From: Arthrobacter sp. NIO-1057 | Lineage (GTDB): Bacteria; Actinomycetota; Actinomycetes; Actinomycetales; Micrococcaceae | Direction: 5' to 3' | Assembly (NCBI RefSeq): GCF_900094805.1 | Contig: NZ_FMAT01000002.1 | Span: 496,001-560,000 of the forward strand | Length of the DNA stretch: 64,000 nucleotides | Shown here: positions 1 through 64,000 of the stretch, one piece after another | How positions within the stretch are numbered: the first letter of the stretch is position 1 | How the letters are laid out: each line of letters starts with the position of its first letter | Notes under the pieces: model-generated | Database searches by the model: none | Seen by the model: the letters and a program-made list of their open reading frames with translations, nothing else | What the model was told of the DNA's origin: nothing | Translations under genes and position numbers: made by a program

Positions 1-309
1 ATCCCTGAGGAAGTCCTGTCTCGTGATGTCACCAAGCCGTGGAGTTTCCAGGAAGCACTGGTTCCAGTGTTCAAGGAAATCTACGAATCCGAAGAAACCA
101 AGTGGAGCCTTTACCAAGCCTGTGAAGACTTGGTTGACCTAGAAGATAACTTCCAAGCCTGGCGTTTCCGGCACCTTCGCGTTGTTCAGCGCACTATTGG
201 CTTCAAACGCGGAACTGGCGGTTCTTCAGGCGTTGATTTCCTCAAGCGCGCTCTGGACTTGACGTTCTTCCCCGAACTCTTTGCGGTGCGCACTGAAATT
301 GGTAACTAA
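1..309 (+). CDS. kynA: Tryptophan 2,3-dioxygenase, C-terminal part (5' end outside the window)
   Basis: Haem enzyme that opens the indole ring of L-tryptophan to N-formylkynurenine, the first step of the kynurenine pathway. The frame is open from base 1, so the start lies upstream. The visible 102 residues carry the family's typical C-terminal block: DLEDNFQAWRFRH, then IGFKRGTGGSSG (the conserved GTGGS substrate loop), then LDLTFFPELF. The stop overlaps the start region of the following PaaX-type regulator gene, so the two are probably cotranscribed. The family assignment is confident; activity cannot be judged because the haem-binding N-terminal half is missing here. Confidence 0.93.
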   Translation: MPEEVLSRDVTKPWSFQEALVPVFKEIYESEETKWSLYQACEDLVDLEDNFQAWRFRHLRVVQRTIGFKRGTGGSSGVDFLKRALDLTFFPELFAVRTEIGN

Positions 310-1138
310 CACTAAAATTTCGGCCTTTAGTCTTGATGATTTTGAGGCTCGTACCGGTAGCGCCACATCCATCATCCGCACCATTACCGGGCTATACCTT
401 CGGCACCAAACAGCGCCGGTCCCCCGCACGCAGGTGGTGGAGCTGGCTACCGCGGCAGGAATTCCTGCTACGACGGCACAGACCGCCATTTCACGGTTAA
501 TCGATAAGCAGGTGTTAGACAGCGATTCGCCGTCCACCTTGTGTGTGCCATCGCCGGCCCAGGCAATGTTTGAACGCGGAAGCCGCAGAATTTTCACTCC
601 GCGACAAATGTCTCAGGCGAGCCAATGGTGCCTCGTGGCCTATTCACTGCCCGAAGCGCTACGCCCATTGCGCCACCAGATACGCAAGCACTTCCAACAG
701 CTCGGTGGCGGCCTGGTCACTGCCGGACTGTGGATTTTTCCTGAGTACCTGCACGAAGAAGTCGAGGCTGTTCTAGTAGCCCTGCAAGCTCGCGGTCAAG
801 CCACAATCTTCACCGGACAACAGCCACACTTCCCAACCACCGCTAAAGAAGCGGCTTCCCAGTGGTGGGATCTGGATCATTTGAATTCATTACACCGGCA
901 GTTCCTGGAGGCCACCGCTGATCTCGCTGAGGATCAGACGCAGCCCGCTGAAGCCTACCGTGGTTATGTCATCATGATTGATGCGTGGCGGGCGCTGCCC
1001 TACCTTGATCCAGGATTGCCTGAATCGATGTTGCCAGATTCGTGGTCTGGCAGGCAGAGCAGGGAAAGGTTCTTGGCGTTGTCGCAGGCTTTTAAGGATC
1101 CGGCCCAGCAATTCGTTAGCTCAGCGCTAGGCTCCTAA
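281..1138 (+). CDS. PaaX-family transcriptional regulator
   Basis: Predicted repressor of the PaaX family, whose founder controls phenylacetate degradation through an aryl-CoA ligand. The N-terminal third is a winged helix-turn-helix (around residues 25-90, SIIRTITGLYL to SRLIDKQVL). It is followed by the PaaX central and C-terminal domains with QWWDLDHL near residue 200 and the conserved YRGYVIMIDAWRALPYLDPGLP segment near 235. The start is uncertain: TTG at 281 overlaps kynA by 29 bp, and TTG at 299 is an in-frame alternative. Position behind kynA and convergent, 4-bp overlapping with a CoA-transferase gene suggests it controls aromatic or CoA-ester catabolism. The ligand cannot be read from sequence. 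Confidence 0.85.
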   Translation: MRCALKLVTNTKISAFSLDDFEARTGSATSIIRTITGLYLRHQTAPVPRTQVVELATAAGIPATTAQTAISRLIDKQVLDSDSPSTLCVPSPAQAMFERGSRRIFTPRQMSQASQWCLVAYSLPEALRPLRHQIRKHFQQLGGGLVTAGLWIFPEYLHEEVEAVLVALQARGQATIFTGQQPHFPTTAKEAASQWWDLDHLNSLHRQFLEATADLAEDQTQPAEAYRGYVIMIDAWRALPYLDPGLPESMLPDSWSGRQSRERFLALSQAFKDPAQQFVSSALGS

Positions 1139-2505
1139 AGCCAGATCGGCTCATCGCCACCGTAGGGCGGCGGGGCGGAAGCGAAATCAAGGCCCTGCCC
1201 CTCGCAGATGAATGGTGATTGCGCGTAGGTCAACGTGCCATAGGAGCTGTCCATCTGGCCCATGCGCGGAGCCTTGAGAGTTTCTGTGGGCAGGGCAGGC
1301 GCCCCAAAATCAAAGAGTGCTTGCGCTGTTCGAGCCAAAGAAAATCGAACGCTGCCAACTGCCTGACGTTCTGCGCGGACCCGAACCATTGCGATGATGG
1401 CCGCTGCCAGCCCGTACCCGGTGGCGTGGTCCAATGCTTGCACGGGTAGTGCCCCAGGCACGCCGTCCCCGGTGCCATAAGCATCAGCGATTCCACAGGC
1501 AGCTTGAACGATGCTGTCGAACCCCCGGCGGTTGACCCACGGTCCGGTATAGCCCCAGGCATCAAGCTCGGCAATGATGAGGTTGGGATATTTCTCGCTA
1601 AGGCTTTGTCGATCAAGACCAAAGTGGCTCAACGCTCCGTGGCGATATCCGATGATCACAACGTCTGCCTGTTCCAGTAAGGCCGTCATGCGCTGAGCGT
1701 CAGTGGCAGAGGAGAAATCGAGTAAGGTGCTACGTTTACCGAACCCGGTATCGATGTGTTGTTCTCGTAGCTCGGGCAATTGTGGAGCATCCACGCGCAG
1801 TACTTGAGCACCAAATGCCGAGAGTGTTTTTGTCGCGGTAGGGCCGGCAATAACGCGTGTTAAATCCAGGACCCGTAATCCTTCTAATGCACGAGGTGCT
1901 CGTGGATTGAAGTTCCATACGCGCCCTTCGCCCGGGGCGCGCAGCGAGAACTGCGCCCACTCACCATTCTGCGCCGCTTGTCCCGTCTCTGACTGAAGCC
2001 ATAGCTCCCGAGTCTGCACCGCAGCGGCAATACCGCCGGCGTCTACGATAAGCTCTTGGGCTTGAACCGCTGAGTACTGCCTCAGCGCCTGAGCAAGACC
2101 GGTACCCGACGCAGTACCCGTTGCCTGCAATAGCGCGCGTTCATGATGCGGGTAGTTCGCATGAGTCCTGATCCAACCATCACTGGTGCGATAAAAGCCT
2201 GAGTGCTCAGCGAACCCTGCGGACTTTGCACCGTTGATCTCAAGAAGGCTCGACGAATTGAACGCAGCTGCCACCTGACTAGAATCGATCTCCAGATTGA
2301 TATTGCCGTCACTGAGCTCGTGAAGTGCGGTAGCTACGAGTCCTACCGAACCCAACGCGAGGTGCTCCACAGCTAATGAGCCACCCCACCATGACTGCGG
2401 ACCTCGAATGCGCGGTGCGTGGGAAAGTTCCAACACTCCAGATTGTTTAAAACCGGCGTCAAGAGTTCTTTTCACCTGTTCGTTAGCGGATTCAGCGATT
2501 CCCAT
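1135..2505 (-). CDS. CaiB/BaiF (family III) CoA-transferase-like protein
   Basis: 456 residues. The C-terminal half is a clear family III CoA-transferase fold: GLRVLDLTRVIAGPTATKTLSAFGA near residues 210-235, then RRGFDSIVQAACGIADAYG near 325, whose Asp is in the position of the family's acyl-accepting aspartate. The N-terminal half (WWGGSLAVEHLALGSVG, SGFYRTSDGWIRTHANYPHH) looks like a second, degenerate CaiB-like lobe, an arrangement I recall for actinobacterial members. Substrate unknown. It converges on the PaaX-type gene with a 4-bp overlap of coding ends. It is distinct from the second CoA-transferase at 28641, which has the ordinary single-domain length. Confidence 0.82.
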   Translation of the reverse strand: MGIAESANEQVKRTLDAGFKQSGVLELSHAPRIRGPQSWWGGSLAVEHLALGSVGLVATALHELSDGNINLEIDSSQVAAAFNSSSLLEINGAKSAGFAEHSGFYRTSDGWIRTHANYPHHERALLQATGTASGTGLAQALRQYSAVQAQELIVDAGGIAAAVQTRELWLQSETGQAAQNGEWAQFSLRAPGEGRVWNFNPRAPRALEGLRVLDLTRVIAGPTATKTLSAFGAQVLRVDAPQLPELREQHIDTGFGKRSTLLDFSSATDAQRMTALLEQADVVIIGYRHGALSHFGLDRQSLSEKYPNLIIAELDAWGYTGPWVNRRGFDSIVQAACGIADAYGTGDGVPGALPVQALDHATGYGLAAAIIAMVRVRAERQAVGSVRFSLARTAQALFDFGAPALPTETLKAPRMGQMDSSYGTLTYAQSPFICEGQGLDFASAPPPYGGDEPIWL

Positions 2506-2557
2506 GGAACTACACTACTGCGCGGAATTACTCCCTATATATAGGTACGTTAAATGC

Positions 2558-2601
2558 AATTAGATCCGTAGCGTGCCAGGTGGCACGCTACGGATCTAAT
2601 T
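2558..2601 (-). terminator. 20-bp-stem hairpin terminator downstream of rpf
   Basis: Perfect inverted repeat with arms 2558-2577 and 2582-2601 and a 4-nt loop. It lies between the end of the Rpf gene and the start of the CoA-transferase gene, both on the minus strand, so it most likely ends the Rpf transcript. There is no long T run after the stem. Confidence 0.75.
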
Positions 2602-2617
2602 AGCTAACGCTGCGAAA

Positions 2618-3391
2618 TTAGTTCGCTGGAACGTTCAGGGTCTGTCCAACCATGATCAGGTCTGGGTTGGCCAGCTGATCGTCGTTCAGTACGAACAGGC
2701 CGCGCCAGTCGTCAACACCGAGCTGGTCAGCAATCTTGGCCAGGGTGTCGCCGGACTTGACGGTGTAGTTCTTACCCGAATCCTTGACGTCAATGTTGAA
2801 GGTGGTTGCCTGAGTAGTCGAGGCTGCACGTTTGCCCGAGGTGCTTGGAGCAACCTGCTTGGTGGACTTCACCGAGTTGTTGGTTGAAGCCTTGGTGCTG
2901 GTGGAAGCCTTCGGGGTAGCCTGCTGAGTCTGGGTGCTCTTCTTGGCCGAGGTGGTCGACTTGCTCTGGGTGCTCGACTTAGTCGAAGTAGTCGACTTGG
3001 TCTGGGTGCTCGACGAAGAGTCGCTCGAGGAGCTGCCGGTTGGAGTACCGCTGATGCCTAGCTTTGCGGTACATGCTGGCCATGCGCCCCAGCCCTGGGA
3101 AGCCTGAACCTTGGTTGCGATACGAATCTGCTCAGCCTTCGAAGCCTGGTTTGGCATGCCGGAACCGCCGAATGCCTTCCAAGTCGACAGCGAGAACTGC
3201 AGACCACCGTAGTAGCCGTTACCGGTATTGATGGACCAGTTTCCGCCGGACTCACACTGAGCCAGCTTGTCCCAGGTGCTTGCAGCGTTAGCTGGTGCAG
3301 TCGTGGCAACGATTGCGCCGCCGGCTACTGCTACAGCTGCCAGGGATGCTCCGCCGCGACGGATCAATTTTTTAGTCTTCTGCTGGATCAT
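2618..3391 (-). CDS. Secreted Rpf-like transglycosylase with LysM domain
   Basis: Resuscitation-promoting-factor-type peptidoglycan hydrolase. A basic N-terminus and hydrophobic stretch end in APANA (cleavage near residue 36). The Rpf/transglycosylase-like domain follows at about 38-112 (WDKLAQCESGGNW, GYYGGLQFS, SQGWGAWPACTAKLG); Glu47 in QCESGG is at the family's catalytic position, and Cys46 and the later Cys fit its disulfide. A long Ser/Thr/Lys linker leads to one C-terminal LysM domain (YTVKSGDTLAKIADQLG to VGQTLNVPAN) that binds the wall. A GGAG ribosome site lies just before ATG 3391. The leader at 3443-3512 is structured, and transcription ends at the 2558-2601 hairpin. Confidence 0.92.
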   Translation of the reverse strand: MIQQKTKKLIRRGGASLAAVAVAGGAIVATTAPANAASTWDKLAQCESGGNWSINTGNGYYGGLQFSLSTWKAFGGSGMPNQASKAEQIRIATKVQASQGWGAWPACTAKLGISGTPTGSSSSDSSSSTQTKSTTSTKSSTQSKSTTSAKKSTQTQQATPKASTSTKASTNNSVKSTKQVAPSTSGKRAASTTQATTFNIDVKDSGKNYTVKSGDTLAKIADQLGVDDWRGLFVLNDDQLANPDLIMVGQTLNVPAN

Positions 3392-3442
3392 GATTCTCCA
3401 GTGCTCTTCCCGCGCTCAGGTCTTCCGAGACCATCTTCGTGC

Positions 3443-3512
3443 ACCGCTCAGCGTCGCATTTCGACATTGTATGAAGCACTGCCCTGGTGAGCGGTTTGGA
3501 AGTCCCGGCAGT
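3443..3512 (-). promoter_or_regulatory. Structured 5' leader of the Rpf gene with pseudoknot potential
   Basis: On the minus-strand transcript, arms 3507-3512 and 3478-3483 form a 6-bp hairpin. Eight bases inside its loop (3488-3495) are perfectly complementary to a downstream segment (3443-3450), giving an H-type pseudoknot or two exclusive structures. A further hairpin (GGTCT-CGGA-AGACC) follows around 3419-3432. Rpf genes of other actinobacteria are often under c-di-AMP (ydaO) riboswitches, but the ydaO hallmarks plain in the two other leaders of this window (GGGGGAACC, GGGGTGAA, CCCGACAGCT) are not recognisable here. The assignment stays open. Confidence 0.4.
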
Positions 3513-3531
3513 ACCTGTTTCCCCAATAACA

Positions 3532-4030
3532 CAGCGAGTGTTATCGAAACGTTATAAAGACACTAACCCAGACCCCTCCCCTGTTGGCAAGTCAGGAAAC
3601 GTCCAGATTCCGCGTAATTACAGGTCACGATCTTCGGAAAAAATTAAATTTTAACGGGACACGGCTTCTTAAACTCCTTGTGAACCGCTAAGAATGTTAC
3701 AAAACGGAACTGGATATCAAACAAGTTTCTGTGATATAGCTTTCAATCTGCTGGAGAGGCATTAAATGCTGTAGATTCGTCGTCCGCACCATCACGTTCG
3801 GCGCTGCAGATCTCGACCATTTTCACTCAGTTTTTACACTTTTCACTGCAACGAGCGAACGCAGTCCTTCCTGGCTCCCCAACACCAGCAGCGGAAAACT
3901 GAATCTTCTCAGTCATCGAAGACACGGCGCAAAACTAAAAGACCTAGTCACTGAAGTGGCATTTAGGTAATGTGATGTGCGAAACCGGATCATCACAATG
4001 CCGAATTCAAAGGTCAGACAGGGGAACCCG
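3532..4030. other. Intergenic region between divergent rpf and yihY-like genes
   Basis: About 500 bases between the structured Rpf leader and the YihY-like gene. It must hold both promoters, but I cannot place either firmly. It is AT-richer than the surrounding genes. No coding frame with convincing codon use, no tRNA and no large repeat is visible. Confidence 0.5.
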
Positions 4031-5218
4031 ATGCCAATTCAAGAGAGATTCACCAAAGAACGCATGCAAGAATCTTTTACTTGCTTCCCCCGCGCTCTGC
4101 GCGAATTTTTCAGAAGTGGTGGCCTCGACGTTGCTGCGTCACTCTCATACTTCATGGTCTTGGCCATGTTCCCGGGACTTCTGGCCTTGATATCACTGCT
4201 GTCTTTGGCGGGAGCCAGTGAGAGCGGTACCGACTGGATCATGGAGATCCTTAGACAGGGTCTAGCTCCTAATGGTCAGCCCAACGGTGACTCACAACAG
4301 CTGCTCGACACCGCCGAGCAATTGCTGAACGGACTGGCCTCGCAAGCCAGCGGAACTTCATGGGCAATACTCATCGGTTCGCTCGGTGCCCTGTGGAGTA
4401 CTTCCGGCTATGTCACAGCCTTTGGCCGTAGTTTGAACCGACTCTACGGAGTTCCCGAGGGGCGTCCGCAGTGGAAACGTCGCCCTCAAATGTTCCTGAT
4501 CACGGTATTGATCATGCTGGTTGCAGTGCTCACGCTAGTCCTTCTAGTAGCATCCGGTTCTGTCGCCCGCGGTATCGGCAATGTGTTCGGTCTGGGCGAT
4601 AGCTTCGTGCTCATGTTGAACATTGCAAAGCCACCCATCATGCTGGCGATGATCCTGCTCGTACTCGCACTGCTGTACTACTTCACGCCGAACGTTAAAC
4701 GCTCGCGATTCCGCTGGTTCTCGGCAGGGACGTGGACTGCTTTGGTCATCTTGGGACTGTCACTGATTGGCTTCGCCATTTATCTCTCGCAGTTCGCCAG
4801 TTACTCCGCCACGTATGGAACTATCGGTGGCGTCATCATTCTGGTTTTGGCTTGCTGGATCAGTAACATCGCACTACTGCTCGGTGCACTAGTGGACATC
4901 GAGTTCATTCGACTACGTCAGTTGCGCACGGGGTTGCCTGCGGCAGAAGAGGTCCTGCTCCCCCTGCGTGATGACTCCTTGGTTGCTAAACAGGAACTGG
5001 CTACTTACAAAGATCTTGTTCAAGCGCAAGATATTCGTATCGCGCACGGAGGCGATCCACTTCAAGACATGGAGATTGATCCGCCGCACCGTACCAAACG
5101 CAAGATGAAACTCCTGCCCATCGGAGTAGCGGCTACTGCCGCCTGGGTCATTTCCCGGGCAACGATGAGTATCTCCTCACGCAAAGAGGCAAAAGACGGA
5201 TCAGAACAGCGTCAGTAA
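4031..5218 (+). CDS. YihY/BrkB-family inner membrane protein
   Basis: 395 residues. The family hallmark AASLSYFMVLAMFPGLLALISLLSLAG lies near residue 45 of the longer frame. About six hydrophobic helices follow, including TYGTIGGVIILVLACWISNIALLLGALVDIEF, and a soluble C-terminal tail. Members were once called ribonuclease BN in error; the true function is unresolved, with transport or membrane remodelling proposed. I chose ATG 4031, which follows an AGGGGAA ribosome site at good spacing; GTG 3977 and ATG 3998 are in frame upstream. The gene converges with the M50 protease gene and the coding ends overlap by 18 bp. Confidence 0.88.
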   Translation: MPIQERFTKERMQESFTCFPRALREFFRSGGLDVAASLSYFMVLAMFPGLLALISLLSLAGASESGTDWIMEILRQGLAPNGQPNGDSQQLLDTAEQLLNGLASQASGTSWAILIGSLGALWSTSGYVTAFGRSLNRLYGVPEGRPQWKRRPQMFLITVLIMLVAVLTLVLLVASGSVARGIGNVFGLGDSFVLMLNIAKPPIMLAMILLVLALLYYFTPNVKRSRFRWFSAGTWTALVILGLSLIGFAIYLSQFASYSATYGTIGGVIILVLACWISNIALLLGALVDIEFIRLRQLRTGLPAAEEVLLPLRDDSLVAKQELATYKDLVQAQDIRIAHGGDPLQDMEIDPPHRTKRKMKLLPIGVAATAAWVISRATMSISSRKEAKDGSEQRQ

Positions 5219-5920
5219 GCTGTTGGCAACCCACCACAGGGCGCCAGCGCCTAGAAGGATGATCACCAAAAGCCACAGTCCAGCAAAGGTATGCGTCGAT
5301 CGGGCGATCAAATATGCATCGGATTGCCCGATGTCCCGACGGCGCCAGGTATGCACTGAAATCAGCTTCACGTAGTCGCGTATTCCCGCGATGAGCAAGA
5401 AACCTGCGATGAGTAGTGCGAGATATAGGTAGGCAGCTGCTGGTGCGAAAAAGACCACGGCGAGCGCAATCAAGGCGCTGACCGTGCACACCACAAAGGC
5501 TGGCCAATTGCGGACGAAAATCAGTGCAAGTAAGAATAGGATGGCGTAGATCCCTAGGGCTTGACCGGCGTATCCAATCGAAATGGCCCACAGCATTAAT
5601 GCCGATACCCACAAAGGCGCCGGGTACCCGAAAATCCCCGAAACGATCACCGACAGTTTTCCGCGCCCACGGCTGACCACTTCTCCGGAGTGATCCCACC
5701 CCAATCGAAGTCCGGTAACAAACCTGCCGGTAAACAGCGCGGAGACGATATGTCCGAGTTCATGAACCAGCGTTGAATACAGTCCGGTAATCCGCCATGC
5801 GGGCGCAGGAATGACCATCGCCAACACCACGGCAGTAATAATCACCCACTGCCATGCGTTCAGGTCAACAATGACTGGTTGCGCCAGGCGATGCCAAGCT
5901 TCAGCAATATCAAAGTTCAT
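5201..5920 (-). CDS. M50-type membrane zinc metallopeptidase
   Basis: 239-residue polytopic membrane protein. The zinc motif HELGH is at about residue 53 (STLVHELGHIVSALFTG), directly after the first hydrophobic helix, as in M50 site-2-protease relatives. Several more hydrophobic segments follow (IVSGIFGYPAPLWVSALMLW, AIFILLALIFV-type stretches). The second metal-ligand motif typical of site-2 proteases (NxxPxPxLDGG) is absent; this fits the M50B-like group. Substrate unknown. It is divergent from the small gene at 6080. Confidence 0.8.
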   Translation of the reverse strand: MNFDIAEAWHRLAQPVIVDLNAWQWVIITAVVLAMVIPAPAWRITGLYSTLVHELGHIVSALFTGRFVTGLRLGWDHSGEVVSRGRGKLSVIVSGIFGYPAPLWVSALMLWAISIGYAGQALGIYAILFLLALIFVRNWPAFVVCTVSALIALAVVFFAPAAAYLYLALLIAGFLLIAGIRDYVKLISVHTWRRRDIGQSDAYLIARSTHTFAGLWLLVIILLGAGALWWVANSLLTLF

Positions 5921-6079
5921 TCAAGCTCCTCATTCATGCACCGCTACTGCCTATTCTTACAAGGACTGCCCCCTCGCGTCTGCCACGGCTCCACCCTTCA
6001 CCCACGTTCTAGGAAACATCACAGGTGCACGGCATAGTCTGCATAGCGAGATACTGTGCACAATATTTGGAGGATCTTC

Positions 6080-6400
6080 ATGTCTCGCTTAGCTTCAACT
6101 GCATTGGCCGCCACTGGATTGGCTGGTGGTTACGCTACCGGTCGAGCTACCAAGAAACGCCCACTTGCGGCTGTGGTGCTTGGTGCTGCTGGTGTTGGCT
6201 CTTTCCTGATCTGGAAGAAAGACGCAGGCACCGGCAAGGCCGTCGCACTCATCTGCGCCTATGTCGGTGGCTTCGGCGCCTCCCACCCACTGGCCAAGAA
6301 GATCGGCGCTTGGCCAGCAGTCAACAGTGTCACCGCCGGCGTTGCCCTGCTATCGCTGATCATCGGTGGATCAAAGAAGCCGAAGGGTGATCTCTCCTAA
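6080..6400 (+). CDS. Small hydrophobic protein of unknown function
   Basis: 106 residues with Gly/Ala-rich hydrophobic stretches (STALAATGLAGGYATG, AAVVLGAAGVGSFLIW, AVALICAYVGGFGAS, AGVALLSLIIGG), probably three to four short membrane segments, and a Lys-rich tail. ATG 6080 is preceded by GGAGG seven bases upstream, which fixes this start rather than the upstream in-frame ATG 6056. I do not recognise a family. It is a single gene, divergent from the M50 protease. Confidence 0.7.
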   Translation: MSRLASTALAATGLAGGYATGRATKKRPLAAVVLGAAGVGSFLIWKKDAGTGKAVALICAYVGGFGASHPLAKKIGAWPAVNSVTAGVALLSLIIGGSKKPKGDLS

Positions 6401-6509
6401 GAATTCATCGCCGATAAATACTCTCGGCGACGATGCAGAACAATGATTCTGTCGGGGTCCGGTGCTACGTTGACTAGGTAGATATCAGTCAGCGAAAGGC
6501 ACCGGCCCC

Positions 6510-9500
6510 GTGTTCTTTTTAGAGGATCAGTTCATCTTTTCTGCCAGCGACCTTGCTGTGTCTGTCGACTGCAACTATCAGTCGCTGTTCCTCTTGGACG
6601 TCAAACTTGGCCGCCGTCCGGCCACCGAAAAAACCCGCGACGAAATGCTCGAACGCACCGCGGTCCTCGGGGACGTTCATGAGCACAATGTTTTAGAGCA
6701 GCTCATCGAAACGTACGGCGAATACGATCCGATTGCGGGCACCGGTGTAAAGCAGTTTCATGACCGTCCGACGATGACGCCCGAAGGTCTTCGCGAAGCA
6801 CACGAGCAAACAATGCAGGTTTTGCGCAGTGGTGCCGACGTCATTTTCCAGGCCACTTTCTTCGATGGGTCGTTCATCGGTTTTGCCGACTTCCTCGTTC
6901 GACAGTCAGATGGTTCGTGGGCTGTCTGGGATACGAAGTTAGCCCGTCATGCCCGCGTGAGCGCCCTGCTCCAGGTGGCCGCCTACGCAGACCAGATGAT
7001 CGCTGAGGGCATTAGCGTCTCCAGCAAAACTACTCTCGTCCTCGGCGACGGCACGCACTCGGTGCATCGGGTGGATGAGGTCCTGCCGGTGTTCCGCGCT
7101 CAACGTGCACGATTCTTGACGATGATTCAAAAACATCGAGGTTCCTCACAGCGCGTGGCATGGGATTCAGATCAGCTTCGGCTCTGTGGCCGTTGCGATT
7201 ACTGCTCCGAGCAAGTTCAAGAAACCAGAGATGTCTTGCTCGTCGCAGGCATGTCGATGGTGCAGCGCGAAAAACTGCGCAAACGCCAGATCTTTACCAT
7301 TGACCAATTAGCTGATCTGAAGGCGCCGTCGGAATCGTCTCTGGCCCGTTTTATCGACCAAGCCCAAATGCAATTGGGGTTGGGACGTAAAGACGGAGAA
7401 GTGCAGGGGGTAAGGTACCGGGTCAAATCCAGTCAAACGATCTCGAATCTTCCTGCTCCTGATGCTGGCGATATCTTCTTTGATTTTGAAGGTGACCCGC
7501 TATACCAAGAAAGCACTGATGGGTCATGGGGACTGGAGTACCTCTTCGGCGTTATTGAATATGACACCAAAGTGCCAGTGTTCAAGCCTTTCTGGGCACA
7601 CAGCCGGGCAGAGGAACGCCAAGCGTTCCTAGATTTCATCGCTTATGTGCAGCAACGGCGTGAGCGCTTCCCCAACATGAAGATTTACCACTACGCACCC
7701 TATGAAAAGAGCGCTTTGCGAAAGCTCTCTCAGGTGCATATTGCCGGTGAAGAAATCATTGATAGCTGGTTGCGGGAAAACTTGCTAGTGGATCTGTACG
7801 AGACCGTACGCAATTCATTAGTCGTCTCCACTCGCTCCTACTCGATCAAAAAACTTGAACCCCTATATATGGGGCAGCATCTTCGAGGTGGCGACGTCAC
7901 CGACGCCGGGGCATCGGTCGTGGCCTATGCGCAGTACATGCAGGCCCGGGATGCTCACGACAGCGCCACAGCCAATGAAGTCTTGGCTTCAATTGCCGAT
8001 TACAACGAATACGATTGCCTCTCCACCCTTCGCTTGCGAGATTGGCTGCTGTCATTAGAGGAACACCATCCTCAGACTCTTCCTGCCATGCCATTGGCCG
8101 AAGATACCAAAGAAGCATATGAGCCCAGCGCCGAAGAACTGCGTTTGCAGGACTACCTCGCGAATCTTCCACAGGGTCAGGCACTGAGTGATGATGACCG
8201 CGCCATTGCCATGGTCGCTGCAGCGACCGGCTACAACCGCCGCGAGAAGAAACAGTTTTGGTGGGAGCACTTCGATCGGCTCTCGGCACCAGTTGATGAT
8301 TGGAGCGATGCCCGGGGCGTTTTCATTGTTGACGGTGCCGAAGTGCTTGAGGATTGGCACAAACCCACCGAACGGGCCCGAACCTTCACTAGGGTGACCA
8401 GACTCAGCGGTACTCTGGCCGAAGGTTCTTTGCTCTCCCCCGGCGCTTCAGTCTTTGCCATGTTCGCTGCCCCATTGCCTGAAGGCATGGAAGTAGACGA
8501 ATCACTGCGAGGCGGTGCGTTTAACACGACTGTCGTGGAACTTGGCGAGGGGTGGATTACCGTTGCCGAGAAATCCAGTGCCAAAATCCCTCCCTACGGT
8601 TCAATCCCCATGGCGTTGGCCCCGGATAAGCCCTTGATGACCAAGAGCATCGATGACGCGCTGTTGGAGATCGCCCAAAAGGTCGGTTCTACGGTTCCTG
8701 TGCTGCCGAAGCAGCCGGGGGTCGATATTCTGCGTCGTATCTCGCCACGATTCACAACCCTGCCGGCACCAGCACGGCCAGAGGTCGTCAATGGCCAACC
8801 ACAGACCTACCAAGCGGTCGTTGAGTCCCTGAAGGATCTTGATCAGTCCTATCTGGCCGTTCAAGGCCCTCCTGGCACGGGCAAAACCTTCGTTGCGTCG
8901 CACGTGATCCGTGAACTGATCCATGATGGATGGAAAATCGGTGTCGTGGCACAGTCCCACGCAGTGGTTGAAAATGTACTGCGCAAGGCAATCGAAGCCG
9001 GCGTCGACCCATCAGTGGTTGCCAAGGAAGTTAAGCACAAGGATCCAGTACCTTGGACCGAAACGTCTAAGGATTCCATAACGAACGTCCTGAACTCGGC
9101 TGAAGGAGCGTTAATTGGTGGTACGGCTTGGACCCTGACCGGTTCTAAGGTCCCTGCGCAGAGCCTGGACCTGTTGGTGATTGACGAGGCCGGACAGTTC
9201 TCTTTGGCCAATACCTTGGCGGTATCTCGTGCTGCCCGCAACCTCTTGTTGCTCGGTGATCCGCAACAGTTGCCACAAGTTACCCAGGGTTCGCATCCGC
9301 AGCCTGTTGATGAATCAGCCCTGGGGTGGCTATCAGCCGGAGAGCCCGTGCTCCCTTCACAATTGGGATATTTCTTGGCCTTGTCGTGGCGCATGCACCC
9401 AGAGCTGTGCGCCAAGGTGTCTGCCTTGAGCTATGACCATCAACTGTTTTCGGCGCCGGCCGCTGGGGAACGAGTCCTTGACGGAACGCCTGCAGGAGTA

Positions 9501-9965
9501 AGCACGAGCTTCGTTGAACATCGCGGGAACACCGTCAGTTCGGTTGAGGAAGCCGAAGCAATCGTGCAACTTGTCCGTGAACATCTTGGCATGTTGTGGA
9601 CTCCCGGTCCCGGTAAGACAGCTCGCGGGTTGGAAGCCACTGACATCTTGGTCGTCGCGGCCTATAACGCCCAAGTCAACCTTGTTCGTGAGGTCCTGGC
9701 TTCGCAAGGGTTGGACGCGGTCAAGGTTGGAACCGTCGACAAATTCCAGGGACAGGAAGCCCCGGTCGTTTTGATGACCATGGCCTGCTCCAGCGCCGAT
9801 GATGCCTCCCGCGGCATCGAGTTCCTCTTGAACCGAAACCGCGTCAACGTTGCCATCTCCCGCGGACAGTGGAAGGCCATCATCGTGCGCAGCGAACGGC
9901 TCACGGATTATCTGCCATCCTCCCCGCGGGCGCTCTCCGAATTGGGCGCGTTTATGGCCCTCTAG
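6510..9965 (+). CDS. TM0106-family RecB-like nuclease fused to SF1 helicase
   Basis: 1151-residue putative nuclease-helicase. Residues 1-230 look like a RecB/Cas4-type PD-(D/E)xK nuclease: GADVIFQATFFDGSFIGFADFLV, then WAVWDTKLARHA as the D/ExK strand, ending in CGRCDYC at about 226-232, a partial Cys cluster like the Cas4/AddB iron-sulfur motif. Around 320-510 lies an RNase H-like segment (DIFFDFEGDPLY, YNEYDCLSTLRLRDWL). The C-terminal part is a superfamily 1 helicase of the Upf1/Dna2 type: GPPGTGKT at 786, VIDEAGQFS near 890, LGDPQQLPQ, the SWRMHPELC motif, and the C-terminal VDKFQGQEAPVV and NRNRVNVAISRGQ. GTG start. No obvious partner is adjacent; role in DNA repair or defence is inference. 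Confidence 0.88.
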   Translation: MFFLEDQFIFSASDLAVSVDCNYQSLFLLDVKLGRRPATEKTRDEMLERTAVLGDVHEHNVLEQLIETYGEYDPIAGTGVKQFHDRPTMTPEGLREAHEQTMQVLRSGADVIFQATFFDGSFIGFADFLVRQSDGSWAVWDTKLARHARVSALLQVAAYADQMIAEGISVSSKTTLVLGDGTHSVHRVDEVLPVFRAQRARFLTMIQKHRGSSQRVAWDSDQLRLCGRCDYCSEQVQETRDVLLVAGMSMVQREKLRKRQIFTIDQLADLKAPSESSLARFIDQAQMQLGLGRKDGEVQGVRYRVKSSQTISNLPAPDAGDIFFDFEGDPLYQESTDGSWGLEYLFGVIEYDTKVPVFKPFWAHSRAEERQAFLDFIAYVQQRRERFPNMKIYHYAPYEKSALRKLSQVHIAGEEIIDSWLRENLLVDLYETVRNSLVVSTRSYSIKKLEPLYMGQHLRGGDVTDAGASVVAYAQYMQARDAHDSATANEVLASIADYNEYDCLSTLRLRDWLLSLEEHHPQTLPAMPLAEDTKEAYEPSAEELRLQDYLANLPQGQALSDDDRAIAMVAAATGYNRREKKQFWWEHFDRLSAPVDDWSDARGVFIVDGAEVLEDWHKPTERARTFTRVTRLSGTLAEGSLLSPGASVFAMFAAPLPEGMEVDESLRGGAFNTTVVELGEGWITVAEKSSAKIPPYGSIPMALAPDKPLMTKSIDDALLEIAQKVGSTVPVLPKQPGVDILRRISPRFTTLPAPARPEVVNGQPQTYQAVVESLKDLDQSYLAVQGPPGTGKTFVASHVIRELIHDGWKIGVVAQSHAVVENVLRKAIEAGVDPSVVAKEVKHKDPVPWTETSKDSITNVLNSAEGALIGGTAWTLTGSKVPAQSLDLLVIDEAGQFSLANTLAVSRAARNLLLLGDPQQLPQVTQGSHPQPVDESALGWLSAGEPVLPSQLGYFLALSWRMHPELCAKVSALSYDHQLFSAPAAGERVLDGTPAGVSTSFVEHRGNTVSSVEEAEAIVQLVREHLGMLWTPGPGKTARGLEATDILVVAAYNAQVNLVREVLASQGLDAVKVGTVDKFQGQEAPVVLMTMACSSADDASRGIEFLLNRNRVNVAISRGQWKAIIVRSERLTDYLPSSPRALSELGAFMAL

Positions 9966-9986
9966 AAAGGTTCTACATCGGTCCGG

Positions 9987-11243
9987 TCATTTCCTGGCCG
10001 GATCGATGACCTTTTCGACGTCGAAGAACGCGCCTAATACTGGGCGGTCGCCTTTTTCTTCCTTGGCGAATTGCAACCCGTCAACGTTGATACGCATTTG
10101 ACGTTGATACTCTGGGCGTTGCTGCATCCAGGCTTCAGTGGTGCCATCCACACCGTAGAAGTACTTAAAACCCTGGCTTTTCAGGTACTCATAGCGCGGA
10201 CCCGAATAAGCGCTGGTATGGGCGATGTCGGCGCCAAAGGGATAAATGTATTGATCGGTCGCGCCAACGATCGGTTCAACTTCTTTTTCCCAAAGCTTGG
10301 TATCACGCTTCAGGCGCCCCATGCTCACCGAGTCGGTTTGGATATGACCCCACGAGTGCGAGGCAAAGACCCAACCGGTGTCTTTCATGGCCGTTGCAAT
10401 CGCTGTAGCTTTTTCCTGATCCTGCTTGATGTTCTTATTATCTGGGTACTGGCTTTCCGAAGTGCGGTAGCCAAATTCACCGTTATAACCAGTCATAGCC
10501 ACCAACCCGCGTGCGCCACGATAAGTGAAATCTGGGTGCTCGTTGATGAAGTCATCAACCATCGTGGTCACGTCATAGGCGCCGATATGTTTTTTGCCGT
10601 CGGCATCCACATACTCGTTGCGGACCTTACCGTTGTCGTCGAGCACTAGTTTGCTGGCGAAACCGTCACCGTCCATATATTCGTAGTAACTGAGATCATC
10701 CACGGATAAGACGAGAGGCTTTTTGCCTTTAGGGAGCATGATCTTTCGATACTCCATCTGTTTCTTATCGTTCAGACCGGCAAAATCTTCTGGGTTAACC
10801 AGCACGTAGTCTTTGGCGTAGAGCGAAGAGAGAATCGCAGCAAATTCCTTCTGGGTCACCATGTAGTCTTCGTAACCGGCAGAGCGGCTGTCCTTATCGA
10901 AGGCACGATCGGTGTCCACGATCAGTGAGTGGAAAAACAGGTGCGGAATCTTATCCGGTTCAGCCCATGCTGTTGTGTGCTCTTTTTCGTCTTCCAGTCC
11001 GCCAACCATCGACGACAGTTCTGTGTTGCTATCTTTTTTCGCAAGTTTGATCGCAGCATCGTAGTCATAGCCATCAGCAAGCCTATTAATTTCGGCTTTA
11101 ACGCTGTCGACTCGTTCTTGTTCCTGCTGTGCTTGTGCATCTTCGGAAGACTCTGTGCTCGGGTTTTCGGTTGGAGTTTGGGTGCTGCACGCTGCCAGGG
11201 CCATGACCAGGCCAACAGTTACTGCTAGTCGCAAGGGCTTCAT
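9987..11243 (-). CDS. Polysaccharide deacetylase family lipoprotein
   Basis: 418 residues. The N-terminus is a lipoprotein signal with lipobox LAAC (Cys19), followed by an acidic, Gln/Glu-rich spacer, so the enzyme is probably anchored on the outer face of the membrane. The NodB-like domain shows KPLVLSVDDLSYYEY near 175-190 (the Asp pair position of motif 1) and WVFASHSWGHIQ near 300 (the HxxxH-type zinc motif). A large insert separates them. The likely role is deacetylation of cell-wall or extracellular glycans; the substrate is unknown. It is transcribed divergently from the jetABC operon. Confidence 0.8.
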   Translation of the reverse strand: MKPLRLAVTVGLVMALAACSTQTPTENPSTESSEDAQAQQEQERVDSVKAEINRLADGYDYDAAIKLAKKDSNTELSSMVGGLEDEKEHTTAWAEPDKIPHLFFHSLIVDTDRAFDKDSRSAGYEDYMVTQKEFAAILSSLYAKDYVLVNPEDFAGLNDKKQMEYRKIMLPKGKKPLVLSVDDLSYYEYMDGDGFASKLVLDDNGKVRNEYVDADGKKHIGAYDVTTMVDDFINEHPDFTYRGARGLVAMTGYNGEFGYRTSESQYPDNKNIKQDQEKATAIATAMKDTGWVFASHSWGHIQTDSVSMGRLKRDTKLWEKEVEPIVGATDQYIYPFGADIAHTSAYSGPRYEYLKSQGFKYFYGVDGTTEAWMQQRPEYQRQMRINVDGLQFAKEEKGDRPVLGAFFDVEKVIDPARK

Positions 11244-11439
11244 TGATCGCCACCTCGGTGTGCTCTGCCATGACCAGTCGTCGGCAGAAAACAGGTTGTC
11301 CTCTTCTTAATTCGACCCTACACAGAATGAGGTTTTGACAACACCCCAGCACGCCGATTCTTCGAGAAGACTCGGGAATCACGGGACTACGCGAAAAATT
11401 CACACTTAGCGTTGAGTCCGATGATCTAGAATTGCTTAG

Positions 11440-11452
11440 TTAGGCGACCTAA
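11440..11452. promoter_or_regulatory. Palindrome upstream of jetA (candidate operator)
   Basis: TTAGG-CGA-CCTAA: a perfect 5-bp inverted repeat with a 3-nt spacer, 15 bases before the jetA ATG and just upstream of the AAGGAAG ribosome site. It falls where a short leader or transcription start would be, downstream of a possible -10 (TAGAAT, 11427-11432). It could be a repressor site; the half-sites resemble parts of DtxR boxes but the spacing does not fit the 19-bp consensus. Confidence 0.3.
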
Positions 11453-11467
11453 AGATCAAGGAAGTAC

Positions 11468-12928
11468 ATGCAGCCCTCGCACCGCGCGAATAGTTTGTGG
11501 CTACAGGCTCAACAGTTCAAAGGATCGGCAGCATTTCGTCTTCTGACGGCCCAGCCCTGGGCAGTTGCCTTCATTCGAGCCGAGTTCACCGCAGATCGCT
11601 CCCGCGTCGCGCTGGAACTATTCCATGCCTCGTTAGATTCATTCTTAAAGCAGGCACGTAAAAGCGACGAACAGATTCCCCAGTCCTACTCTGCCCAAGA
11701 TTTTGCGGAGAGCTGGGTGAAACAAGGCATTCTGGCCCGCCCACTGATCGATGGCCGCTTCGTTTATGAGCCAAGTGCGCAGACCCTGCGCACCTTGCGT
11801 TTCCTCGCTGATTTTTCCACCGACGACTCACACCTGAACTCTTCACGCTTGAACACGCTACTGTCATCCTTGGAGTCTTTGGTACACGAAACTGACCCTG
11901 ATCCTGAAGCGCGAATCAGGGCTTTGGAATCTCAGATCGCCCAACGCCAGGCTCAGATTGAACAGCTTCGTAGTGGGGATGACCCTGCGGTGCTTTCACG
12001 CACCACGGCCCTGTCGGCCACTCGTTCGCTGTTGGATCTTGCTTCGAGCCTGCCAGCAGATTTCCGTCGCATGCGCGACGGCGTTCAGGATATGTTGCAT
12101 TCGCTGCGCGAAGGCATCCTTGATGCTTCCACCGCGAAGGGTGTGGCTGTGGGGCAGGTCCTCGAAGCTGACCGCCAGCTGCGTTCAACGGCCGAAGGCG
12201 AAACCTTTAGGGGGTTCACCGAGTTCCTTAATTCTCCCGAGGCCCAGCAGCGTTTCCGCTCGGCGTTGGCTGAAGTTCTTGAACGCGACTTTGTTGATGA
12301 TCTTGATGCCACCGAGCGTCAGATCCTGACAAATCTGTTGCGTGAGCTTAGACGTCAGGCTGCTGAAGTACACGCATCCTACGGCAAACTTTCCGAGTCT
12401 TTGCACGCTTTTGTTCAGTCAGAGGAATACAAACAAGCCGAGCTTCTGCGACAGGCGGTCCGCGAAGCCGAACTGGCGATCAGCAAGTCATCAGCGCTCA
12501 AACCGCGTAGTGGACTGACCCCCATGGATTTGTACACCCCGCAGCTGATGACCCTTTCCGGATTAGGGATCTACGATTCTTCAGAACATGTGGCGCCTCC
12601 CCCACTAGCTCAGGCACCTGAATACAGTGAAGCGGACATCGTTCGTAACCCAACAACGCCACAGGCCAATATGGCGTTATTGCGGGAATCAATCACTACA
12701 CAGCTGAAAAATTCATCAACCGCGGCAGTAGGCATGAATGAAGTATTTGCTGCCCTAGATGATGAACACCGACATTTGAATACCATCCGTGCCCTCGTTG
12801 AGATAGGCCGCACCAACGGTGAGTCCCTCAACGACGCCGAGTTGATCAACATTGAATTCCAACAGCTTGATGGTTCGATGAGAACCGCGATCTTGCCCGC
12901 CCTGAGCTTTACGAAGGAGCCGCTATGA
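11468..12928 (+). CDS. jetA: JetA/MksF-like DUF3375 protein (Wadjet/MksBEF kleisin)
   Basis: 486 residues, DUF3375 family: the kleisin-like subunit of the Wadjet/MksBEF SMC complex that links the two ATPase heads. The N-terminus is typical (ANSLWLQAQQFKGSAAFRLLTAQPWAVAFIRAEF), with a winged-helix region and RPLIDGRFVYEPSAQTLRTLRFLADF near 95-120. A helical region rich in Gln/Arg (130-260) and a C-terminal part with FQQLDGSMRTAILPALSF follow. The gene is first of three tightly packed genes; its TGA overlaps the ATG of jetB by 4 bp. AAGGAAG precedes the ATG. In the known systems this complex recognises and compacts circular DNA; here the fourth gene (nuclease JetD) is missing from the locus. 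Confidence 0.87.
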   Translation: MQPSHRANSLWLQAQQFKGSAAFRLLTAQPWAVAFIRAEFTADRSRVALELFHASLDSFLKQARKSDEQIPQSYSAQDFAESWVKQGILARPLIDGRFVYEPSAQTLRTLRFLADFSTDDSHLNSSRLNTLLSSLESLVHETDPDPEARIRALESQIAQRQAQIEQLRSGDDPAVLSRTTALSATRSLLDLASSLPADFRRMRDGVQDMLHSLREGILDASTAKGVAVGQVLEADRQLRSTAEGETFRGFTEFLNSPEAQQRFRSALAEVLERDFVDDLDATERQILTNLLRELRRQAAEVHASYGKLSESLHAFVQSEEYKQAELLRQAVREAELAISKSSALKPRSGLTPMDLYTPQLMTLSGLGIYDSSEHVAPPPLAQAPEYSEADIVRNPTTPQANMALLRESITTQLKNSSTAAVGMNEVFAALDDEHRHLNTIRALVEIGRTNGESLNDAELINIEFQQLDGSMRTAILPALSFTKEPL

Positions 12929-13611
12929 CCACGAGCGATGCCTACGCAGCACCCATCGCAGAACCGTTGTTCGAAGGTGATACCGGAAAATACTCCCTGC
13001 CTTTGCGCCAGCTGCTGGTCCGTCTTTTACGCGGACCGTACCTGGATGGCTCGCTCGACGCTGCCGCGTGGCAACTCTTGCTTGATCAGCAACAGAGCAT
13101 CAGTGATTACTTCTCAGAGATTTTCTTGGCCTTGACTTTGGACATGGATCGCAAAATTGCGATGCTCGCTCCAGTACAAATTGAGCAAGTACATACCGCG
13201 CCGATTGCTCCGCGTCGCCCGCTTAAGCGCGATGAAACCCTGTTGGCTCTGCGCCTGCGCCTGTTGTTAGAACAACAGTCAGGCAGTGGGAATGATGCTG
13301 TCATTTCCCGCTCCGCCATGCATGAAATCTTGGCCGAACACCGTCAGGCCAGCGACCGTGATGACAAGCGTTTTGCTGAATCTTGTGAGGCCGCTATCGC
13401 TCGGTTGCAGTCACTGCGACTACTGACCAGCACCGAGCTGGAGAACGAATTCCGGATCTCCCCAGCGCTAGCGATGGCCCTACCGCTGAAAAATATTGCG
13501 GACATCCCGCGCTACATCGCGGCGATTGATGCCAACGAACCGGCCTTTAACCTGTCGGCCGACGAGAACGATGAACTTGCCGAACAAACACCCGAGTTGG
13601 TGCAGGAGTAA
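12925..13611 (+). CDS. jetB: JetB/MksE-like DUF4194 protein
   Basis: 228 residues, DUF4194 family, the KITE-like accessory subunit (MksE) that binds the kleisin JetA. Features that fit are a winged-helix-like N-terminal part (LRQLLVRLLRGPYLDGSLDAAAWQLLLDQQQSISDYFSEIFLALTLD is the family core, about 28-75), the PLKRDETLLALRLRLLLEQQ segment near 97-117, and ESCEAAIARLQSLRLL before an acidic, low-complexity tail. The start overlaps jetA (ATGA), and only three bases separate its stop from jetC, so the three proteins are almost certainly made together. Confidence 0.85.
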   Translation: MTTSDAYAAPIAEPLFEGDTGKYSLPLRQLLVRLLRGPYLDGSLDAAAWQLLLDQQQSISDYFSEIFLALTLDMDRKIAMLAPVQIEQVHTAPIAPRRPLKRDETLLALRLRLLLEQQSGSGNDAVISRSAMHEILAEHRQASDRDDKRFAESCEAAIARLQSLRLLTSTELENEFRISPALAMALPLKNIADIPRYIAAIDANEPAFNLSADENDELAEQTPELVQE

Positions 13612-13614
13612 CCC

Positions 13615-16600
13615 ATGAGTATTGAAATGACGCTTCCGCTGGGCGGCGCAATCAACCCGGGCCAGCATCGCCTCAGCCGAGTACAAATCGTTAACTGGGG
13701 AACCTTCCATGGACTTCATGATCTGTCCGTGGACCGAGCCGGCACACTGGTGACTGGACACCCTGGCGTGGGCAAATCAACCCTCTTTGATGCCATGGGT
13801 CACGTCTTCTTTGCTACCCCGCGACTGAACGAATCGGCCAATGACGCGGCCACCCGCGAAGACCGCCGCACCACGTTCTCCTATATGCGTGGCCGCCAAT
13901 TCAAGACCACCGAGGGTACCGTCTACCAACGCCCTGGGGCTACCTGGAGCGCCATCATCCTCAGCTACGACGACGGCATGGGCAACACCGTGAGCGCCGG
14001 AGCTGTCTTTGATCTGCCCGATGCCGGCTTAGAAGGCCAAGTTTCCAAACACTATCTTTTGTGTGAGGGGAAGGTCGAGATTGCTGAGCTGGAAAATCAT
14101 GGTCCGCGCCGTTTCACTGTCTCTTCACTGTCCAAGGCTCTAGCGCCGAGTGAAGCCTTCGACACCCACAAGGCCTTCATTGAGCGTCTTCGTCGCCGAC
14201 TCGGGGTCGAAAGCGATAAGGCTTTCGCTCTGTTACGCACCCTGCAAAATGGTAAGGGCTTAGCCAAGGGCGTTAACCAGTTCTTCCGTCACGAAGTACT
14301 CGAAGAACCTGCAACGCTTAAAGCTGCGGCAGCTGCGGTTGAAGACTTCGCTCACCTGCGTGGCATTTATCGCCAGCTGGATACAGCGCGGGCCCAACGA
14401 GATGCGCTGGCCGAAGTTCCGCACCAGGATCAGGCCTACCGTCAGCTAGCTCAGCAGATTACCGAAACCCGGCAGCTACTCGAAAGTGATGTGCAGGATC
14501 TAGAAGCCCAGGTTCGGCAGCTGGTCCTGCGCAATGATCTGCAATCGCATCAAGGCGAACTAGCCGCCTTGCAGTCTGAAGAAGAAGAGCTACGTACGCG
14601 CAAAGAACAGCTCGATGATCAGTTGCAGTCCTTAGAGGCTGCCCACGATTCTGCAGGTTCTGCCTCTCTGATGCTGTTGGAACGCGAAGCAGATGTTGCC
14701 CGCAAAGCATTGAGCGAAAAAGAAAACACCATTCGCGCCTTGCAGCAGCAAGCCTCGGATGCGGGGTTGAGCTTTGAATTCTCTGCCACGGGTCTAGATG
14801 AGTTGCGTGCCAACGCTGCCCGAACTTTGCAACAACTGGCTTCCATCACCCAGGACGCTCAAACCGTGGAATATGAGGCCATGGCGTCCTTGGTCAACCT
14901 GCGCAAGCGGGCCGAGACCCTGGCTGAACAGATCCGTTCCTACCAGCGTCGTGCCAGCAATATTGACGATCGATCTATCGCAGCACGCCGTGCCATCGCT
15001 TCTGCCTGCTCGTTGCAGGAAGAGCAGCTGCCTTTCGCCGGCGAGCTCATGGACGTTTCGGCAGATGCTTCGACCTGGCGATTGGCCGCCGAGAAGGCAT
15101 TGCATTCTTTGGCCCGCACGCTGCTGGTCCCCGGTGAACTCATCTCTCAGGTCACCCACGCTATCGACCAGCTTGATGGTCTGGGACGGGTTCGTTGGAC
15201 CGATATTTCGCAGCGCCCCAAGGATGCTGAGGCTGGCCCGGCGGATCTGGTCACCAAACTCGACTTCGCTCCGGGTGAGGCCGGTAGTTGGCTCAAGGCC
15301 AAGATCACCGCAGACTATCCGTTGACGTGTGTCGACACCGATGCCGCGATGCACGTACATCCCAAGGCCATCACCCCGGCTGGCACGATGAAGACCGGTA
15401 ACGGAACGTTCGAACGAGACACTCGTGGACTTCCCGCCTCAGAGTACTTGCTCGGATTCACCAATGAATCAAAGATCGCTGAGCTTGAGTCCAAGGCTGC
15501 CCGCCTTGAAGAGAAAATAACGAAGGCCCAAGCTTCTGCCGATGAGCGCAGCGCTGCCAAGAACAAGGTCGTCGCCAAATCACAGTTGCTGAAGGCCATC
15601 ATTGCCGATGAACGAAGCTTCACCCAGCTAGATTCTTCACCAGCGTTGGAAGCTCTGCGTCGTGGCGAACAGAAACTCGGTGACGCCCTCTCGCTCTCGG
15701 GCGATTCCTCGCGCGTACGTCAGCAGATTGAAGCAGCTAAGGCCGAAGCTGAGAAGCTCGTCGGTGATCTGGCACTGGTCCGTTCCCGTATTCAGGACCT
15801 ACAGTTGCAGGTCCAGCGAGCCGAGCAGGTGTTGTCCACTGCGCAAGCTCCAGGTGTTGATTGGGAGCAATCGATACCACTCTCGCTACGCCAGCATCAG
15901 TTACTGGGACCGGTGCTCGATCAAGTCATTTCCGGGAACTGCCCCTCGAGTGAAAACATCAGTGAGGCGTTCGCTGAGGTCAAACTGCAGCTGGGTAGCC
16001 AGATGAATTCGCTGAACAGCCAGCGCCAAGACATTGGTAGTGCGCTCAGTGAGACGTTCCGCCGCTTTGCCCGCGACTTTGGCACCTCGCACGCCCAAAC
16101 TCACGGTACCTCTGCTGAGGCCGCTGAACACTACACCCAGCTGCACGATCAGATTGTGGCTGACGGTTTGCCACACCACGAGGCGCAGTTCCGCGAATAC
16201 TTCGCGAATCGTTCTTACGAACGCTTCAGTGACCTGTTGCAGCTGCTTGATGAAGAACGCCGGATGATCTCTGAACGCATCAAACCCCTGAACCAGATTC
16301 TGGCCGAGGTGACGTTTGAGCATGGATCCATTCTGCGCTTGGAAGTGCAGAATGCTATTCCTGTGGAAGCTGGAAACTTCCGCAAGGAACTGAAAGATGC
16401 CTTGCAGGAGGCCTATACGACCAAGGATGAAACGACCTTGGCTACCTCGTATCAGGCATTGGAATCTCTGGTGACAGCTTTGAGCGATCCGGCGCTCAAC
16501 GCTTGGCGTTCCACCGTATTAGATGTTCGCCAACACGTGATCATTAGCTGTAATGAGCATAAGACCAATGGTGAAATCGAAACGGGCCTGGAGCCGGGTA

Positions 16601-16941
16601 CTCTCTCTGGTGGTGAAGGTCAGCGTTTCACCTCATTCATTATGGGTGCTGCCTTGGCCTACCAGTTGGGCTTCGCGTCGGCAGGGTTCACGTCCTTTGG
16701 CACCGTGATGATCGATGAGGCGTTCATTCAGGCAAACTCTGAATATGCTGCTGCCGGCATCCGTGCCTTGCAGGAATTCGGTTTCCACCTTGTCCTGGCT
16801 GCGCCCGAAGACAAGATCGATCTGAGTCGACATCTGGGGTCGATTACCGACATCATCAAGCACCCCGGATCTAATATCTCGGGCTTCGTGACCACCGGAC
16901 GTTCACCGGCGATGGCCACGACGATCACACTACGTAACTAG
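13615..16941 (+). CDS. jetC: JetC/MksB-like SMC-type ATPase
   Basis: 1108-residue SMC/Rad50-like ATPase, the motor of the Wadjet/MksBEF complex. Walker A GHPGVGKST is at residues 48-56. Two long Glu/Gln/Arg-rich coiled-coil runs (about 240-450 and 630-760) flank a central globular region. The C-terminal head has the ABC signature LSGGEGQ near 997 and Walker B VMIDEAF near 1031-1037. The protein ends in the family's APEDKIDLSRHLG segment. Length matches full JetC, and there is no Toprim/TopoVI-like region in the tail that could replace JetD. The stop is followed at once by a 24-bp-stem terminator, so the operon ends here. Confidence 0.9.
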   Translation: MSIEMTLPLGGAINPGQHRLSRVQIVNWGTFHGLHDLSVDRAGTLVTGHPGVGKSTLFDAMGHVFFATPRLNESANDAATREDRRTTFSYMRGRQFKTTEGTVYQRPGATWSAIILSYDDGMGNTVSAGAVFDLPDAGLEGQVSKHYLLCEGKVEIAELENHGPRRFTVSSLSKALAPSEAFDTHKAFIERLRRRLGVESDKAFALLRTLQNGKGLAKGVNQFFRHEVLEEPATLKAAAAAVEDFAHLRGIYRQLDTARAQRDALAEVPHQDQAYRQLAQQITETRQLLESDVQDLEAQVRQLVLRNDLQSHQGELAALQSEEEELRTRKEQLDDQLQSLEAAHDSAGSASLMLLEREADVARKALSEKENTIRALQQQASDAGLSFEFSATGLDELRANAARTLQQLASITQDAQTVEYEAMASLVNLRKRAETLAEQIRSYQRRASNIDDRSIAARRAIASACSLQEEQLPFAGELMDVSADASTWRLAAEKALHSLARTLLVPGELISQVTHAIDQLDGLGRVRWTDISQRPKDAEAGPADLVTKLDFAPGEAGSWLKAKITADYPLTCVDTDAAMHVHPKAITPAGTMKTGNGTFERDTRGLPASEYLLGFTNESKIAELESKAARLEEKITKAQASADERSAAKNKVVAKSQLLKAIIADERSFTQLDSSPALEALRRGEQKLGDALSLSGDSSRVRQQIEAAKAEAEKLVGDLALVRSRIQDLQLQVQRAEQVLSTAQAPGVDWEQSIPLSLRQHQLLGPVLDQVISGNCPSSENISEAFAEVKLQLGSQMNSLNSQRQDIGSALSETFRRFARDFGTSHAQTHGTSAEAAEHYTQLHDQIVADGLPHHEAQFREYFANRSYERFSDLLQLLDEERRMISERIKPLNQILAEVTFEHGSILRLEVQNAIPVEAGNFRKELKDALQEAYTTKDETTLATSYQALESLVTALSDPALNAWRSTVLDVRQHVIISCNEHKTNGEIETGLEPGTLSGGEGQRFTSFIMGAALAYQLGFASAGFTSFGTVMIDEAFIQANSEYAAAGIRALQEFGFHLVLAAPEDKIDLSRHLGSITDIIKHPGSNISGFVTTGRSPAMATTITLRN

Positions 16942-16955
16942 CGCACTGCGCACGA

Positions 16956-17006
16956 AAAGAGGTCGGGTCCGGAAATCAGAAACTGATTTCCGGACCCGAC
17001 CTCTTT
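16956..17006. terminator. Strong bidirectional terminator between jetC and the ABC permease gene
   Basis: Perfect 24-bp inverted repeat, arms 16956-16979 and 16983-17006, loop AAA, with A and T runs at the two ends. It sits between two convergent genes and can serve both. It shows that jetC is the last gene of its transcript. Confidence 0.92.
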
Positions 17007-17032
17007 CGTTGAAGCCGTTTACACCGTGGCTA

Positions 17033-19528
17033 TTATTCGGTGGCCAAGCCTTCAACCGGTGAAAGCTTCGCGGCCCGACGCCCTGGTGTAATCGATGCCA
17101 ACAGGGCTGCGATCACGCTGATGGCAAGAACTGCGGCCAGCTGCCACCAAGGGATCGAGTAGGTCATCGTCCCCATGGATGACAACGCCGACTGCGCGCC
17201 CAGCAAACCATAAATCACGCCGAGGACCATGCCCAGCAACGCGGCTACGCCACCGATCAGTACCGCTTCGGTAGCCAGCATGCTTCGCAGCTGCTTCTTC
17301 TTCAGGCCCAGTGCCCGCAGCAGTGAGTTTTCACGGGTGCGTTCGAGCACCGAGAGGCTGAGCGTGTTGGCGACACCAATCAAGGCGATCAGCACGGCCA
17401 CTGCAAGCAGCGCCGAAACAATGGTCAGCAGCACGTCAATGATCTGAGTGAACATTGACTTCATCACCACGCCACCGTCAATCATCGAAGAATCCACACC
17501 GGTGATGTCCGAGATTTCAGTGACCAGCTCGTTGATCTGCGAGCCAGCGACACCGGAATCTACCTTGACGATAATTCCTGGGTACGACTCTGGATCCTTA
17601 ATGTCTAAGGTCTTGAACGTTTGGCTGGTCACCGGGTTTCCTGAGAGCAACGCACCCGACTTCTTGATCTTCAGCGTCTGACCGCCGATCTCTACAGATT
17701 TCAGGTCGGTACTCCACTGCGACAAAACGAGTTCACCATTTTCTGGCACCACGCTCTGGTCCAGAACCGTCTTGGAATATTCTTGTGGATCAACCGCAAG
17801 CAGTTGCAAGGACACCGGGTCGCCTTCATTGAGGTTCACTTCGGCATAGGAACTGGTGAACGTCGACGTCGCGCTGACTCCATCCACCGCGTCGATCTTC
17901 TTGGCCAGTTCATCAGCCTTAGCCTTACTGGTCGTCCCGTCGTAGAACGACACCATCATGTCCACAGGATATTCCGCTGCCACCGAATTATTCAGGCTGG
18001 CTTTAGCGGTCTGCCCACCAACCATAATCATCGATACCAAGGTCACGCCGATCAGCAGAGCGGTTGCCGTAGCGGTGGTGCGCCCTGGATTACGTACTGC
18101 GTTCAGTGCTGCCAAACGACGGGAAGTCGAGTTACCAGCAACCAGCTTGCCAATGCCTGCGACACTGCTCGGTACGAACAGTGAGGCGAGCATCAAGATG
18201 CCAGGGAATGACACCAAACCACCGAGGAAGGCGATGATCAGGTCACCCTTGATGGCACCATAGATCAACAGGGCTGCGCCGATGAGGGCGAGCACGGCAC
18301 CAATGACGATGCGCACGATGCCTGCACGGTTCTTCATGCTGGCTGAATCAAAGGGACGCAGTGCTGCCAACGGAGCCAGTTTCATGGCTCGGCGGGCCGG
18401 CAGGCTAGCGGCGATGACCGTCATCAAGATACCGACAGCGATCGGAACGATGAGACCCACAGGAGTCAGCGACAAGGTTGCATAGGACATGGCCGGCACA
18501 AGGGCGTGCAATAGTTGGATAAGCCCTGACATCAAGGCGATCGCCAGCAAGACACCAATCACCGAAGCGACAATGCCGATCACCAACGCTTCGAGCAGTA
18601 CCGAGCTGCGGATCTGTTTGCGCTTGGCTCCAAGGGTACGGAGCAACGCCAATTCACGAGTACGCTGGGCAATCACCACGGAGAAGGTGTTGACCACAAC
18701 GAGGCCCGTGACGACCAGTGCAATCAAGGCGAAGATGATCAGGATGACGCTCAGCTGGTCCGTGCCATCGGTCATTTGTGCGACTTCGTCAATGACCTTT
18801 TGATCCGCGGTGACCACAGCCATGTCACTCATCTTCTGCTGCGCAAAGTAGTCGTTGAGTTCCTGCGCGACAGCGTCGGTTGAGCCTTCACTGTTGATCA
18901 CAATGTCACTGAACATGGCACCGTCACCAGCGAAATGGGTCCAGGCTTTTTCGCTCATACCCCCCAATGCGTAGGCAGAAGTCTGCGGGTTAGTCGAGGA
19001 ACGCTGAATGCCGACGATGGTGATGTTTTGGCTCTTGCCTTGATCATCGCTCAGGGCAACCACATCACCAATGGAGATGCCCATATCCTGCGCATGCGAG
19101 GCGTCGATAATCATCTCGTTATTGGATAGCGGAGCACGGCCTTCGAGAAGTTCCATGCCGCCCAACCCCTGGTTTGGGTCCACTGGCTGAAGCTGTACGG
19201 TGTAGCCGTTATCAGCGGTATGCAGCTGACCGTAGGCGTATCCCAGCCCATAGGCGGTGGATACTCCGGGCAGTTCTCGGACACCGGTGATGTCTTTGGC
19301 AGTCAGGTCTACGGTCTTAGCGCTATCTGCGCTTGGGTCCGGATCCCAGTAAGCCACAAGGTCGGCGTTCTTGTAGGAGTCCCCCAAGGAATTCTTCAAG
19401 GTCGCCTGAGTTGATGAGTTCACGGCTAAGGTCGCCGCAAGGAATGCGGTGCCAATAGCCACAGCAAGCACGACAGCGATATAGCGTCGCGCATAGGTTT
19501 TGATATTTGAAAGAGCTACGTGCAGCAT
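17033..19528 (-). CDS. ABC transporter permease, MacB/FtsX type with two FtsX domains
   Basis: 831 residues with the layout common in Gram-positive exporters: one N-terminal helix (YIAVVLAVAIGTAFLAATLAV), an extracellular MacB-PCD-like domain, three helices of the first FtsX domain (about 260-385), a short pair of helices, a second extracellular domain, and three helices of the second FtsX domain at the C-terminus (LLTIVSALLAVAVLIALIGVANTLSLSV onward). ARTREL/LRTLGAKRKQIRSS and the matching ERTRENSLLRALGLKKKQLRS are the paired coupling motifs. It lies 3 bp after the ATPase gene and pairs with it. The exported substrate is unknown; antimicrobial-peptide or lipoprotein-type substrates are usual for the class. 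Confidence 0.9.
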   Translation of the reverse strand: MLHVALSNIKTYARRYIAVVLAVAIGTAFLAATLAVNSSTQATLKNSLGDSYKNADLVAYWDPDPSADSAKTVDLTAKDITGVRELPGVSTAYGLGYAYGQLHTADNGYTVQLQPVDPNQGLGGMELLEGRAPLSNNEMIIDASHAQDMGISIGDVVALSDDQGKSQNITIVGIQRSSTNPQTSAYALGGMSEKAWTHFAGDGAMFSDIVINSEGSTDAVAQELNDYFAQQKMSDMAVVTADQKVIDEVAQMTDGTDQLSVILIIFALIALVVTGLVVVNTFSVVIAQRTRELALLRTLGAKRKQIRSSVLLEALVIGIVASVIGVLLAIALMSGLIQLLHALVPAMSYATLSLTPVGLIVPIAVGILMTVIAASLPARRAMKLAPLAALRPFDSASMKNRAGIVRIVIGAVLALIGAALLIYGAIKGDLIIAFLGGLVSFPGILMLASLFVPSSVAGIGKLVAGNSTSRRLAALNAVRNPGRTTATATALLIGVTLVSMIMVGGQTAKASLNNSVAAEYPVDMMVSFYDGTTSKAKADELAKKIDAVDGVSATSTFTSSYAEVNLNEGDPVSLQLLAVDPQEYSKTVLDQSVVPENGELVLSQWSTDLKSVEIGGQTLKIKKSGALLSGNPVTSQTFKTLDIKDPESYPGIIVKVDSGVAGSQINELVTEISDITGVDSSMIDGGVVMKSMFTQIIDVLLTIVSALLAVAVLIALIGVANTLSLSVLERTRENSLLRALGLKKKQLRSMLATEAVLIGGVAALLGMVLGVIYGLLGAQSALSSMGTMTYSIPWWQLAAVLAISVIAALLASITPGRRAAKLSPVEGLATE

Positions 19529-19531
19529 CGA

Positions 19532-20281
19532 TTACTCCGCCAATGAGGCAAGTGCCTCGGACACGGTAGCCACGGTGGGCTCCTCGATGGTGCCAACGAT
19601 GGAACCATCCTTCATGAGCAGGACGGTGTCAGCGTAGGATGCTGCCACCGGGTCGTGGGTGACCATGATGATGGTCTGACCCATTTCGCGGGTCGAGGTA
19701 CGCATCAAGGACAACACCTCGGCGCCGGTTCGCGAATCCAGGTTACCCGTTGGCTCGTCACCGAAAACAACTTCTGGGCGGGTGAGCAGTGCACGGGCCA
19801 CGGCCACACGCTGTTGCTGGCCACCGGAGAGTTCATGTGGCTTGTGGGTGAGGCGATCACGCAGTCCTAGGGCATTGATGACCGTGTTGAACCATTCTCG
19901 GTCATGTTTTTTGCCGGCCAGGGACAGGGGCAACAAGATGTTCTCTCGTGCGTTGATGGTGGGCACCAAGTTGAATGACTGGAACACGAAACCAATTTGT
20001 TCGCGTCGCATTTCGGTGAGCTGATCGTCGCTGAGCGAGAGCAGGTTCTTGCCACCGATGATGATTTCTCCGCCGTCTGCTGAGTCCAATCCAGCAAGGC
20101 AGTGCATCAGGGTTGATTTGCCGGATCCGGAAGGACCCATGATGGCGGTGAAGCGAGAACGGGCGAAAGCAACGTCGACTCCTCGAAGGGCTTCGACTCG
20201 GGTGGTGTCGTGTCCGTAGGTTTTGGTCAGCCCACGCGCGGCGACCGCAAAGTCAGTTTTTGGCAGTGTTTCAGAAGTCAT
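19532..20281 (-). CDS. ABC transporter ATP-binding protein (MacB/LolD type)
   Basis: 249 residues. Walker [10 protein letters not shown] is at 49-57, Q-loop in [10 protein letters not shown], signature LSGGQQQR near 155, Walker [14 protein letters not shown] near 175, and H-loop in MVTHDP. The sequence is of the MacB/LolD/FtsE group that energises FtsX-type permeases, and the permease gene follows 3 bp downstream. I start it at ATG 20281 (MTSETLPK); a TTG/ATG pair at 20320/20317 would add 12-13 residues with no family resemblance. A ribosome site is weak at either start. Confidence 0.92.
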
Positions 20282-20425
20282 ATCAAAAGAATATAAATTT
20301 CCTAGCCAGAGGAGCATCAACCAACAGGCTTGACTTGCTTGGACAGTGCATCATACTCAGGTATGACCCAGCCACAACAAAACTAGGTCACAGGTTATTG
20401 GACCGGGTTCTTTCGGTGTTTCCGC

Positions 20426-21340
20426 CTAACAACCGTGCTGATGTTCGGTACTTTGATGCGATGCGGGTTCAATCTGAAAAGTCGAATGTTCAATACTGAT
20501 CGTGAAGTGGTCAGCCACGCATTTTTGTAGGTTCTTCAAAAGGTCTCCAGCCACTCCAGCCGAGAACATCGAGTCTTCAACAACCACGTGCGCAGTAAGT
20601 ACAGGTAGGTTCGAAGCAATTTGGCTGGCGTGCAAATCGTGGACCGCGATGACACCGGGTTGATTCTCTAGATGCTCACGTACAGCCAGTAGGTCCAGTC
20701 CTCGCGGCGTGGATTCCAGAAGAATGTGGGTTGTTTCGCCCAGCAGTTTCATGGCTCGCGGAACGATCAGGGCACTAATCACGAGAGCCGCAATCGAGTC
20801 TGCGCGCATCCACCCCGTAGTAGCGATAACGATGGCCGCAACGATCACGGCAACTGATCCCAGGGCATCATTAACAACTTCAAGGAACGCAGCGCGCATG
20901 TTCAGGTTGTTCTTTCGGCCTGCAGAAATGATCCACATGGAAATGACGTTTCCGAGCAGACCGATCACACCAAACCACAACAGACCCGTTGGATGAATTT
21001 CTGCCGGGGCAAAGAGTCGGCGCACTGCATCGATGGCAGCGTAGATTCCTACGGCCAGCAGCAGTGCTGACTGAACCGTTGCCGAGAGAACTTCGGCACG
21101 ACGAAAACCCCAAGTTCGTTTAGTGGTTGGCTTGCGCGCAATCAAATTCGCGGCCGTGAGGGCAAGGAGCAATCCGAGCGTATCGGTGAGCATGTGAGCA
21201 GCATCGACAAGCAACGCTAGCGAACTGGTGACGATTGCCCCGATCACTTCGGCAACGAGGATACTCGCCGTGATTGCGAAAGCCCAGGCCAGTCGTGTCC
21301 GGTTCGCGTCCGTATGGTCGTGTGAGTGATCATGCCCCAT
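20426..21340 (-). CDS. Cation diffusion facilitator family metal exporter
   Basis: 304 residues. His-rich ends (GHDHSHDHTD at the start, HQSTEHQHGC at the end) flank six membrane helices and a cytosolic ferredoxin-like domain. The TM2 metal site is LLVDAAHMLTD; the TM5 counterpart reads LEVVNDALGS, with Glu in the place where many zinc exporters have His, so the metal preference (Zn, Cd, Co or Mn) should not be assumed. It exports divalent metal by proton antiport. It is cotranscribed with the ArsR-type regulator 2 bp upstream, which probably derepresses it when metal is high. Confidence 0.9.
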   Translation of the reverse strand: MGHDHSHDHTDANRTRLAWAFAITASILVAEVIGAIVTSSLALLVDAAHMLTDTLGLLLALTAANLIARKPTTKRTWGFRRAEVLSATVQSALLLAVGIYAAIDAVRRLFAPAEIHPTGLLWFGVIGLLGNVISMWIISAGRKNNLNMRAAFLEVVNDALGSVAVIVAAIVIATTGWMRADSIAALVISALIVPRAMKLLGETTHILLESTPRGLDLLAVREHLENQPGVIAVHDLHASQIASNLPVLTAHVVVEDSMFSAGVAGDLLKNLQKCVADHFTISIEHSTFQIEPASHQSTEHQHGC

Positions 21341-21342
21341 GT

Positions 21343-21714
21343 TTATACACCTGCTGTCCGCTGTGCGTGCGCTTCTTGCCAGTGATGCTCTGATGCTTGC
21401 CCGGGAATGAGCTGCAGCGCAACTGAGAGCAATTCGTCCAGAGACTCCGGTTGCCCCAGCGAATAGATGCTCGATCGTCCCTGAGCACGGACGGTGACCA
21501 AATCTGTGTCACGCAAGCAAGCAAGATGGGCACTCACGGTACTCTGGGCCAAACCAAGATGCTCGGTGAGTTCGCGGACTTTGTGTTCACCGGTTTTCAG
21601 GTGTTCAAGGATCAGCAAACGCGTCGGATCAGCGAGGGCATGGAACAAAGCTGCTTGTCGTGTCTTTCCGTTACGATCGATCGCCTTATCGCCCTTGGAC
21701 TCTATTATCGCCAT
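21343..21714 (-). CDS. ArsR/SmtB-family metal-responsive repressor
   Basis: 123-residue winged-helix protein: ALADPTRLLILEHLKTGEHKVRELTEHLGLAQSTVSAHLACLRDTDLV is the HTH core (28-75), with the recognition helix AQSTVSAHLACL. A single Cys (66) and a C-terminal His cluster (SEHHWQEAHAQR) are candidate metal ligands; the classical CxC motif of ArsR is absent, so a SmtB/CzrA- or CmtR-like site is more likely. First gene of a two-gene operon with the CDF exporter, 2 bp apart. Confidence 0.88.
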   Translation of the reverse strand: MAIIESKGDKAIDRNGKTRQAALFHALADPTRLLILEHLKTGEHKVRELTEHLGLAQSTVSAHLACLRDTDLVTVRAQGRSSIYSLGQPESLDELLSVALQLIPGQASEHHWQEAHAQRTAGV

Positions 21715-22033
21715 ATAACGATGATAGTTGTTTGTTAGGAAAAGCTAAACCCCTTCACGAGATCAATCAGCAATACGAGATCGGCGCCACTGAAGCCATA
21801 GTTGTAAGGACTTCGGAATGTTACGGCAGCGCAGGCACGAGAGGTACTTTTGCCAACCGAGGTAGCGTATCTTCTTAATCAGTTCTTAGTTTTGATTCAT
21901 AGCGAAACGCAAGGACAAAGGTCTTGGAATCATCACAAACACCCGCCGCCATCCGCCACCAAAAACACTTACCAAAAACTGAAGATTCTCTTCCGTTTAC
22001 GCCCTTGACCTCACTCAATGCGAAGATAGAACC
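21715..22033. other. Intergenic region between divergent arsR-type and tag genes
   Basis: About 320 bases. Directly before the ArsR-type ATG (minus strand) is an AT-rich stretch, 21712-21745, that could hold its promoter and operator, but no clean SmtB-type inverted repeat is visible. No coding frame stands out. Confidence 0.4.
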
Positions 22034-22627
22034 ATGAACGAAGATCTTGTTATCGGTGACGATGGTCTTGCCCGCCCGCAATGGGCAGCAACCAGCGACA
22101 TGCTCCGCGCCTACTATGACACTGAGTGGGGCATGCCGGTGCGCACCGAGTCCGGGGTATTCGAACGTCTAAGCCTAGAGTGCTTCCAGTCCGGGCTATC
22201 GTGGGCCATCATTCTTTCTAAGCGCGAAGCATTTCGAGAAGCGTTCGCAAACTTTGACCCCGAAAAAGTCGCGCTATTCACCGAAAACGACTTTGAAAGC
22301 CTCATGGACAACCCTGCGATTGTGCGTAACAAGCTGAAAATCCGCGCCACGATCGCCAATGCGGAAGCCACTCTCATGATGCGAGAGGAAGGTGGGCTGG
22401 CTGATTTCATCTGGTCATTCAAGCCAGAAGAAACTCCTGCCCCACGCACGCTGGCTGAGATCCCAACTCAAAGCGTCGAGTCGAAAGAACTCGCCAAAGC
22501 GTTGAAAAAACGTGGATTCAAATTTGTTGGCCCAACCACGATGTTCGCACTGATGGAAGCTATTGGAATGGTGGATACGCATCTCGTTGGTTCGCATCGC
22601 CGGAACAGTTCAGGGATTTGGGCCTAA
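22034..22627 (+). CDS. tag: DNA-3-methyladenine glycosylase I
   Basis: 197 residues, Tag family of HhH glycosylases that excise 3-methyladenine. MLRAYYDTEWGMPVRTESGVFERLSLECFQSGLSW is the typical N-terminal block, followed by NPAIVRNKLKIRATIANA and LKKRGFKFVGPTTMFALMEAIGMVDTHLVGSHRR. The E. coli enzyme binds zinc through Cys and His at the two ends; here the C-terminal ligands after GSHRR and an N-terminal Cys are not visible, as in some actinobacterial members, so the zinc snap may be absent. It lies 6 bp before the alkA-like gene and forms an alkylation-repair operon with it. Confidence 0.9.
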   Translation: MNEDLVIGDDGLARPQWAATSDMLRAYYDTEWGMPVRTESGVFERLSLECFQSGLSWAIILSKREAFREAFANFDPEKVALFTENDFESLMDNPAIVRNKLKIRATIANAEATLMMREEGGLADFIWSFKPEETPAPRTLAEIPTQSVESKELAKALKKRGFKFVGPTTMFALMEAIGMVDTHLVGSHRRNSSGIWA

Positions 22628-22633
22628 TCCCGC

Positions 22634-23479
22634 ATGGAACTACGCCTCGAATCCGCGGGGTCACTGGATATCGCTCACACGCTATCCGTGCTGAGCATCC
22701 ATTCCTTACCGGCTCAAGAAGAGATTGACACAAGAACTTCTGAAGTCCACCGGATTCTGCGCATTGAAGACACCCTTGTTGATGTTCACCTGAGATTGGA
22801 TGATTCAGGAATCTCTGTTATTCACGATGCGCCTGCGAATCTTGTGCCTCGTTTGCAAGCGACAATTGACCATTGGTTCGGCCTGACGCAAGACACCGCA
22901 GCTGCCTACGCATCGCTCTCGGACCTCGCCGGCTTCAAGGAATTGTCCGAGGCACATCCGAATCTACGACTCATCAGTTACCCGGACCCATTTGAAGCAC
23001 TTGCCACCACGGTCATCGGTCAGCAGGTATCTTTGGCCGCCGCCCGTACACTCGCCGGAAGGTATGTAGAACATCTTGGCGAGGAACACCCTTCAGGACT
23101 GTGTGCCTTCCCCACTGCCAGAGCCACCTCAAGTCTTAGCCCAGGTGAAATTCAGTCCATCATCCGGTGTCCGTTGGCACGAGCTACAACTTTGCATACC
23201 GTATCCACCTGGCATCAAGACTGCGGACAAGATCTTGTTCACCAGCCGACAGAATTCCTCAACCAACTCCTGTCTTTACGCGGAGTAGGTCCGTGGACTA
23301 GAGACTATATGGCGCTACGTGGGTTACGTGATCCACGGATTTTCTTGGATTCTGACTTAGTGGTCAGACGCGCACTCAAAAATCTGGCTATGCCCGACTT
23401 CAGCAGCTCTTCACTGCCGGCCGATTCAAAATATCTCGCCACGTTATTGCTATGGGCCTACGACGCTGAAAAACGTTAA
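22634..23479 (+). CDS. AlkA-type DNA-3-methyladenine glycosylase II
   Basis: 281 residues. An N-terminal AlkA_N-like domain is followed by the HhH-GPD glycosylase domain: DPFEALATTVIGQQVSLAAARTLAGR near 117-142, then the helix-hairpin-helix LLSLRGVGPWTRDYMALRGL near 213-232 with the catalytic Asp in FLDSDLVVRR near 240. It removes 3- and 7-alkylated purines. The Ada-type regulator domain often fused to AlkA in actinobacteria is not present. Second gene of the tag operon; the operon ends at the hairpin 23485-23530. Confidence 0.88.
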   Translation: MELRLESAGSLDIAHTLSVLSIHSLPAQEEIDTRTSEVHRILRIEDTLVDVHLRLDDSGISVIHDAPANLVPRLQATIDHWFGLTQDTAAAYASLSDLAGFKELSEAHPNLRLISYPDPFEALATTVIGQQVSLAAARTLAGRYVEHLGEEHPSGLCAFPTARATSSLSPGEIQSIIRCPLARATTLHTVSTWHQDCGQDLVHQPTEFLNQLLSLRGVGPWTRDYMALRGLRDPRIFLDSDLVVRRALKNLAMPDFSSSSLPADSKYLATLLLWAYDAEKR

Positions 23480-23484
23480 CAATG

Positions 23485-23530
23485 AAAAAGGAACCTACCA
23501 AGGTGTGCAATCTTGGTAAGTTCCCTTTTC
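23485..23530 (+). terminator. Terminator after the alkA-like gene
   Basis: Imperfect 17-18-bp inverted repeat beginning 6 bases after the stop codon, with an A run at its 5' side and TTTTC at its 3' side, so it can act in both directions. Confidence 0.85.
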
Positions 23531-23537
23531 TGCGACT

Positions 23538-23690
23538 CGGGTGACTGAGCAGGTCACCCGATTCCCTATTCCCCTTATTCAAGCCGGCTGAGCCGACCAC
23601 TAGGTCGAGGTGAGCAGCCCCGAACCGTAGCGAACTGGCCGATGATATCGGTCAAGTTTGTCGCTTCTCCCGACCACACACGGGAGAAGC
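23538..23690. repeat. Cluster of small hairpins in a convergent intergenic region
   Basis: Behind the alkA terminator come an 8-bp hairpin (23538-23545 with 23553-23560), short ones at CGACC-ACTA-GGTCG (around 23594) and CCGAT-GAT-ATCGG (around 23639), and a perfect 10-bp hairpin (23663-23672 with 23681-23690). None has a T run. The region may hold the terminator of the minus-strand siderophore-interacting gene or a small RNA. No convincing coding frame is present. Confidence 0.4.
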
Positions 23691-23816
23691 TCTGGAATAA
23701 GCATAACCTAACTAACCCCAATAACGTCAACCCCAGATCACCTAATTTTGATAATTTTTCATTAGGCACGTCTAACTTCGCTAAGTGACGTCAGATTTGC
23801 GGCTACAGATAGCCCC

Positions 23817-24671
23817 CTAGTCGGCGAAAATCTTGCCAACCTCGGTACGCTTTTCAGCTTGGAAAGCGTCTTCAGCTCGCCCAAAGGCCCAGTAGGCAGA
23901 TAACGACATATCGCGACGGTCAACACCGCGCTCATCATAGAAGTAAAGACGAAGCCGCTTCATGACTTCACGCTCACCGTGGGCAAAGACCTGAACACGC
24001 CCCTCCGGCCAGGGGTACTCACGCACAACATTTTCCAGAATGGTGCTCTGAGGAGTAAACGGAGCGTCACGATGCAGCCACCGAACTTCCACACCCTCGG
24101 GTCGAACAAGTTCCATCTCGTCGGCGGCGTTCTCCACCTCGATAACAGCCAGCCCCTTCATCTGAGGTGACATGGCTTCCAGAGCCGCAGAAATAGCGGG
24201 AATCGCCGTCTCATCACCAGCAAAGAAGTGGAAATCGAACTCATCGTTAGGCACAAAAAGCCCTCCGGGGCCGACGAAACAGATGGGAGAACCAATCTCA
24301 GTGTCGCGAGCCCACTGGCCAGCAAGCCCCTCTTCACCATGAACGACGAAATCAACCTCAATGGTTCGCGCTTCATGGTCGCTGCGACGCACGGTGTAGG
24401 TGCGACGCACCGGCATGTCTTCCGGTGCCAGTTGACCGCGTAGCTCATCCATGTCGTAGGGCATCTGCAGGCCCAACTCTGGCTTGGCAAACAAGAATTT
24501 GACGTAACGATCCGTCACCTCTTTGTCGACGAAGTTCTCAAACCCAGGTCCACCAAGGGTCAGACGGACCAAATGTGGTGCAATCTGTTCGCGTTTGAGT
24601 ACCTGCAAAACAACCTGAGGACGTGCAGGTCGAGCTTCGGTTCGTGGACGTCCGCCAGCTGGCTGTGCCAT
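23817..24671 (-). CDS. Siderophore-interacting protein (FAD-dependent ferric-siderophore reductase)
   Basis: 284 residues. An FAD-binding ferredoxin-reductase-like barrel (APHLVRLTLGGPGFENF; the flavin motif PVRRTYTVRR near 87-97) is followed by the SIP domain (FFAGDETAIPAISAALEAM near 168-187, WAFGRAEDAF near the C-terminus). It is thought to reduce ferric siderophores in the cytosol to release iron. The ATG lies behind GACAGGAAG. A DtxR-box-like stretch lies about 40 bases upstream. Confidence 0.92.
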   Translation of the reverse strand: MAQPAGGRPRTEARPARPQVVLQVLKREQIAPHLVRLTLGGPGFENFVDKEVTDRYVKFLFAKPELGLQMPYDMDELRGQLAPEDMPVRRTYTVRRSDHEARTIEVDFVVHGEEGLAGQWARDTEIGSPICFVGPGGLFVPNDEFDFHFFAGDETAIPAISAALEAMSPQMKGLAVIEVENAADEMELVRPEGVEVRWLHRDAPFTPQSTILENVVREYPWPEGRVQVFAHGEREVMKRLRLYFYDERGVDRRDMSLSAYWAFGRAEDAFQAEKRTEVGKIFAD

Positions 24672-24697
24672 TTCATCGCTTCCTGTCGTAATAAGAG

Positions 24698-24716
24698 TAG
24701 ATAGATCAATCCTAAT
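24698..24716 (-). promoter_or_regulatory. Possible IdeR/DtxR box upstream of the siderophore-interacting gene
   Basis: Read on the minus strand, TTAGGATTGATCTATCTAC matches about 11 of 19 positions of the DtxR/IdeR consensus (TTAGGTTAGGCTAACCTAA), with the outer half-site TTAGG intact. It lies in the expected promoter zone. A DtxR-family gene is at 56628-57326. The match is weak and the site is only a candidate. Confidence 0.3.
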
Positions 24717-24734
24717 TGACAGGAGCGTCAGAGG

Positions 24735-25202
24735 TTACTTCGGGAAGGTCGGCGCACCCTCAAAAGCGCTCAGGCCCGCACGTTCTTCAGGGCTCAACCG
24801 CTGAACTCTTGAAGTAGATGGGTCAAAGTAGGCCAGCGTAGTTGCAGCTTTGACACAAAGGTAATCCTCAATTGGGTCCCGGAACTCGTAGCAAATATCA
24901 AAGCTGGCGGGTTTGATGTTGGCTACCCACAGATCTACGTTGACTGGAACATTACGGTATTCCAACGGCTTGGAGTACCGCACGCGATGCTCAACAACCA
25001 AGATTTGGATACCTTCGGGAACCGCAGAGAAAATATCCGCCCGAGGTTCAACACCAGGTGCCCCAGTGCCTCCCGGTACTCCAAATCCTGCGATACGTGC
25101 TTCTTCCATCAGCCTAATGAGGTTGACGTTATTTACGTGCCCATACGCATCCATATCGCCCCAACGCATGGGTACCTGCACACGAAGCATCGATCCAGCC
25201 AT
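24735..25202 (-). CDS. Acyl-CoA thioesterase, 4HBT hot-dog fold
   Basis: 155 residues. The N-terminal VPMRWGDMDAYGHVNNVNLIRLMEEARI is the 4-hydroxybenzoyl-CoA-thioesterase signature with the catalytic Asp in DMDAYGHVNN (near 15-17). Next come VEHRVRYSKPLEYRN and FDICYEFRD, the central strands. It hydrolyses acyl-CoA; the chain length is not readable. It follows the App1 gene by 14 bp and is probably cotranscribed with it. Confidence 0.88.
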   Translation of the reverse strand: MAGSMLRVQVPMRWGDMDAYGHVNNVNLIRLMEEARIAGFGVPGGTGAPGVEPRADIFSAVPEGIQILVVEHRVRYSKPLEYRNVPVNVDLWVANIKPASFDICYEFRDPIEDYLCVKAATTLAYFDPSTSRVQRLSPEERAGLSAFEGAPTFPK

Positions 25203-25216
25203 AAGTATTCTTCCTT

Positions 25217-26296
25217 CTACAATTTCTTCGTATCAGCCTCAACCAGACCTTGCTTCACCAGCTGGTCCAGTATCCGCGCGCCATCTGGTTCATAGATCCA
25301 GCGCACGCCTGGGGTGGTGCGTCGTAATTCATTTGAACGACCACCAGCTAATACTGCTTCGGAAGGTGTCAGCTGACGAATCACGATCGCGCGAACAAGT
25401 TCGGGATAGCGACGGGCAAATTCAGCATAAATTGCTGGGTCGTGCTGCCCATCATCGCCGATCAAGACCCATGAGATATGCGGAAATTCCTGAGCCAAAC
25501 GCCGTAACTGGTCAACCTTATGCTGCATGCCGCTACGGAACCACGAGCGATCTGTCGGCCCCCAGTCGGTCAGCAGTAATGGGCCTTCAGGATAGAGATT
25601 GCGAGAGATGAAGCGTTCCAAGGTTTGGGCAACGTTCCATGCACCGGTAGAGAGATAAATCATCGGCCCGCCAGGATGTTCTTGACGCACCTTTTGAAGC
25701 ATGACAGCCATCCCGGGTGTGGCCACGCGCGCATGCTCGGAGAGCACAAATGAGTTCCAGGCAGCTAGCAACGGGCGTGGCAGGGCCGTGACGACGACGG
25801 TGTCGTCAACGTCGCTGATCACACCAAATTTCTGCGCCTGATCGATGACCATAATGCGGGCTGTGGCCTCATCACCGTCATGGGCCTGAAGATGCACTTC
25901 ATTCCACCCTGCTGGCAGGTCGACTGATAGTTTCACATCAATGACGCCACCACGGTCTGCTTGCACTTCGAAGCGCTGCTCACCGACCATGATGCTGACT
26001 TTGCCGAAGGGCAGGATTGGCGAGATGAAATTTCGAAAGCCTCTGATCCCGTCGGCAATGACTTGGGCTCGATGTTGCCCAAATTCGAAAGCGCCGGGAC
26101 CGGCAAGAACTACGCGTGCCAGAACACGAATCCAACCACCGTCATTGCCGGTTGATCCATATCCGGTATAGGGCAGAATAACCGCCCCTTGTCCCTTAGC
26201 CAGCGCTCGTTTTGCACGCCAATTGTGAAAACTGTCTTCCACACGCGAGGCAACGTGACGAGCTCGTTGATCAGTCGAAATTTGACTCATGTTCAC
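25217..26296 (-). CDS. App1-family phosphatidate phosphatase-like protein (DUF2183)
   Basis: 359 residues. The HAD-type catalytic motif DVDDT is at 162-166 (GVISDVDDTVVVTALP), followed by MIYLSTGAWNVAQTLERFI, which holds the family's conserved serine, and WVLIGDDGQHDPAIYAEFA. Yeast App1 is a Mg-dependent phosphatidate phosphatase; bacterial members are annotated by similarity. The N-terminal 130 residues form a beta-rich domain usual in the family. No membrane segment is evident. Start ATG 26296; ATG 26290 is also possible. Confidence 0.85.
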   Translation of the reverse strand: MNMSQISTDQRARHVASRVEDSFHNWRAKRALAKGQGAVILPYTGYGSTGNDGGWIRVLARVVLAGPGAFEFGQHRAQVIADGIRGFRNFISPILPFGKVSIMVGEQRFEVQADRGGVIDVKLSVDLPAGWNEVHLQAHDGDEATARIMVIDQAQKFGVISDVDDTVVVTALPRPLLAAWNSFVLSEHARVATPGMAVMLQKVRQEHPGGPMIYLSTGAWNVAQTLERFISRNLYPEGPLLLTDWGPTDRSWFRSGMQHKVDQLRRLAQEFPHISWVLIGDDGQHDPAIYAEFARRYPELVRAIVIRQLTPSEAVLAGGRSNELRRTTPGVRWIYEPDGARILDQLVKQGLVEADTKKL

Positions 26297-26381
26297 AGTC
26301 TTTCATGTTCTCGCCAAACCTTAGAAAACGACAAACCGCTGGAGCAAACTTCGCTCTTTTACCTAGTTCAGAGTCGACTCT

Positions 26382-27239
26382 CTAGGAATACGAGTAGAAC
26401 CCTTCACCGCTCTTGCGCCCCAAGTGACCAGCCTGAACTTTTTGGGTGATCAGCGGATGAGGCTTATCTGATTCTTCTCCCGTTTCAGCGAACGTTGCGT
26501 GCGCGATGAAATCAATGACGTCCAGTCCCACCATGTCCATCAATTCAAAAGGACCCATGGGGTGACCGAGCGCCGTTTTGGCGGTGGTATCGATATCCTC
26601 AATGCTGGCAATTCCTGCGTGGGCTAGGTTTAGGGCTTCAGCGTTGATGGCGCCCATCATTCGGTTGGCGATGAAGCCCGGGATTTCCTTATTTACTAGG
26701 ACAGGTTGTTTGCCAAGCTGAGTAGCCACCTCGGTAACGGCTTTTATGGTTTCATCGCTGGTCTGCTCGTTGCGCACTACCTCAACGCATTTCATTACCA
26801 ATGCAGGGTTGAAGAAGTGCATATTGCAAACCTGCTCCGGACGCCCGCTGGCTTCGGCCACGCGTGAAGATGGCAAGGTCGAGGAGTTCGTCGTAAGGAT
26901 GGCGTGATCTGGCGCGTGTTCTCCCAACGTCGCAAAGATCTGTTCCTTGATATCAAGCCGCTCCACGGCAGCTTCAATCGCGAGATCTGCACTACTGGCG
27001 CTGTCTACGAGATCGGTACTCTGGCTCAGGCGATTCAGCGCTGCATCGGCGTCAGCTGGCTCAAGTTTGCCCTTCGTGATCCTCGACGCAGCCCATTCTT
27101 CTAGCTCCTTGCGGGCGGCTGCTAGAGCGTCGTCAGAAATGTCCTGCAAGATCGTCGAGTAGCCGCTCAAGGCGCAACTCATGGCGATTTGCCGGCCCAT
27201 AGTTCCTGCACCAATAACCAAAATACGTTCAATCTTCAT
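26382..27239 (-). CDS. 3-hydroxyacyl-CoA (3-hydroxybutyryl-CoA) dehydrogenase
   Basis: 285 residues, single-function short-chain form. The Rossmann motif GAGTMGRQIA is at 10-19. The catalytic His lies in MHFFNPALVMKCVEVV near 141, the Glu in the same stretch, and the C-terminal helical domain in GFIANRMMGAINAEAL and GHPMGPFELMDMVGLDV. It oxidises (S)-3-hydroxyacyl-CoA with NAD. In this leftward block it follows the glutaryl-CoA-dehydrogenase-like gene, whose product crotonyl-CoA, after hydration, would be its substrate. The 205-bp gap upstream may hold its own promoter. Confidence 0.92.
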   Translation of the reverse strand: MKIERILVIGAGTMGRQIAMSCALSGYSTILQDISDDALAAARKELEEWAASRITKGKLEPADADAALNRLSQSTDLVDSASSADLAIEAAVERLDIKEQIFATLGEHAPDHAILTTNSSTLPSSRVAEASGRPEQVCNMHFFNPALVMKCVEVVRNEQTSDETIKAVTEVATQLGKQPVLVNKEIPGFIANRMMGAINAEALNLAHAGIASIEDIDTTAKTALGHPMGPFELMDMVGLDVIDFIAHATFAETGEESDKPHPLITQKVQAGHLGRKSGEGFYSYS

Positions 27240-27444
27240 TGATTTTTCTTCCCTTACCTGTGGGTGACAGTAGGCAGATGCTTTGACACACTTTGAGCGG
27301 ACAGAGATGAATTACTACCTGCTGATTCTGAATCTACCTGCATTATGTCCGCATCCACTGTTTTTTGAACTCTTCACGCGAATATTCCAAGGCAAGTGCA
27401 TCGCACCCAACTCGAACCACCCTCGAAAACAACTCTCGCGTGGA

Positions 27445-28623
27445 CTAGCGGAACGCCGGTACGCCGGTGAGCTTGTTGCCCAGAATCAGTGTGTGGACTT
27501 CATCGGTGCCCTCGTAGGTACGTACCGATTCCAAATTGTTGGCGTGGCGCAGTGGAGAGTAATCCAAGGTGATGCCGTTGCCGCCTAGGATCGTGCGGGC
27601 TTCGCGACAAATTTTGATCGCCTCCCGGCAGTTGTTTAGCTTGCCGACCGAGATCATGTGCAAATCTAGATTTCCTGCATCTTTAAGTCGTCCAATGTGC
27701 AGGGCTAGCAAGAACCCCTTGTTGATTTCCAATGCCATGTCGACCAGCTTCTGCTGGGTCATTTGGTACCCAGCAAGCGGCTTATCAAACTGAAGACGCT
27801 GTTGTGAGTAGGCAAGAGCATCTTCAAAAGCATCACGAGCTGCACCCATGGAGCCCCAAAGAATTCCGTAACGGGCTTCGTTCAGACAGGAGAATGGGCC
27901 TTTCAAACCTGTGACATTAGGTAAGACCGCGTTACCTGGCAGTCGCACATCAACGAGGTCGATTTCGCACTGGATTGAAGCTCGCATGGAGAGTTTCTGC
28001 TCGATTGGGGTCGCAGTGAACCCTGCGGTATTTGTTGGCACGACAAAACCGCGGATGCCTTCGTCGGCCTGTGCCCAGATGACTGCTACCTGCGCCACGT
28101 TGGCCAGGCCGATCCAGCGCTTGGAGCCGTTGATCACCCAGTCATCGCCGTCGCGGCGCGCGAAGGTCTTCATGCTCGATGGGTCCGAACCTGCGGTGGG
28201 TTCGGTCAGGCCGAAGCAGCCGATGGCTTCACCGGCGGCCATCTGTGGCAACCATTCTTGCTTCTGTTCTTCGGAGCCATGCTTGTAGATAGCGCTCATA
28301 GCCAATGAACCCTGCACCGATACGAAGGTGCGCAGTCCCGAATCGCCGGCTTCCAGCTCGGCTCCGGCGATACCGTATTCCACGGCAGAGCGACCGGCGC
28401 ATCCATAGCCGTTCAAGTGCATGCCCAGCAGGCCCAGCTTAGCCATTTCCGGAACGATGTCCAGCGGGAAGACCGCGTCGTTGTACCACTGGGCGATATT
28501 CGGCTTAATCTGCTCTTTCACGAAACCTCGCACGGTATCGCGCAAGGCGATCTCTTCACTGTTTAGCAAGGAATCAAAGTTGATCAGATCGGAGGGATCA
28601 AGGGCGTGTTCAGTAGTGTTCAT
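27445..28623 (-). CDS. gcdH: Acyl-CoA dehydrogenase, glutaryl-CoA dehydrogenase-like
   Basis: 392 residues. Acyl-CoA dehydrogenase fold with the FAD/substrate motif CFGLTEPTAGSDPSSM near 135-150 and the second motif RYGILWGSMGAARDAFEDALAYSQQRLQFDKPL. The C-terminal RTYEGTDEVH carries the catalytic Glu at about 371, the place it has in glutaryl-CoA dehydrogenases (which have a YEGTxxVH/IH segment). The predicted reaction is glutaryl-CoA to crotonyl-CoA plus CO2. It lies 17 bp behind the CoA-transferase gene and two genes ahead of a 3-hydroxyacyl-CoA dehydrogenase, which together form a sensible glutarate route. Exact substrate is inferred. Confidence 0.8.
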   Translation of the reverse strand: MNTTEHALDPSDLINFDSLLNSEEIALRDTVRGFVKEQIKPNIAQWYNDAVFPLDIVPEMAKLGLLGMHLNGYGCAGRSAVEYGIAGAELEAGDSGLRTFVSVQGSLAMSAIYKHGSEEQKQEWLPQMAAGEAIGCFGLTEPTAGSDPSSMKTFARRDGDDWVINGSKRWIGLANVAQVAVIWAQADEGIRGFVVPTNTAGFTATPIEQKLSMRASIQCEIDLVDVRLPGNAVLPNVTGLKGPFSCLNEARYGILWGSMGAARDAFEDALAYSQQRLQFDKPLAGYQMTQQKLVDMALEINKGFLLALHIGRLKDAGNLDLHMISVGKLNNCREAIKICREARTILGGNGITLDYSPLRHANNLESVRTYEGTDEVHTLILGNKLTGVPAFR

Positions 28624-28640
28624 CTTCGCTCCTTAGCGAT

Positions 28641-29786
28641 TTAGCGATAAGTCTTGAGTTCGAAAAGTTCTTGATGCTGACCATGGGCCGGTGGTGGGGT
28701 TCGATATTGCGCGGCGGTGCGTGATAGTCCGATGGGACTGGCGATATGTGTTGTTGATTCTCCCGTTTCGGGATTTCTCATCTCCGCCACCGGATCCAGC
28801 CCCAAGTCTTGTGCGAAGCGTAGAGCTTCAGCGATGGTATTGACCTTTCCCGCTGGCACCCCGGCCGACATCAACTGCTCGGCCCAGGTTGCTGCGCTGC
28901 GTTGAATAGTCACATTTTCAATCAATATCTTCAGCTCTACGCGGTGTGCTACCCGATCAGCGTTGGTGAGAAATCGAGGATCATCGGCGAGCGCCGGTTC
29001 GCCAAGTTGATGGCAGAGGGCAGAGAACTGCCGATCGTTGCCCACGGCGATGGCAACAACTCCATCGCTGGCACTGAAAGTTTCATAGGGTGCGATGCTT
29101 GGGTGGGCATTACCCATGCGGGCTGGTGATTCGCCTGTAGCTAGCGTGCTACTGGTTTGGTTGGTCATCCCGGCGAGTACCGAGCTGAGCAGATTAGTAC
29201 TGACGCGTTGCCCTTGACCACTGCTTTCTCTTTCCCGCAGGGCTAGCAGTATTCCGGCAACAGCATTTTGTGCAGCTAGCACGTCAACCAGGGCGACCCC
29301 CACCTTGCTAGGGGTGCCTTCTGGTTCCCCGGTGATACTCATCAGTCCGCCGACGGCCTGAACGAGGAGATCAAAACCGGGTAGCTCGGCTCCTTGCTGT
29401 TCCCCAAATCCGGAAATCGAGCAGTAGATGAGCCGCGGGTTCTGTCTTTTGAGGTTTTCGTAGTCCATCCCAAATTTACTCAGAACTCCGGGGCGGAAAT
29501 TTTCCACGAGGACGTCAGCGTCTTGGATGAGTTCTAGTAGCCGTGTCCGTTGTTCTGCACTGGTGAAGTCAGCGATGATCGATTCTTTGTTTCGGTTCAC
29601 CGACCAGTAATAGGTGCTGACGCCGTGGGCTGTTACCGGTGGAATCCATCCGCGAGTTTCATCCCCTGCAGGGCTTTCAACCTTGAGTACCTGTGCGCCG
29701 AAGTCACCCAGAGTCATGGTGCATAGTGGCCCGGCGAGAATGCGCGAGAGATCAATGACTTTGATCCCCTCTAATGGTTGGCCCAA
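28641..29786 (-). CDS. CaiB/BaiF CoA-transferase, possible glutarate CoA-transferase
   Basis: 381 residues, the standard family III length. LEGIKVIDLSRILAGPLCTMTLGDFGAQVLKVE is at 5-37, LVENFRPGVLSKFGMDY at 93-109, and the catalytic Asp is 139 in PGFDLLVQAVGG. The C-terminus has the HASPIGLSRT-type substrate segment. Because the next gene encodes a glutaryl-CoA-dehydrogenase-like enzyme, the likely reaction is CoA transfer to glutarate, as with human SUGCT. It is first in the operon behind the palindromic operator at 29818-29838. Confidence 0.85.
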   Translation of the reverse strand: MGQPLEGIKVIDLSRILAGPLCTMTLGDFGAQVLKVESPAGDETRGWIPPVTAHGVSTYYWSVNRNKESIIADFTSAEQRTRLLELIQDADVLVENFRPGVLSKFGMDYENLKRQNPRLIYCSISGFGEQQGAELPGFDLLVQAVGGLMSITGEPEGTPSKVGVALVDVLAAQNAVAGILLALRERESSGQGQRVSTNLLSSVLAGMTNQTSSTLATGESPARMGNAHPSIAPYETFSASDGVVAIAVGNDRQFSALCHQLGEPALADDPRFLTNADRVAHRVELKILIENVTIQRSAATWAEQLMSAGVPAGKVNTIAEALRFAQDLGLDPVAEMRNPETGESTTHIASPIGLSRTAAQYRTPPPAHGQHQELFELKTYR

Positions 29787-29817
29787 CCTGTCACCTCATT
29801 GTCGTCCACAGCAAAGT

Positions 29818-29838
29818 AGTTACATGTTGCATGTAACT
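29818..29838. promoter_or_regulatory. Palindromic operator of the CoA-transferase/acyl-CoA dehydrogenase operon
   Basis: AGTTACATG-TTG-CATGTAACT: perfect 9-bp inverted repeat with a 3-nt spacer, 32 bases upstream of the CoA-transferase start and 52 bases after the end of the GntR/FCD regulator gene. Symmetric sites of this size are typical for FadR/VanR-type GntR proteins, so the adjacent regulator is the obvious candidate to bind it. Confidence 0.75.
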
Positions 29839-29889
29839 CTATGTTGCGTAGTTCACTTTTAGCAAGAGGTGTCAGAACAGGACGTGTTG

Positions 29890-30609
29890 CTAGGAAATCA
29901 GGTCATTCAGGCGATCTAGGAATGGTTGCGCTTCCATTCCTTCGGTCCGCGAGCAAATAGAACGGATCAGCATCTGCGCAGTTCGCATGACGTGCTCTCG
30001 TACCGCAGTGGCAGCAGCCGGCGCATCTTGCGCAAGAATTGCTGCCATGATTTCTTCACGATCACCAGCGAGCTCTTGGGCGCTACGAGCGTAGGGGATC
30101 GTGGTCTGCCCGTGGGCGAGGACTAGGTTTCGCAACTCCCCCACCACGCCGTCCAACTTTTTGTTGTTGGCCAGGCCTAGTAGGTAGAGGTGGAACTCTC
30201 GGTCGGCTTCAAGGGTCGCGCGACCATCACCGGTGTGTCCGACCTGCAATAGTTGTTTATGAAGTTGAGCCAGCCGTGCACGGTCATCATCGGTGGCATT
30301 GATGACTCCGCGGGCCGCCGCGGGTGGTTCGATGGCCAGTCGCAGTTGGAAGACTTCAACGATATCTTCTAAAGAAATCTGGTTGACCCGCACACCGCGG
30401 TTTTTAGCGACGGTGACAATGCCTTCTTTTTCCAACAGCTGTAAGGCTTCACGCACCGGAGTGCGTGAGACACCGAGCTTCTCGGAAATGCCAATGGCTG
30501 AATAGTGCTGACCGGGAGCCATCTCCCCTGCAACGATAGCGGCTCGAATCATCGTGGTGACCTGCTCGGTCAGCGAGGCCTTGGGCGCAATCGGTTGCAT
30601 GCTACTCAT
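29890..30609 (-). CDS. GntR-family regulator, FCD (FadR/VanR) subfamily
   Basis: 239 residues from ATG 30609. The winged HTH is at about 10-75 (EQVTTMIRAAIVAGEMAPGQHYSAIGISEKLGVSRTPVREALQLLEKEGIV, with the GntR recognition helix SRTPVREALQLLE). A helical FCD ligand domain follows (VFQLRLAIEPPAAARG, DREFHLYLLGLANN, VREHVMRTAQML; the Asp and His of these segments are typical metal/ligand residues). It probably represses the downstream CoA-transferase/gcdH operon through the palindrome at 29818-29838, with an organic acid as ligand. An upstream non-ATG start at 30675 is open but adds unrelated residues. Confidence 0.9.
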   Translation of the reverse strand: MSSMQPIAPKASLTEQVTTMIRAAIVAGEMAPGQHYSAIGISEKLGVSRTPVREALQLLEKEGIVTVAKNRGVRVNQISLEDIVEVFQLRLAIEPPAAARGVINATDDDRARLAQLHKQLLQVGHTGDGRATLEADREFHLYLLGLANNKKLDGVVGELRNLVLAHGQTTIPYARSAQELAGDREEIMAAILAQDAPAAATAVREHVMRTAQMLIRSICSRTEGMEAQPFLDRLNDLIS

Positions 30610-30809
30610 GTGCAGAAGCTTATCGTGATTCACGTTTGCGACAAGGGTGTGCCCCTGCAAACACCGTGACGCCAAAGCCGCGTGCGTCTCGCGTGGCTAT
30701 GTCACTGGCGCTTTTGAATGCTGACTTGGGGGACGTTGCAGGTTTCGTTTCACTGTCGTGGACGCGCCCCGAGGTTCGAGTGCAACCGGTGGCACGATAA
30801 GCTGACACG

Positions 30810-31685
30810 GTGAGTGAGCAACCAGCAATCTGCGAACATTCCTACGCCGAAGAACTACGTGTCGCCGCGCTACACGCAGCTCGAAGTGTAGCTGATCTAC
30901 TGCGCTCCACCTTCCGCACTTCGGTAAATGCCGAACATAAAACCAATACCCATGACTTGGTCACCGAGATTGATCGCCGGAGTCAACAGATCATTACCGA
31001 ATCTTTGCTCACGGCGGTGCCTGGTTCATGGGTTCTAGGTGAAGAGAAGATTTCTGCCCACTCCGGTCAACAGGCTCCGGGAAGTGTGCAATGGATTGTT
31101 GACCCTATTGATGGGACCAGCAACTTTGTCCACGGCATTGCGTTCTTTTGTATTTCTATCGCTGCAGCAATTGACGGCCAGCTAGTTGCCGCGGTGATTA
31201 TTGATCCGATCTCCGGTGACGAATTCACCGCTAACCTCGATACTGCGCTGCTCAACGATGTTCAGCTCAACCCAGCGATGCGTCCAGCACAGTCCCAAGC
31301 CAATCTCATGACCGACTATCCAGGGGCAGAGTCACTAGAACGGGACGGAGAACTGGCACTACAGCTCTTTGGCCAGTGGATACAGGACTTCGCCACGGTG
31401 AGGCGCAAGGTCAGCGCCGCCCTAGCTTTGGCACATGTGGCTGCCGGCTGGTGCGATGCCACCATAGGTTTTGATACCAAGGTGTGGGACGTAGCCGCCG
31501 GGGCCCACCTGGTACGCATGGCTCACGGAACTTTCCGTGGATTGTCTTTCGGGCAATCGGATCTAGTTGATCACGAGTGTCCAGGATTTATCGCTCAAGG
31601 TCCAGGAGCAGACTATCCATCGCTGGATCGCGCCGCGCAACAAATCCACCAGTTGCGCACTCGTGGCACGGCTGAAGAAGTCTGA
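30810..31685 (+). CDS. Inositol monophosphatase family protein
   Basis: 291 residues. The family's metal sites are present: GEEKIS near 75 (the Glu of motif 1), WIVDPIDGTSNFVHG near 93-107 (DPIDGT), and VWDVAAGAHLVRMAHG near 227. It is a Mg-dependent phosphatase of the FIG superfamily; the substrate may be inositol-1-phosphate, histidinol phosphate or another small phosphomonoester. GTG start at 30810, divergent from the GntR gene. Confidence 0.88.
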   Translation: MSEQPAICEHSYAEELRVAALHAARSVADLLRSTFRTSVNAEHKTNTHDLVTEIDRRSQQIITESLLTAVPGSWVLGEEKISAHSGQQAPGSVQWIVDPIDGTSNFVHGIAFFCISIAAAIDGQLVAAVIIDPISGDEFTANLDTALLNDVQLNPAMRPAQSQANLMTDYPGAESLERDGELALQLFGQWIQDFATVRRKVSAALALAHVAAGWCDATIGFDTKVWDVAAGAHLVRMAHGTFRGLSFGQSDLVDHECPGFIAQGPGADYPSLDRAAQQIHQLRTRGTAEEV

Positions 31686-31746
31686 CAATAGCTAAGTTCC
31701 GCCTCGACCCCTCGGCTTAATACCGATTCGGACGTATCATAGCGGC

Positions 31747-31959
31747 ATGGAACCACTATTCCACCGGACCGCACACTCCGCCGTGCGGCACCATGGAGGC
31801 GGAGGAGTGATCCTGGGAGGCCTCGGAGCGATAGCTCTCTTCGGCGCCTTCGCAGTGATGTTGGCTATGCAGTCTTCGGACTGGGAGCCACTGCTCATCG
31901 GTATTAGCATGGGCGTTTCCGCAGTACTCTTTGGCGTGGTGTATCACTTCACGCATTAG
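31747..31959 (+). CDS. Small two-helix membrane protein of unknown function
   Basis: 70 residues. Two hydrophobic helices (GGVILGGLGAIALFGAFAVMLAM and PLLIGISMGVSAVLFGVVYHF) are separated by a short acidic loop, and there are His residues at both ends. The ATG lies close after an AT-rich stretch (CGTATCATAGC). No ribosome site is strong; the gene may be leaderless or weakly translated. I do not recognise a family. The hairpin 31984-32024 lies 25 bases after the stop. Confidence 0.6.
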   Translation: MEPLFHRTAHSAVRHHGGGGVILGGLGAIALFGAFAVMLAMQSSDWEPLLIGISMGVSAVLFGVVYHFTH

Positions 31960-31983
31960 AGGCTGACGCTAAAAGATAAGACT

Positions 31984-32024
31984 GTGGCCCCGGACGCTAA
32001 GCATTCTTAACGTTCCGAGGCCAC
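31984..32024. terminator. Hairpin between the small membrane gene and the TPP-enzyme gene
   Basis: Inverted repeat of about 18 bp with two mismatches and a one-base bulge, 4-nt loop, between two convergent genes. No clear T run. Confidence 0.65.
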
Positions 32025-32052
32025 CATCCTGTCCGCTACTCTTTGCTCCCCT

Positions 32053-33696
32053 TTACAGGTGCGTTGGGGCAAACATCTTCAGCAGAGTCTTGACCACAAT
32101 GACATTCGGTCCCTGCTCAGCCAATGCTTCTGTGAGCGCTGCACCGATTTGATCCACTGCTACTTCGCGAGCTGGTACTCCAAAGGACTGAGCCAACGCC
32201 ACGAAGTCAGGTCGTGCCAACTCGGTGGCGGTTGCTTTGCCAAAGGCACCTTCCATATATTCGCGCAGGATGCCGTATCCACCGTCATCAACAATCAGCC
32301 ACGTCACCGGAGCTTGATGTTGCTTGGCCGTGGCCAGCTCAGCAATCGAATACATCGAGGACCCATCACCGCTGACCGCGAGTACACGCTGCCCGGTGCC
32401 GATGGCCCCGCCAATCGCCGCAGGGAAACCATAGCCTAGTCCGCCGGCACCCTGGGCCGAGTGGAACTGCCCATCTTTGGCATCCCAGCAGCTCCAACCC
32501 CAGTAGGCTGCAATGGTCATATCCCAGAAGGTCTGCATCGAAGCAGGTACCGCTTCACGGATATCAGCCATGAACTTTCGTTCCTTAGCCAAATCCTGCC
32601 CGTCAAGACGCTCCTGAATTTTCTCCAGCGTGTCAGCTACCACCTGCTGGGGGCTGCGGCCATGCCACGAAGCCCGGGAAGTAAACCCGGCGGCTTTCAG
32701 ATCCCGGTCGAGGAACTTCAGTGCCTCACGAGCATCTGCACGAATGCCCAATGCTGGAGTATTGGATTCCAGCACCCGCGGTTCAGCATCAATTTGGATC
32801 ATTTTGCCGCGCGGTTCCATGGTGAAGTAATTACTGGTCACTTCTCCCAATGCAGAGCCGATCACCAACAGTACGTCGGCATCTTCCATGACCTCGGTGG
32901 CGTGGCGATCTTCAACCCATGACTGCAAAGACAGCTCATGGTTCCACGGGAAGGCGCCGTTGCCGCCGGGGCTGGAAAGTACCGGTGCCCGCAGGGTTTC
33001 GGCCACCGCGAGTAGTTCTGCCTGCGCTCCGGCACGGCGTACACCGCCACCGGCGATAATCGCCGGACGCTGGGCATCCGAAAGCCAGTTGATCGCTTCG
33101 CGCACCAGTTCTTCACGGGGTGGATGCTCATAGGCTTCAGCCAGAGCATCCTGTACCGGTGGAACCATCACCTGAGCGAGGAGAACATCCTGTGGCACTT
33201 CCACCCAGACCGGCCCCATAGGCACGGTGATGGCCCGAGCCCATGCATCCTGAATAGCCGAGGGGATGCCGGAAGCATGGTGGACGGTCTGCTGGAACTT
33301 GGTGACGTTGGCGGCCGAAGCTTTCTGGTCATCAAGCTGGTGCAACATGCCTTTGCGTCGTGCACCCAATCCATCTAGTGGAATCTGGCTGGCGACGACG
33401 ACCATGGGCACACCGGTGGCGTAGGCTTCCTGCAACCCGGCCAGGGAAGTCAGTGCGCCTGGCCCGGTGGAGAGGAAGAGTACGCCCACTTCGCCGGTGG
33501 CACGGGAGTAACCATCGGCAGCGAAGGCGGAGTTGTTTTCTACGCGCGAGGATACGAATTCCAGGTTGGAACGCGACAGCGCGTCGAACAGCCCCAAGGC
33601 GTGCTGTCCGGGGATGCCGAACACAGTTTTGGCGCCCAGCGCGCTCAGGGTCTCAATGACCAGGTCGCCACCATTGCGTTGGGGCTGTTCGCTCAT
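32053..33696 (-). CDS. Thiamine-pyrophosphate-dependent enzyme, acetolactate-synthase-like
   Basis: 547 residues with the three POX-type domains: the N-terminal pyrimidine-binding domain (GIPGQHALGLFDALS, with the catalytic Glu in RVENNSAFAADGYSRATG near 52), a central domain (RPAIIAGGGVRRAGA), and the C-terminal pyrophosphate-binding domain with GDGSSMYSIAELATAKQ followed by DDGGYG (the GDG-x-N-type motif). It is not obviously the anabolic acetolactate synthase: there is no small-subunit gene and it is coupled (TAATG, 1-bp overlap) to the agmatinase-like gene. A 2-oxo-acid decarboxylase working on a product of guanidino-acid or arginine catabolism is a reasonable inference. Confidence 0.82.
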   Translation of the reverse strand: MSEQPQRNGGDLVIETLSALGAKTVFGIPGQHALGLFDALSRSNLEFVSSRVENNSAFAADGYSRATGEVGVLFLSTGPGALTSLAGLQEAYATGVPMVVVASQIPLDGLGARRKGMLHQLDDQKASAANVTKFQQTVHHASGIPSAIQDAWARAITVPMGPVWVEVPQDVLLAQVMVPPVQDALAEAYEHPPREELVREAINWLSDAQRPAIIAGGGVRRAGAQAELLAVAETLRAPVLSSPGGNGAFPWNHELSLQSWVEDRHATEVMEDADVLLVIGSALGEVTSNYFTMEPRGKMIQIDAEPRVLESNTPALGIRADAREALKFLDRDLKAAGFTSRASWHGRSPQQVVADTLEKIQERLDGQDLAKERKFMADIREAVPASMQTFWDMTIAAYWGWSCWDAKDGQFHSAQGAGGLGYGFPAAIGGAIGTGQRVLAVSGDGSSMYSIAELATAKQHQAPVTWLIVDDGGYGILREYMEGAFGKATATELARPDFVALAQSFGVPAREVAVDQIGAALTEALAEQGPNVIVVKTLLKMFAPTHL

Positions 33697-34682
33697 TACT
33701 TGTTCAGCCCCTTGTTGGAACGGAAGTCGCTGATCAGGGAGATCAGGTCGTAGGTGACGTGGCTGGCGGCAACGCCGGTCAGTTCGGCGTGGTCGTAGGC
33801 TGGGGACACCTCAACGATGTCAGCACCTACGATGTTCAGTCCGCGCAGGCCACGCAGGATTTCGAGTAGTTCACGGCTGGTGATGCCACCGGCTTCTGGA
33901 GTTCCGGTGCCCGGTGCGTGGGCAGGGTCCAAGACGTCGATGTCCACCGAGATGTACAGCGGACGCTTGCCAATGCGGTCGCGCAGCTTGTCAACGATTT
34001 CGCGCACACCCTGGTAGTAGACGTCCGAGCTGGTCACGATGCCGAAGCCGAAACGCTTGTCGTCTTCCAGGTCCTTCTTGCCGTAGAGCGGGCCGCGGGT
34101 ACCTACGTGGCAGATCGCCTCGGTATCCAGGATGCCTTCTTCTACTGCACGGCGGAAGGGGGTGCCGTGGGTGTATTCGGCGCCGAAGTAGGTGTCCCAG
34201 GTATCCAGGTGTGCATCGAAGTGCAGCATGGCCACTGGGGCACCGGCGCGCTGCGAAGCTGCACGCAGCAGTGGCAATGCGATGGTGTGGTCGCCACCGA
34301 TGGTGACCAGGCTTGAACCATCTGCGGTCAGTTCCAGTGCTTCGTCCTGGATGGTTTCAATGGCCTCATTGATGTTGAACGGGTTCACTGCGAGGTCGCC
34401 GGCGTCCACGACTTGGCTCTGAGCAAATGGTGAGGTGTCGGTGGCTGGGTTGTATGGGCGGATCAGGCGCGAGGATTCGCGCACGTGGTTGGCGCCGAAG
34501 CGTGCTCCCGGGCGGTAGGAAACTCCGGTGTCAAAAGGTACACCGATGATTTTGATGTCGGCGTTTTCAACCTGGTCAAGGCGTGGCAGGCGGGCGTAGG
34601 TTCCAGCGCCTGCATAGCGTGGAATAACCGCTGCGTTGATTGGCCCTAGGTGGCCGTTTTCCTCAATGCGGACTTCTTTCAT
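33696..34682 (-). CDS. speB: Agmatinase/ureohydrolase family enzyme
   Basis: 328 residues, ureohydrolase fold with the Mn-binding motifs: [11 protein letters not shown] near 128-138, [11 protein letters not shown] near 155-165, and [19 protein letters not shown] near 245-263. It hydrolyses a guanidino compound to urea plus amine; agmatine, 4-guanidinobutyrate and 3-guanidinopropionate cannot be told apart by eye. The stop overlaps the TPP-enzyme start by one base, so the two are translationally coupled. The promoter at 34751-34779 with a palindrome at the start site lies 50-100 bases upstream. Confidence 0.9.
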
Positions 34683-34731
34683 GTTCTTGCCTTCCCGGCG
34701 CTTGACGACATTAATCGCAGTTGCCTAATAC

Positions 34732-34745
34732 GAAACTTCAGTTTC
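34732..34745. promoter_or_regulatory. Palindrome at the transcription start of the speB operon
   Basis: GAAACT-TC-AGTTTC: perfect 6-bp inverted repeat directly downstream of the predicted -10 box, where a repressor would block the start of transcription. The inner ACT/AGT half-sites recall the palindrome at 36097-36113 next to the XRE-cupin regulator gene, which is the likely binder. Confidence 0.5.
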
Positions 34746-34750
34746 CTATT

Positions 34751-34779
34751 ATGCTATTTTGTTATCGAAGTCACGTCAA
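34751..34779 (-). promoter_or_regulatory. Predicted sigma-70-type promoter of the speB operon
   Basis: On the minus strand, TTGACG (34774-34779) and TAGCAT (34751-34756) are separated by 17 bp, close to the vegetative consensus. The predicted start falls inside the palindrome 34732-34745, giving a leader of about 60 bases before the speB ATG. Confidence 0.6.
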
Positions 34780-34829
34780 GATACACGCACCCAAATCTGA
34801 GACTATTACCCATAAACCCGCTTAATGAA

Positions 34830-34866
34830 TTAGATGCCGTGACCCTATAAGGGTCACGGCATCTAA
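34830..34866. terminator. 17-bp-stem hairpin terminator downstream of the membrane protein gene
   Basis: Perfect inverted repeat, arms 34830-34846 and 34850-34866, 3-nt loop. It lies 70 bases after the end of the minus-strand membrane-protein gene and upstream of the speB promoter, so it insulates the two. Confidence 0.8.
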
Positions 34867-34936
34867 CAAAGTGCAATCGGTGCAAAACCTGCCTTCAAAG
34901 ATCCGCCCTGCATTTCTGCTGCGCAGGAATCCGGAC

Positions 34937-35362
34937 TTAAGACAAGGGTGGTTCGCAGTAGTTTTTGATACTGGCCTTAACAAGTGAACGGTCAAGCTCA
35001 TGGATGGCCACCGCAAATCCAGCAGAAAGCACCAAGGACTTCAGCATGAGTTCCGAAAGGTCATCGGCCACATAGACCAACTGAATGGGGCCCACAAGAA
35101 TGAGCAAGATGATCATCCACAGGCCATAGGACCAGGAAACATGAGATTGAGCCATTTGCGGGAAGCGGGCGCGACGTCGAATCGTGCGTAGCCCGATGAC
35201 CACAATCACCACGGCGATAATGGCTGCGCCAATGAAAAAGAAATTACGTTGCGTGCGAATCCACGTCAGGGTGGTGCCGGCAAGAACGCCAACAAGCACC
35301 GAAGCCCACCAGCCGATGCAACGGAGCTGATCCCGTGCACCAGTTTCCTCGCTTGTCCTCAC
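34937..35362 (-). CDS. Membrane protein of unknown function
   Basis: 141 residues from GTG 35362, which is preceded by AGGAG; a longer frame to 35431 lacks a ribosome site. Four hydrophobic helices are visible: IGWWASVLVGVLAGTTLTWI, FFFIGAAIIAVVIVVIGLRTI, GLWMIILLILVGPIQLVYVA and MLKSLVLSAGFAVAIHEL. No catalytic motif is visible and I do not recognise a family. It lies between the speB operon and the XRE-cupin regulator gene. Confidence 0.6.
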   Translation of the reverse strand: MRTSEETGARDQLRCIGWWASVLVGVLAGTTLTWIRTQRNFFFIGAAIIAVVIVVIGLRTIRRRARFPQMAQSHVSWSYGLWMIILLILVGPIQLVYVADDLSELMLKSLVLSAGFAVAIHELDRSLVKASIKNYCEPPLS

Positions 35363-35458
35363 GCCACTCCTATCAATCACCGCACTCAGTGCGCACGATG
35401 AGCACACCTTTTTAGAATACGCGCTTGGCAACGCAGCACCGAATAGGTTCCAAACAGA

Positions 35459-36022
35459 TCAGAGGATCAAAGTCCACGTCACCAAAGCGACTTCATCGGA
35501 CTCGTTTTCCCAGCTATGCGGTTCCCGCCCGGAAAAAGTCATGGTGTCACCGGCCTCAAGTTCAACGCGCTGCTCAGGCAGAACGAGGGTGAACCTTCCG
35601 GCAATCACATGCAGCACTTCTAATTCGCAATCCACCGAATACAACTCAGCTTCGCCGGCACCCTTAGGCGCGATTTCAGCTCTGATCATCTGTACCCGTT
35701 TTTCACCGCGCGGAGTCACCAGCTGTTCGGTAATCCCATCACCGCCCAAGGACACCCGCGGTGCTTCTTGAAGCCGAACCAACATGGTTTCGGGCACTTC
35801 GAATAGCGTCCCCACCTCAATGCCCAGCACCTCGCACAGCTTCAGCAGTGTTGACACCGAAGGGCTTGTCAAATCTCGCTCCACCCGCGAAAGAAACCCC
35901 TTCGTTAATCCGGAAAGCTCGGCCACTTGGTCGATAGTCATGCGCTGTCGCTGACGCACCCCACGCAACCGAGAACCAATATTGATTGCAGCGCCACTTG
36001 ATTCCACGGGCAGGGTTTTCAT
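35459..36022 (-). CDS. XRE-family regulator with C-terminal cupin domain
   Basis: 187 residues. An N-terminal Cro/C1-type HTH is at 15-70 (GSRLRGVRQRQRMTIDQVAELSGLTKGFLSRVERDLTSPSVSTLLKLCEVL), and a single cupin (RmlC-like) ligand domain is at about 110-185 (LEVLHVIAGRFTLVLPEQRVELEAGDTMTFSGREPHSWENES). Regulators of this kind often control amine, polyamine or amino-acid catabolic genes next to them, so the speB/TPP-enzyme operon is the most likely target. The palindrome 36097-36113 upstream suggests autoregulation. Confidence 0.9.
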   Translation of the reverse strand: MKTLPVESSGAAINIGSRLRGVRQRQRMTIDQVAELSGLTKGFLSRVERDLTSPSVSTLLKLCEVLGIEVGTLFEVPETMLVRLQEAPRVSLGGDGITEQLVTPRGEKRVQMIRAEIAPKGAGEAELYSVDCELEVLHVIAGRFTLVLPEQRVELEAGDTMTFSGREPHSWENESDEVALVTWTLIL

Positions 36023-36096
36023 GCATTCACTCCATCGGGTCGTTCGTTAGGGCACACCAGGCAACGATTGAGCGATTCAAGGGTTCACCGCGGCGA

Positions 36097-36113
36097 GTTT
36101 ACTAATAGTAAAC
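36097..36113. promoter_or_regulatory. Palindromic operator between XRE-cupin and DinB genes
   Basis: GTTTACTA-A-TAGTAAAC: perfect 8-bp inverted repeat with a single central base, 75 bases upstream of the XRE-cupin start and 85 upstream of the divergent DinB start. A site this regular in the upstream region of an XRE-type gene is most simply its autoregulatory operator. Confidence 0.65.
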
Positions 36114-36197
36114 AGAGCATAGCGCCCACCCTGCAAATATGCTGTGTCTCACACGCTTCATACTCAAGGCACGTACATACTTACTTAGACTCTGTGC

Positions 36198-36782
36198 ATG
36201 GATCACCGCAAAGAACTCCTGCAGGAATATCTCTCCGATGCCCGCGAAGCCATCGTCTACAAGGCCCAAGGCCTGAACGATCAGCTGGCGCGTAAACCAC
36301 TAACCCCCACGGGAACTCATATCCTTGGTGTAATCCATCATCTGGCCATTACCGAATACGGATACTTCGGACAGTGCCTGAACCGCACCATTGATGACCC
36401 CTATATCCAAAACCTCTTAGACATCGACGATCCGCAAACCGATTTCCTCCCTCCGGCCCAGTTCAGCGCCGCGAAGATCATCGAGCTCTACCAAGAATCG
36501 ACGGCTTTCGCCGACGCAGGGATCCGGGCCTTGCCTCTGAACGCGCCGGCGGAAGTTCCGTGGTGGATTCGCCGAAGCCACACCACCCTCGAACATCTCA
36601 TGGTGCACATGATCGCTGAAACTTCTCGGCACGCTGGCCATCTTGATATCGTGCGCGAACAGCTTGATGGTTTCGTAGGTTTACGCGAGGCGGCCCCAAA
36701 CCTCCCCGACTATTCATCGGCTCAATGGGCCGAGCAATACGAAGCGATCGACCGCCTCGCCACTAACAAAACTCAAGAGTGA
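36198..36782 (+). CDS. DinB-family protein (DUF664 type)
   Basis: 194 residues, four-helix-bundle DinB/YfiT-like fold. The three His that form the usual metal site are in IHHLAITEYGY near 49, and in HTTLEHLMVHMIAETSRHAGHLDIVREQLDG near 125-155. Members that have been studied are metal-binding and some are thiol transferases using mycothiol or bacillithiol; mycothiol would be the actinobacterial thiol. Function here is unknown. It shares an intergenic region with the XRE-cupin gene. Confidence 0.85.
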   Translation: MDHRKELLQEYLSDAREAIVYKAQGLNDQLARKPLTPTGTHILGVIHHLAITEYGYFGQCLNRTIDDPYIQNLLDIDDPQTDFLPPAQFSAAKIIELYQESTAFADAGIRALPLNAPAEVPWWIRRSHTTLEHLMVHMIAETSRHAGHLDIVREQLDGFVGLREAAPNLPDYSSAQWAEQYEAIDRLATNKTQE

Positions 36783-36981
36783 GCACCGGAACAAGTCACA
36801 TTACGGAACAGATCTTCATTCTGCGTAGCACCGGCGGGTAGCATCACAAGTGTTGCTTCACGAGACACGGCGTTAAGCTCCGACTAGCCGTGCACCAACC
36901 CCAGATTCATGGGTGGTTCGGATGAAGAAGCGGTCCGTTCACTCACTGTGTTCGGGCAAGAACTCAGCGAGAGCACATCAC

Positions 36982-37248
36982 ATGGCATATTCTGTTCTGC
37001 CCATCCTCGACCGCCAAACCGGTCAAGTGCAATTTAAGTTCCAAGGCCAATGGCTGATCCGCTACGTTGATAACCCCGGAGAACTAGAACAATTACTAGC
37101 CCGCTGCGCACGTTCCCCCCTCTTCAATCCTGATTCCTCTGAGCTGGTCCTTGGTGTGGCCACGGCCGGGCAATCACAGGGGCGCAGCATTGCTTTTAGC
37201 CTTGCCAAATTCCCAAGCCTGAAGCCCCTCACTAAACTTGGTAGCTGA
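36982..37248 (+). CDS. Small protein of unknown function
   Basis: 88 residues from ATG 36982 (MAYSVLPILDRQTG); the frame stays open upstream to 36913, but the extra stretch has a different composition. It is soluble and basic, with no recognised motif (FKFQGQWLIRYVDNPGELEQLLARC, LVLGVATAGQSQGRS). It is isolated between the DinB and VIT1-type genes. Confidence 0.5.
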   Translation: MAYSVLPILDRQTGQVQFKFQGQWLIRYVDNPGELEQLLARCARSPLFNPDSSELVLGVATAGQSQGRSIAFSLAKFPSLKPLTKLGS

Positions 37249-37300
37249 CCCGTTCACCGAGTTTCGCTAAGAAATTCGACCTGCCAAGAGAGCTGTTTTC

Positions 37301-38407
37301 GTGATGTCGAACCCGTCAACAACCGAACCGACTCGTGCCCAAATCCAACGATGGCGAAAGTACCTCGCCGATGAAGTCGCCGAAGGCGCCATCTACCGAA
37401 CCCTCGCCCATAAGAAAACCGGGCAGGAAAAACAGATCCTATTGGGTCTGGCCGAAGCCGAAGCCCGGCATGAGGAACACTGGCGGTCCAAGCTTGGAGA
37501 ACATTTCAAGCCTGTGCGCCCATCATTGCGCCGTACCATCCTGCGTTTCCTCGCTCGCAACTTCGGCTCAGTCTTTGTCCTGGCTATGGCACAGCGCTCC
37601 GAGAGCAGCTCGCCTTACCGTAATGACAAAGACGCGACCGCGCAAATGGCCGCCGACGAACAGGTCCACGAAGAGGTAGTTCGTGCGTTGGCCACCGCCG
37701 GTCGCGCTCAGCTCTCAGGCAATTTCCGTGCAGCAGTATTTGGCGCCAATGATGGGTTGGTCTCCAACCTGGCACTGATCATGGGTATCGGGGCCACCGG
37801 CGTTTCCTCCACCTTTGTGCTCTTCTCCGGTATCGCCGGGCTCTTGGCCGGTGCGCTATCCATGGCAGCTGGCGAGTTCGTCTCCGTGCGTTCCCAGCGT
37901 GAGCTACTCACCGCCTCTCGGCCCACCCAGGTCACGCTCACCGCGGCCCCCAACCTCGACTTGGATTCCAACGAGTTGGTGCTGATCTATAAGGCCCGCG
38001 GTATGAACGATGAGGATGCAGAACACCGCGCCGCCGAGCGCATGGGAATGTTCACCTGTGACTGCAACCCGTCGTTCTCCTTAAACCCTGAGGAACGCTC
38101 AGAGGAATTAGAAAGCGAACACGAAGAGCTTGGCTCTGCCACCGGCGCGGCGTTCACATCCTTCTGCCTCTTCGCTTCAGGTGCCGTCGTTCCGATCCTG
38201 CCCTACATCTTCGGGCTCAGCGGTCTTACCGCAGTGGCCATCTCCGTTGTCTTGGTGGGTATCGCCTTGATGATCACCGGCGCAATCGTTGGATTGCTCT
38301 CGGGCGCTTCCCCACTGAAGCGTGGCCTGCGCCAGCTGGCCATCGGTTGGGGTGCCGCCGCAGTGACGTACTGCCTGGGTCTGCTCTTCGACGTACAGGT
38401 CGGCTAA
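37301..38407 (+). CDS. VIT1/CCC1-type transporter with N-terminal ferritin-like domain
   Basis: 368 residues. Residues 10-140 form a rubrerythrin/ferritin-like helical domain with iron ligands EGAIYRTLA, EAEARHEEHW and ADEQVHEEVVRAL. The VIT1/CCC1 membrane domain follows: GAVFGANDGLVSNLALIMGIGAT near 145-165, then LLAGALSMAAGEFVSVRSQREL and three C-terminal helices. Such ferritin-VIT fusions (MbfA type) export iron or manganese; the ferritin part is the sensor/supply. Cys residues in MFTCDCNPSF lie in the cytosolic linker. GTG start 37301 (ATG 37304 also possible). Ends at the 38432-38470 terminator. Confidence 0.88.
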   Translation: MMSNPSTTEPTRAQIQRWRKYLADEVAEGAIYRTLAHKKTGQEKQILLGLAEAEARHEEHWRSKLGEHFKPVRPSLRRTILRFLARNFGSVFVLAMAQRSESSSPYRNDKDATAQMAADEQVHEEVVRALATAGRAQLSGNFRAAVFGANDGLVSNLALIMGIGATGVSSTFVLFSGIAGLLAGALSMAAGEFVSVRSQRELLTASRPTQVTLTAAPNLDLDSNELVLIYKARGMNDEDAEHRAAERMGMFTCDCNPSFSLNPEERSEELESEHEELGSATGAAFTSFCLFASGAVVPILPYIFGLSGLTAVAISVVLVGIALMITGAIVGLLSGASPLKRGLRQLAIGWGAAAVTYCLGLLFDVQVG

Positions 38408-38431
38408 CCAGATCATTCATCGCAGCAAAAA

Positions 38432-38470
38432 GAACAACCTCGCTTTCCATCTCGGGGAGCGAGGTTGTTC
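38432..38470. terminator. Bidirectional terminator between VIT1-type and LOG genes
   Basis: Perfect 13-bp inverted repeat, arms 38432-38444 and 38458-38470, flanked by an A run and GTTTCT, between two convergent genes. Confidence 0.85.
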
Positions 38471-38481
38471 GTTTCTCAGCG

Positions 38482-39661
38482 CTACCAGCGTGTACGACGG
38501 CGCAACGTGCCCATGGACTTAATGAACTCCATGGCCTCGGCCGCGGTATCCACGAGCGCTATTCTTTCTTCCATCACTCGTTCGGAAGCCAGTGCCTTGA
38601 GCAATGGCCACGCGGGCATGGTCTTGGTCCAATACTCACGCCCGAGTAGAACCATAGGCACCACGCGTGCACCGGTGGCGTAGTAGTTTTCGCAAGCATC
38701 CTGGAAGATTTCTTGCACCGTACCGGCTGCCCCGGGCAAGACCACCAACCCACCCGTGGACTGTTCCAAGAGCACCGCTTCGCGGATGGAATTGGTGAAG
38801 AACTTTGCGATCTTCGTTGCAAAAAGATTGGGTGGTTCATGCCCGTAAAACCATGTGGGTACACCCAGAGATTCTCTGGCACTGGGAAAGCGTTCTTTGA
38901 CGGCGAGTGCGGTGCGGGCCCAGCTGGTGCGCTGGTGAGTGGCATTAGGCTGTGAAGCTAGCATCTGGAGAGCAAGTTCAATCTCTTGTGGCTTGTAGTC
39001 TGCCAACCACGCTCCAGCATTGGCTGCTTCCATGGCTCCCGGCCCCCCCGCCGGTGGCCACCGCATAACCGTTCTGGGTAATCATTTGCCCTAGTTGTAC
39101 CGTGTGCGCGTATTGATCTGAACCGCGGAGCATGGCGTGCCCACCCATCACACCGATCAAAGGAGTCTCTTTGAATACTCCCTCATAGACTTCGGCAACA
39201 AGGGCCTGCCCCACATGGTGATCGTGCATGGTTCGTGCCATGGCATCATCAGAATTCAACGCAGCAGTCGCAGTGTGCTGTTGTGAATAGGCGTAAATCT
39301 TCGCGTCCGGCACCTGCTCGTAGTTGGATGTTTTGATCCCGGCATAGAGTTCGTCCGGGGTGTACAAATCTCGTGCCGTAGTTTCAAAAGGCAGTTCCTT
39401 GCCAGAACTCATACATAGTCCACCGGTGGCTTGTACTAGTTCTCGTCCCTGAACGGAATACTGACAGTCGATAAAGATCGCTTCGGATAGGTCCAGGGAA
39501 CGCAGCACGGAGTCCCTCTCGCGCAGATCGACGCGATGCACGCGCCAACTAAATCCACGGGTGTGACGGGAGGCTAATGCTTCGGCGGCCAACCGATCAA
39601 ACTCGTTGAGCGAGGTAATATTGACCGCTCTTGCCGGTAGGTAGGGCCAGATATGGGACAT
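38482..39661 (-). pseudogene. LOG family protein gene with a frameshift in a G7 run
   Basis: Two minus-strand frames together encode one LOG (lysine-decarboxylase-like, cytokinin-riboside phosphoribohydrolase) protein of about 390 residues. The first (39661 to about 39050) ends in QNGYAVATGGG and then reads out of frame to a stop at 38978. The second (38482-39066) resumes with GGPGAMEAANAGAWLADY and carries the conserved VVLPGAAGTVQEIFQ. The family motif GGGPGxMEAA is split exactly at seven G (seven C at 39043-39049 on the plus strand); six would restore it. This is either a real one-base insertion or a sequencing error. In the known enzymes the product releases a free base from a nucleotide monophosphate. 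Confidence 0.8.
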
Positions 39662-39747
39662 GCGTCAACGCTACGTCACAGCTAGTGATTATTCACAGAC
39701 ATGCCCTTCAACTTTCACCACGGGCCGGAACGTGAAACGATGAGAGG

Positions 39748-42700
39748 ATGAGTGATTCTGTTCCACCAACCATCGACGCCCGCCACTTGCTGCGCTACCT
39801 GGGCGACGTCCCTTTCTTTTACGGAAAGAACATTGCTGCTGAAGAAAATTCGGTAGTTGACGTGGAGTTTGATGAATCGACTCGGCAAATCGAGGGCACT
39901 GTCCGTGCCAACGACGAAGAGTTCTCGCCGATGGTCCAGGTTCATCAGGTCGACGACGAGTGGAAAATCGAACTGTGCGAATGCACCTGTGACAAGCCGG
40001 GTATCTGCCCACACATTGCAGCCTTGGCGATAGTCTCGAACAAGATTGCTTCTCTGCCCCGCGCCGTCGCCGTGTCAGAAGAAAAAACTTCAGCCGCATG
40101 GGCCCAGCAAATTGACTCGTGGTTTGAACCATCCGAACCTGGACCTGCCGATGGGTTACTCGGTTCACAGAATGACCCGGTAGTGGCCATGGGTCTGCAG
40201 TTCATGCTCTTTGACGCGAAGAACGCCACTCAGCAACAGCAGTGGATGCCCACCGGCAGCATTCCACACCCCACACGCAATAAGCGCTTCCGTCTGGGAG
40301 TCCGCCCGATGGTCCGTAATTCTGAGGGTCGTTGGGTTCGCGGGCAGCTGCGCTGGACCACCCTAGGTTTCAAGACCTACGGCTGGAACTTATTGCGCGC
40401 GCAGCATCACTGGTTCACCCGTTTTGCGTCCATGGCGCGTAGCGATACCCAATTGCAGTTCAAAGTCGACGAAGACTGGCTATTCATGGATGAGTATGCC
40501 TCCGAACTGCTGTGGCCACTGCTTGAACAGGCACAAGAACTGGGCATTGCACTCATTTCTACGCGCACCGAGCAGCGTATTCGCATCATTGATCACGCCA
40601 GCTTCAGCATGCAGGCAGCCCTGAATGACGGGAACCTGCAACTGGGCGGCATCCTGCATATCGATGGTCAAGACTTGGCGCTAGACCCTGACTCCCCTAG
40701 CGGGGTCATCGCAGATCATGGTTTCTACGCACAGCTCGGTTCACCCGATGAAATCTGGTTGGCTCCTAGCCAGGAACCGATCGCAGAGGCTCATCGTCGC
40801 TGGTACATTGACCGCCGGTCGGTGACTATTCCAGTGCCTGAAATCGATAGCTTCTTTGAATCTACCTACCCACGCTTGGCCCGTCGCTTTGAGCTTCACA
40901 GCACCAGCGAGGACCTGGTGCTTCCCGATCTTAAGCCTCCTTACGTGCAGGCCAATGTCACCTACAAGCGCGACCTCAACGACAAGGGCGAGCCCAATGA
41001 CTCGGCAACCCTGGAGTTCCAGATCCGCTATCCCGGTGTTCCGGATCAGCAAGAAGTCTATGATTTTGAAGCTGAGCAGCAGCTTCGCGCAGCTATTGAT
41101 GAGGTCTTCCAACAGACCACAGAAACGGGAAACCCTGACCTCTCCCCCAAGTTCTATTCGGGGGAAAGCGTCATTTCCTTTGTTTCTGAACTCTTGCCTG
41201 CCATCGAAGCGTTGCCCGTCGTCAAGCTCAATGAAAAGGGCACCCGTCCAGTCTTCCGGCAGTTGCGCGAGCTTCCGCAGTTGAAGATCAATGCGGTCAA
41301 TCATGAACGCACGGACTGGTTGGACCTGGGATTGCTGATCTCCGTGGGTGACCACGAAGTGCCTTTTTCTCAGATTGTTGAAGCCATGAGCAACGGTCAG
41401 ATGAAGATCAAGCTGCCGGACAATACGTGGTTCTCACTGAACCAGCCGCTGTTCGCCAAGCTCAAGGCTCTGGTCGATGAAGCCCAGGCGCTGAATGACA
41501 AGCCGAAGGAAGGCGATCTGAAGCTCACCGTCTTCCAGATTTCCCTCTTTGAAGAACTCGACGAACTCGCCGAAGGGATCGACGGGGCAGATTTGTTCAT
41601 CGGACGCATGCGTTCCTTACTCAAGGTTGCCGAGGGCGAGCAGGCGATGGTCCCCGAGACCCTCAATGCACAATTGCGCCCCTACCAGGTTGAAGGCTTC
41701 CGTTGGCTAAGCCGCCTCTATGAGGGTGGTTTTGGCGGAATCCTGGCCGACGATATGGGCCTGGGTAAAACCTTGCAGACGATTGCGCTGATCCTGCACG
41801 CTCACGGGCTGTGGAGCGATAGCGAGGCCTGCGCCAAGCTTCCAGCAGGTCAGCGAACTCCGGCTCCGTTCCTTGTCGTTGCGCCAAGCTCGGTCGTATC
41901 TAACTGGGAAACGGAAGTTAAGCGATTCGCCCCGAGCCTTCGTGTGACCAGCATCGAGGGCACGATGAGTTCGCCGCATCAGCTCAGTGATCTGGCGGAG
42001 AACTACGACGTCATCCTGACCACGTATACCCTGTTGCGTTTGAATGACGAGATTTACGAGTCCCAGCGCTTTGCCGGGTTGATTCTGGATGAAGCACAGT
42101 TCGTGAAGAACCGCTCCACCAAGGCTCACCGTACGGCCGTGAACCTGCAGACCAACTTCAAGCTGGCGGTTACCGGTACTCCAATGGAGAATAACCTCTC
42201 CGAGCTCGGTGCACTGCTATCGTTGGTGGCACCTGCGCTGTTCTTGAATACGAGTCGTTTCAATCGCCAGTTCGCCCGCCCCATTGAGGTCTTGGGCGAT
42301 AAGGACACACTGGCCTTGCTGCAGCGACGGATCAAACCGTTTATGTTGCGACGCACTAAAGAATCAGTGGTCCTAGACTTGCCTGCCAAGCAGGAGCAAC
42401 AGCTACTTGTTCGCCTTTCCGATGAGCACCAGCATGTTTACGACACACACCTGAACCGCGAACGTCAGAAGATCCTGCACTTGGTTGAGGATCTGGACCG
42501 TAACCGTTTCACGATTTTCCAGTCGCTGACCCATCTGCGCATGCTCGCGTTGGAACCTTCACTGGTTGATCCTGAACTTGCCGATGTCTCTGGTTCAAAG
42601 CTGGAGGCGTTATTTGACCAGCTCGATGATGTTTTGGGTGAAGGCCACCGTGCACTGATCTTCAGCCAGTTCACTTCGTACCTGAAGGTGTTGGCCGACA

Positions 42701-43095
42701 AGCTGACCGAACGCGGGGTGAATTTTGTGTATCTCGATGGAAATACCCGAAATCGTTCTAAGGTCATTGAGCAGTTTAAGGATGGCGAAGCTCCGCTGTT
42801 CTTGATCTCGCTCAAGGCCGGTGGTTTCGGTTTGAACCTGACCGAAGCGGACTACTGCTTCCTGCTAGATCCTTGGTGGAACCCTGCAGTAGAAGCACAG
42901 GCCATTGACCGTACTCACCGTATTGGTCAGACTCGTCAGGTGATGGTCTATCGGATGATCTCGCAGGGCACCATCGAGGAAAAGGTGGTGGCCTTGCAGG
43001 AGAGCAAGCGTAAGTTGATCTCTACCGTCATGGATGAGGCCGATGGGTTCTCCAAAGCACTTACCGCACAAGATATTAGGGGCCTGCTCGAGTAA
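39748..43095 (+). CDS. SNF2-family DNA helicase/translocase with SWIM zinc finger
   Basis: 1115 residues. An N-terminal SWIM finger (CECTCDKPGICPHIAAL, ligands from residue 77) is followed by a long region of about 500 residues without a recognised motif. The SNF2 motor then has LRPYQVEGFRWLSRL and DDMGLGKT near 668, DEAQ near 781, TGTPMENNLSELGALL, and the C-terminal lobe with LIFSQFTSYLKVL and DPWWNPAVEAQAIDRTHRIGQ near 1041. It is a DNA-dependent ATPase that probably remodels or translocates on DNA; role unknown. It starts 86 bases from the divergent LOG gene. Confidence 0.93.
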   Translation: MSDSVPPTIDARHLLRYLGDVPFFYGKNIAAEENSVVDVEFDESTRQIEGTVRANDEEFSPMVQVHQVDDEWKIELCECTCDKPGICPHIAALAIVSNKIASLPRAVAVSEEKTSAAWAQQIDSWFEPSEPGPADGLLGSQNDPVVAMGLQFMLFDAKNATQQQQWMPTGSIPHPTRNKRFRLGVRPMVRNSEGRWVRGQLRWTTLGFKTYGWNLLRAQHHWFTRFASMARSDTQLQFKVDEDWLFMDEYASELLWPLLEQAQELGIALISTRTEQRIRIIDHASFSMQAALNDGNLQLGGILHIDGQDLALDPDSPSGVIADHGFYAQLGSPDEIWLAPSQEPIAEAHRRWYIDRRSVTIPVPEIDSFFESTYPRLARRFELHSTSEDLVLPDLKPPYVQANVTYKRDLNDKGEPNDSATLEFQIRYPGVPDQQEVYDFEAEQQLRAAIDEVFQQTTETGNPDLSPKFYSGESVISFVSELLPAIEALPVVKLNEKGTRPVFRQLRELPQLKINAVNHERTDWLDLGLLISVGDHEVPFSQIVEAMSNGQMKIKLPDNTWFSLNQPLFAKLKALVDEAQALNDKPKEGDLKLTVFQISLFEELDELAEGIDGADLFIGRMRSLLKVAEGEQAMVPETLNAQLRPYQVEGFRWLSRLYEGGFGGILADDMGLGKTLQTIALILHAHGLWSDSEACAKLPAGQRTPAPFLVVAPSSVVSNWETEVKRFAPSLRVTSIEGTMSSPHQLSDLAENYDVILTTYTLLRLNDEIYESQRFAGLILDEAQFVKNRSTKAHRTAVNLQTNFKLAVTGTPMENNLSELGALLSLVAPALFLNTSRFNRQFARPIEVLGDKDTLALLQRRIKPFMLRRTKESVVLDLPAKQEQQLLVRLSDEHQHVYDTHLNRERQKILHLVEDLDRNRFTIFQSLTHLRMLALEPSLVDPELADVSGSKLEALFDQLDDVLGEGHRALIFSQFTSYLKVLADKLTERGVNFVYLDGNTRNRSKVIEQFKDGEAPLFLISLKAGGFGLNLTEADYCFLLDPWWNPAVEAQAIDRTHRIGQTRQVMVYRMISQGTIEEKVVALQESKRKLISTVMDEADGFSKALTAQDIRGLLE

Positions 43096-43257
43096 CAGGT
43101 TGATTAATTCTCTGGGAATAAGAGGCGTCTACCGGCCGGACGCGATATATTCAGTATGTCAGTTGGTATGCGCTAAGCCACACATAGTGCGCCCATCGGT
43201 CAGCGGCTTAGGCGGATCCTCGCTGGAGCGAAACGAACGATAAAGGCGGTAATAACC

Positions 43258-43542
43258 GTGTCCCTGATCAAGTCGGAGACTATCAGTACACCGGATGACG
43301 ACTGGATGCGTGCGTCGGTACGTACCGAAAAGGATCGTGTGGTCATTGAAACTGATCAGCAACGCCTGTCTCTGGAAAACGACAGGCTGCTGGAAAAGGT
43401 TCATCGGGTCCTAGCATCACCACTCGAAGAGATTTTTTACAACCCCAAGCACAGGATGCTTCTGATCCCAGGTGCTTTCGCCTTTATAGGTTCGTCTTTC
43501 CTGAGGATCGATGATGATGCGACCGTTGGCCTGCGAAGCTAA
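43258..43542 (+). CDS. Small protein of unknown function
   Basis: 94 residues from GTG 43258, with a weak ribosome site. A charged N-terminal half has a short heptad-like stretch (ETDQQRLSLENDRLLEKVHRVL), and the C-terminal half is more hydrophobic (MLLIPGAFAFIGSSFL). I do not recognise it. A terminator follows 16 bases after the stop, which supports a real transcription unit. Confidence 0.45.
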   Translation: MSLIKSETISTPDDDWMRASVRTEKDRVVIETDQQRLSLENDRLLEKVHRVLASPLEEIFYNPKHRMLLIPGAFAFIGSSFLRIDDDATVGLRS

Positions 43543-43557
43543 GAACAATCCTGATCG

Positions 43558-43591
43558 TGCCCCAAGGCGCCCACTCGGCGCTCTTGGGGCA
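43558..43591 (+). terminator. Terminator after the small gene at 43258
   Basis: Inverted repeat of about 14 bp with a single bulge and a 5-nt loop, followed by ATTT. Confidence 0.75.
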
Positions 43592-44006
43592 TTTCCAGCT
43601 TTAGATCGCTTCAGGAATCTGGGCGGTCCACCCCATCATCGGCTAGGTCCAGCAAGCCAAAATTCTTCCCAATATAACGTTGCCGCAATCAAAATTGGTG
43701 ATTTTATACAGTTTTCTCAGTGTGTCGCAACGAGGTCTTTGTCACATTTTTTTCGACGTTTTAGACCCTTAAAATTCCACACCCAATTCTCTTGGATGCC
43801 CTATAGCTTCTACGGTGTAGCCGAGTTCACCTCCCCTGCAGGGAACTTTTCAGCACCACCACCTTTGAGACCCGGGACACGTCTCGGCTGGGGGTACGAA
43901 GCTACTTTTTGGTAGGGTTGATAACTATCCGCTCAAGCGTTTCATCGCTCGAACCCCGTCTTTTGGCGGTTTTTCGAGTAGAAATCTATCGATTTCGAAG
44001 AGTCGC
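43592..44006. other. Long upstream region of the MHS transporter gene
   Basis: Over 400 bases without a convincing gene. It is AT-rich around 43660-43760 and should hold the promoter of the transporter gene. Small hairpins are visible, for example GAAATC-TATC-GATTTC at 43981-43996 and AGCG-TTTCAT-CGCT near 43938. No database-known RNA motif was recognised by eye. Confidence 0.4.
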
Positions 44007-44083
44007 CCGGCGTCCAAATATGACTGTAGAGAGTAATTTTCGACTCCCTTGTCGTGGCAGTAGGACGCCGGAACCACGACAAG
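44007..44083 (+). promoter_or_regulatory. Leader with pseudoknot/alternative-pairing potential before the MHS transporter gene
   Basis: A perfect 10-bp stem pairs 44048-44057 with 44074-44083. Nine bases in its 16-nt loop (44063-44071) are perfectly complementary to an upstream segment (44007-44015). The two pairings can form a pseudoknot or exclude each other. The structure ends 27 bases before the ATG and 9 bases before the AGGAG ribosome site, where folding could affect initiation. Confidence 0.45.
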
Positions 44084-44110
44084 ATCAAGAAAGATATGAG
44101 GAGTGAAACT

Positions 44111-45661
44111 ATGGAAGCAGCTAATCCGCGTAAGCAAAGGTTTTTTAGAAAGCGTCGCCTGAAAGTAGAAGACGTCACCGTCGTTGACGACTCAATGCTT
44201 AAGAAGGCCATCGGGGGAACCGTAGTCGGTAACCTCATGGAATGGTACGACGTAGGTGTCTATGGCTACCTAGCCGTCATTATCGGCAAACTGTTCATGC
44301 CAGACACCGTTGATCCAGCAATTCAGACTTTATTCAGCCTCGGTGTTTTCGCCGTGACCTTCGTTGCCCGTCCGATGGGTGGCGTGATCCTTGGTCAGCT
44401 CGGTGACCGCGTCGGCCGACAGAAAATCCTCGTCTTTACCCTGCTGATGATGGCTCTGGCCACCTTCGGTATCGGTATTCTTCCGGATTACTCGGTATGG
44501 GGCGTAGCAGCACCAATTCTGCTCGTAGTTTTGAAGCTGATTCAGGGCTTCTCCACCGGCGGTGAGTACGCCGGTGCTACTACGTTCATTACCGAGTACG
44601 CTCCGGACAAGCGACGCGGTTTCTACGCCTCGCTGCTGGACTTGGGCTCGTACATGGGCTTCGCACTGGGTGCGGCCTTCGTTTCGATCTTGCAGCTGAC
44701 CTTGACCGAAGACGTCATGGAAGGCTTCGCATGGCGTATTCCATTCCTGGTGGCCCTGCCATTGGGTGTTATCGCACTGTGGTTCCGTTCAAAGATTGAA
44801 GATACGCCGGCCTTCAAGGAAGCTCAGGAAGCTGCCCACAAGGCCAGCGATGAAGCTAAGAACTCCGCTGATGCCCCTAAGGGTGTCATCGCCTTGGTCA
44901 AGGCCTACTGGCGTGAACTGCTGACCGGCTTCATCCTGGTCTCGGCGGCAAATACCGCTGGCTACGCACTGACCAGTTACATGCCGACCTACCTGACCGA
45001 GACCCTGCATTACGATCCGGTCCACGGTAACCTGCTGACGCTGCCGATCCTGGTGGGTATGTCTTTGTGCATCCCGCTGACAGGTAAGCTCTCGGATAGC
45101 ATTGGCCGCCGTAAGGTACTGTTTGTTGGTTCGGCCTCGGCCATCATTCTGGCAATTCCAGCATTCTTGTTCATGATGCACGGAGCAATCTGGTCCACCT
45201 TGGTTGGTTTGGCGCTGTTGGCGTTCCCAGTGACCTTCTACGTGGCCAACCTTGCCTCGTCGCTTCCTGCGTTGTTCCCTACCGCGTCACGTTATGGTGG
45301 CATGGGTATTTCCTATAACTTCGCCGTAGCCATCTTTGGTGGCTTCGCACCGTTCATTATGCAGGCACTGGTGACCATGACCTCCTCGTCTCTGGCTCCA
45401 GCGTTCTGGGTGATGGGTACGTCGATCGCTGGTTTCATCGCGATCTGCTTCTTGAAGGAATCGGCACGTAAGCCATTGCCTGGTTCCCTGCCATCGGTTG
45501 CTACCGAGGAGGAAGCCATCGAGCTGGTCAAGACTCAGGAAGAGAACCCCGACCTTGATGTGGAAGAGCTCTTCGAGCAGGTTCCTGCTCTTGAGGAGAG
45601 CTACCAGCAGGAGCTAAGCGATCAGGGCAAGTCCGGTAAGGATATGACCCCGCAGCCCTAA
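44111..45661 (+). CDS. MHS-family MFS proton symporter (ProP/ShiA type)
   Basis: 516 residues, twelve membrane helices. The family signs are NLMEWYDVGVYGYLAVIIGKLF in helix 1, GQLGDRVGRQKILV after helix 2, FSTGGEYAGATTFITEYAPDKRRGF in the 4-5 region and GKLSDSIGRRKVLF at the mid-point repeat. The substrate could be an osmolyte, an organic acid or an aromatic acid. An unusual acidic cytosolic tail of about 70 residues (EEEAIELVKTQEENPD... to the end) follows the last helix; ProP has a coiled-coil tail there, but this one is not a clear coiled coil. ATG 44111 has AGGAG eight bases upstream. The leader is structured. Confidence 0.88.
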   Translation: MEAANPRKQRFFRKRRLKVEDVTVVDDSMLKKAIGGTVVGNLMEWYDVGVYGYLAVIIGKLFMPDTVDPAIQTLFSLGVFAVTFVARPMGGVILGQLGDRVGRQKILVFTLLMMALATFGIGILPDYSVWGVAAPILLVVLKLIQGFSTGGEYAGATTFITEYAPDKRRGFYASLLDLGSYMGFALGAAFVSILQLTLTEDVMEGFAWRIPFLVALPLGVIALWFRSKIEDTPAFKEAQEAAHKASDEAKNSADAPKGVIALVKAYWRELLTGFILVSAANTAGYALTSYMPTYLTETLHYDPVHGNLLTLPILVGMSLCIPLTGKLSDSIGRRKVLFVGSASAIILAIPAFLFMMHGAIWSTLVGLALLAFPVTFYVANLASSLPALFPTASRYGGMGISYNFAVAIFGGFAPFIMQALVTMTSSSLAPAFWVMGTSIAGFIAICFLKESARKPLPGSLPSVATEEEAIELVKTQEENPDLDVEELFEQVPALEESYQQELSDQGKSGKDMTPQP

Positions 45662-45688
45662 GCGCGGCTCTTAATAACTAAATAGTTC

Positions 45689-45724
45689 AGGGGAAGGCCA
45701 CCAAGTTTTTGGTGGCCTTCCCCT
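45689..45724 (+). terminator. Terminator after the MHS transporter gene
   Basis: Perfect 16-bp inverted repeat, arms 45689-45704 and 45709-45724, 28 bases after the stop codon. Confidence 0.88.
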
Positions 45725-45770
45725 TGTGCACCACTGCCCTGCCTGTGGTTGACCGGCCGTGCAGTGGATA

Positions 45771-45807
45771 AAGAAATACCCCGGATCGAAGATCCGGGGT
45801 ATTTCTT
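45771..45807 (-). terminator. Terminator of the sucCD operon
   Basis: Perfect 17-bp inverted repeat, arms 45771-45787 and 45791-45807, loop GAA, 17 bases after the sucD stop on the minus strand; the distal arm ends in an A/T-rich stretch that reads TTTCTT on the minus strand. Confidence 0.9.
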
Positions 45808-45824
45808 ATGCGCTCAGCGTGAGC

Positions 45825-46727
45825 TTAGAGAGCAGCGAAGACTTCGCGCAGCAGTACTGCGGTCTCCGATGGAGTCTTACCGACCTTCACGCCAGCAGCT
45901 TCCAGTGCTTCCTTCTTGGCCTGGGCGGTGCCAGCCGAGCCGGAAACGATAGCGCCTGCGTGGCCCATGGTCTTACCCTCAGGAGCGGTGAAGCCAGCCA
46001 CGTAGCCAACAACTGGCTTGGTGACGTTGGCCTTGATGAATTCAGCTGCGCGCTCTTCAGCGTCGCCACCGATTTCACCGATCATGACGATGGCCTTGGT
46101 CTCTGGGTCAGCTTCGAAAGCAGCCAGTGCGTCGATGTGGGTGGTGCCGATGACTGGGTCACCGCCGATGCCGATGGCGGTGGAGAAGCCCAGATCGCGC
46201 AGTTCGTACATCATCTGGTAGGTCAGGGTACCGGACTTGGAAACCAAGCCGATTGGGCCCTTGCCGGTGATGTTGTTCGGGGTAATGCCGACCAGTGCTT
46301 CACCTGGGGTGATGATACCTGGGCAGTTAGGGCCGATGATGCGGGTGATCTGGTTGCCGTCGGCGTCAACCTTCGACTGTGCCAGAGCCCAGAACTCAGC
46401 GGAGTCCTGTACTGGAACACCTTCGGTGATCACTACAACAAGACCGATTTCAGCCTCGATAGCTTCAACGACTGCGTCCTTGGTGAACTTTGGTGGCACG
46501 AAGACGATCGATACGTCAGCGCCGGTCTCGGCCTTAGCTTCAGCTACGGTGCCGAATACCTTGATGTCCTGGTCGCCGTGGGTGACGGTGGTGCCAGCCT
46601 TGCGGGCGTTGACGCCGCCAACAATGTTGGTGCCAGCCTTGAGCATCAGGGCGGTGTGCTTGGTGCCTTCGCCGCCGGTGATGCCCTGGACGATGACCTT
46701 GGAGTCCTTGTTCAGGTAAATGCTCAT
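45825..46727 (-). CDS. sucD: Succinyl-CoA synthetase (ADP-forming), alpha subunit
   Basis: 300 residues. With SucC it makes succinate and ATP (or GTP) from succinyl-CoA in the citric acid cycle. N-terminal CoA-binding domain: [14 protein letters not shown] near 14, [12 protein letters not shown] near 95-107, [17 protein letters not shown] near 125. The phosphorylated His lies in [13 protein letters not shown] near 245. The start is ATG 46727 ([10 protein letters not shown]), where family similarity begins; the frame is open further upstream through sucC but out of frame with it. It lies 16 bp after sucC. Confidence 0.96.
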
Positions 46728-46743
46728 TGTTCGCTTATCCCTC

Positions 46744-47916
46744 TTACTTCGCTGCGTTGGCGAGCTCGGCGGCCTTGTCGGCGCCCTCATCCATGGTTGC
46801 TGCCAGGGTGACCAACGGGTGGTTGGCCTGGGCCAAGATGGCACGACCCTCTTCAACGTTGTTGCCGTCCAGGCGGACAACCAGTGGCTTGTTCGCTGCG
46901 TCACCCAGGGTGTTCAGCGCGCCAACGATGCCGTTTGCGACAGCGTCACATGCGGTGATACCACCGAAGACGTTGACGAAGACCGACTTGACCTGTGGGT
47001 CGTTCAGGATGACGTCAAGGCCGTTAGCCATGACCTCAGCCGAAGCGCCACCACCGATGTCAAGGAAGTTCGCTGGCTTCACGTCGCCGTGGTTCTCGCC
47101 AGCGTAGGCTACAACGTCCAGGGTGGACATAACCAGGCCAGCACCGTTACCGATGATGCCGATTTCGCCGTCCAGCTTGACGTAGTTCAGGCCCAGGTCC
47201 TTAGCCTTGGATTCCAGTGGATCGGCTGCGCCCTTGTCTTCCAGCTCTTCGTGAGCTGGGTGGCGAACCTCAGAAGCGTTGTCATCCAGGGAAACCTTGC
47301 CGTCCAGTGCGACGATGTCGCCGGCGCCGGTCTTCACCAGTGGGTTGACCTCAACGAGGGTTGCGTCTTCTTCCTTGAAAACAACCCAGAGCTTCTGGAT
47401 GGTTTCTGCTACCTTGGCACGCAGTTCTTCTGGGAAGTTTGCTGCCTCAACGATTTCGGCGGCCTTCGCGGGGTCAATGCCTACGATTGGGTCTACAGCG
47501 ACCTTAGCCAGAGCCTCTGGGCGCTCAACTGCGAGCACCTCGATCTCCATGCCACCTTCTACCGAGCACATGGCCAGGTAGTTACGGTTTGCACGGTCCA
47601 GCAGTACCGAGAAGTAGAACTCCTCAGCGATGTCGGCGCCCTGAGCGATCATGACCTTGTTCACGGTGTGGCCCTTGATGTCCATACCGAGAATGGCCGA
47701 TGCGTGCTCAAATGCCTCATCAGCGGTCTTAGCGACCTTTACGCCGCCAGCCTTACCACGGCCACCGACCTTGACCTGTGCCTTTACTACAACTACGCCG
47801 CCGATCTTCTCAGCTGCGGCCTTGGCTTCTTCCGGGGTGTAAGCGACGATACCGGCAAGCACGGGAACGCCGTGTGCCTCGAATAGATCGCGCGCCTGGT
47901 ACTCATACAGGTCCAC
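46744..47916 (-). CDS. sucC: Succinyl-CoA synthetase, beta subunit
   Basis: 390 residues. ATP-grasp domain at the N-terminus ([35 protein letters not shown]) and CoA-ligase domain at the C-terminus ([57 protein letters not shown]). First gene of sucCD. Transcription starts somewhere in the 240 bases between this gene and pcrA. Confidence 0.96.
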
Positions 47917-48157
47917 GGGTTTGTGTCCTTCGTTCGAAGTTCATGCTGACTCGCGGCATGACCATAGACCGAAATCTATGCCATACCTAAGAGAGCGCAC
48001 CGCAACAAACGGACGTCATAAGGCGCCGTAGCCCGTGCGCACCTCTCAGACTATCCCGACTTTCGCAAAGTTCCCACTTTTACAACACGTAGAGAAACTG
48101 TGAAATTACGCCGAGAACCAAGTAAATGTGACGAAGAAAACTCGAGCTTTTGGTTGA

Positions 48158-50533
48158 CTATTCCACGATTTCAAGAGGTGCATATCTGAGCAGTAACCGC
48201 TTTTCAGAATCTGGGAACTGCACCTTAGCCACGGTCTTGTCGCCGGCGCCTTCCAGAGCAATAACAGTTCCCAAGCCAAAGGCCGAATGCTTGACCGTTT
48301 GGCCAACCTTTGGAATGGTGATGTCCTTGTTCTGCACAACACGCTGTTTAGAAACCGGTGCAGCGCTCAGTCCACGTTGCGGCGTACTGCTTGAAGTTCC
48401 TGCGCCCCAATGGCTTCCACGCTCATATCTGCTCGTGGCGAAATTCACCGCAGAGTTACCAAACCCGAAGCCAGAAGACCCAGAACCTTCGCGTTTCCAA
48501 TCAATGAGCTGCCCAGGAATCTCTTCCAAGAACTGGCTCGCCGGGTTGTATTGGGCTTGGCCCCACAGGCTGCGCTGTTCGGCCCGCGTCAGGTACAAAC
48601 GCTCACGTGCACGGGTCAAACCAACATAAGCCAGGCGTCGTTCTTCAGCTAGCTCCTTGTCATCGGTCATGGAACGCTGGTGCGGGAAAACACCGTGTTC
48701 CATACCGGTAAGGAAGACGACGGGGAATTCCAGCCCCTTAGCTGTATGCAAGGTCATCAACGTGACCATGCCTTCTTGGGCTGCCATGGCCGCCCCTTCA
48801 TCGTCGCTGGGCGCTTCAGGGATCTGATCGGCGTCAGCTACCAATGCAACTCGTTCCAAGAAACCCGCCAGTCCACCGTCGGGGTCCTCAATGACATAGT
48901 CCCGGACCACAGCAACCAATTCCGCCAGGTTCTCCACACGAGATTCGTCCTGCGGATCCGTTGATAATCGCAGGTTTTCTAGATACCCGGTCTGTTCAAG
49001 AACCGCTTCGAGCGCTTCAGCCGGACCAGAGCCTTCGGCGACCGTTTGCAGGTCATCGATCAACGAAACAAAAGCAGCGGTCATCTTGATACCGCGGGTA
49101 CCCAACCCGGGGGCTTCATCCGAACGACGCAGAGCCTCCATGAAGGAAATGCGTTCTCGGTCAGCCAAGGCAGCGACGGCGCCCTCGGCACGATCGCCGA
49201 TGCCACGCTTAGGCTCGTTGAGGATGCGACGGACGTTGATGTCGTCCTCGGGGTTCACCAGCACTCGCAGGTACGCCAAGGCGTCCTTGATTTCCTTGCG
49301 GTCGTAGAACCTCGTGCCGCCAACCACGCGGTATTTAAGGTCAACACGCATCAACTGTTCTTCCAATGCACGCGACTGAGCGTTGGTGCGGTAGAAGATT
49401 GCTACATCGCCGGGGCGAACATCATGCTCATCGTTCAGTCGCAGGATCTCCTCGGCGATCCATCGCGCCTCATCGGATTCTGATTCTCCGACGTAGCCGG
49501 TAATGAGTTCGCCATCGCCGCTTGCTGTCCAAAGCCGCTTGTCATTGCGGTCTGGATTGCGTTTGATAACTTCGTTGGCTGCCGAGAGGATCGTCTGAGT
49601 CGAACGATAGTTCTGTTCCAGTTTGATCGTTGCGGCGTTAGGATAGTCTTTTTCGAATTCAATGATGTTACGAATATCGGCGCCACGGAATGCGTAAATT
49701 GACTGGTCGGAGTCGCCCACCACGGTGAGTTCACCAGGAGCGGTGTCTCCCTCGATTCCGGTCAACTCACGGATCAATGAGTACTGAGCGTGGTTAGTAT
49801 CCTGATACTCGTCGATGAGCACGTGACGGAAACGGCGGCGGTAATTATCGGCGACCCGTGGGAATGCGCGGAACATGTAGACAACCTGACCGATCAGGTC
49901 GTCAAAGTCTAGAGCGTTGGCCGAACGCATTCTTAGGGTGTATCCGCGGTAGACCTCGGCAACAGCCCGAGAAAATGGGTCGTTGGTGTTGATCGTCGCT
50001 GCATAGTCCTCATCATCGATGAGTTCGTTCTTCAGCGAAGAGATTTTGTTCGCGATGGCCTTGGGTGTGAATCGCTTAGGATCAATCTCCAAGGACTTCG
50101 CGACCAAGGTAATCAACCGTAGTGAATCGGTTGAATCATAGATGGAGAAGTTCGATTTGAGCCCAATGGTCGCGGCCTCGCGACGCAAGATGCGTACGCA
50201 CGATGAGTGGAAGGTCGAGATCCACATTTTTTTGGCTTGCTCTTCACCGATCAGTTCGCCGGCACGCTCACGCATTTCTACTGCAGCCTTGTTGGTGAAG
50301 GTAATGGCAAGGATCTCGTGTGGACGTGCACGCCCTGTAGCCAGCAGGTAGGCAATGCGATGTGTCAGGACACGAGTTTTTCCTGATCCGGCGCCCGCGA
50401 CAATCAGTAGGGGGCCGCCGGCATAGCGTACGGCTTCTTCCTGCTGCGGGTTCATACCCTGCAGCAGATCCTCTGCGCTTGGCATGACCTGCGGTGTAGT
50501 CTCGGCGGCAAAATCATCAAAAAGAAAATCCAT
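48158..50533 (-). CDS. pcrA: ATP-dependent DNA helicase PcrA/UvrD
   Basis: 791 residues, superfamily 1A helicase. Q motif GMNPQQEEAVRY near 26-37, Walker A AGAGSGKT near 46-53, IAYLLATG and TFTNKAA (motif Ia), DEYQDTNHAQY (motif II), GDSDQSIYAFRGAD (III), EQNYRSTQTIL (IV), LMTLHTAKGLEFPVVFLTG (V) and EERRLAYVGLTRARERL (VI). A Tudor-like C-terminus (VGQTVKHSAFGLGTVIALEGAGDKTVAKVQF) is typical of PcrA. It acts in nucleotide excision repair, mismatch repair and replication restart. Single gene, divergent from the membrane protein gene. Confidence 0.96.
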   Translation of the reverse strand: MDFLFDDFAAETTPQVMPSAEDLLQGMNPQQEEAVRYAGGPLLIVAGAGSGKTRVLTHRIAYLLATGRARPHEILAITFTNKAAVEMRERAGELIGEEQAKKMWISTFHSSCVRILRREAATIGLKSNFSIYDSTDSLRLITLVAKSLEIDPKRFTPKAIANKISSLKNELIDDEDYAATINTNDPFSRAVAEVYRGYTLRMRSANALDFDDLIGQVVYMFRAFPRVADNYRRRFRHVLIDEYQDTNHAQYSLIRELTGIEGDTAPGELTVVGDSDQSIYAFRGADIRNIIEFEKDYPNAATIKLEQNYRSTQTILSAANEVIKRNPDRNDKRLWTASGDGELITGYVGESESDEARWIAEEILRLNDEHDVRPGDVAIFYRTNAQSRALEEQLMRVDLKYRVVGGTRFYDRKEIKDALAYLRVLVNPEDDINVRRILNEPKRGIGDRAEGAVAALADRERISFMEALRRSDEAPGLGTRGIKMTAAFVSLIDDLQTVAEGSGPAEALEAVLEQTGYLENLRLSTDPQDESRVENLAELVAVVRDYVIEDPDGGLAGFLERVALVADADQIPEAPSDDEGAAMAAQEGMVTLMTLHTAKGLEFPVVFLTGMEHGVFPHQRSMTDDKELAEERRLAYVGLTRARERLYLTRAEQRSLWGQAQYNPASQFLEEIPGQLIDWKREGSGSSGFGFGNSAVNFATSRYERGSHWGAGTSSSTPQRGLSAAPVSKQRVVQNKDITIPKVGQTVKHSAFGLGTVIALEGAGDKTVAKVQFPDSEKRLLLRYAPLEIVE

Positions 50534-50607
50534 GATGTAGCCAGTCTACGTGGGGCTGCGGACACTTTCAGTGCCTGTAGAAAAGTACCGGGCTTGGCAC
50601 AGGCATA

Positions 50608-51279
50608 ATGGACTACATGGCAAAGCAGGTCAAGAAATCCAAAGAGTATCGCAAGCCGAATCAATTTAGGGAGCAGCAACTCCCAGCATCAGATTCAGCT
50701 GCAGGTCACCCGGCAGGAAAAACAGTTCCGCAAGAAAACAAATCAAATCCAATGATTCTGATATCGGTTGGTTTGATTGTCTGCCTGGCGCTCTTCGCTT
50801 ACTACCATCTGCTCACCATGGTTCAGATGAAGGATCTGAGCGATTCACTGTCTATGCCAGATCAGCGCATCTTTGGCTACACCATGTCGGACATCGAGGC
50901 CTTGCGTGCCACGATGGATTCAGATGCCGTAGGACAGCTGAATTACCTGCACAAGACCGCTGGCTTCCTCTTCCCCATGTTCACCGTCGTCTTCACCATG
51001 TTGCTCTTCATCCGTTGGATCCCTAATCGTCGAACCCGTTGGTTGGCATGGTTGGCTCCGATAGGTTTTGCGGTGACTGATATTTGGGAGAACTTTTCCA
51101 TCGATGCTTTGTTTACCCACGATCTCAGTGCAGGCGCGGTTTTGTTAGCGTCAATTCTGACTACCATCCGTTGGGCGCTACTGCTCATAACCGCTGGTTT
51201 GGTCATAGGAATGGGTGTCTTCCGCGCGAATCGCGGGCTGAAGGGCAAGTTATTGGCGATTCGTGAGGGCACTGACTAG
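50608..51279 (+). CDS. Four-helix membrane protein of unknown function
   Basis: 223 residues. A hydrophilic, Lys/Gln-rich N-terminal 45 residues precede a hydrophobic helix (NPMILISVGLIVCLALFAYYHLL), an extracellular-type loop, and three helices (FLFPMFTVVFTMLLFIRWI, WLAWLAPIGFAVTDIWENF, TIRWALLLITAGLVIGMGVF). I do not recognise the family. ATG 50608 and ATG 50617 are both possible. Confidence 0.75.
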   Translation: MDYMAKQVKKSKEYRKPNQFREQQLPASDSAAGHPAGKTVPQENKSNPMILISVGLIVCLALFAYYHLLTMVQMKDLSDSLSMPDQRIFGYTMSDIEALRATMDSDAVGQLNYLHKTAGFLFPMFTVVFTMLLFIRWIPNRRTRWLAWLAPIGFAVTDIWENFSIDALFTHDLSAGAVLLASILTTIRWALLLITAGLVIGMGVFRANRGLKGKLLAIREGTD

Positions 51280-51344
51280 TAGGTCAGGTGAAATTTACCC
51301 TCAGCACCCTTGTAAGATAGTGTTGTTGGTGTTTTCACGCCCAT

Positions 51345-51418
51345 GCCTCTGTAGCTCAGTAGGATAGAGCGACCCTCTCCTAAAGGGTAGGCCGTCGGTT
51401 CGATTCCGGCCAGGGGCA
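51345..51418 (+). tRNA. tRNA-Arg, anticodon CCT
   Basis: 74-nt cloverleaf: acceptor GCCTCTG pairs with CAGGGGC (one G-T), D-arm GCTC...GAGC, anticodon stem ACCCT/AGGGT with loop CTCCTAA (anticodon CCT, reads AGG), T-arm GTCGG-TTCGATT-CCGGC, discriminator A. The CCA end is not fully encoded. A terminator follows directly. Confidence 0.97.
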
Positions 51419-51423
51419 CAACG

Positions 51424-51465
51424 AGAGCTTTGCTCCCAGAGGTATTCTGGAGGCAAAGCTCTTTT
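51424..51465 (+). terminator. Terminator after tRNA-Arg
   Basis: 10-bp inverted repeat (51424-51433 with 51453-51462) with a smaller inner pairing CAGA/TCTG, then TTTT. Confidence 0.85.
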
Positions 51466-51502
51466 CGTATCTCACTACTTATTATTTAGCATTCGTGGGT
51501 AC

Positions 51503-51539
51503 AAGTAAGGGTACGTCCTTAATGGACGTACCCTCACTT
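51503..51539. terminator. Terminator downstream of the ROK regulator gene
   Basis: 16-bp inverted repeat with one mismatch, arms 51503-51518 and 51524-51539, 17 bases from the ROK stop codon on the minus strand. Confidence 0.8.
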
Positions 51540-51556
51540 GGCTTAGGCTAAGTGTT

Positions 51557-52786
51557 CTAGCGCAGCAGCAACGCGGTGGCCTTAGGCGACAGTGATGCAT
51601 CCATAACTACGCAAGCACCACCGATGGCGCCAACATTCGAGCCAAGCTCCGAGGTGCGAGTCTCAATTTCATGCACACCGCGTAGCGCGAAGCGGCGTTC
51701 GATGGCCTCGCGGACTTCGTCCTCGACCAATTCGCGAACCTTGTCCCACTGTGGTCCGCCGAAAACAACTTCGCGAACGTCCAACGAGTTAGCCAGCTGC
51801 CCGGCTACTTCGCCAACCATGGTCATTGTCTCGGTGATCAGTTCCTTGGCGACCTTGTTGCCTTCGTTAGCCAACGCGTACAGGCGGTTCATGCCTTCGG
51901 CAAGCTGTTCCGGACCAACGATTTCGTAGGTTGGCAACTCCAGTCCGCGTTCCTTGGCCTGTGCCGAGATGTACTCGTAGGAGGTACCTGCTGCCAAGCA
52001 GTCATCGGCGCCGCAGTCTTCACAGGTGAAGGACTTGTGGCCAGTGGAGTAGTGTCCAATTTCGCCGGCGTTGTTGCTGGCGCCGTGGTGCACGTCGTTG
52101 TTCAGGACAAGACCTGCGCCAAAGCCATGACCACAGTAGATGAAGACGATGTCGTTGTTCTTCTCTTCCTTGGACTGCCACAGCTCACCAACGGCTGAAG
52201 CAATCGTGTCCTTTTCGATGATGACCTGCAAACGCAATAGCTTGCGCAATGGGTTGACCAGTTCAACATCAGCCCATCCATCCAACAGTGGTGGGTTCAG
52301 AACTACGCCATCTTCGACGTTGACTGGACCAGGTACCGCAATGCCGACACCGACGATGTGCTTCTTTGGAATGCGGATTTCAGCGATGAGTTCCTTGACC
52401 GTGGTGGCCATCAGTTGGATGGTCTCGGTAGCAACTTCCAAGTTAGGAAGTTCGATGCGGCGTTCGCGCAATACTTCACCGCGAAGGTTCATTGCAACGA
52501 AGCTCAGTACGCTGGGGTCAAGGTGGATACCAATGGAGACCAATCGGTTGCCTTCAAGCTCCAAAACGGTGCGAGGCTTACCAGGGCCGGAAACAATCGT
52601 GCGGTCTTCTCGAACGATACCATCGTCCAACAAACGACGGACGACATTTGAAATGGTCTGTGGCGACAGACCGGTCGATCCCGCCAGTTCTACACGGCTT
52701 ATCCCTTCAGGCGCGCGTCGAATCGATTCGAGAATAACTGCTTGGTTGAAGTCTCCCAAACGGCCTAAATTTGTACCCCGTCGCAT
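51557..52786 (-). CDS. ROK-family transcriptional regulator
   Basis: 409 residues from ATG 52786, which has GGAG upstream. An N-terminal MarR-like winged HTH (NQAVILESIRRAPEGISRVELAGSTGLSPQTISNVVRRLLDDGIV, about 12-57) precedes the ROK sugar-kinase-like domain (GVGIAVPGPVN, IYCGHGFGAGLVLNNDVHHGASNNAGEIGHYSTG) with the zinc motif CEDCGADDC. It senses a sugar or sugar derivative and usually represses sugar uptake or catabolism genes. No sugar genes are adjacent, so it may act elsewhere. Confidence 0.9.
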   Translation of the reverse strand: MRRGTNLGRLGDFNQAVILESIRRAPEGISRVELAGSTGLSPQTISNVVRRLLDDGIVREDRTIVSGPGKPRTVLELEGNRLVSIGIHLDPSVLSFVAMNLRGEVLRERRIELPNLEVATETIQLMATTVKELIAEIRIPKKHIVGVGIAVPGPVNVEDGVVLNPPLLDGWADVELVNPLRKLLRLQVIIEKDTIASAVGELWQSKEEKNNDIVFIYCGHGFGAGLVLNNDVHHGASNNAGEIGHYSTGHKSFTCEDCGADDCLAAGTSYEYISAQAKERGLELPTYEIVGPEQLAEGMNRLYALANEGNKVAKELITETMTMVGEVAGQLANSLDVREVVFGGPQWDKVRELVEDEVREAIERRFALRGVHEIETRTSELGSNVGAIGGACVVMDASLSPKATALLLR

Positions 52787-52972
52787 TATTGCTCCATTGT
52801 TCTGTAAATTAGATGGATCGATCTTCCTGTTCCAAAATTTTCGTAGCCATGTGTGTTTGGTCTGATTACTGCGAGTAAGGCGACCTTCCACTAGTTACAA
52901 CTAAAAACGTTGGAGATCCAGTTAAGCACGTTACCATCTATAACGCATGGACACACGCGATATTGTGTTTTA

Positions 52973-53383
52973 GTGAAGAAAAATTTGACGATATCAGCAG
53001 TCTGTTTAATCAACAACCAAGGAGAAATCCTCTTGGTGCGAAAACGTGGGACCACAAAATTCATGCAGCCCGGCGGAAAACCCGAGTTCGGGGAATCGCC
53101 GTTACAAACTGTTATTCGAGAAATTCACGAGGAACTTGGCATTGAGTTCTCACCCGAAGAGCTGAAGTTCAACGGCGAATGGATCGGTCCTGCCGCCAAT
53201 GAGGATGAGACATCCATCCATGCTTCCCTATTTACCGCGCACTTTAATGGCACGTTGGAACCGTTAGCAGAGCTAGAAGAACTTTTGTGGATAGCACCCG
53301 CGGACGCCTTAGAGCGCGAGGACTTAGCACCACTACTCCGTGAGCGCGTACTCCCCCAGCTCATCGAGGGAACGGTCTCCTAA
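52973..53383 (+). CDS. Nudix hydrolase
   Basis: 136 residues from GTG 52973 (VKKNLTISAVCLIN); an upstream TTG at 52910 has no ribosome site. The Nudix box matches the consensus exactly: G, five residues, E, seven residues, REIHEELGI (residues about 34-56). LVRKRGTTKFMQPGG precedes it. The substrate is a nucleoside diphosphate linked to another moiety and is not readable. GTG 52973 sits six bases after TATTGT, a fitting -10, so the mRNA may be leaderless. Confidence 0.85.
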   Translation: MKKNLTISAVCLINNQGEILLVRKRGTTKFMQPGGKPEFGESPLQTVIREIHEELGIEFSPEELKFNGEWIGPAANEDETSIHASLFTAHFNGTLEPLAELEELLWIAPADALEREDLAPLLRERVLPQLIEGTVS

Positions 53384-53425
53384 GCACGGACAAGTACTGT
53401 GGAGCCCGGGATCGAAACGGTTATT

Positions 53426-53920
53426 CTAGCTTGCTTGCAGGAACTCATCCCAAGCCGCGTCGATATGTTGGAGACCTGAAACTAGGTGGCCTCCCATCCG
53501 CGGGCGATGTGGGGTGATGCGAAGCTGCCAGCCTAGCTGTGAGAGCATCTTGTCAGCTTTTCGACTATTGCAGTGCAGGCAGGCCGCAACCAGGTTCTCC
53601 CAGGTGTTTTTGCCTCCCCTGCTGCGCGGAATAATATGATCGATGGTGTTTGCTGATTTTCCGCAGTAAGCACAGGTATAAGCATCACGACGCAAAACGC
53701 CCCTACGCGTGACATGAAGCATGTCGCGGTAGGGGCGTCGTACATAACGTTTTAAAACGATGACAGTTGGTCTGGGTAACTGTCCGTGGGAACTACGAAC
53801 TGGTGAGTCGTCATCCTGGAGAACAATGGTCGCCTTATCGGCCATCACCATCACCAATGCACGCCGAAAAGTCACGACGGCTAAGGGCTCATATCCTGCG
53901 TTTAATACCAGTGTTCTCAT
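53426..53920 (-). CDS. HNH endonuclease
   Basis: 164 residues from ATG 53920 (MRTLVLNAGYEPLAVV). The zinc/HNH domain is near 85-130: CAYCGKSANTIDHIIPRSRGGKNTWENLVAACLHCNSRKADK, with CxxC pairs, the DHxxP core and the Asn. This type is common as single genes in actinobacterial chromosomes; no methylase or toxin partner is adjacent. Biological role unknown. Confidence 0.88.
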   Translation of the reverse strand: MRTLVLNAGYEPLAVVTFRRALVMVMADKATIVLQDDDSPVRSSHGQLPRPTVIVLKRYVRRPYRDMLHVTRRGVLRRDAYTCAYCGKSANTIDHIIPRSRGGKNTWENLVAACLHCNSRKADKMLSQLGWQLRITPHRPRMGGHLVSGLQHIDAAWDEFLQAS

Positions 53921-54098
53921 TTGTCGTACTACCTTCTTGAACCGATAGCTGCCATCTGGCATTGATGGAGCTCGCGTTCTGATCGGAGTGTCTCTAACCG
54001 CTAGCCTATGCGATCATGTGGCTGGTTGGTGAGCATCTGACAAAGAAATCAAGTGTTTTTCACTGTTTTGACTCATACAGTTAACTTGCTTAAACGAA
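53921..54098. other. Intergenic region upstream of the HNH gene
   Basis: About 180 bases between two minus-strand genes. It holds the HNH promoter (not placed) and, at its end, the NlpC/P60 terminator. Nothing else stands out. Confidence 0.4.
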
Positions 54099-54136
54099 CA
54101 TAGGCCATCGAACGATTATTCGTTCGATGGCCTATG
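54099..54136. terminator. Terminator of the NlpC/P60 gene
   Basis: Perfect 16-bp inverted repeat, arms 54099-54114 and 54121-54136, 6-nt loop, followed on the minus strand by TTCGTTT. Confidence 0.88.
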
Positions 54137-54150
54137 AAAAGCTGTGTAGC

Positions 54151-55017
54151 TTAGCCAGCTAGGGTGTAGTAACCGTACAGCGGGTTGCGCGATACGGAGT
54201 GAACCAGCGTTCCAACGCTTGGGTTCTGAGCACCGATCATCTGGCCGTTGCCTAGGTAGATGCCAACGTGGCCGCCACCGTTCTGGAATACCAAGTCGCC
54301 TGGCTTAGGGTTGCTGGTGCGCTTGAACTGACCCGAGCCAAGGATGGCCGAGGTGCCACGAGCAATGTTGATGCCATGCTGTGCGTAGACGTACTTGACG
54401 AAGCCGGAGCAATCCCAGCCACTTGGGGTGTTGCCGCCCCAAACGTATGGAACTCCTGCGTACTTTGCAGCGGTAGCTGCAATGCCGGACAGGCTGGAAG
54501 TCTCAACCGAGGATTCGGTCTTGGTCTCAGTCTTGGTAGTAGTCTGAGTCTGCTGGCTACCGTTGTTCTGGCGAGTCGTTGGAGCAAGTGAGTCCGAAGA
54601 ATCGCTGCTGCTCGACTGGCTGCTGGTCGGCTGAGTCGAGGTGCCCGACTGGGTGCTACGAGTGGTTGGCTCGATGCTGTCAGCTACGGCAACAACTACT
54701 GGCTTTGGCTTTTCCTGAGCGGTAAAGCTTGCGCGCTCAATGTCTACGGAAGAGTCCTTGTCGGCAGCAACGCTAACCGACTTAACTGCAACGCGCTCTG
54801 GGGTAATGGTGTCAACCGGAGCGGCCGAAACATCACGTGGGGCTGAAGCCTGACCTGGTACACCCAGAGCAACGATCAAACCTGATGCTGCAGCTACTAC
54901 AGCTGCCTGGCGTCCTACCGAACCTGCGTTCGAAGATACTGCCTGCGAAATCGCTTCTAGCGAGTTGGTGCGTGGAACGTCAGCACGGCGACGTCCATGG
55001 GTATGACTCTTGGTCAC
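54151..55017 (-). CDS. Secreted NlpC/P60 peptidoglycan endopeptidase
   Basis: 288 residues. A signal-anchor-like helix (QAAVVAAASGLIVALGVPGQASA, about 38-62) directs export. A Ser/Thr/Gln-rich linker precedes the catalytic NlpC/P60 domain at about 178-288: PYVWGGNTPSGWDCSGFV with catalytic Cys203, GHVGIYLGNGQMIGA with His250. It cuts peptide stems of peptidoglycan. GTG start 55017 lies behind AAGGAGAGG. The c-di-AMP riboswitch just upstream shuts it off at high c-di-AMP in studied homologues. Confidence 0.92.
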   Translation of the reverse strand: MTKSHTHGRRRADVPRTNSLEAISQAVSSNAGSVGRQAAVVAAASGLIVALGVPGQASAPRDVSAAPVDTITPERVAVKSVSVAADKDSSVDIERASFTAQEKPKPVVVAVADSIEPTTRSTQSGTSTQPTSSQSSSSDSSDSLAPTTRQNNGSQQTQTTTKTETKTESSVETSSLSGIAATAAKYAGVPYVWGGNTPSGWDCSGFVKYVYAQHGINIARGTSAILGSGQFKRTSNPKPGDLVFQNGGGHVGIYLGNGQMIGAQNPSVGTLVHSVSRNPLYGYYTLAG

Positions 55018-55029
55018 TATTAATGCCTC

Positions 55030-55185
55030 TCCTTGATACCTACGAGGTAAGCTGTCGGGTTCGAAGTGGAGTTACCTCGGTGGATTTGAAGTTTCCTTCT
55101 CTATCCACTTCACCCCTAGGGTTATTAGCCAAAGCTAACGACCCGATATTGGTTCCCCCGCCACTGCCGTACGAGTTGTGTATAA
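55030..55185 (-). ncRNA. c-di-AMP riboswitch (ydaO-yuaA type) upstream of NlpC/P60 gene
   Basis: Minus-strand leader with the ydaO hallmarks in order: GGGGGAACC (near 55155), GGGTCGTTAG, CCCTAGGGGTGAAG (near 55110), CCGAGGTAACTCC, then CGAACCCGACAGCTTACCTCGTAGG (55030-55055). The start codon follows 13 bases after the last block. The approximate ends are estimated from these blocks. The class is a known OFF switch for wall-hydrolase genes in actinobacteria. Confidence 0.9.
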
Positions 55186-55315
55186 CTGCTCATTGCGTGT
55201 TGGCAGTGCTCGGTTCTCACGCAAAGTTGCCCAGGGTTTCCCATGGCACGGATATAAGCCTATAGGATGATTTTTGAAATGTCACGTTTTGATCACGGAA
55301 TAGTGACGAACGTCG

Positions 55316-56365
55316 TTACAACCATCCAGCAGGGTCTTTAAATTGACCATCTACGATCACTTCAAAGTGCACGTGAGGCCCGGTTGAGTTACCAGTAGTG
55401 CCGGATAATGCGATGACATCGCCACGCTTTACGTGGTCGCCAACCTTCACCAAAACCTTACTGTTGTGGCTGTAACCGGTTTCCAGTCCACTTCCGTGAT
55501 CCAGAGTGACTCGGTTACCCGAGTGTCCGGCCCAGCCGGCGACTTCAACAACACCGTCAGCTGCTGCATAGACCTCGGTTCCGCTGGGAACACCATAGTC
55601 CGTGCCGCTGTGGATCATGTATCCAGCGCCGGTTGGATTTTTGCGGTGTCCAAAAGTCGAGGTAATACGCTGACTGGTCACCGGCGCGGAGAGCAGTCCA
55701 GCGGTTTCCTTGATGCTGGTGATGTCACCGCCCGAGGCAGTCATAATGTCCGAGAACTTCTCTTCGCTCTTAACCTGCGGGTTCAGCGAGGATGACAGCG
55801 CGGCACGTTCCACAGATAGTTCTGCAGCATTGCCAGGAGCTTTTACGTCAACCACGGCCGAGGTAGCGGTGCGCTCTGCGGCAGCTGCGACAGCCTTATC
55901 TTCTTCGCCGGTATTGCCCGATAGCTGTGGTGCTGCGACTGCCAAGGCTAGGCCCGACACTGCAGCGACAGCGGCAACCTTATGCGCAAAACCGAGGCGA
56001 CTAGGCTTTCGAGCGTTCGACTTAACGTTGGCGATGAATTCAACGTTGCTCGCTACCTGGCTCGGAGCTTGGCTAGTGGCCTGAACCTCGATGGCGCTTG
56101 GGAACGCGACAACATTACTGTCGGCAGTCTTAGGTGCCAGATCTGCTTGCGTTGGGGCAACACCGTAGCGCTGCATTGAGTCGAAGCGTCGACCCACAAA
56201 GTTTGCGTTGACCGGCTTTACCGGGGCAATAGTTGGGACGGTGGCGGCGGCGCGTGATGCGCGGCGTCCACTGGTACGCTGAGTCGCCGAAGCAGCGATC
56301 TCGGTGATCGCATCCACTTCAGTATCAGCAGCGCGACGTCGTCCCGCAGTCTTGGTTTCTACCAA
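55316..56365 (-). CDS. M23-family peptidoglycan metallopeptidase
   Basis: 349 residues. The N-terminal region (1-100) is rich in Arg/Ala and cytosolic-looking; a hydrophobic helix lies at about 126-146 (VAAVAAVSGLALAVAAPQL). A linker leads to the LytM/M23 domain: ITSTFGHRKNPTGAGYMIHSGTDYG with zinc ligands His252 and Asp256, and GPHVHFE with His331 and His333. It hydrolyses peptide cross-bridges or stems. TTG start at 56365, preceded by AGAGGAA. The c-di-AMP riboswitch is directly upstream. Confidence 0.92.
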   Translation of the reverse strand: MVETKTAGRRRAADTEVDAITEIAASATQRTSGRRASRAAATVPTIAPVKPVNANFVGRRFDSMQRYGVAPTQADLAPKTADSNVVAFPSAIEVQATSQAPSQVASNVEFIANVKSNARKPSRLGFAHKVAAVAAVSGLALAVAAPQLSGNTGEEDKAVAAAAERTATSAVVDVKAPGNAAELSVERAALSSSLNPQVKSEEKFSDIMTASGGDITSIKETAGLLSAPVTSQRITSTFGHRKNPTGAGYMIHSGTDYGVPSGTEVYAAADGVVEVAGWAGHSGNRVTLDHGSGLETGYSHNSKVLVKVGDHVKRGDVIALSGTTGNSTGPHVHFEVIVDGQFKDPAGWL

Positions 56366-56382
56366 AACATTCCTCTCACTGT

Positions 56383-56515
56383 TGCGCCTACGAAGTTAGC
56401 TGTCGGGTTCGGTTCTGGAGAATGAACCGGCCTGCACCAAGCAGAGCTTCACCCCGAGACGCTTTCACGCCGTAAGAAGTGGGTCCCCCGTTGTTGCCCA
56501 TAAACTTCGGTTACC
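56383..56515 (-). ncRNA. c-di-AMP riboswitch (ydaO-yuaA type) upstream of M23 gene
   Basis: Minus-strand leader with GGGGGACCC (near 56485), TCGGGGTGAAGC (near 56450), then GAACCCGACAGCTAACTTCGTAGGCG (56383-56408). The block order and spacing match the neighbouring riboswitch, with different helices. It precedes the M23 start by about 18 bases. The ends are approximate. Confidence 0.88.
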
Positions 56516-56627
56516 GATTTCCGGCGCAGGGCAACACTAGGCGGTCGCGACGGAGACGAGTGATGCCAGTCAGATCGACGACACCACACTTCAACGTTAC
56601 CGGTCATCCGGTAAAGTTACAATTTCG

Positions 56628-57326
56628 TTATCTTTTTTGAGCCCGAACAAATACGTGTCCACTAACCTCAACCGGCAGCTCCAAGGCGCCTTCAATACCC
56701 TGTACTCGGACCACGACATAGTCATCGGCTCGCTCCAAGGTGACAATTGCGCCGGGGCGAATTCCGCCTTCATTCAGTTGTCCGAGCAGGATTGGGTCAG
56801 TTTGGATCGGCTCCGCCAGGCGCTCGATTGCCACCGGGCCATCGTTTCCGGCCAGCAATGCCTCGTCCAGGTTCTCTACTTCATATGAGATTTCAGCCAC
56901 GCTCGGTCCACCGAGGACTTCGAGACCTGGAATCGGGTTGCCGTAAGGAGACACAGTTGGCTTGCCCAGCAAATCATAAAGGCGACGCTCAACGCGTTCA
57001 CTCATGACGTGCTCCCAGCGGCAAGCCTCGTCGTGAACGTATTCCCAATCTAGGCCGATCATGTCTGAGAGTAAGCGCTCTGCCAAGCGGTGCTTGCGCA
57101 TGACGCTCGTTGCCAATTCGTGACCTTTTTCGGTCAGAGCGAGGTGACGGTCGGAAGAAACAACGACTAAACCATCGCGTTCCATACGAGCAACTGTCTG
57201 CGACACGGTGGGGCCGGAATGGCCAAGGCGTTCTGCAATTCGCGCGCGCAGGGCCACGATCTCCTCTTCTTGAAGCTCAAGAATGGTACGCAGATACATT
57301 TCAGTTGTATCAATAAGATCAGACAC
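56628..57326 (-). CDS. ideR: DtxR/IdeR-family metal-dependent regulator
   Basis: 232 residues. Winged HTH at 1-65 (ETMYLRTILELQEE, GHSGPTVSQTVARMERDGLV with recognition helix SGPTVSQTVARM), then the dimerisation and metal-binding domain: HRLAERLL, and DEACRWEHVMSERVERRL with Cys, Glu and His at the primary metal-site positions, like DtxR. The C-terminal SH3-like domain (about 150-232) is complete. Iron(II)-dependent repressor of siderophore and iron-uptake genes and activator of storage; manganese as ligand is possible. GTG start 57326 with AGGAG nine bases upstream. The SIP gene at 23817 is a candidate target. Confidence 0.9.
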   Translation of the reverse strand: MSDLIDTTEMYLRTILELQEEEIVALRARIAERLGHSGPTVSQTVARMERDGLVVVSSDRHLALTEKGHELATSVMRKHRLAERLLSDMIGLDWEYVHDEACRWEHVMSERVERRLYDLLGKPTVSPYGNPIPGLEVLGGPSVAEISYEVENLDEALLAGNDGPVAIERLAEPIQTDPILLGQLNEGGIRPGAIVTLERADDYVVVRVQGIEGALELPVEVSGHVFVRAQKR

Positions 57327-57587
57327 AGCAGCCGCTCCTGGAAGTCACAACAGTTAAGTTCGCTCGAATAATACGTGGCGTCGATACCCCACTCTACTTG
57401 GTTTGTCGGACAGAAAGCGGATGTAACCCGCTCATCTGTCTTCGTAACCGACGGTAGCGTTTTTCTCACGAGCCCCCGCTATTTGCGAAGATATCTATTG
57501 AAACGCCACGGCCATCCTTCAATATTCCAACTTATGGGTATAGGCAGCCTGTCAGGCACTTCAAACTATCGCTACAAGAGGAGCGCG

Positions 57588-58709
57588 ATGAGCACGGACA
57601 TCCAAATTCCACAAGACCTTCTGCCTGCCGATGGACGATTCGGCGCAGGGCCTTCCAAGGTACGCGCAGAACAGGTTCAGGCCATCGCCGATGCAGGCTC
57701 CAAGTTACTGGGTACTTCCCACCGCCAAGCACCGGTCAAGAACCTAGTTGCCTCAGTTCAAGACGGACTGAAAGAAATGTTCAACGCGCCGGAAGGCTAC
57801 GAAGTTCTTTTGGGCGTTGGCGGATCCACCGCGTTCTGGGATGCAGCAGCATTCAGCCTGGTTCGTTCCAAGGCCCAGCACCTGTCCTTCGGTGAGTTCG
57901 GTTCCAAGTTTGCCAAGGCGACCGACAAGGCCCCATTCTTGGAGGCATCCTCGATCGTTGTTGGCGAGCCAGGTACCGTGCCAGAACCGGTAGCAGAAGC
58001 CGACGTTGACCTCTACGCATGGCCTCACAACGAAACCTCGACCGGCGCAGCGGCACCGATTAAGCGTGTTGCCGGAGCCAACGAAGACGCTCTCATTGTC
58101 ATTGACGCCACCAGCGCGGCCGGTGGCCTCGACGTGGATCTGGCCGAGACCGACGTGTACTACTTCGCTCCACAGAAGAACTTCGCTTCCGATGGTGGCC
58201 TGTGGCTGGCCTTCGTTTCGCCAGCAGCCATCGCCCGCATTGAGGAAATCGCGGCAACCGACCGCTGGATCCCGGACTTCTTGAACTTGAAGACTGCGTT
58301 GGATAACTCGCTGAAGAACCAGACCTACAACACTCCATCGCTGACGACTCTGGTTGGCTTGGACTCGCAGATCAAGTGGATCAACGCTAACGGTGGCCTG
58401 AAGTGGGCTGCTGCCCGCACTGCCGAGTCGGCTGGTCTCATTCAGGCGTGGGCAGAAGCATCAGCTGTCGCTTCACCTTATGTTGCGAATCCAGCTCACC
58501 GCTCCAACGTCATTTCCACGGTGGACTTCGATGACTCGGTAGATGCCGCAGCCATTGCCAAGGCCCTGCGTGCCAATGGTGTGGTTGACGTTGAGCCGTA
58601 CCGCAAGCTGGGACGCAACCAGCTGCGCATCGCGACGTTCGTAGCCATCGATCCAAGTGATGTTGCAGCACTGCTCAAGAGCATCGACTTTGTGATCGAG
58701 CAGCTCTAA
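57588..58709 (+). CDS. serC: Phosphoserine aminotransferase
   Basis: 373 residues, second step of serine synthesis (3-phosphohydroxypyruvate to phosphoserine with glutamate), PLP-dependent. Start ATG 57588 behind AGAGGAG. The actinobacterial form has RFGAGPSKVR near 15, GTSHRQAPVK near 40, VGGSTAFWDAAAF near 77, and the PLP lysine in YYFAPQKNFASDGGLW near 190. Ends at a strong terminator. Confidence 0.95.
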   Translation: MSTDIQIPQDLLPADGRFGAGPSKVRAEQVQAIADAGSKLLGTSHRQAPVKNLVASVQDGLKEMFNAPEGYEVLLGVGGSTAFWDAAAFSLVRSKAQHLSFGEFGSKFAKATDKAPFLEASSIVVGEPGTVPEPVAEADVDLYAWPHNETSTGAAAPIKRVAGANEDALIVIDATSAAGGLDVDLAETDVYYFAPQKNFASDGGLWLAFVSPAAIARIEEIAATDRWIPDFLNLKTALDNSLKNQTYNTPSLTTLVGLDSQIKWINANGGLKWAAARTAESAGLIQAWAEASAVASPYVANPAHRSNVISTVDFDDSVDAAAIAKALRANGVVDVEPYRKLGRNQLRIATFVAIDPSDVAALLKSIDFVIEQL

Positions 58710-58717
58710 CTCACCAA

Positions 58718-58767
58718 AAGCGGGCGGGGGTTCGAAGAACTGATGTTCTTCGAACCCCCGCCCGCTT
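58718..58767. terminator. Terminator between serC and the DUF3027 gene
   Basis: Perfect 23-bp inverted repeat, arms 58718-58740 and 58745-58767, 4-nt loop, between convergent genes. Confidence 0.92.
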
Positions 58768-58792
58768 ATTTAACTTCTACGATTTTGAAGTG

Positions 58793-59392
58793 CTAGTTTT
58801 CCTTGCGCGTGCGGTTACGCTGCGCTGCCCGACGACGGGCTGCAGTGCGCTGCGCGGTGCGACGACGTCGAACCTGACGACGTGCCGGTGATTTATGCGT
58901 AGCTGCCTCAGGCTCAGCTTCTTCCGATTCTTCGGTTTCTGTGCCCGCAGTCTTCGCAGCGTCATCTGAAGAATCACTGCGTTCTTCATTGACCGCGGAA
59001 TCCTCAGCCTGTGCATCATCATTTTCGGATTCACCGTCTGATTCAGCGTTTTCCTCCGCTTGGGCAGCTTCGATCTCTTCCTTGGCGAGGCGATCGGCCC
59101 ACGGAACCCAGGCAGGAGCCAGAAGCGAATCTTCGCCAGCGACGATACCGACTTCACAAACCGTGAGGTCTTTAACCTTGGCCCGTGGCACCCGCGCAAG
59201 AGTAGCGAACCACGTCCATCCTTGGTAACCCTTTTTCTGGGAGACAAAACGATGGGTGACAAGTCGCTCACCTTCTGCGAAAACCCCGGAGTGCTCGCCG
59301 ATTTCTTGTGCACCGGCAATTTCGGCGAGCGCGTCGCGCGCCACGTCCACTGCGTCTGCGAGGATGGTGTCCAACTTGGGTTTACGGGCCAT
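58793..59392 (-). CDS. DUF3027 protein
   Basis: 199 residues. The N-terminal 110 residues match the DUF3027 family of actinobacteria (ADAVDVARDALAEIAG, GEHSGVFAEGERLVTHRFV, GYQGWTWFATLARVPRAK, VCEVGIVAGEDSLLAPAWVPWADRL). The rest is an acidic low-complexity linker followed by an Arg-rich basic tail (ARRQVRRRRTAQRTAARRR), which could bind nucleic acid. Other members often have a longer conserved C-terminal domain that is missing here. It follows the cold-shock gene by 3 bp, a pairing I recall in other actinobacteria. Function unknown. Confidence 0.82.
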   Translation of the reverse strand: MARKPKLDTILADAVDVARDALAEIAGAQEIGEHSGVFAEGERLVTHRFVSQKKGYQGWTWFATLARVPRAKVKDLTVCEVGIVAGEDSLLAPAWVPWADRLAKEEIEAAQAEENAESDGESENDDAQAEDSAVNEERSDSSDDAAKTAGTETEESEEAEPEAATHKSPARRQVRRRRTAQRTAARRRAAQRNRTRKEN

Positions 59393-59395
59393 TAT

Positions 59396-59779
59396 TTATG
59401 CGTCCAGATCGTCGGCTACCGCGCGAAGCACGGTAGCAACCTTCTTACCATATGCCTGTTCAGGATAACGCCCCTTGCGCAGGCTATTAGAAACGTTGTC
59501 CAGTAGCGTGATGAGATCCTCAATGAGAACAGCCTCAGCTTCAGGCTTCTTGCGTTTGGCGCGTGCCACCGATGGCGCCTGCTCCAAGAGACGCAAGCTC
59601 AGTGCCTGGGGTCCACGGCGACCCTCAGCAACACCAAACTCAAGCCGAGTCCCCGGGCGCAAATCATGAACACCTTCCGGCAACGCTGCAGCGTTGACGT
59701 AGATTTCCTTGCCATCTTCTGCGGTAATAAAACCGAAGCCCTTGGACTTTTCGTACCATTTAACCTTGCCGCTAGGCAT
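59396..59779 (-). CDS. Cold-shock protein with a C-terminal extension
   Basis: 127 residues. Start ATG 59779 has GAGG nine bases upstream; ATG 59785 is too close. Cold-shock domain at 1-70: GKVKWYEKSKGFGFITAEDGKEIYV with the RNP1 motif KGFGFI and RNP2-like EIYVN. About 60 further helical residues (EDLITLLDNVSNSLRKGRYPEQAYGKKVATVLRAVADDL) are not part of the usual 67-residue CspA. It binds single-stranded RNA or DNA. The long leader 59853-59920 has a stem. Confidence 0.9.
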   Translation of the reverse strand: MPSGKVKWYEKSKGFGFITAEDGKEIYVNAAALPEGVHDLRPGTRLEFGVAEGRRGPQALSLRLLEQAPSVARAKRKKPEAEAVLIEDLITLLDNVSNSLRKGRYPEQAYGKKVATVLRAVADDLDA

Positions 59780-59852
59780 GATCATTTACCTCGTTCGTTC
59801 TGTAACTAGATGCACGGCCGAGGCCTGCTCAGCACCATGCATATTTATATGT

Positions 59853-59920
59853 ACGATTCCGCGGAGTCACAGCCGGGGTTCTTCTTAGCTTCTTGCCGGG
59901 TACTCAACGTACGGAATCGT
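59853..59920 (-). promoter_or_regulatory. Long-range inverted repeat in the leader of the cold-shock gene
   Basis: ACGATTCCG (59853-59861) and CGGAATCGT (59912-59920) are complementary over 9 bp and enclose about 50 bases of the region upstream of the cold-shock ATG. Cold-shock mRNAs often have structured leaders; whether transcription begins upstream of this repeat is unknown. Confidence 0.35.
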
Positions 59921-60031
59921 TTCAAGTCGCCTATCTAAGATTATGTCATCCCTTATGCACTGAATTCATCTTTGCGCTTCAGGATCCGTAAGTCGTCCTG
60001 CGCAAGGTGGCACGGGGCTAAGCTAGAACTT

Positions 60032-60250
60032 GTGAGCACAGCATCAAAAACCTTAACAGTTATTTCCCGATTGGCGATCGTCGTTGCCGTAATTTCGGCT
60101 CTTGCTCTGATTGGCACCCTCGTGCTCTACTTCCAGCACATCGCCATTCCGCCGGTGATTATGGCTTTTGCCGTGTGGGGGCTACCCGTTGCCTTCGTCC
60201 TCGCGGCAGTTGTCGTCATTAGCAACATCCTCAAGCGCCGCAACCTCTAG
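60032..60250 (+). CDS. Small two-helix membrane protein
   Basis: 72 residues from GTG 60032 (MSTASKTLTVISRLAI). Two hydrophobic helices (AIVVAVISALALIGTLVLY, VIMAFAVWGLPVAFVLAAVVVI) and a basic tail KRRNL. I do not recognise it. It lies 59 bases upstream of the response-regulator gene and may be cotranscribed with it. Confidence 0.65.
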   Translation: MSTASKTLTVISRLAIVVAVISALALIGTLVLYFQHIAIPPVIMAFAVWGLPVAFVLAAVVVISNILKRRNL

Positions 60251-60309
60251 AGAAGCCGAATCAGCAATCATTCAGCAGACTCCCAGACTTCTTGTGCAGA
60301 CTGGGGTTC

Positions 60310-61017
60310 ATGAGTGCAAAAACCACTGAAGCAAAACTTCTCGTTGTTGATGACGAACCAAATATTCGCGAATTACTCTCCACGTCGCTGCGTTTCGCCG
60401 GCTTCGAGGTTGTTGCAGCTGCCAACGGGCGCGAGGCCCTAGCCGCCGTTGAAGCAGACGAACCAGATCTTGCAGTACTCGATGTCATGCTTCCGGACAT
60501 GGATGGTTTCACCATCACCCGCAAGCTACGCGCAGCCGGACGCCACTTCCCAGTTCTGTTCCTCACCGCACGTGATGACACCAGCGACAAGGTCACTGGC
60601 CTCACCGTCGGTGGCGATGACTACGTGACCAAACCATTCAGCCTGGACGAGGTCGTGGCACGCATCCGTGCCGTTCTGCGTCGTACCGCCAGCGGCGAAG
60701 AAGAAAACGCCACGATCATCGTCGCTGATCTTGAACTCGATGATGACGCCCATGAGGTGCGTCGCGCCGGAGAAATCATTGACCTCTCCCCTACCGAGTT
60801 CAAGCTGCTGCGCTACCTGATGATGAACCCCAACCGCGTACTGTCCAAGTCACAGATCCTCGATCATGTCTGGGAGTACGACTTCAACGGAGACGCTTCG
60901 ATCGTCGAGTCCTACATCTCTTACCTGCGTCGCAAGGTGGACCGCCCTGAATGGCCGGCACTGATCCAGACCAAGCGCGGTGTTGGTTACCTCATGCGCA
61001 CCCCGGATCGCCGCTAA
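60310..61017 (+). CDS. OmpR-type response regulator
   Basis: 235 residues from ATG 60310. Receiver domain 1-120: DDEPN acidic pocket near 15, phosphorylated Asp58 in VLDVMLP, Thr and Lys in LFLTARDD and VTKPFS. Winged-helix output domain at about 140-235 (PTEFKLLRYLMMNPNRVLSKSQILDHVWEYDFNGDASIVESYISYLRRKVD). It is paired with the histidine kinase gene 41 bases downstream. Target genes cannot be deduced. Confidence 0.94.
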   Translation: MSAKTTEAKLLVVDDEPNIRELLSTSLRFAGFEVVAAANGREALAAVEADEPDLAVLDVMLPDMDGFTITRKLRAAGRHFPVLFLTARDDTSDKVTGLTVGGDDYVTKPFSLDEVVARIRAVLRRTASGEEENATIIVADLELDDDAHEVRRAGEIIDLSPTEFKLLRYLMMNPNRVLSKSQILDHVWEYDFNGDASIVESYISYLRRKVDRPEWPALIQTKRGVGYLMRTPDRR

Positions 61018-61058
61018 TAATTCACGAAGGAACACAGTAGGCCTTGTAAAGTCTGTAT

Positions 61059-62588
61059 ATGAAGTCGATTCGAGCCAAATGGCGCCGTACCTCCATGAGG
61101 ACAAAGCTCGTCACCGTCATGCTCGGGCTGATGATCATCGCGATCTTCGCGACCGCGCTCAGTTCATCCCATACCTTGAAGATCTCGATGACCAATCAGA
61201 TCGATGATCAGCTCAACGCTTCGTGGCCCACGATGGCCTATGGGTTGAACAAGGCCTACGTGAATTCCCTGAACAACAACAGCAGTACCGACGGGTCCGG
61301 GGACTTTGACCCCACCCTCTTAGGGCTGAACAGCTCGTACGCGGATATCCGTGATGAAGACGGCAAGATCGTCTACATCATGCCACGCTCACGGGTCAGC
61401 CCCAGCAACGCTTCTGACTTACCGTTGCTTAATCCTGCACAAATCGAACAGTTGGCTACCACTCCCCTGGTCCCTTCCACTGTTCCCGGCAGTTTCCCGA
61501 CTTCTTCAGGCTGGCGAACCATGATGGTGCCCTTGGAGAGTAGCGACCTCAACCTCTTCTTGGCCCTGCCGCTGGATACCGTGGACACCACGGTCCGCCA
61601 GACCGCGGTGCTGGTACTTTCCACCGGATTACTGGCAGCCCTAGTGATGTCGATGATCGCTTATGCACTCACCGGACGATCGCTGCAACCCTTGAACAAT
61701 GTGGAACGCACCGCCTCAATGATTGCCGCTGGCGATCTCTCCCAGCGTGTGACGGACTATCCTTCCGAAACTGAGGTTGGCCGCTTGTCTCGGTCGTTGA
61801 ACGCCATGCTCGCTCAAATCGAGAAGGCCTTCCATGATCGGCAGGCCTCGGAACGCAAGATGCGTCGCTTCATCCAAGATGCCTCACATGAGCTGCGCAC
61901 CCCGTTGGTCACCATTCAGGGGTACTCAGAGTTTTACCGTTACGGGGGTCTGGCCGATCCCGAAGCACTGGATTCGGCCATGGGCCGCATCGAAGCTGAA
62001 TCTAAGCGCATGGCTCGACTGGTAGAAGACCTGCTCATGCTCGCGCGTCTTGACGAACAGCGCCCCATGGAGAAGCAACCGGTAGACCTGCTTGTTCTAG
62101 GCCAGGACGCCGTGGAAGATACCAAGGTACGAGCCCCGGATCGTATGGTGAAGCTCGTGGGGCTCACCTCTGAGCGACCCAGCCCAGCAAGTACCGTGGG
62201 CGATGACGCGCGGATCCGTCAGGTCATCGCCAACCTGCTCACCAATGCGCTGCGCTACACCCCTGAAGGCACTCCCATCGAAATCGCCGTCGGGGTTCGT
62301 TCTCTGGTTGCAGGGGCGATGGATGCGGTCATTGAGATCAGAGATCACGGTCCCGGTATCCCCGCCGAAGACGCCAAACGTATCTTTGAGCGCTTCTACC
62401 GTGCCGACAGTTCGCGCCAGCGAGAAACTGGCGGCTCGGGACTGGGACTGGCCATCGTTGCAGCTATCGTTCAGCAGCATGGTGGCTCGGTTGCTTTGGC
62501 TGATACGGCCGGTGGCGGCGCCACGATGTCTATTTCCTTGCCCTACGTGCCATTGGTCGAACGCCCCGAGCCTGAGATCGAAGACTAG
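61059..62588 (+). CDS. Sensor histidine kinase of the two-component pair
   Basis: 509 residues. Two membrane helices (near 20-40 and 185-210) enclose an extracytoplasmic sensor loop of about 140 residues. A HAMP domain (QPLNNVERTASMIAAGDLSQRV) follows, then HisKA with His277 in QDASHELRTPLVTIQGYSEF, and HATPase with the N box ANLLTNALRYTPEG, G1 DHGPGIPAED, F box IFERFYRAD and G2 GGSGLGLAIV. The signal is unknown. Confidence 0.95.
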   Translation: MKSIRAKWRRTSMRTKLVTVMLGLMIIAIFATALSSSHTLKISMTNQIDDQLNASWPTMAYGLNKAYVNSLNNNSSTDGSGDFDPTLLGLNSSYADIRDEDGKIVYIMPRSRVSPSNASDLPLLNPAQIEQLATTPLVPSTVPGSFPTSSGWRTMMVPLESSDLNLFLALPLDTVDTTVRQTAVLVLSTGLLAALVMSMIAYALTGRSLQPLNNVERTASMIAAGDLSQRVTDYPSETEVGRLSRSLNAMLAQIEKAFHDRQASERKMRRFIQDASHELRTPLVTIQGYSEFYRYGGLADPEALDSAMGRIEAESKRMARLVEDLLMLARLDEQRPMEKQPVDLLVLGQDAVEDTKVRAPDRMVKLVGLTSERPSPASTVGDDARIRQVIANLLTNALRYTPEGTPIEIAVGVRSLVAGAMDAVIEIRDHGPGIPAEDAKRIFERFYRADSSRQRETGGSGLGLAIVAAIVQQHGGSVALADTAGGGATMSISLPYVPLVERPEPEIED

Positions 62589-62712
62589 GTTTCGTTGCTT
62601 GCACGGTGGTGTTATCCACATCTGGTCTCCGGATCTCATTTCAGGCCTAACCAACTTTCTACTGTGGTGGCATCGAGTATTCGATATAGCCATCTAGGAA
62701 AGGATCAGGTCC

Positions 62713-63003
62713 ATGAGTACGTTCTCCACCAATACCGGCGAAATGCAGGTCAAGTCTCAGGCAGTCATGAATACCATTGAACGACTCCGCCACGAGGTTT
62801 CGACAATGCAAATGAATCTTGATCAGCTGCAAAGCACCTGGCAGGGATCAGCTGCCGCTTCATTCCAGTCCATCGTCGCCGACTGGCGTTCCACGCACGT
62901 GCAGATCGAGGAGGCACTGAGCAGCATCGCCAGCGCCCTGAATCATGCTTCCATGCAGTACGAAGAAGTCGAACAGGTCAACACCTCACTGTTTCGGTAC
63001 TAA
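62713..63003 (+). CDS. WXG100-family protein (ESAT-6-like)
   Basis: 96 residues, the usual length: helical hairpin with the WxG turn in STWQGSAAASFQ near 42-50 and a C-terminal helix ending YEEVEQVNTSLF. The C-terminal YxxxE-type signal seems to be YEEVE. A GGATCAGG ribosome site precedes ATG 62713. Secreted by type VII systems in relatives. No EccC ATPase, EccD/E or partner Esx gene is in the window, so it is an orphan here. Confidence 0.88.
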   Translation: MSTFSTNTGEMQVKSQAVMNTIERLRHEVSTMQMNLDQLQSTWQGSAAASFQSIVADWRSTHVQIEEALSSIASALNHASMQYEEVEQVNTSLFRY

Positions 63004-63045
63004 CCAAGAACTGTGCAACGGCAGGTTGATCAGTAGTCTTAGCTT

Positions 63046-63936
63046 ATGAGTATTCTGATCGACCCGCCGCGTTGGCCGGCCCACGGCACCCTCTTCGCCC
63101 ATTTGGTCTCGGATGCTTCCCTTGAAGAATTGCATCAGTTTGCCGCGCAACAAGAAATATCTCCTCGTGCTTTTGATAAGGACCACTACGATGTTCCTCA
63201 AGAACGCTATGAGCAGTTAGTCCAGGCCGGGGCGAAGGAAGTTTCGGGCAGTGAGCTGGTCCGTGCGCTGGTAGCCTCGGGGCTGCGCATCCCAGCGAAA
63301 TATCGTCCCGAAAAGCTGGACACCATCTTGCGTCGCCGATGGGCACGCACCCTACCCACCGAGCCACAGTTGGGCAGGGAGCTACTCAAGCTCTGGTCTC
63401 AGAAGCACCGTTTCTACCATGATCGGGTGCATCTGCTCTCAGTTCTTGAAGCGATAGATCTCCTCGGCGAAAAACTCAGTGCTGAAGAGCGTATGTTGCT
63501 ACAGCTGGCGGCATGGTTCCACGATGCAGTCTATGAAGGCACTAGCGAAGATGAGTTCAAGTCCGCCGTGCTGGCCAAGGAGCGGCTAGACAAGGTGCTT
63601 TCTGCCAAAGCGGTGGGAACGGTCAGTGACCTAGTGTTGTTGACCGCCGGGCACAGCCCAAGCGCAACAGATCGTCTAGGGCAAATCTTGTGCGACGCAG
63701 ATTTGGAAGTCTTGGCTCGCCCAGAGCCTGCCTACCAACGTTATGCTGAGACGATCTACCAGGAGTACGCGCATCTTCCACGACCAGTTTTGGCGCAGGG
63801 ACGTAGCAAGATTCTTTCGGCATTACTTGCCAAGGACACGATTTACACCACGCCGGCGGGACGAGAGCGTTGGGAGTCAGCTGCCCGAAACAATCTGAAT
63901 CGAGAACTAGAACATTTGCGCACCTGGATGCCCTAG
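63046..63936 (+). CDS. DUF4031 protein fused to an HD-like domain
   Basis: 296 residues. The N-terminal 75 residues match DUF4031 (MSILIDPPRWPAHGTLFAHLVSDASLEELHQFA, FDKDHYDVPQERYEQLVQAGAKEVSGSELVRALVASGLR). After a linker comes an HD-type metal-phosphohydrolase-like segment: HDRVHLL near 125, WFHDAVYEGTSEDE near 165, LLTAGHSPSATD near 205, CDADLEVLA near 225. The second half could act on nucleotides; the function is unknown. Confidence 0.82.
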   Translation: MSILIDPPRWPAHGTLFAHLVSDASLEELHQFAAQQEISPRAFDKDHYDVPQERYEQLVQAGAKEVSGSELVRALVASGLRIPAKYRPEKLDTILRRRWARTLPTEPQLGRELLKLWSQKHRFYHDRVHLLSVLEAIDLLGEKLSAEERMLLQLAAWFHDAVYEGTSEDEFKSAVLAKERLDKVLSAKAVGTVSDLVLLTAGHSPSATDRLGQILCDADLEVLARPEPAYQRYAETIYQEYAHLPRPVLAQGRSKILSALLAKDTIYTTPAGRERWESAARNNLNRELEHLRTWMP

Positions 63937-63960
63937 TTCTCGAAGATCGGCGTTAACTAC

Positions 63961-63994
63961 TGATGGCCTGGTACCCGAAGGTACCAAGCCATCA
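63961..63994 (+). terminator. Terminator after the DUF4031 gene
   Basis: 15-bp inverted repeat with one mismatch, arms 63961-63975 and 63980-63994, loop of four bases, 25 bases after the stop codon. The window ends at 64000, before any T run can be judged. Confidence 0.75.
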
Positions 63995-64000
63995 GCCTAG

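Follow-up and report, generated by a model that had tools for sequence, protein, structure and literature searches.

Wadjet type I systems carry the nuclease JetD beside the subunits JetA, JetB and JetC. The 64,000-nucleotide stretch of DNA analysed here (the window) encodes JetA, JetB and JetC, and the question is what such a complex does when its operon has no jetD. The initial annotation of the locus had left three options: a jetD elsewhere, a nuclease-free condensin, or another nuclease that serves the complex.

The jetABC operon and the search for jetD

As described before, a complete jetABC was found packed into one operon at 11468-16941; according to the reading frames, jetA and jetB overlapped by 4 bp and the gap between jetB and jetC was 3 bp. 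The features of the locus and the family matches of their products are given in Table 1. The coverage of the PADLOC models was near full length. As a single query, JetB matched no solved JetB in the structure-sequence comparison, and a family profile (A1) was needed. Wadjet type I structures were the best solved matches for JetA, for JetC and, by profile, for JetB, and the JetABCD systems of P. aeruginosa PA14 and E. coli GF4-3 (8dk1-3, 8as8, 8q72) have the same three subunits in the same order. None of the MukB, MukE and MukF family models of Pfam and NCBIfam was matched by the three proteins at E ≤ 0.001. The genome also encodes a canonical SMC, which reached 882 bits in a profile search. 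The terminator-like stem and the convergent ABC exporter reported directly after jetC were both confirmed. The terminator scan gave 13 terminator-like sites compared with 10.4 in shuffles, and only the long stem behind jetC stood out.

Table 1. Features of the jetABC locus (window coordinates).
Feature	Coordinates	Strand	Description	Evidence
TM0106-type RecB-like nuclease fused to superfamily 1 helicase	6510-9965		1151 aa, upstream of jetA	
jetA (mksF)	11468-12928	+	kleisin subunit, DUF3375, 486 aa	PF11855, 343.9 bits (cut-off 28.6); PADLOC JetA1, 765 bits; solved JetA 8q72, E 2.4e-13
jetB (mksE)	12925-13611	+	KITE subunit, DUF4194, 228 aa; N-terminal tail motif LFEGDTG	PF13835, 123.9 bits (cut-off 32.7); PF21980 (MksE), 36.3 bits (above its cut-off of 27, yet below the DUF4194 score); PADLOC JetB1, 290 bits; family profile A1 vs solved JetB 9qxt, E 7.3e-15
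jetC (mksB)	13615-16941	+	SMC-like ATPase, 1108 aa; Walker A GHPGVGKS, signature SGGE, Walker B	PF13555 and PF13558, both above cut-off; PADLOC JetC1, 1093 bits; solved JetC 8dk2, E 7.1e-69
terminator-like stem	16959-17003	.	perfect 20-pair stem, T-rich tails on both strands, between convergent jetC and exporter	
FtsX-type permease	17033-19528		convergent with jetC	
ABC ATPase	19532-20320		partner of the permease	

The initial annotation had seen no jetD in the window, and this held for the whole genome (13 contigs, 100% complete), which was searched with three JetD profiles. PF11795 and PF09983 each gave no match, with C. glutamicum positive as the control (it was also detected in the DUF3375 search). 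A profile built from 16 JetD proteins gave no match at E ≤ 10; this profile was positive in four sister genomes with E values from 1e-113 to 1e-147. The genome-wide searches therefore revealed no jetD close to the operon, and at E ≤ 0.001 the Pfam matches of JetA, JetB and JetC included no JetD family, which leaves no sign of a JetD domain inside one of these proteins.

Distribution in the genus and the family

Orthologous jetABC (hereafter the core) was present once per genome in 18 of 18 examined genomes of Glutamicibacter, the genus of the window, and the nine-gene order of the window was preserved in the 17 others. DUF3375 was found in all 18, with a second copy in four, exactly those in which the 16-sequence profile detected a full-length jetD. 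This profile also detected fragments in G008 and, in two further genomes of the genus, only chance-level matches (E 0.2-0.4). In the Micrococcaceae, a core JetA profile of 20 rows (A2) detected a single-copy orthologous jetA in 118 of 245 genomes and 11 of 31 genera, at 656-826 bits. In an order-wide search of 297 genomes, 17 genomes, all from the family of the window, scored at the core level (712-822 bits), and every non-core jetA match stayed at or below 229 bits. With fragments counted as jetD, 81 of the 118 core-bearing genomes had no jetD match and 37 had one, while the 127 family genomes lacking the core comprised 25 with and 102 without a match. Thus, the comparison with related Micrococcaceae that the initial annotation had proposed showed the core to be widespread without jetD. 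jetD was somewhat commoner where the core was present (Fisher p 0.04, uncorrected for genome size and kinship).

A genome scan of named relatives gave 191 loci, of which the best 80 were kept. These came from Glutamicibacter, Paeniglutamicibacter, Arthrobacter, Zhihengliuella, Sinomonas and others, and all 80 contained JetA, JetB and JetC. One of them is labelled Sporosarcina, probably a misassigned contig. Across these 80 loci, 36 other core loci and the window, a JetD profile gave no match below E 1 and only four chance matches (E 2-9). The same profile was positive in 32 other loci and found pieces in one more, and these 33 loci had also served to build it. In ten of the 80 loci less than 2 kb followed jetC, so that the absence of a downstream jetD is less certain in these. 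Judged from these sequences, the absence of jetD from the core locus is old. Only 7 of 72,556 plasmid records matched at E ≤ 1e-30; two matches, which covered the whole query at 52 and 38% identity, lay on replicons of 754 kb and 1.35 Mb, respectively.

In the JetA tree (77 rows) 34 core rows, and in the JetC tree (57 rows, four f10-family rows without JetC in the fetched stretch being left out) 23 core rows, fell on one side of a branch with support 100. The core jetD-less proteins form a single clade in both trees, which require 5 and 4 changes of the jetD state, respectively. These were quick trees with long branches, and because they are unrooted and have no outgroup, they do not decide between the loss of JetD and its original absence.

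The jetD genes of the family belonged to other operons. Each of 21 jetD-bearing loci inspected had its own divergent jetABC, and the nine jetD operons inspected in full among the 37 genomes (G001, G011, G017, G023, G040, G054, G063, G155, and G179) all had their own jetA and jetC. Only 14 jetD matches shared a contig with the core, and the closest of them, in G017, lay 19 kb from the core jetA, behind its own jetABC; these distances cover same-contig pairs only, as draft genomes with separate contigs give none. With no jetD in the own genome and none nearer than this on the contigs of relatives, the option of a jetD elsewhere was not borne out. In G008, a 20-kb stretch (L144, G008:C2:55000-74999) contained jetD pieces and no jetA or jetC, and the core jetABC was intact; here the cutting version seems to be decaying while the core persists.

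Eleven jetD-less loci lay outside the core, five of family f10 and six scattered. Two of the scattered loci, in G027 and G145, come from genomes without any jetD match, and the other four were judged on the stretch alone. The extra jetABC of G027 (L106) and of G145 (L138) group with the jetD-bearing L102 of G017. In the f10 lineage the operon was broken up: in L267 about 4.4 kb separated jetA from jetC, a stretch that contains an unrelated membrane-protein-like frame, and L259, L261, L264, and L266 had no jetC in the examined stretch.

Selection, conserved motifs and neighbouring genes

The median dN/dS against 17 genomes of the genus was 0.032 for JetA, 0.054 for JetB and 0.042 for JetC, after 5, 2, and 2 comparisons with saturated synonymous sites were dropped, respectively. 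The neighbours gave 0.069 (nuclease-helicase), 0.068 (lipoprotein), 0.138 (permease), 0.050 (ABC ATPase), and 0.022 (CDF). jetA, jetB, and jetC are under strong purifying selection. Walker A, SGGE and Walker B were present in core JetC of 37 of 37 loci. The exact SGGE string was found in only 3 of 23 other JetC proteins of the family (L102, L106, and L138), possibly a difference in the ATPase signature. Among the core jetA matches listed, two contained one TAA and eight others one TGA or TAG, located near or at the end of the match or inside it.

In JetB, a G-D-x-G motif ahead of the folded domain was invariant in 12 aligned proteins of the core and other groups. A loose pattern of this tail occurred in 117 of 117 core rows (which overlap in source genomes and are not 117 independent genomes), in 18 of the 32 jetD-bearing rows and in 6 of the 10 remaining jetD-less rows that have a JetB; as the search ran over the entire frame, a few matches may be spurious. 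None of the four jetD-less rows of family f10 with a JetB had the motif. Core rows mostly had LF (LFxGDTG-like), while the jetD-bearing rows with the motif mostly had LWxGDxG. The N-terminal IFDR motif of JetB is described as contacting JetD in the indexed text of PMC10586767. In three comparisons that looked for a link between the two motifs, the tail of the PA14 protein stayed unaligned.

The neighbourhood was compared by clustering the ORFs of 90 aa or longer that surround 37 core loci of ten genera, from about 7.5 kb before to 12.5 kb after the jetA start. No fourth gene conserved in the ten genera was found: all clusters that reached ten genera were operon genes or frames overlapping them, one of these having 8 of 46 members, from three genera, entirely outside the operon. 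Non-operon clusters reached at most five genera, and two of the five-genus clusters contain the ArsR regulator and the ABC ATPase of the window. As for another nuclease that might serve the complex, no neighbour outside the operon occurred in more than five of the ten genera. The gene at 9987-11243 had a weak polysaccharide deacetylase match below the cut-off, and its translation, read by eye, starts like a lipoprotein signal; its product is therefore probably located outside the cytoplasm, and it was rejected as a JetABC partner. In four of five Arthrobacter-group loci scanned (L178, L186, L110, and L123), an rRNA operon lay about 0.2-3.1 kb after jetC, and in the fifth (L177) the contig ends before one could appear. 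Contigs end just after jetC in L177, L180-L183, L185, L187, and L218, probably because an rRNA operon follows.

Function of the nuclease-free complex

The locus probably encodes a nuclease-free MksBEF-type second condensin that works like MksBEF of P. aeruginosa. Of the three options, this one was best supported by the sequence data, namely conservation without jetD, a single clade and strong purifying selection. The gene products likely form a complete complex of kleisin, KITE and SMC subunits that belongs to the Wadjet/MksBEF superfamily, lacks JetD and is kept by selection as a housekeeping complex. Since there is no cutter, and the cutter-less machine is widespread in the family, the DNA of the cell itself is most likely organised rather than plasmids destroyed. 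JetC dimers, held by JetA and JetB, would hydrolyse ATP and extrude DNA loops; without a nuclease, looping would lead to compaction, tethering or segregation of the chromosome and not to cleavage, and the complex would be a second condensin alongside canonical SMC. Loop extrusion and the chromosomal role are assigned here by analogy with studied relatives.

P. aeruginosa MksBEF likewise has three subunits beside SMC, and the searchable text of PMC7485682 describes it as working beside SMC and mentions no nuclease. The likeness was drawn from this description, and a chromosomal role has been shown for that complex, while for the complex of the window it is predicted. For Paenarthrobacter lasiusi S21, also of the Micrococcaceae, a jetABC without jetD is listed as well: Table 6 of PMC11719660 gives it as "Wadjet" beside a full jetABCD, as a defence system, and the accessible text carries no comment on the missing jetD. 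C. glutamicum MksBEFG is also an actinobacterial MksBEF beside canonical SMC, but it has the MksG nuclease and restricts plasmids, while the genome of the window has no such nuclease. According to the indexed part of PMC7083940, it acts on plasmids but does not organise the chromosome, which counts against the condensin reading. The absence of the core from 127 of 245 family genomes also counts against it, as the family as a whole can do without the core.

Several other readings were weighed. JetABC might sense small circles that are then cut by a nuclease encoded elsewhere. The proteins had their best matches among the models of Wadjet type I and the solved subunits of Wadjet, and this and the JetB tail motif throughout the core rows speak for such plasmid defence, as does the nuclease-helicase at 6510-9965, which adjoins the core in 17 of 17 other genomes of the genus. 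However, this gene was matched in only 28 of 80 loci (best 80 of 191) and 3 of 10 genera, and no remaining non-operon neighbour was common to more than five genera. The nuclease-helicase was therefore rejected as a replacement effector, its adjacency in the genus was taken as synteny by descent, and we regard an unlinked nuclease as quite improbable. In genomes with a separate jetABCD operon, the core complex could also borrow JetD from there, and the slight enrichment of jetD in core-bearing genomes is what a trans partnership would give. But most of these genomes, that of the window included, had no jetD match, and the subunits of the window reached at best 22-32% identity with those of jetD operons (tblastn), which makes this very unlikely. 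The conserved JetB tail motif may bind a partner, and we consider it doubtful that it docks an unlinked one (for example a topoisomerase or silencing factor) in place of JetD, as in a repurposed, non-cutting Wadjet. MksG of C. glutamicum is reported to contact MksF, not MksE, in the available text of PMC7083940, which speaks against a JetB dock as a general feature.

JetABC might also capture or silence foreign circular DNA uncut, as proposed for eukaryotic Smc5/6, whose restriction of viral DNA is discussed in the indexed text of PMC10586767. Such defence requires no nuclease. Defence genes usually turn over quickly, whereas the locus was syntenic in 18 of 18 genomes of the genus, and we consider non-cleaving defence unlikely. 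Finally, the operon could be a decaying relic of Wadjet after the loss of jetD. Decay of jetD was seen nearby in evolution, with only jetD pieces in G008, and jetD-less operons occur sporadically (L106, L138, L257, and L272); but the intact ATPase motifs in all 37 core loci and a dN/dS near 0.04 make this hardly credible.

A nuclease-free MksBEF is already known from Pseudomonas. Searches of the openly licensed literature gave no earlier description of such a complex that is fixed in an actinobacterial genus and occurs in much of the family, sometimes beside cutting versions, and no title or abstract on a jetD-less MksBEF lineage in the Micrococcaceae; the closest record was Table 6 of PMC11719660. 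Libraries of defence genes match the core loci strongly, and a condensin may therefore get listed as a defence system. If the JetB tail did dock a partner, the complex would be an SMC complex that processes DNA via a new partner without cutting. In the 37 of 118 genomes that have a jetD match besides the nuclease-free relative, the two would offer a natural pair for studying how one motor yields a plasmid cutter and a chromosome organiser.
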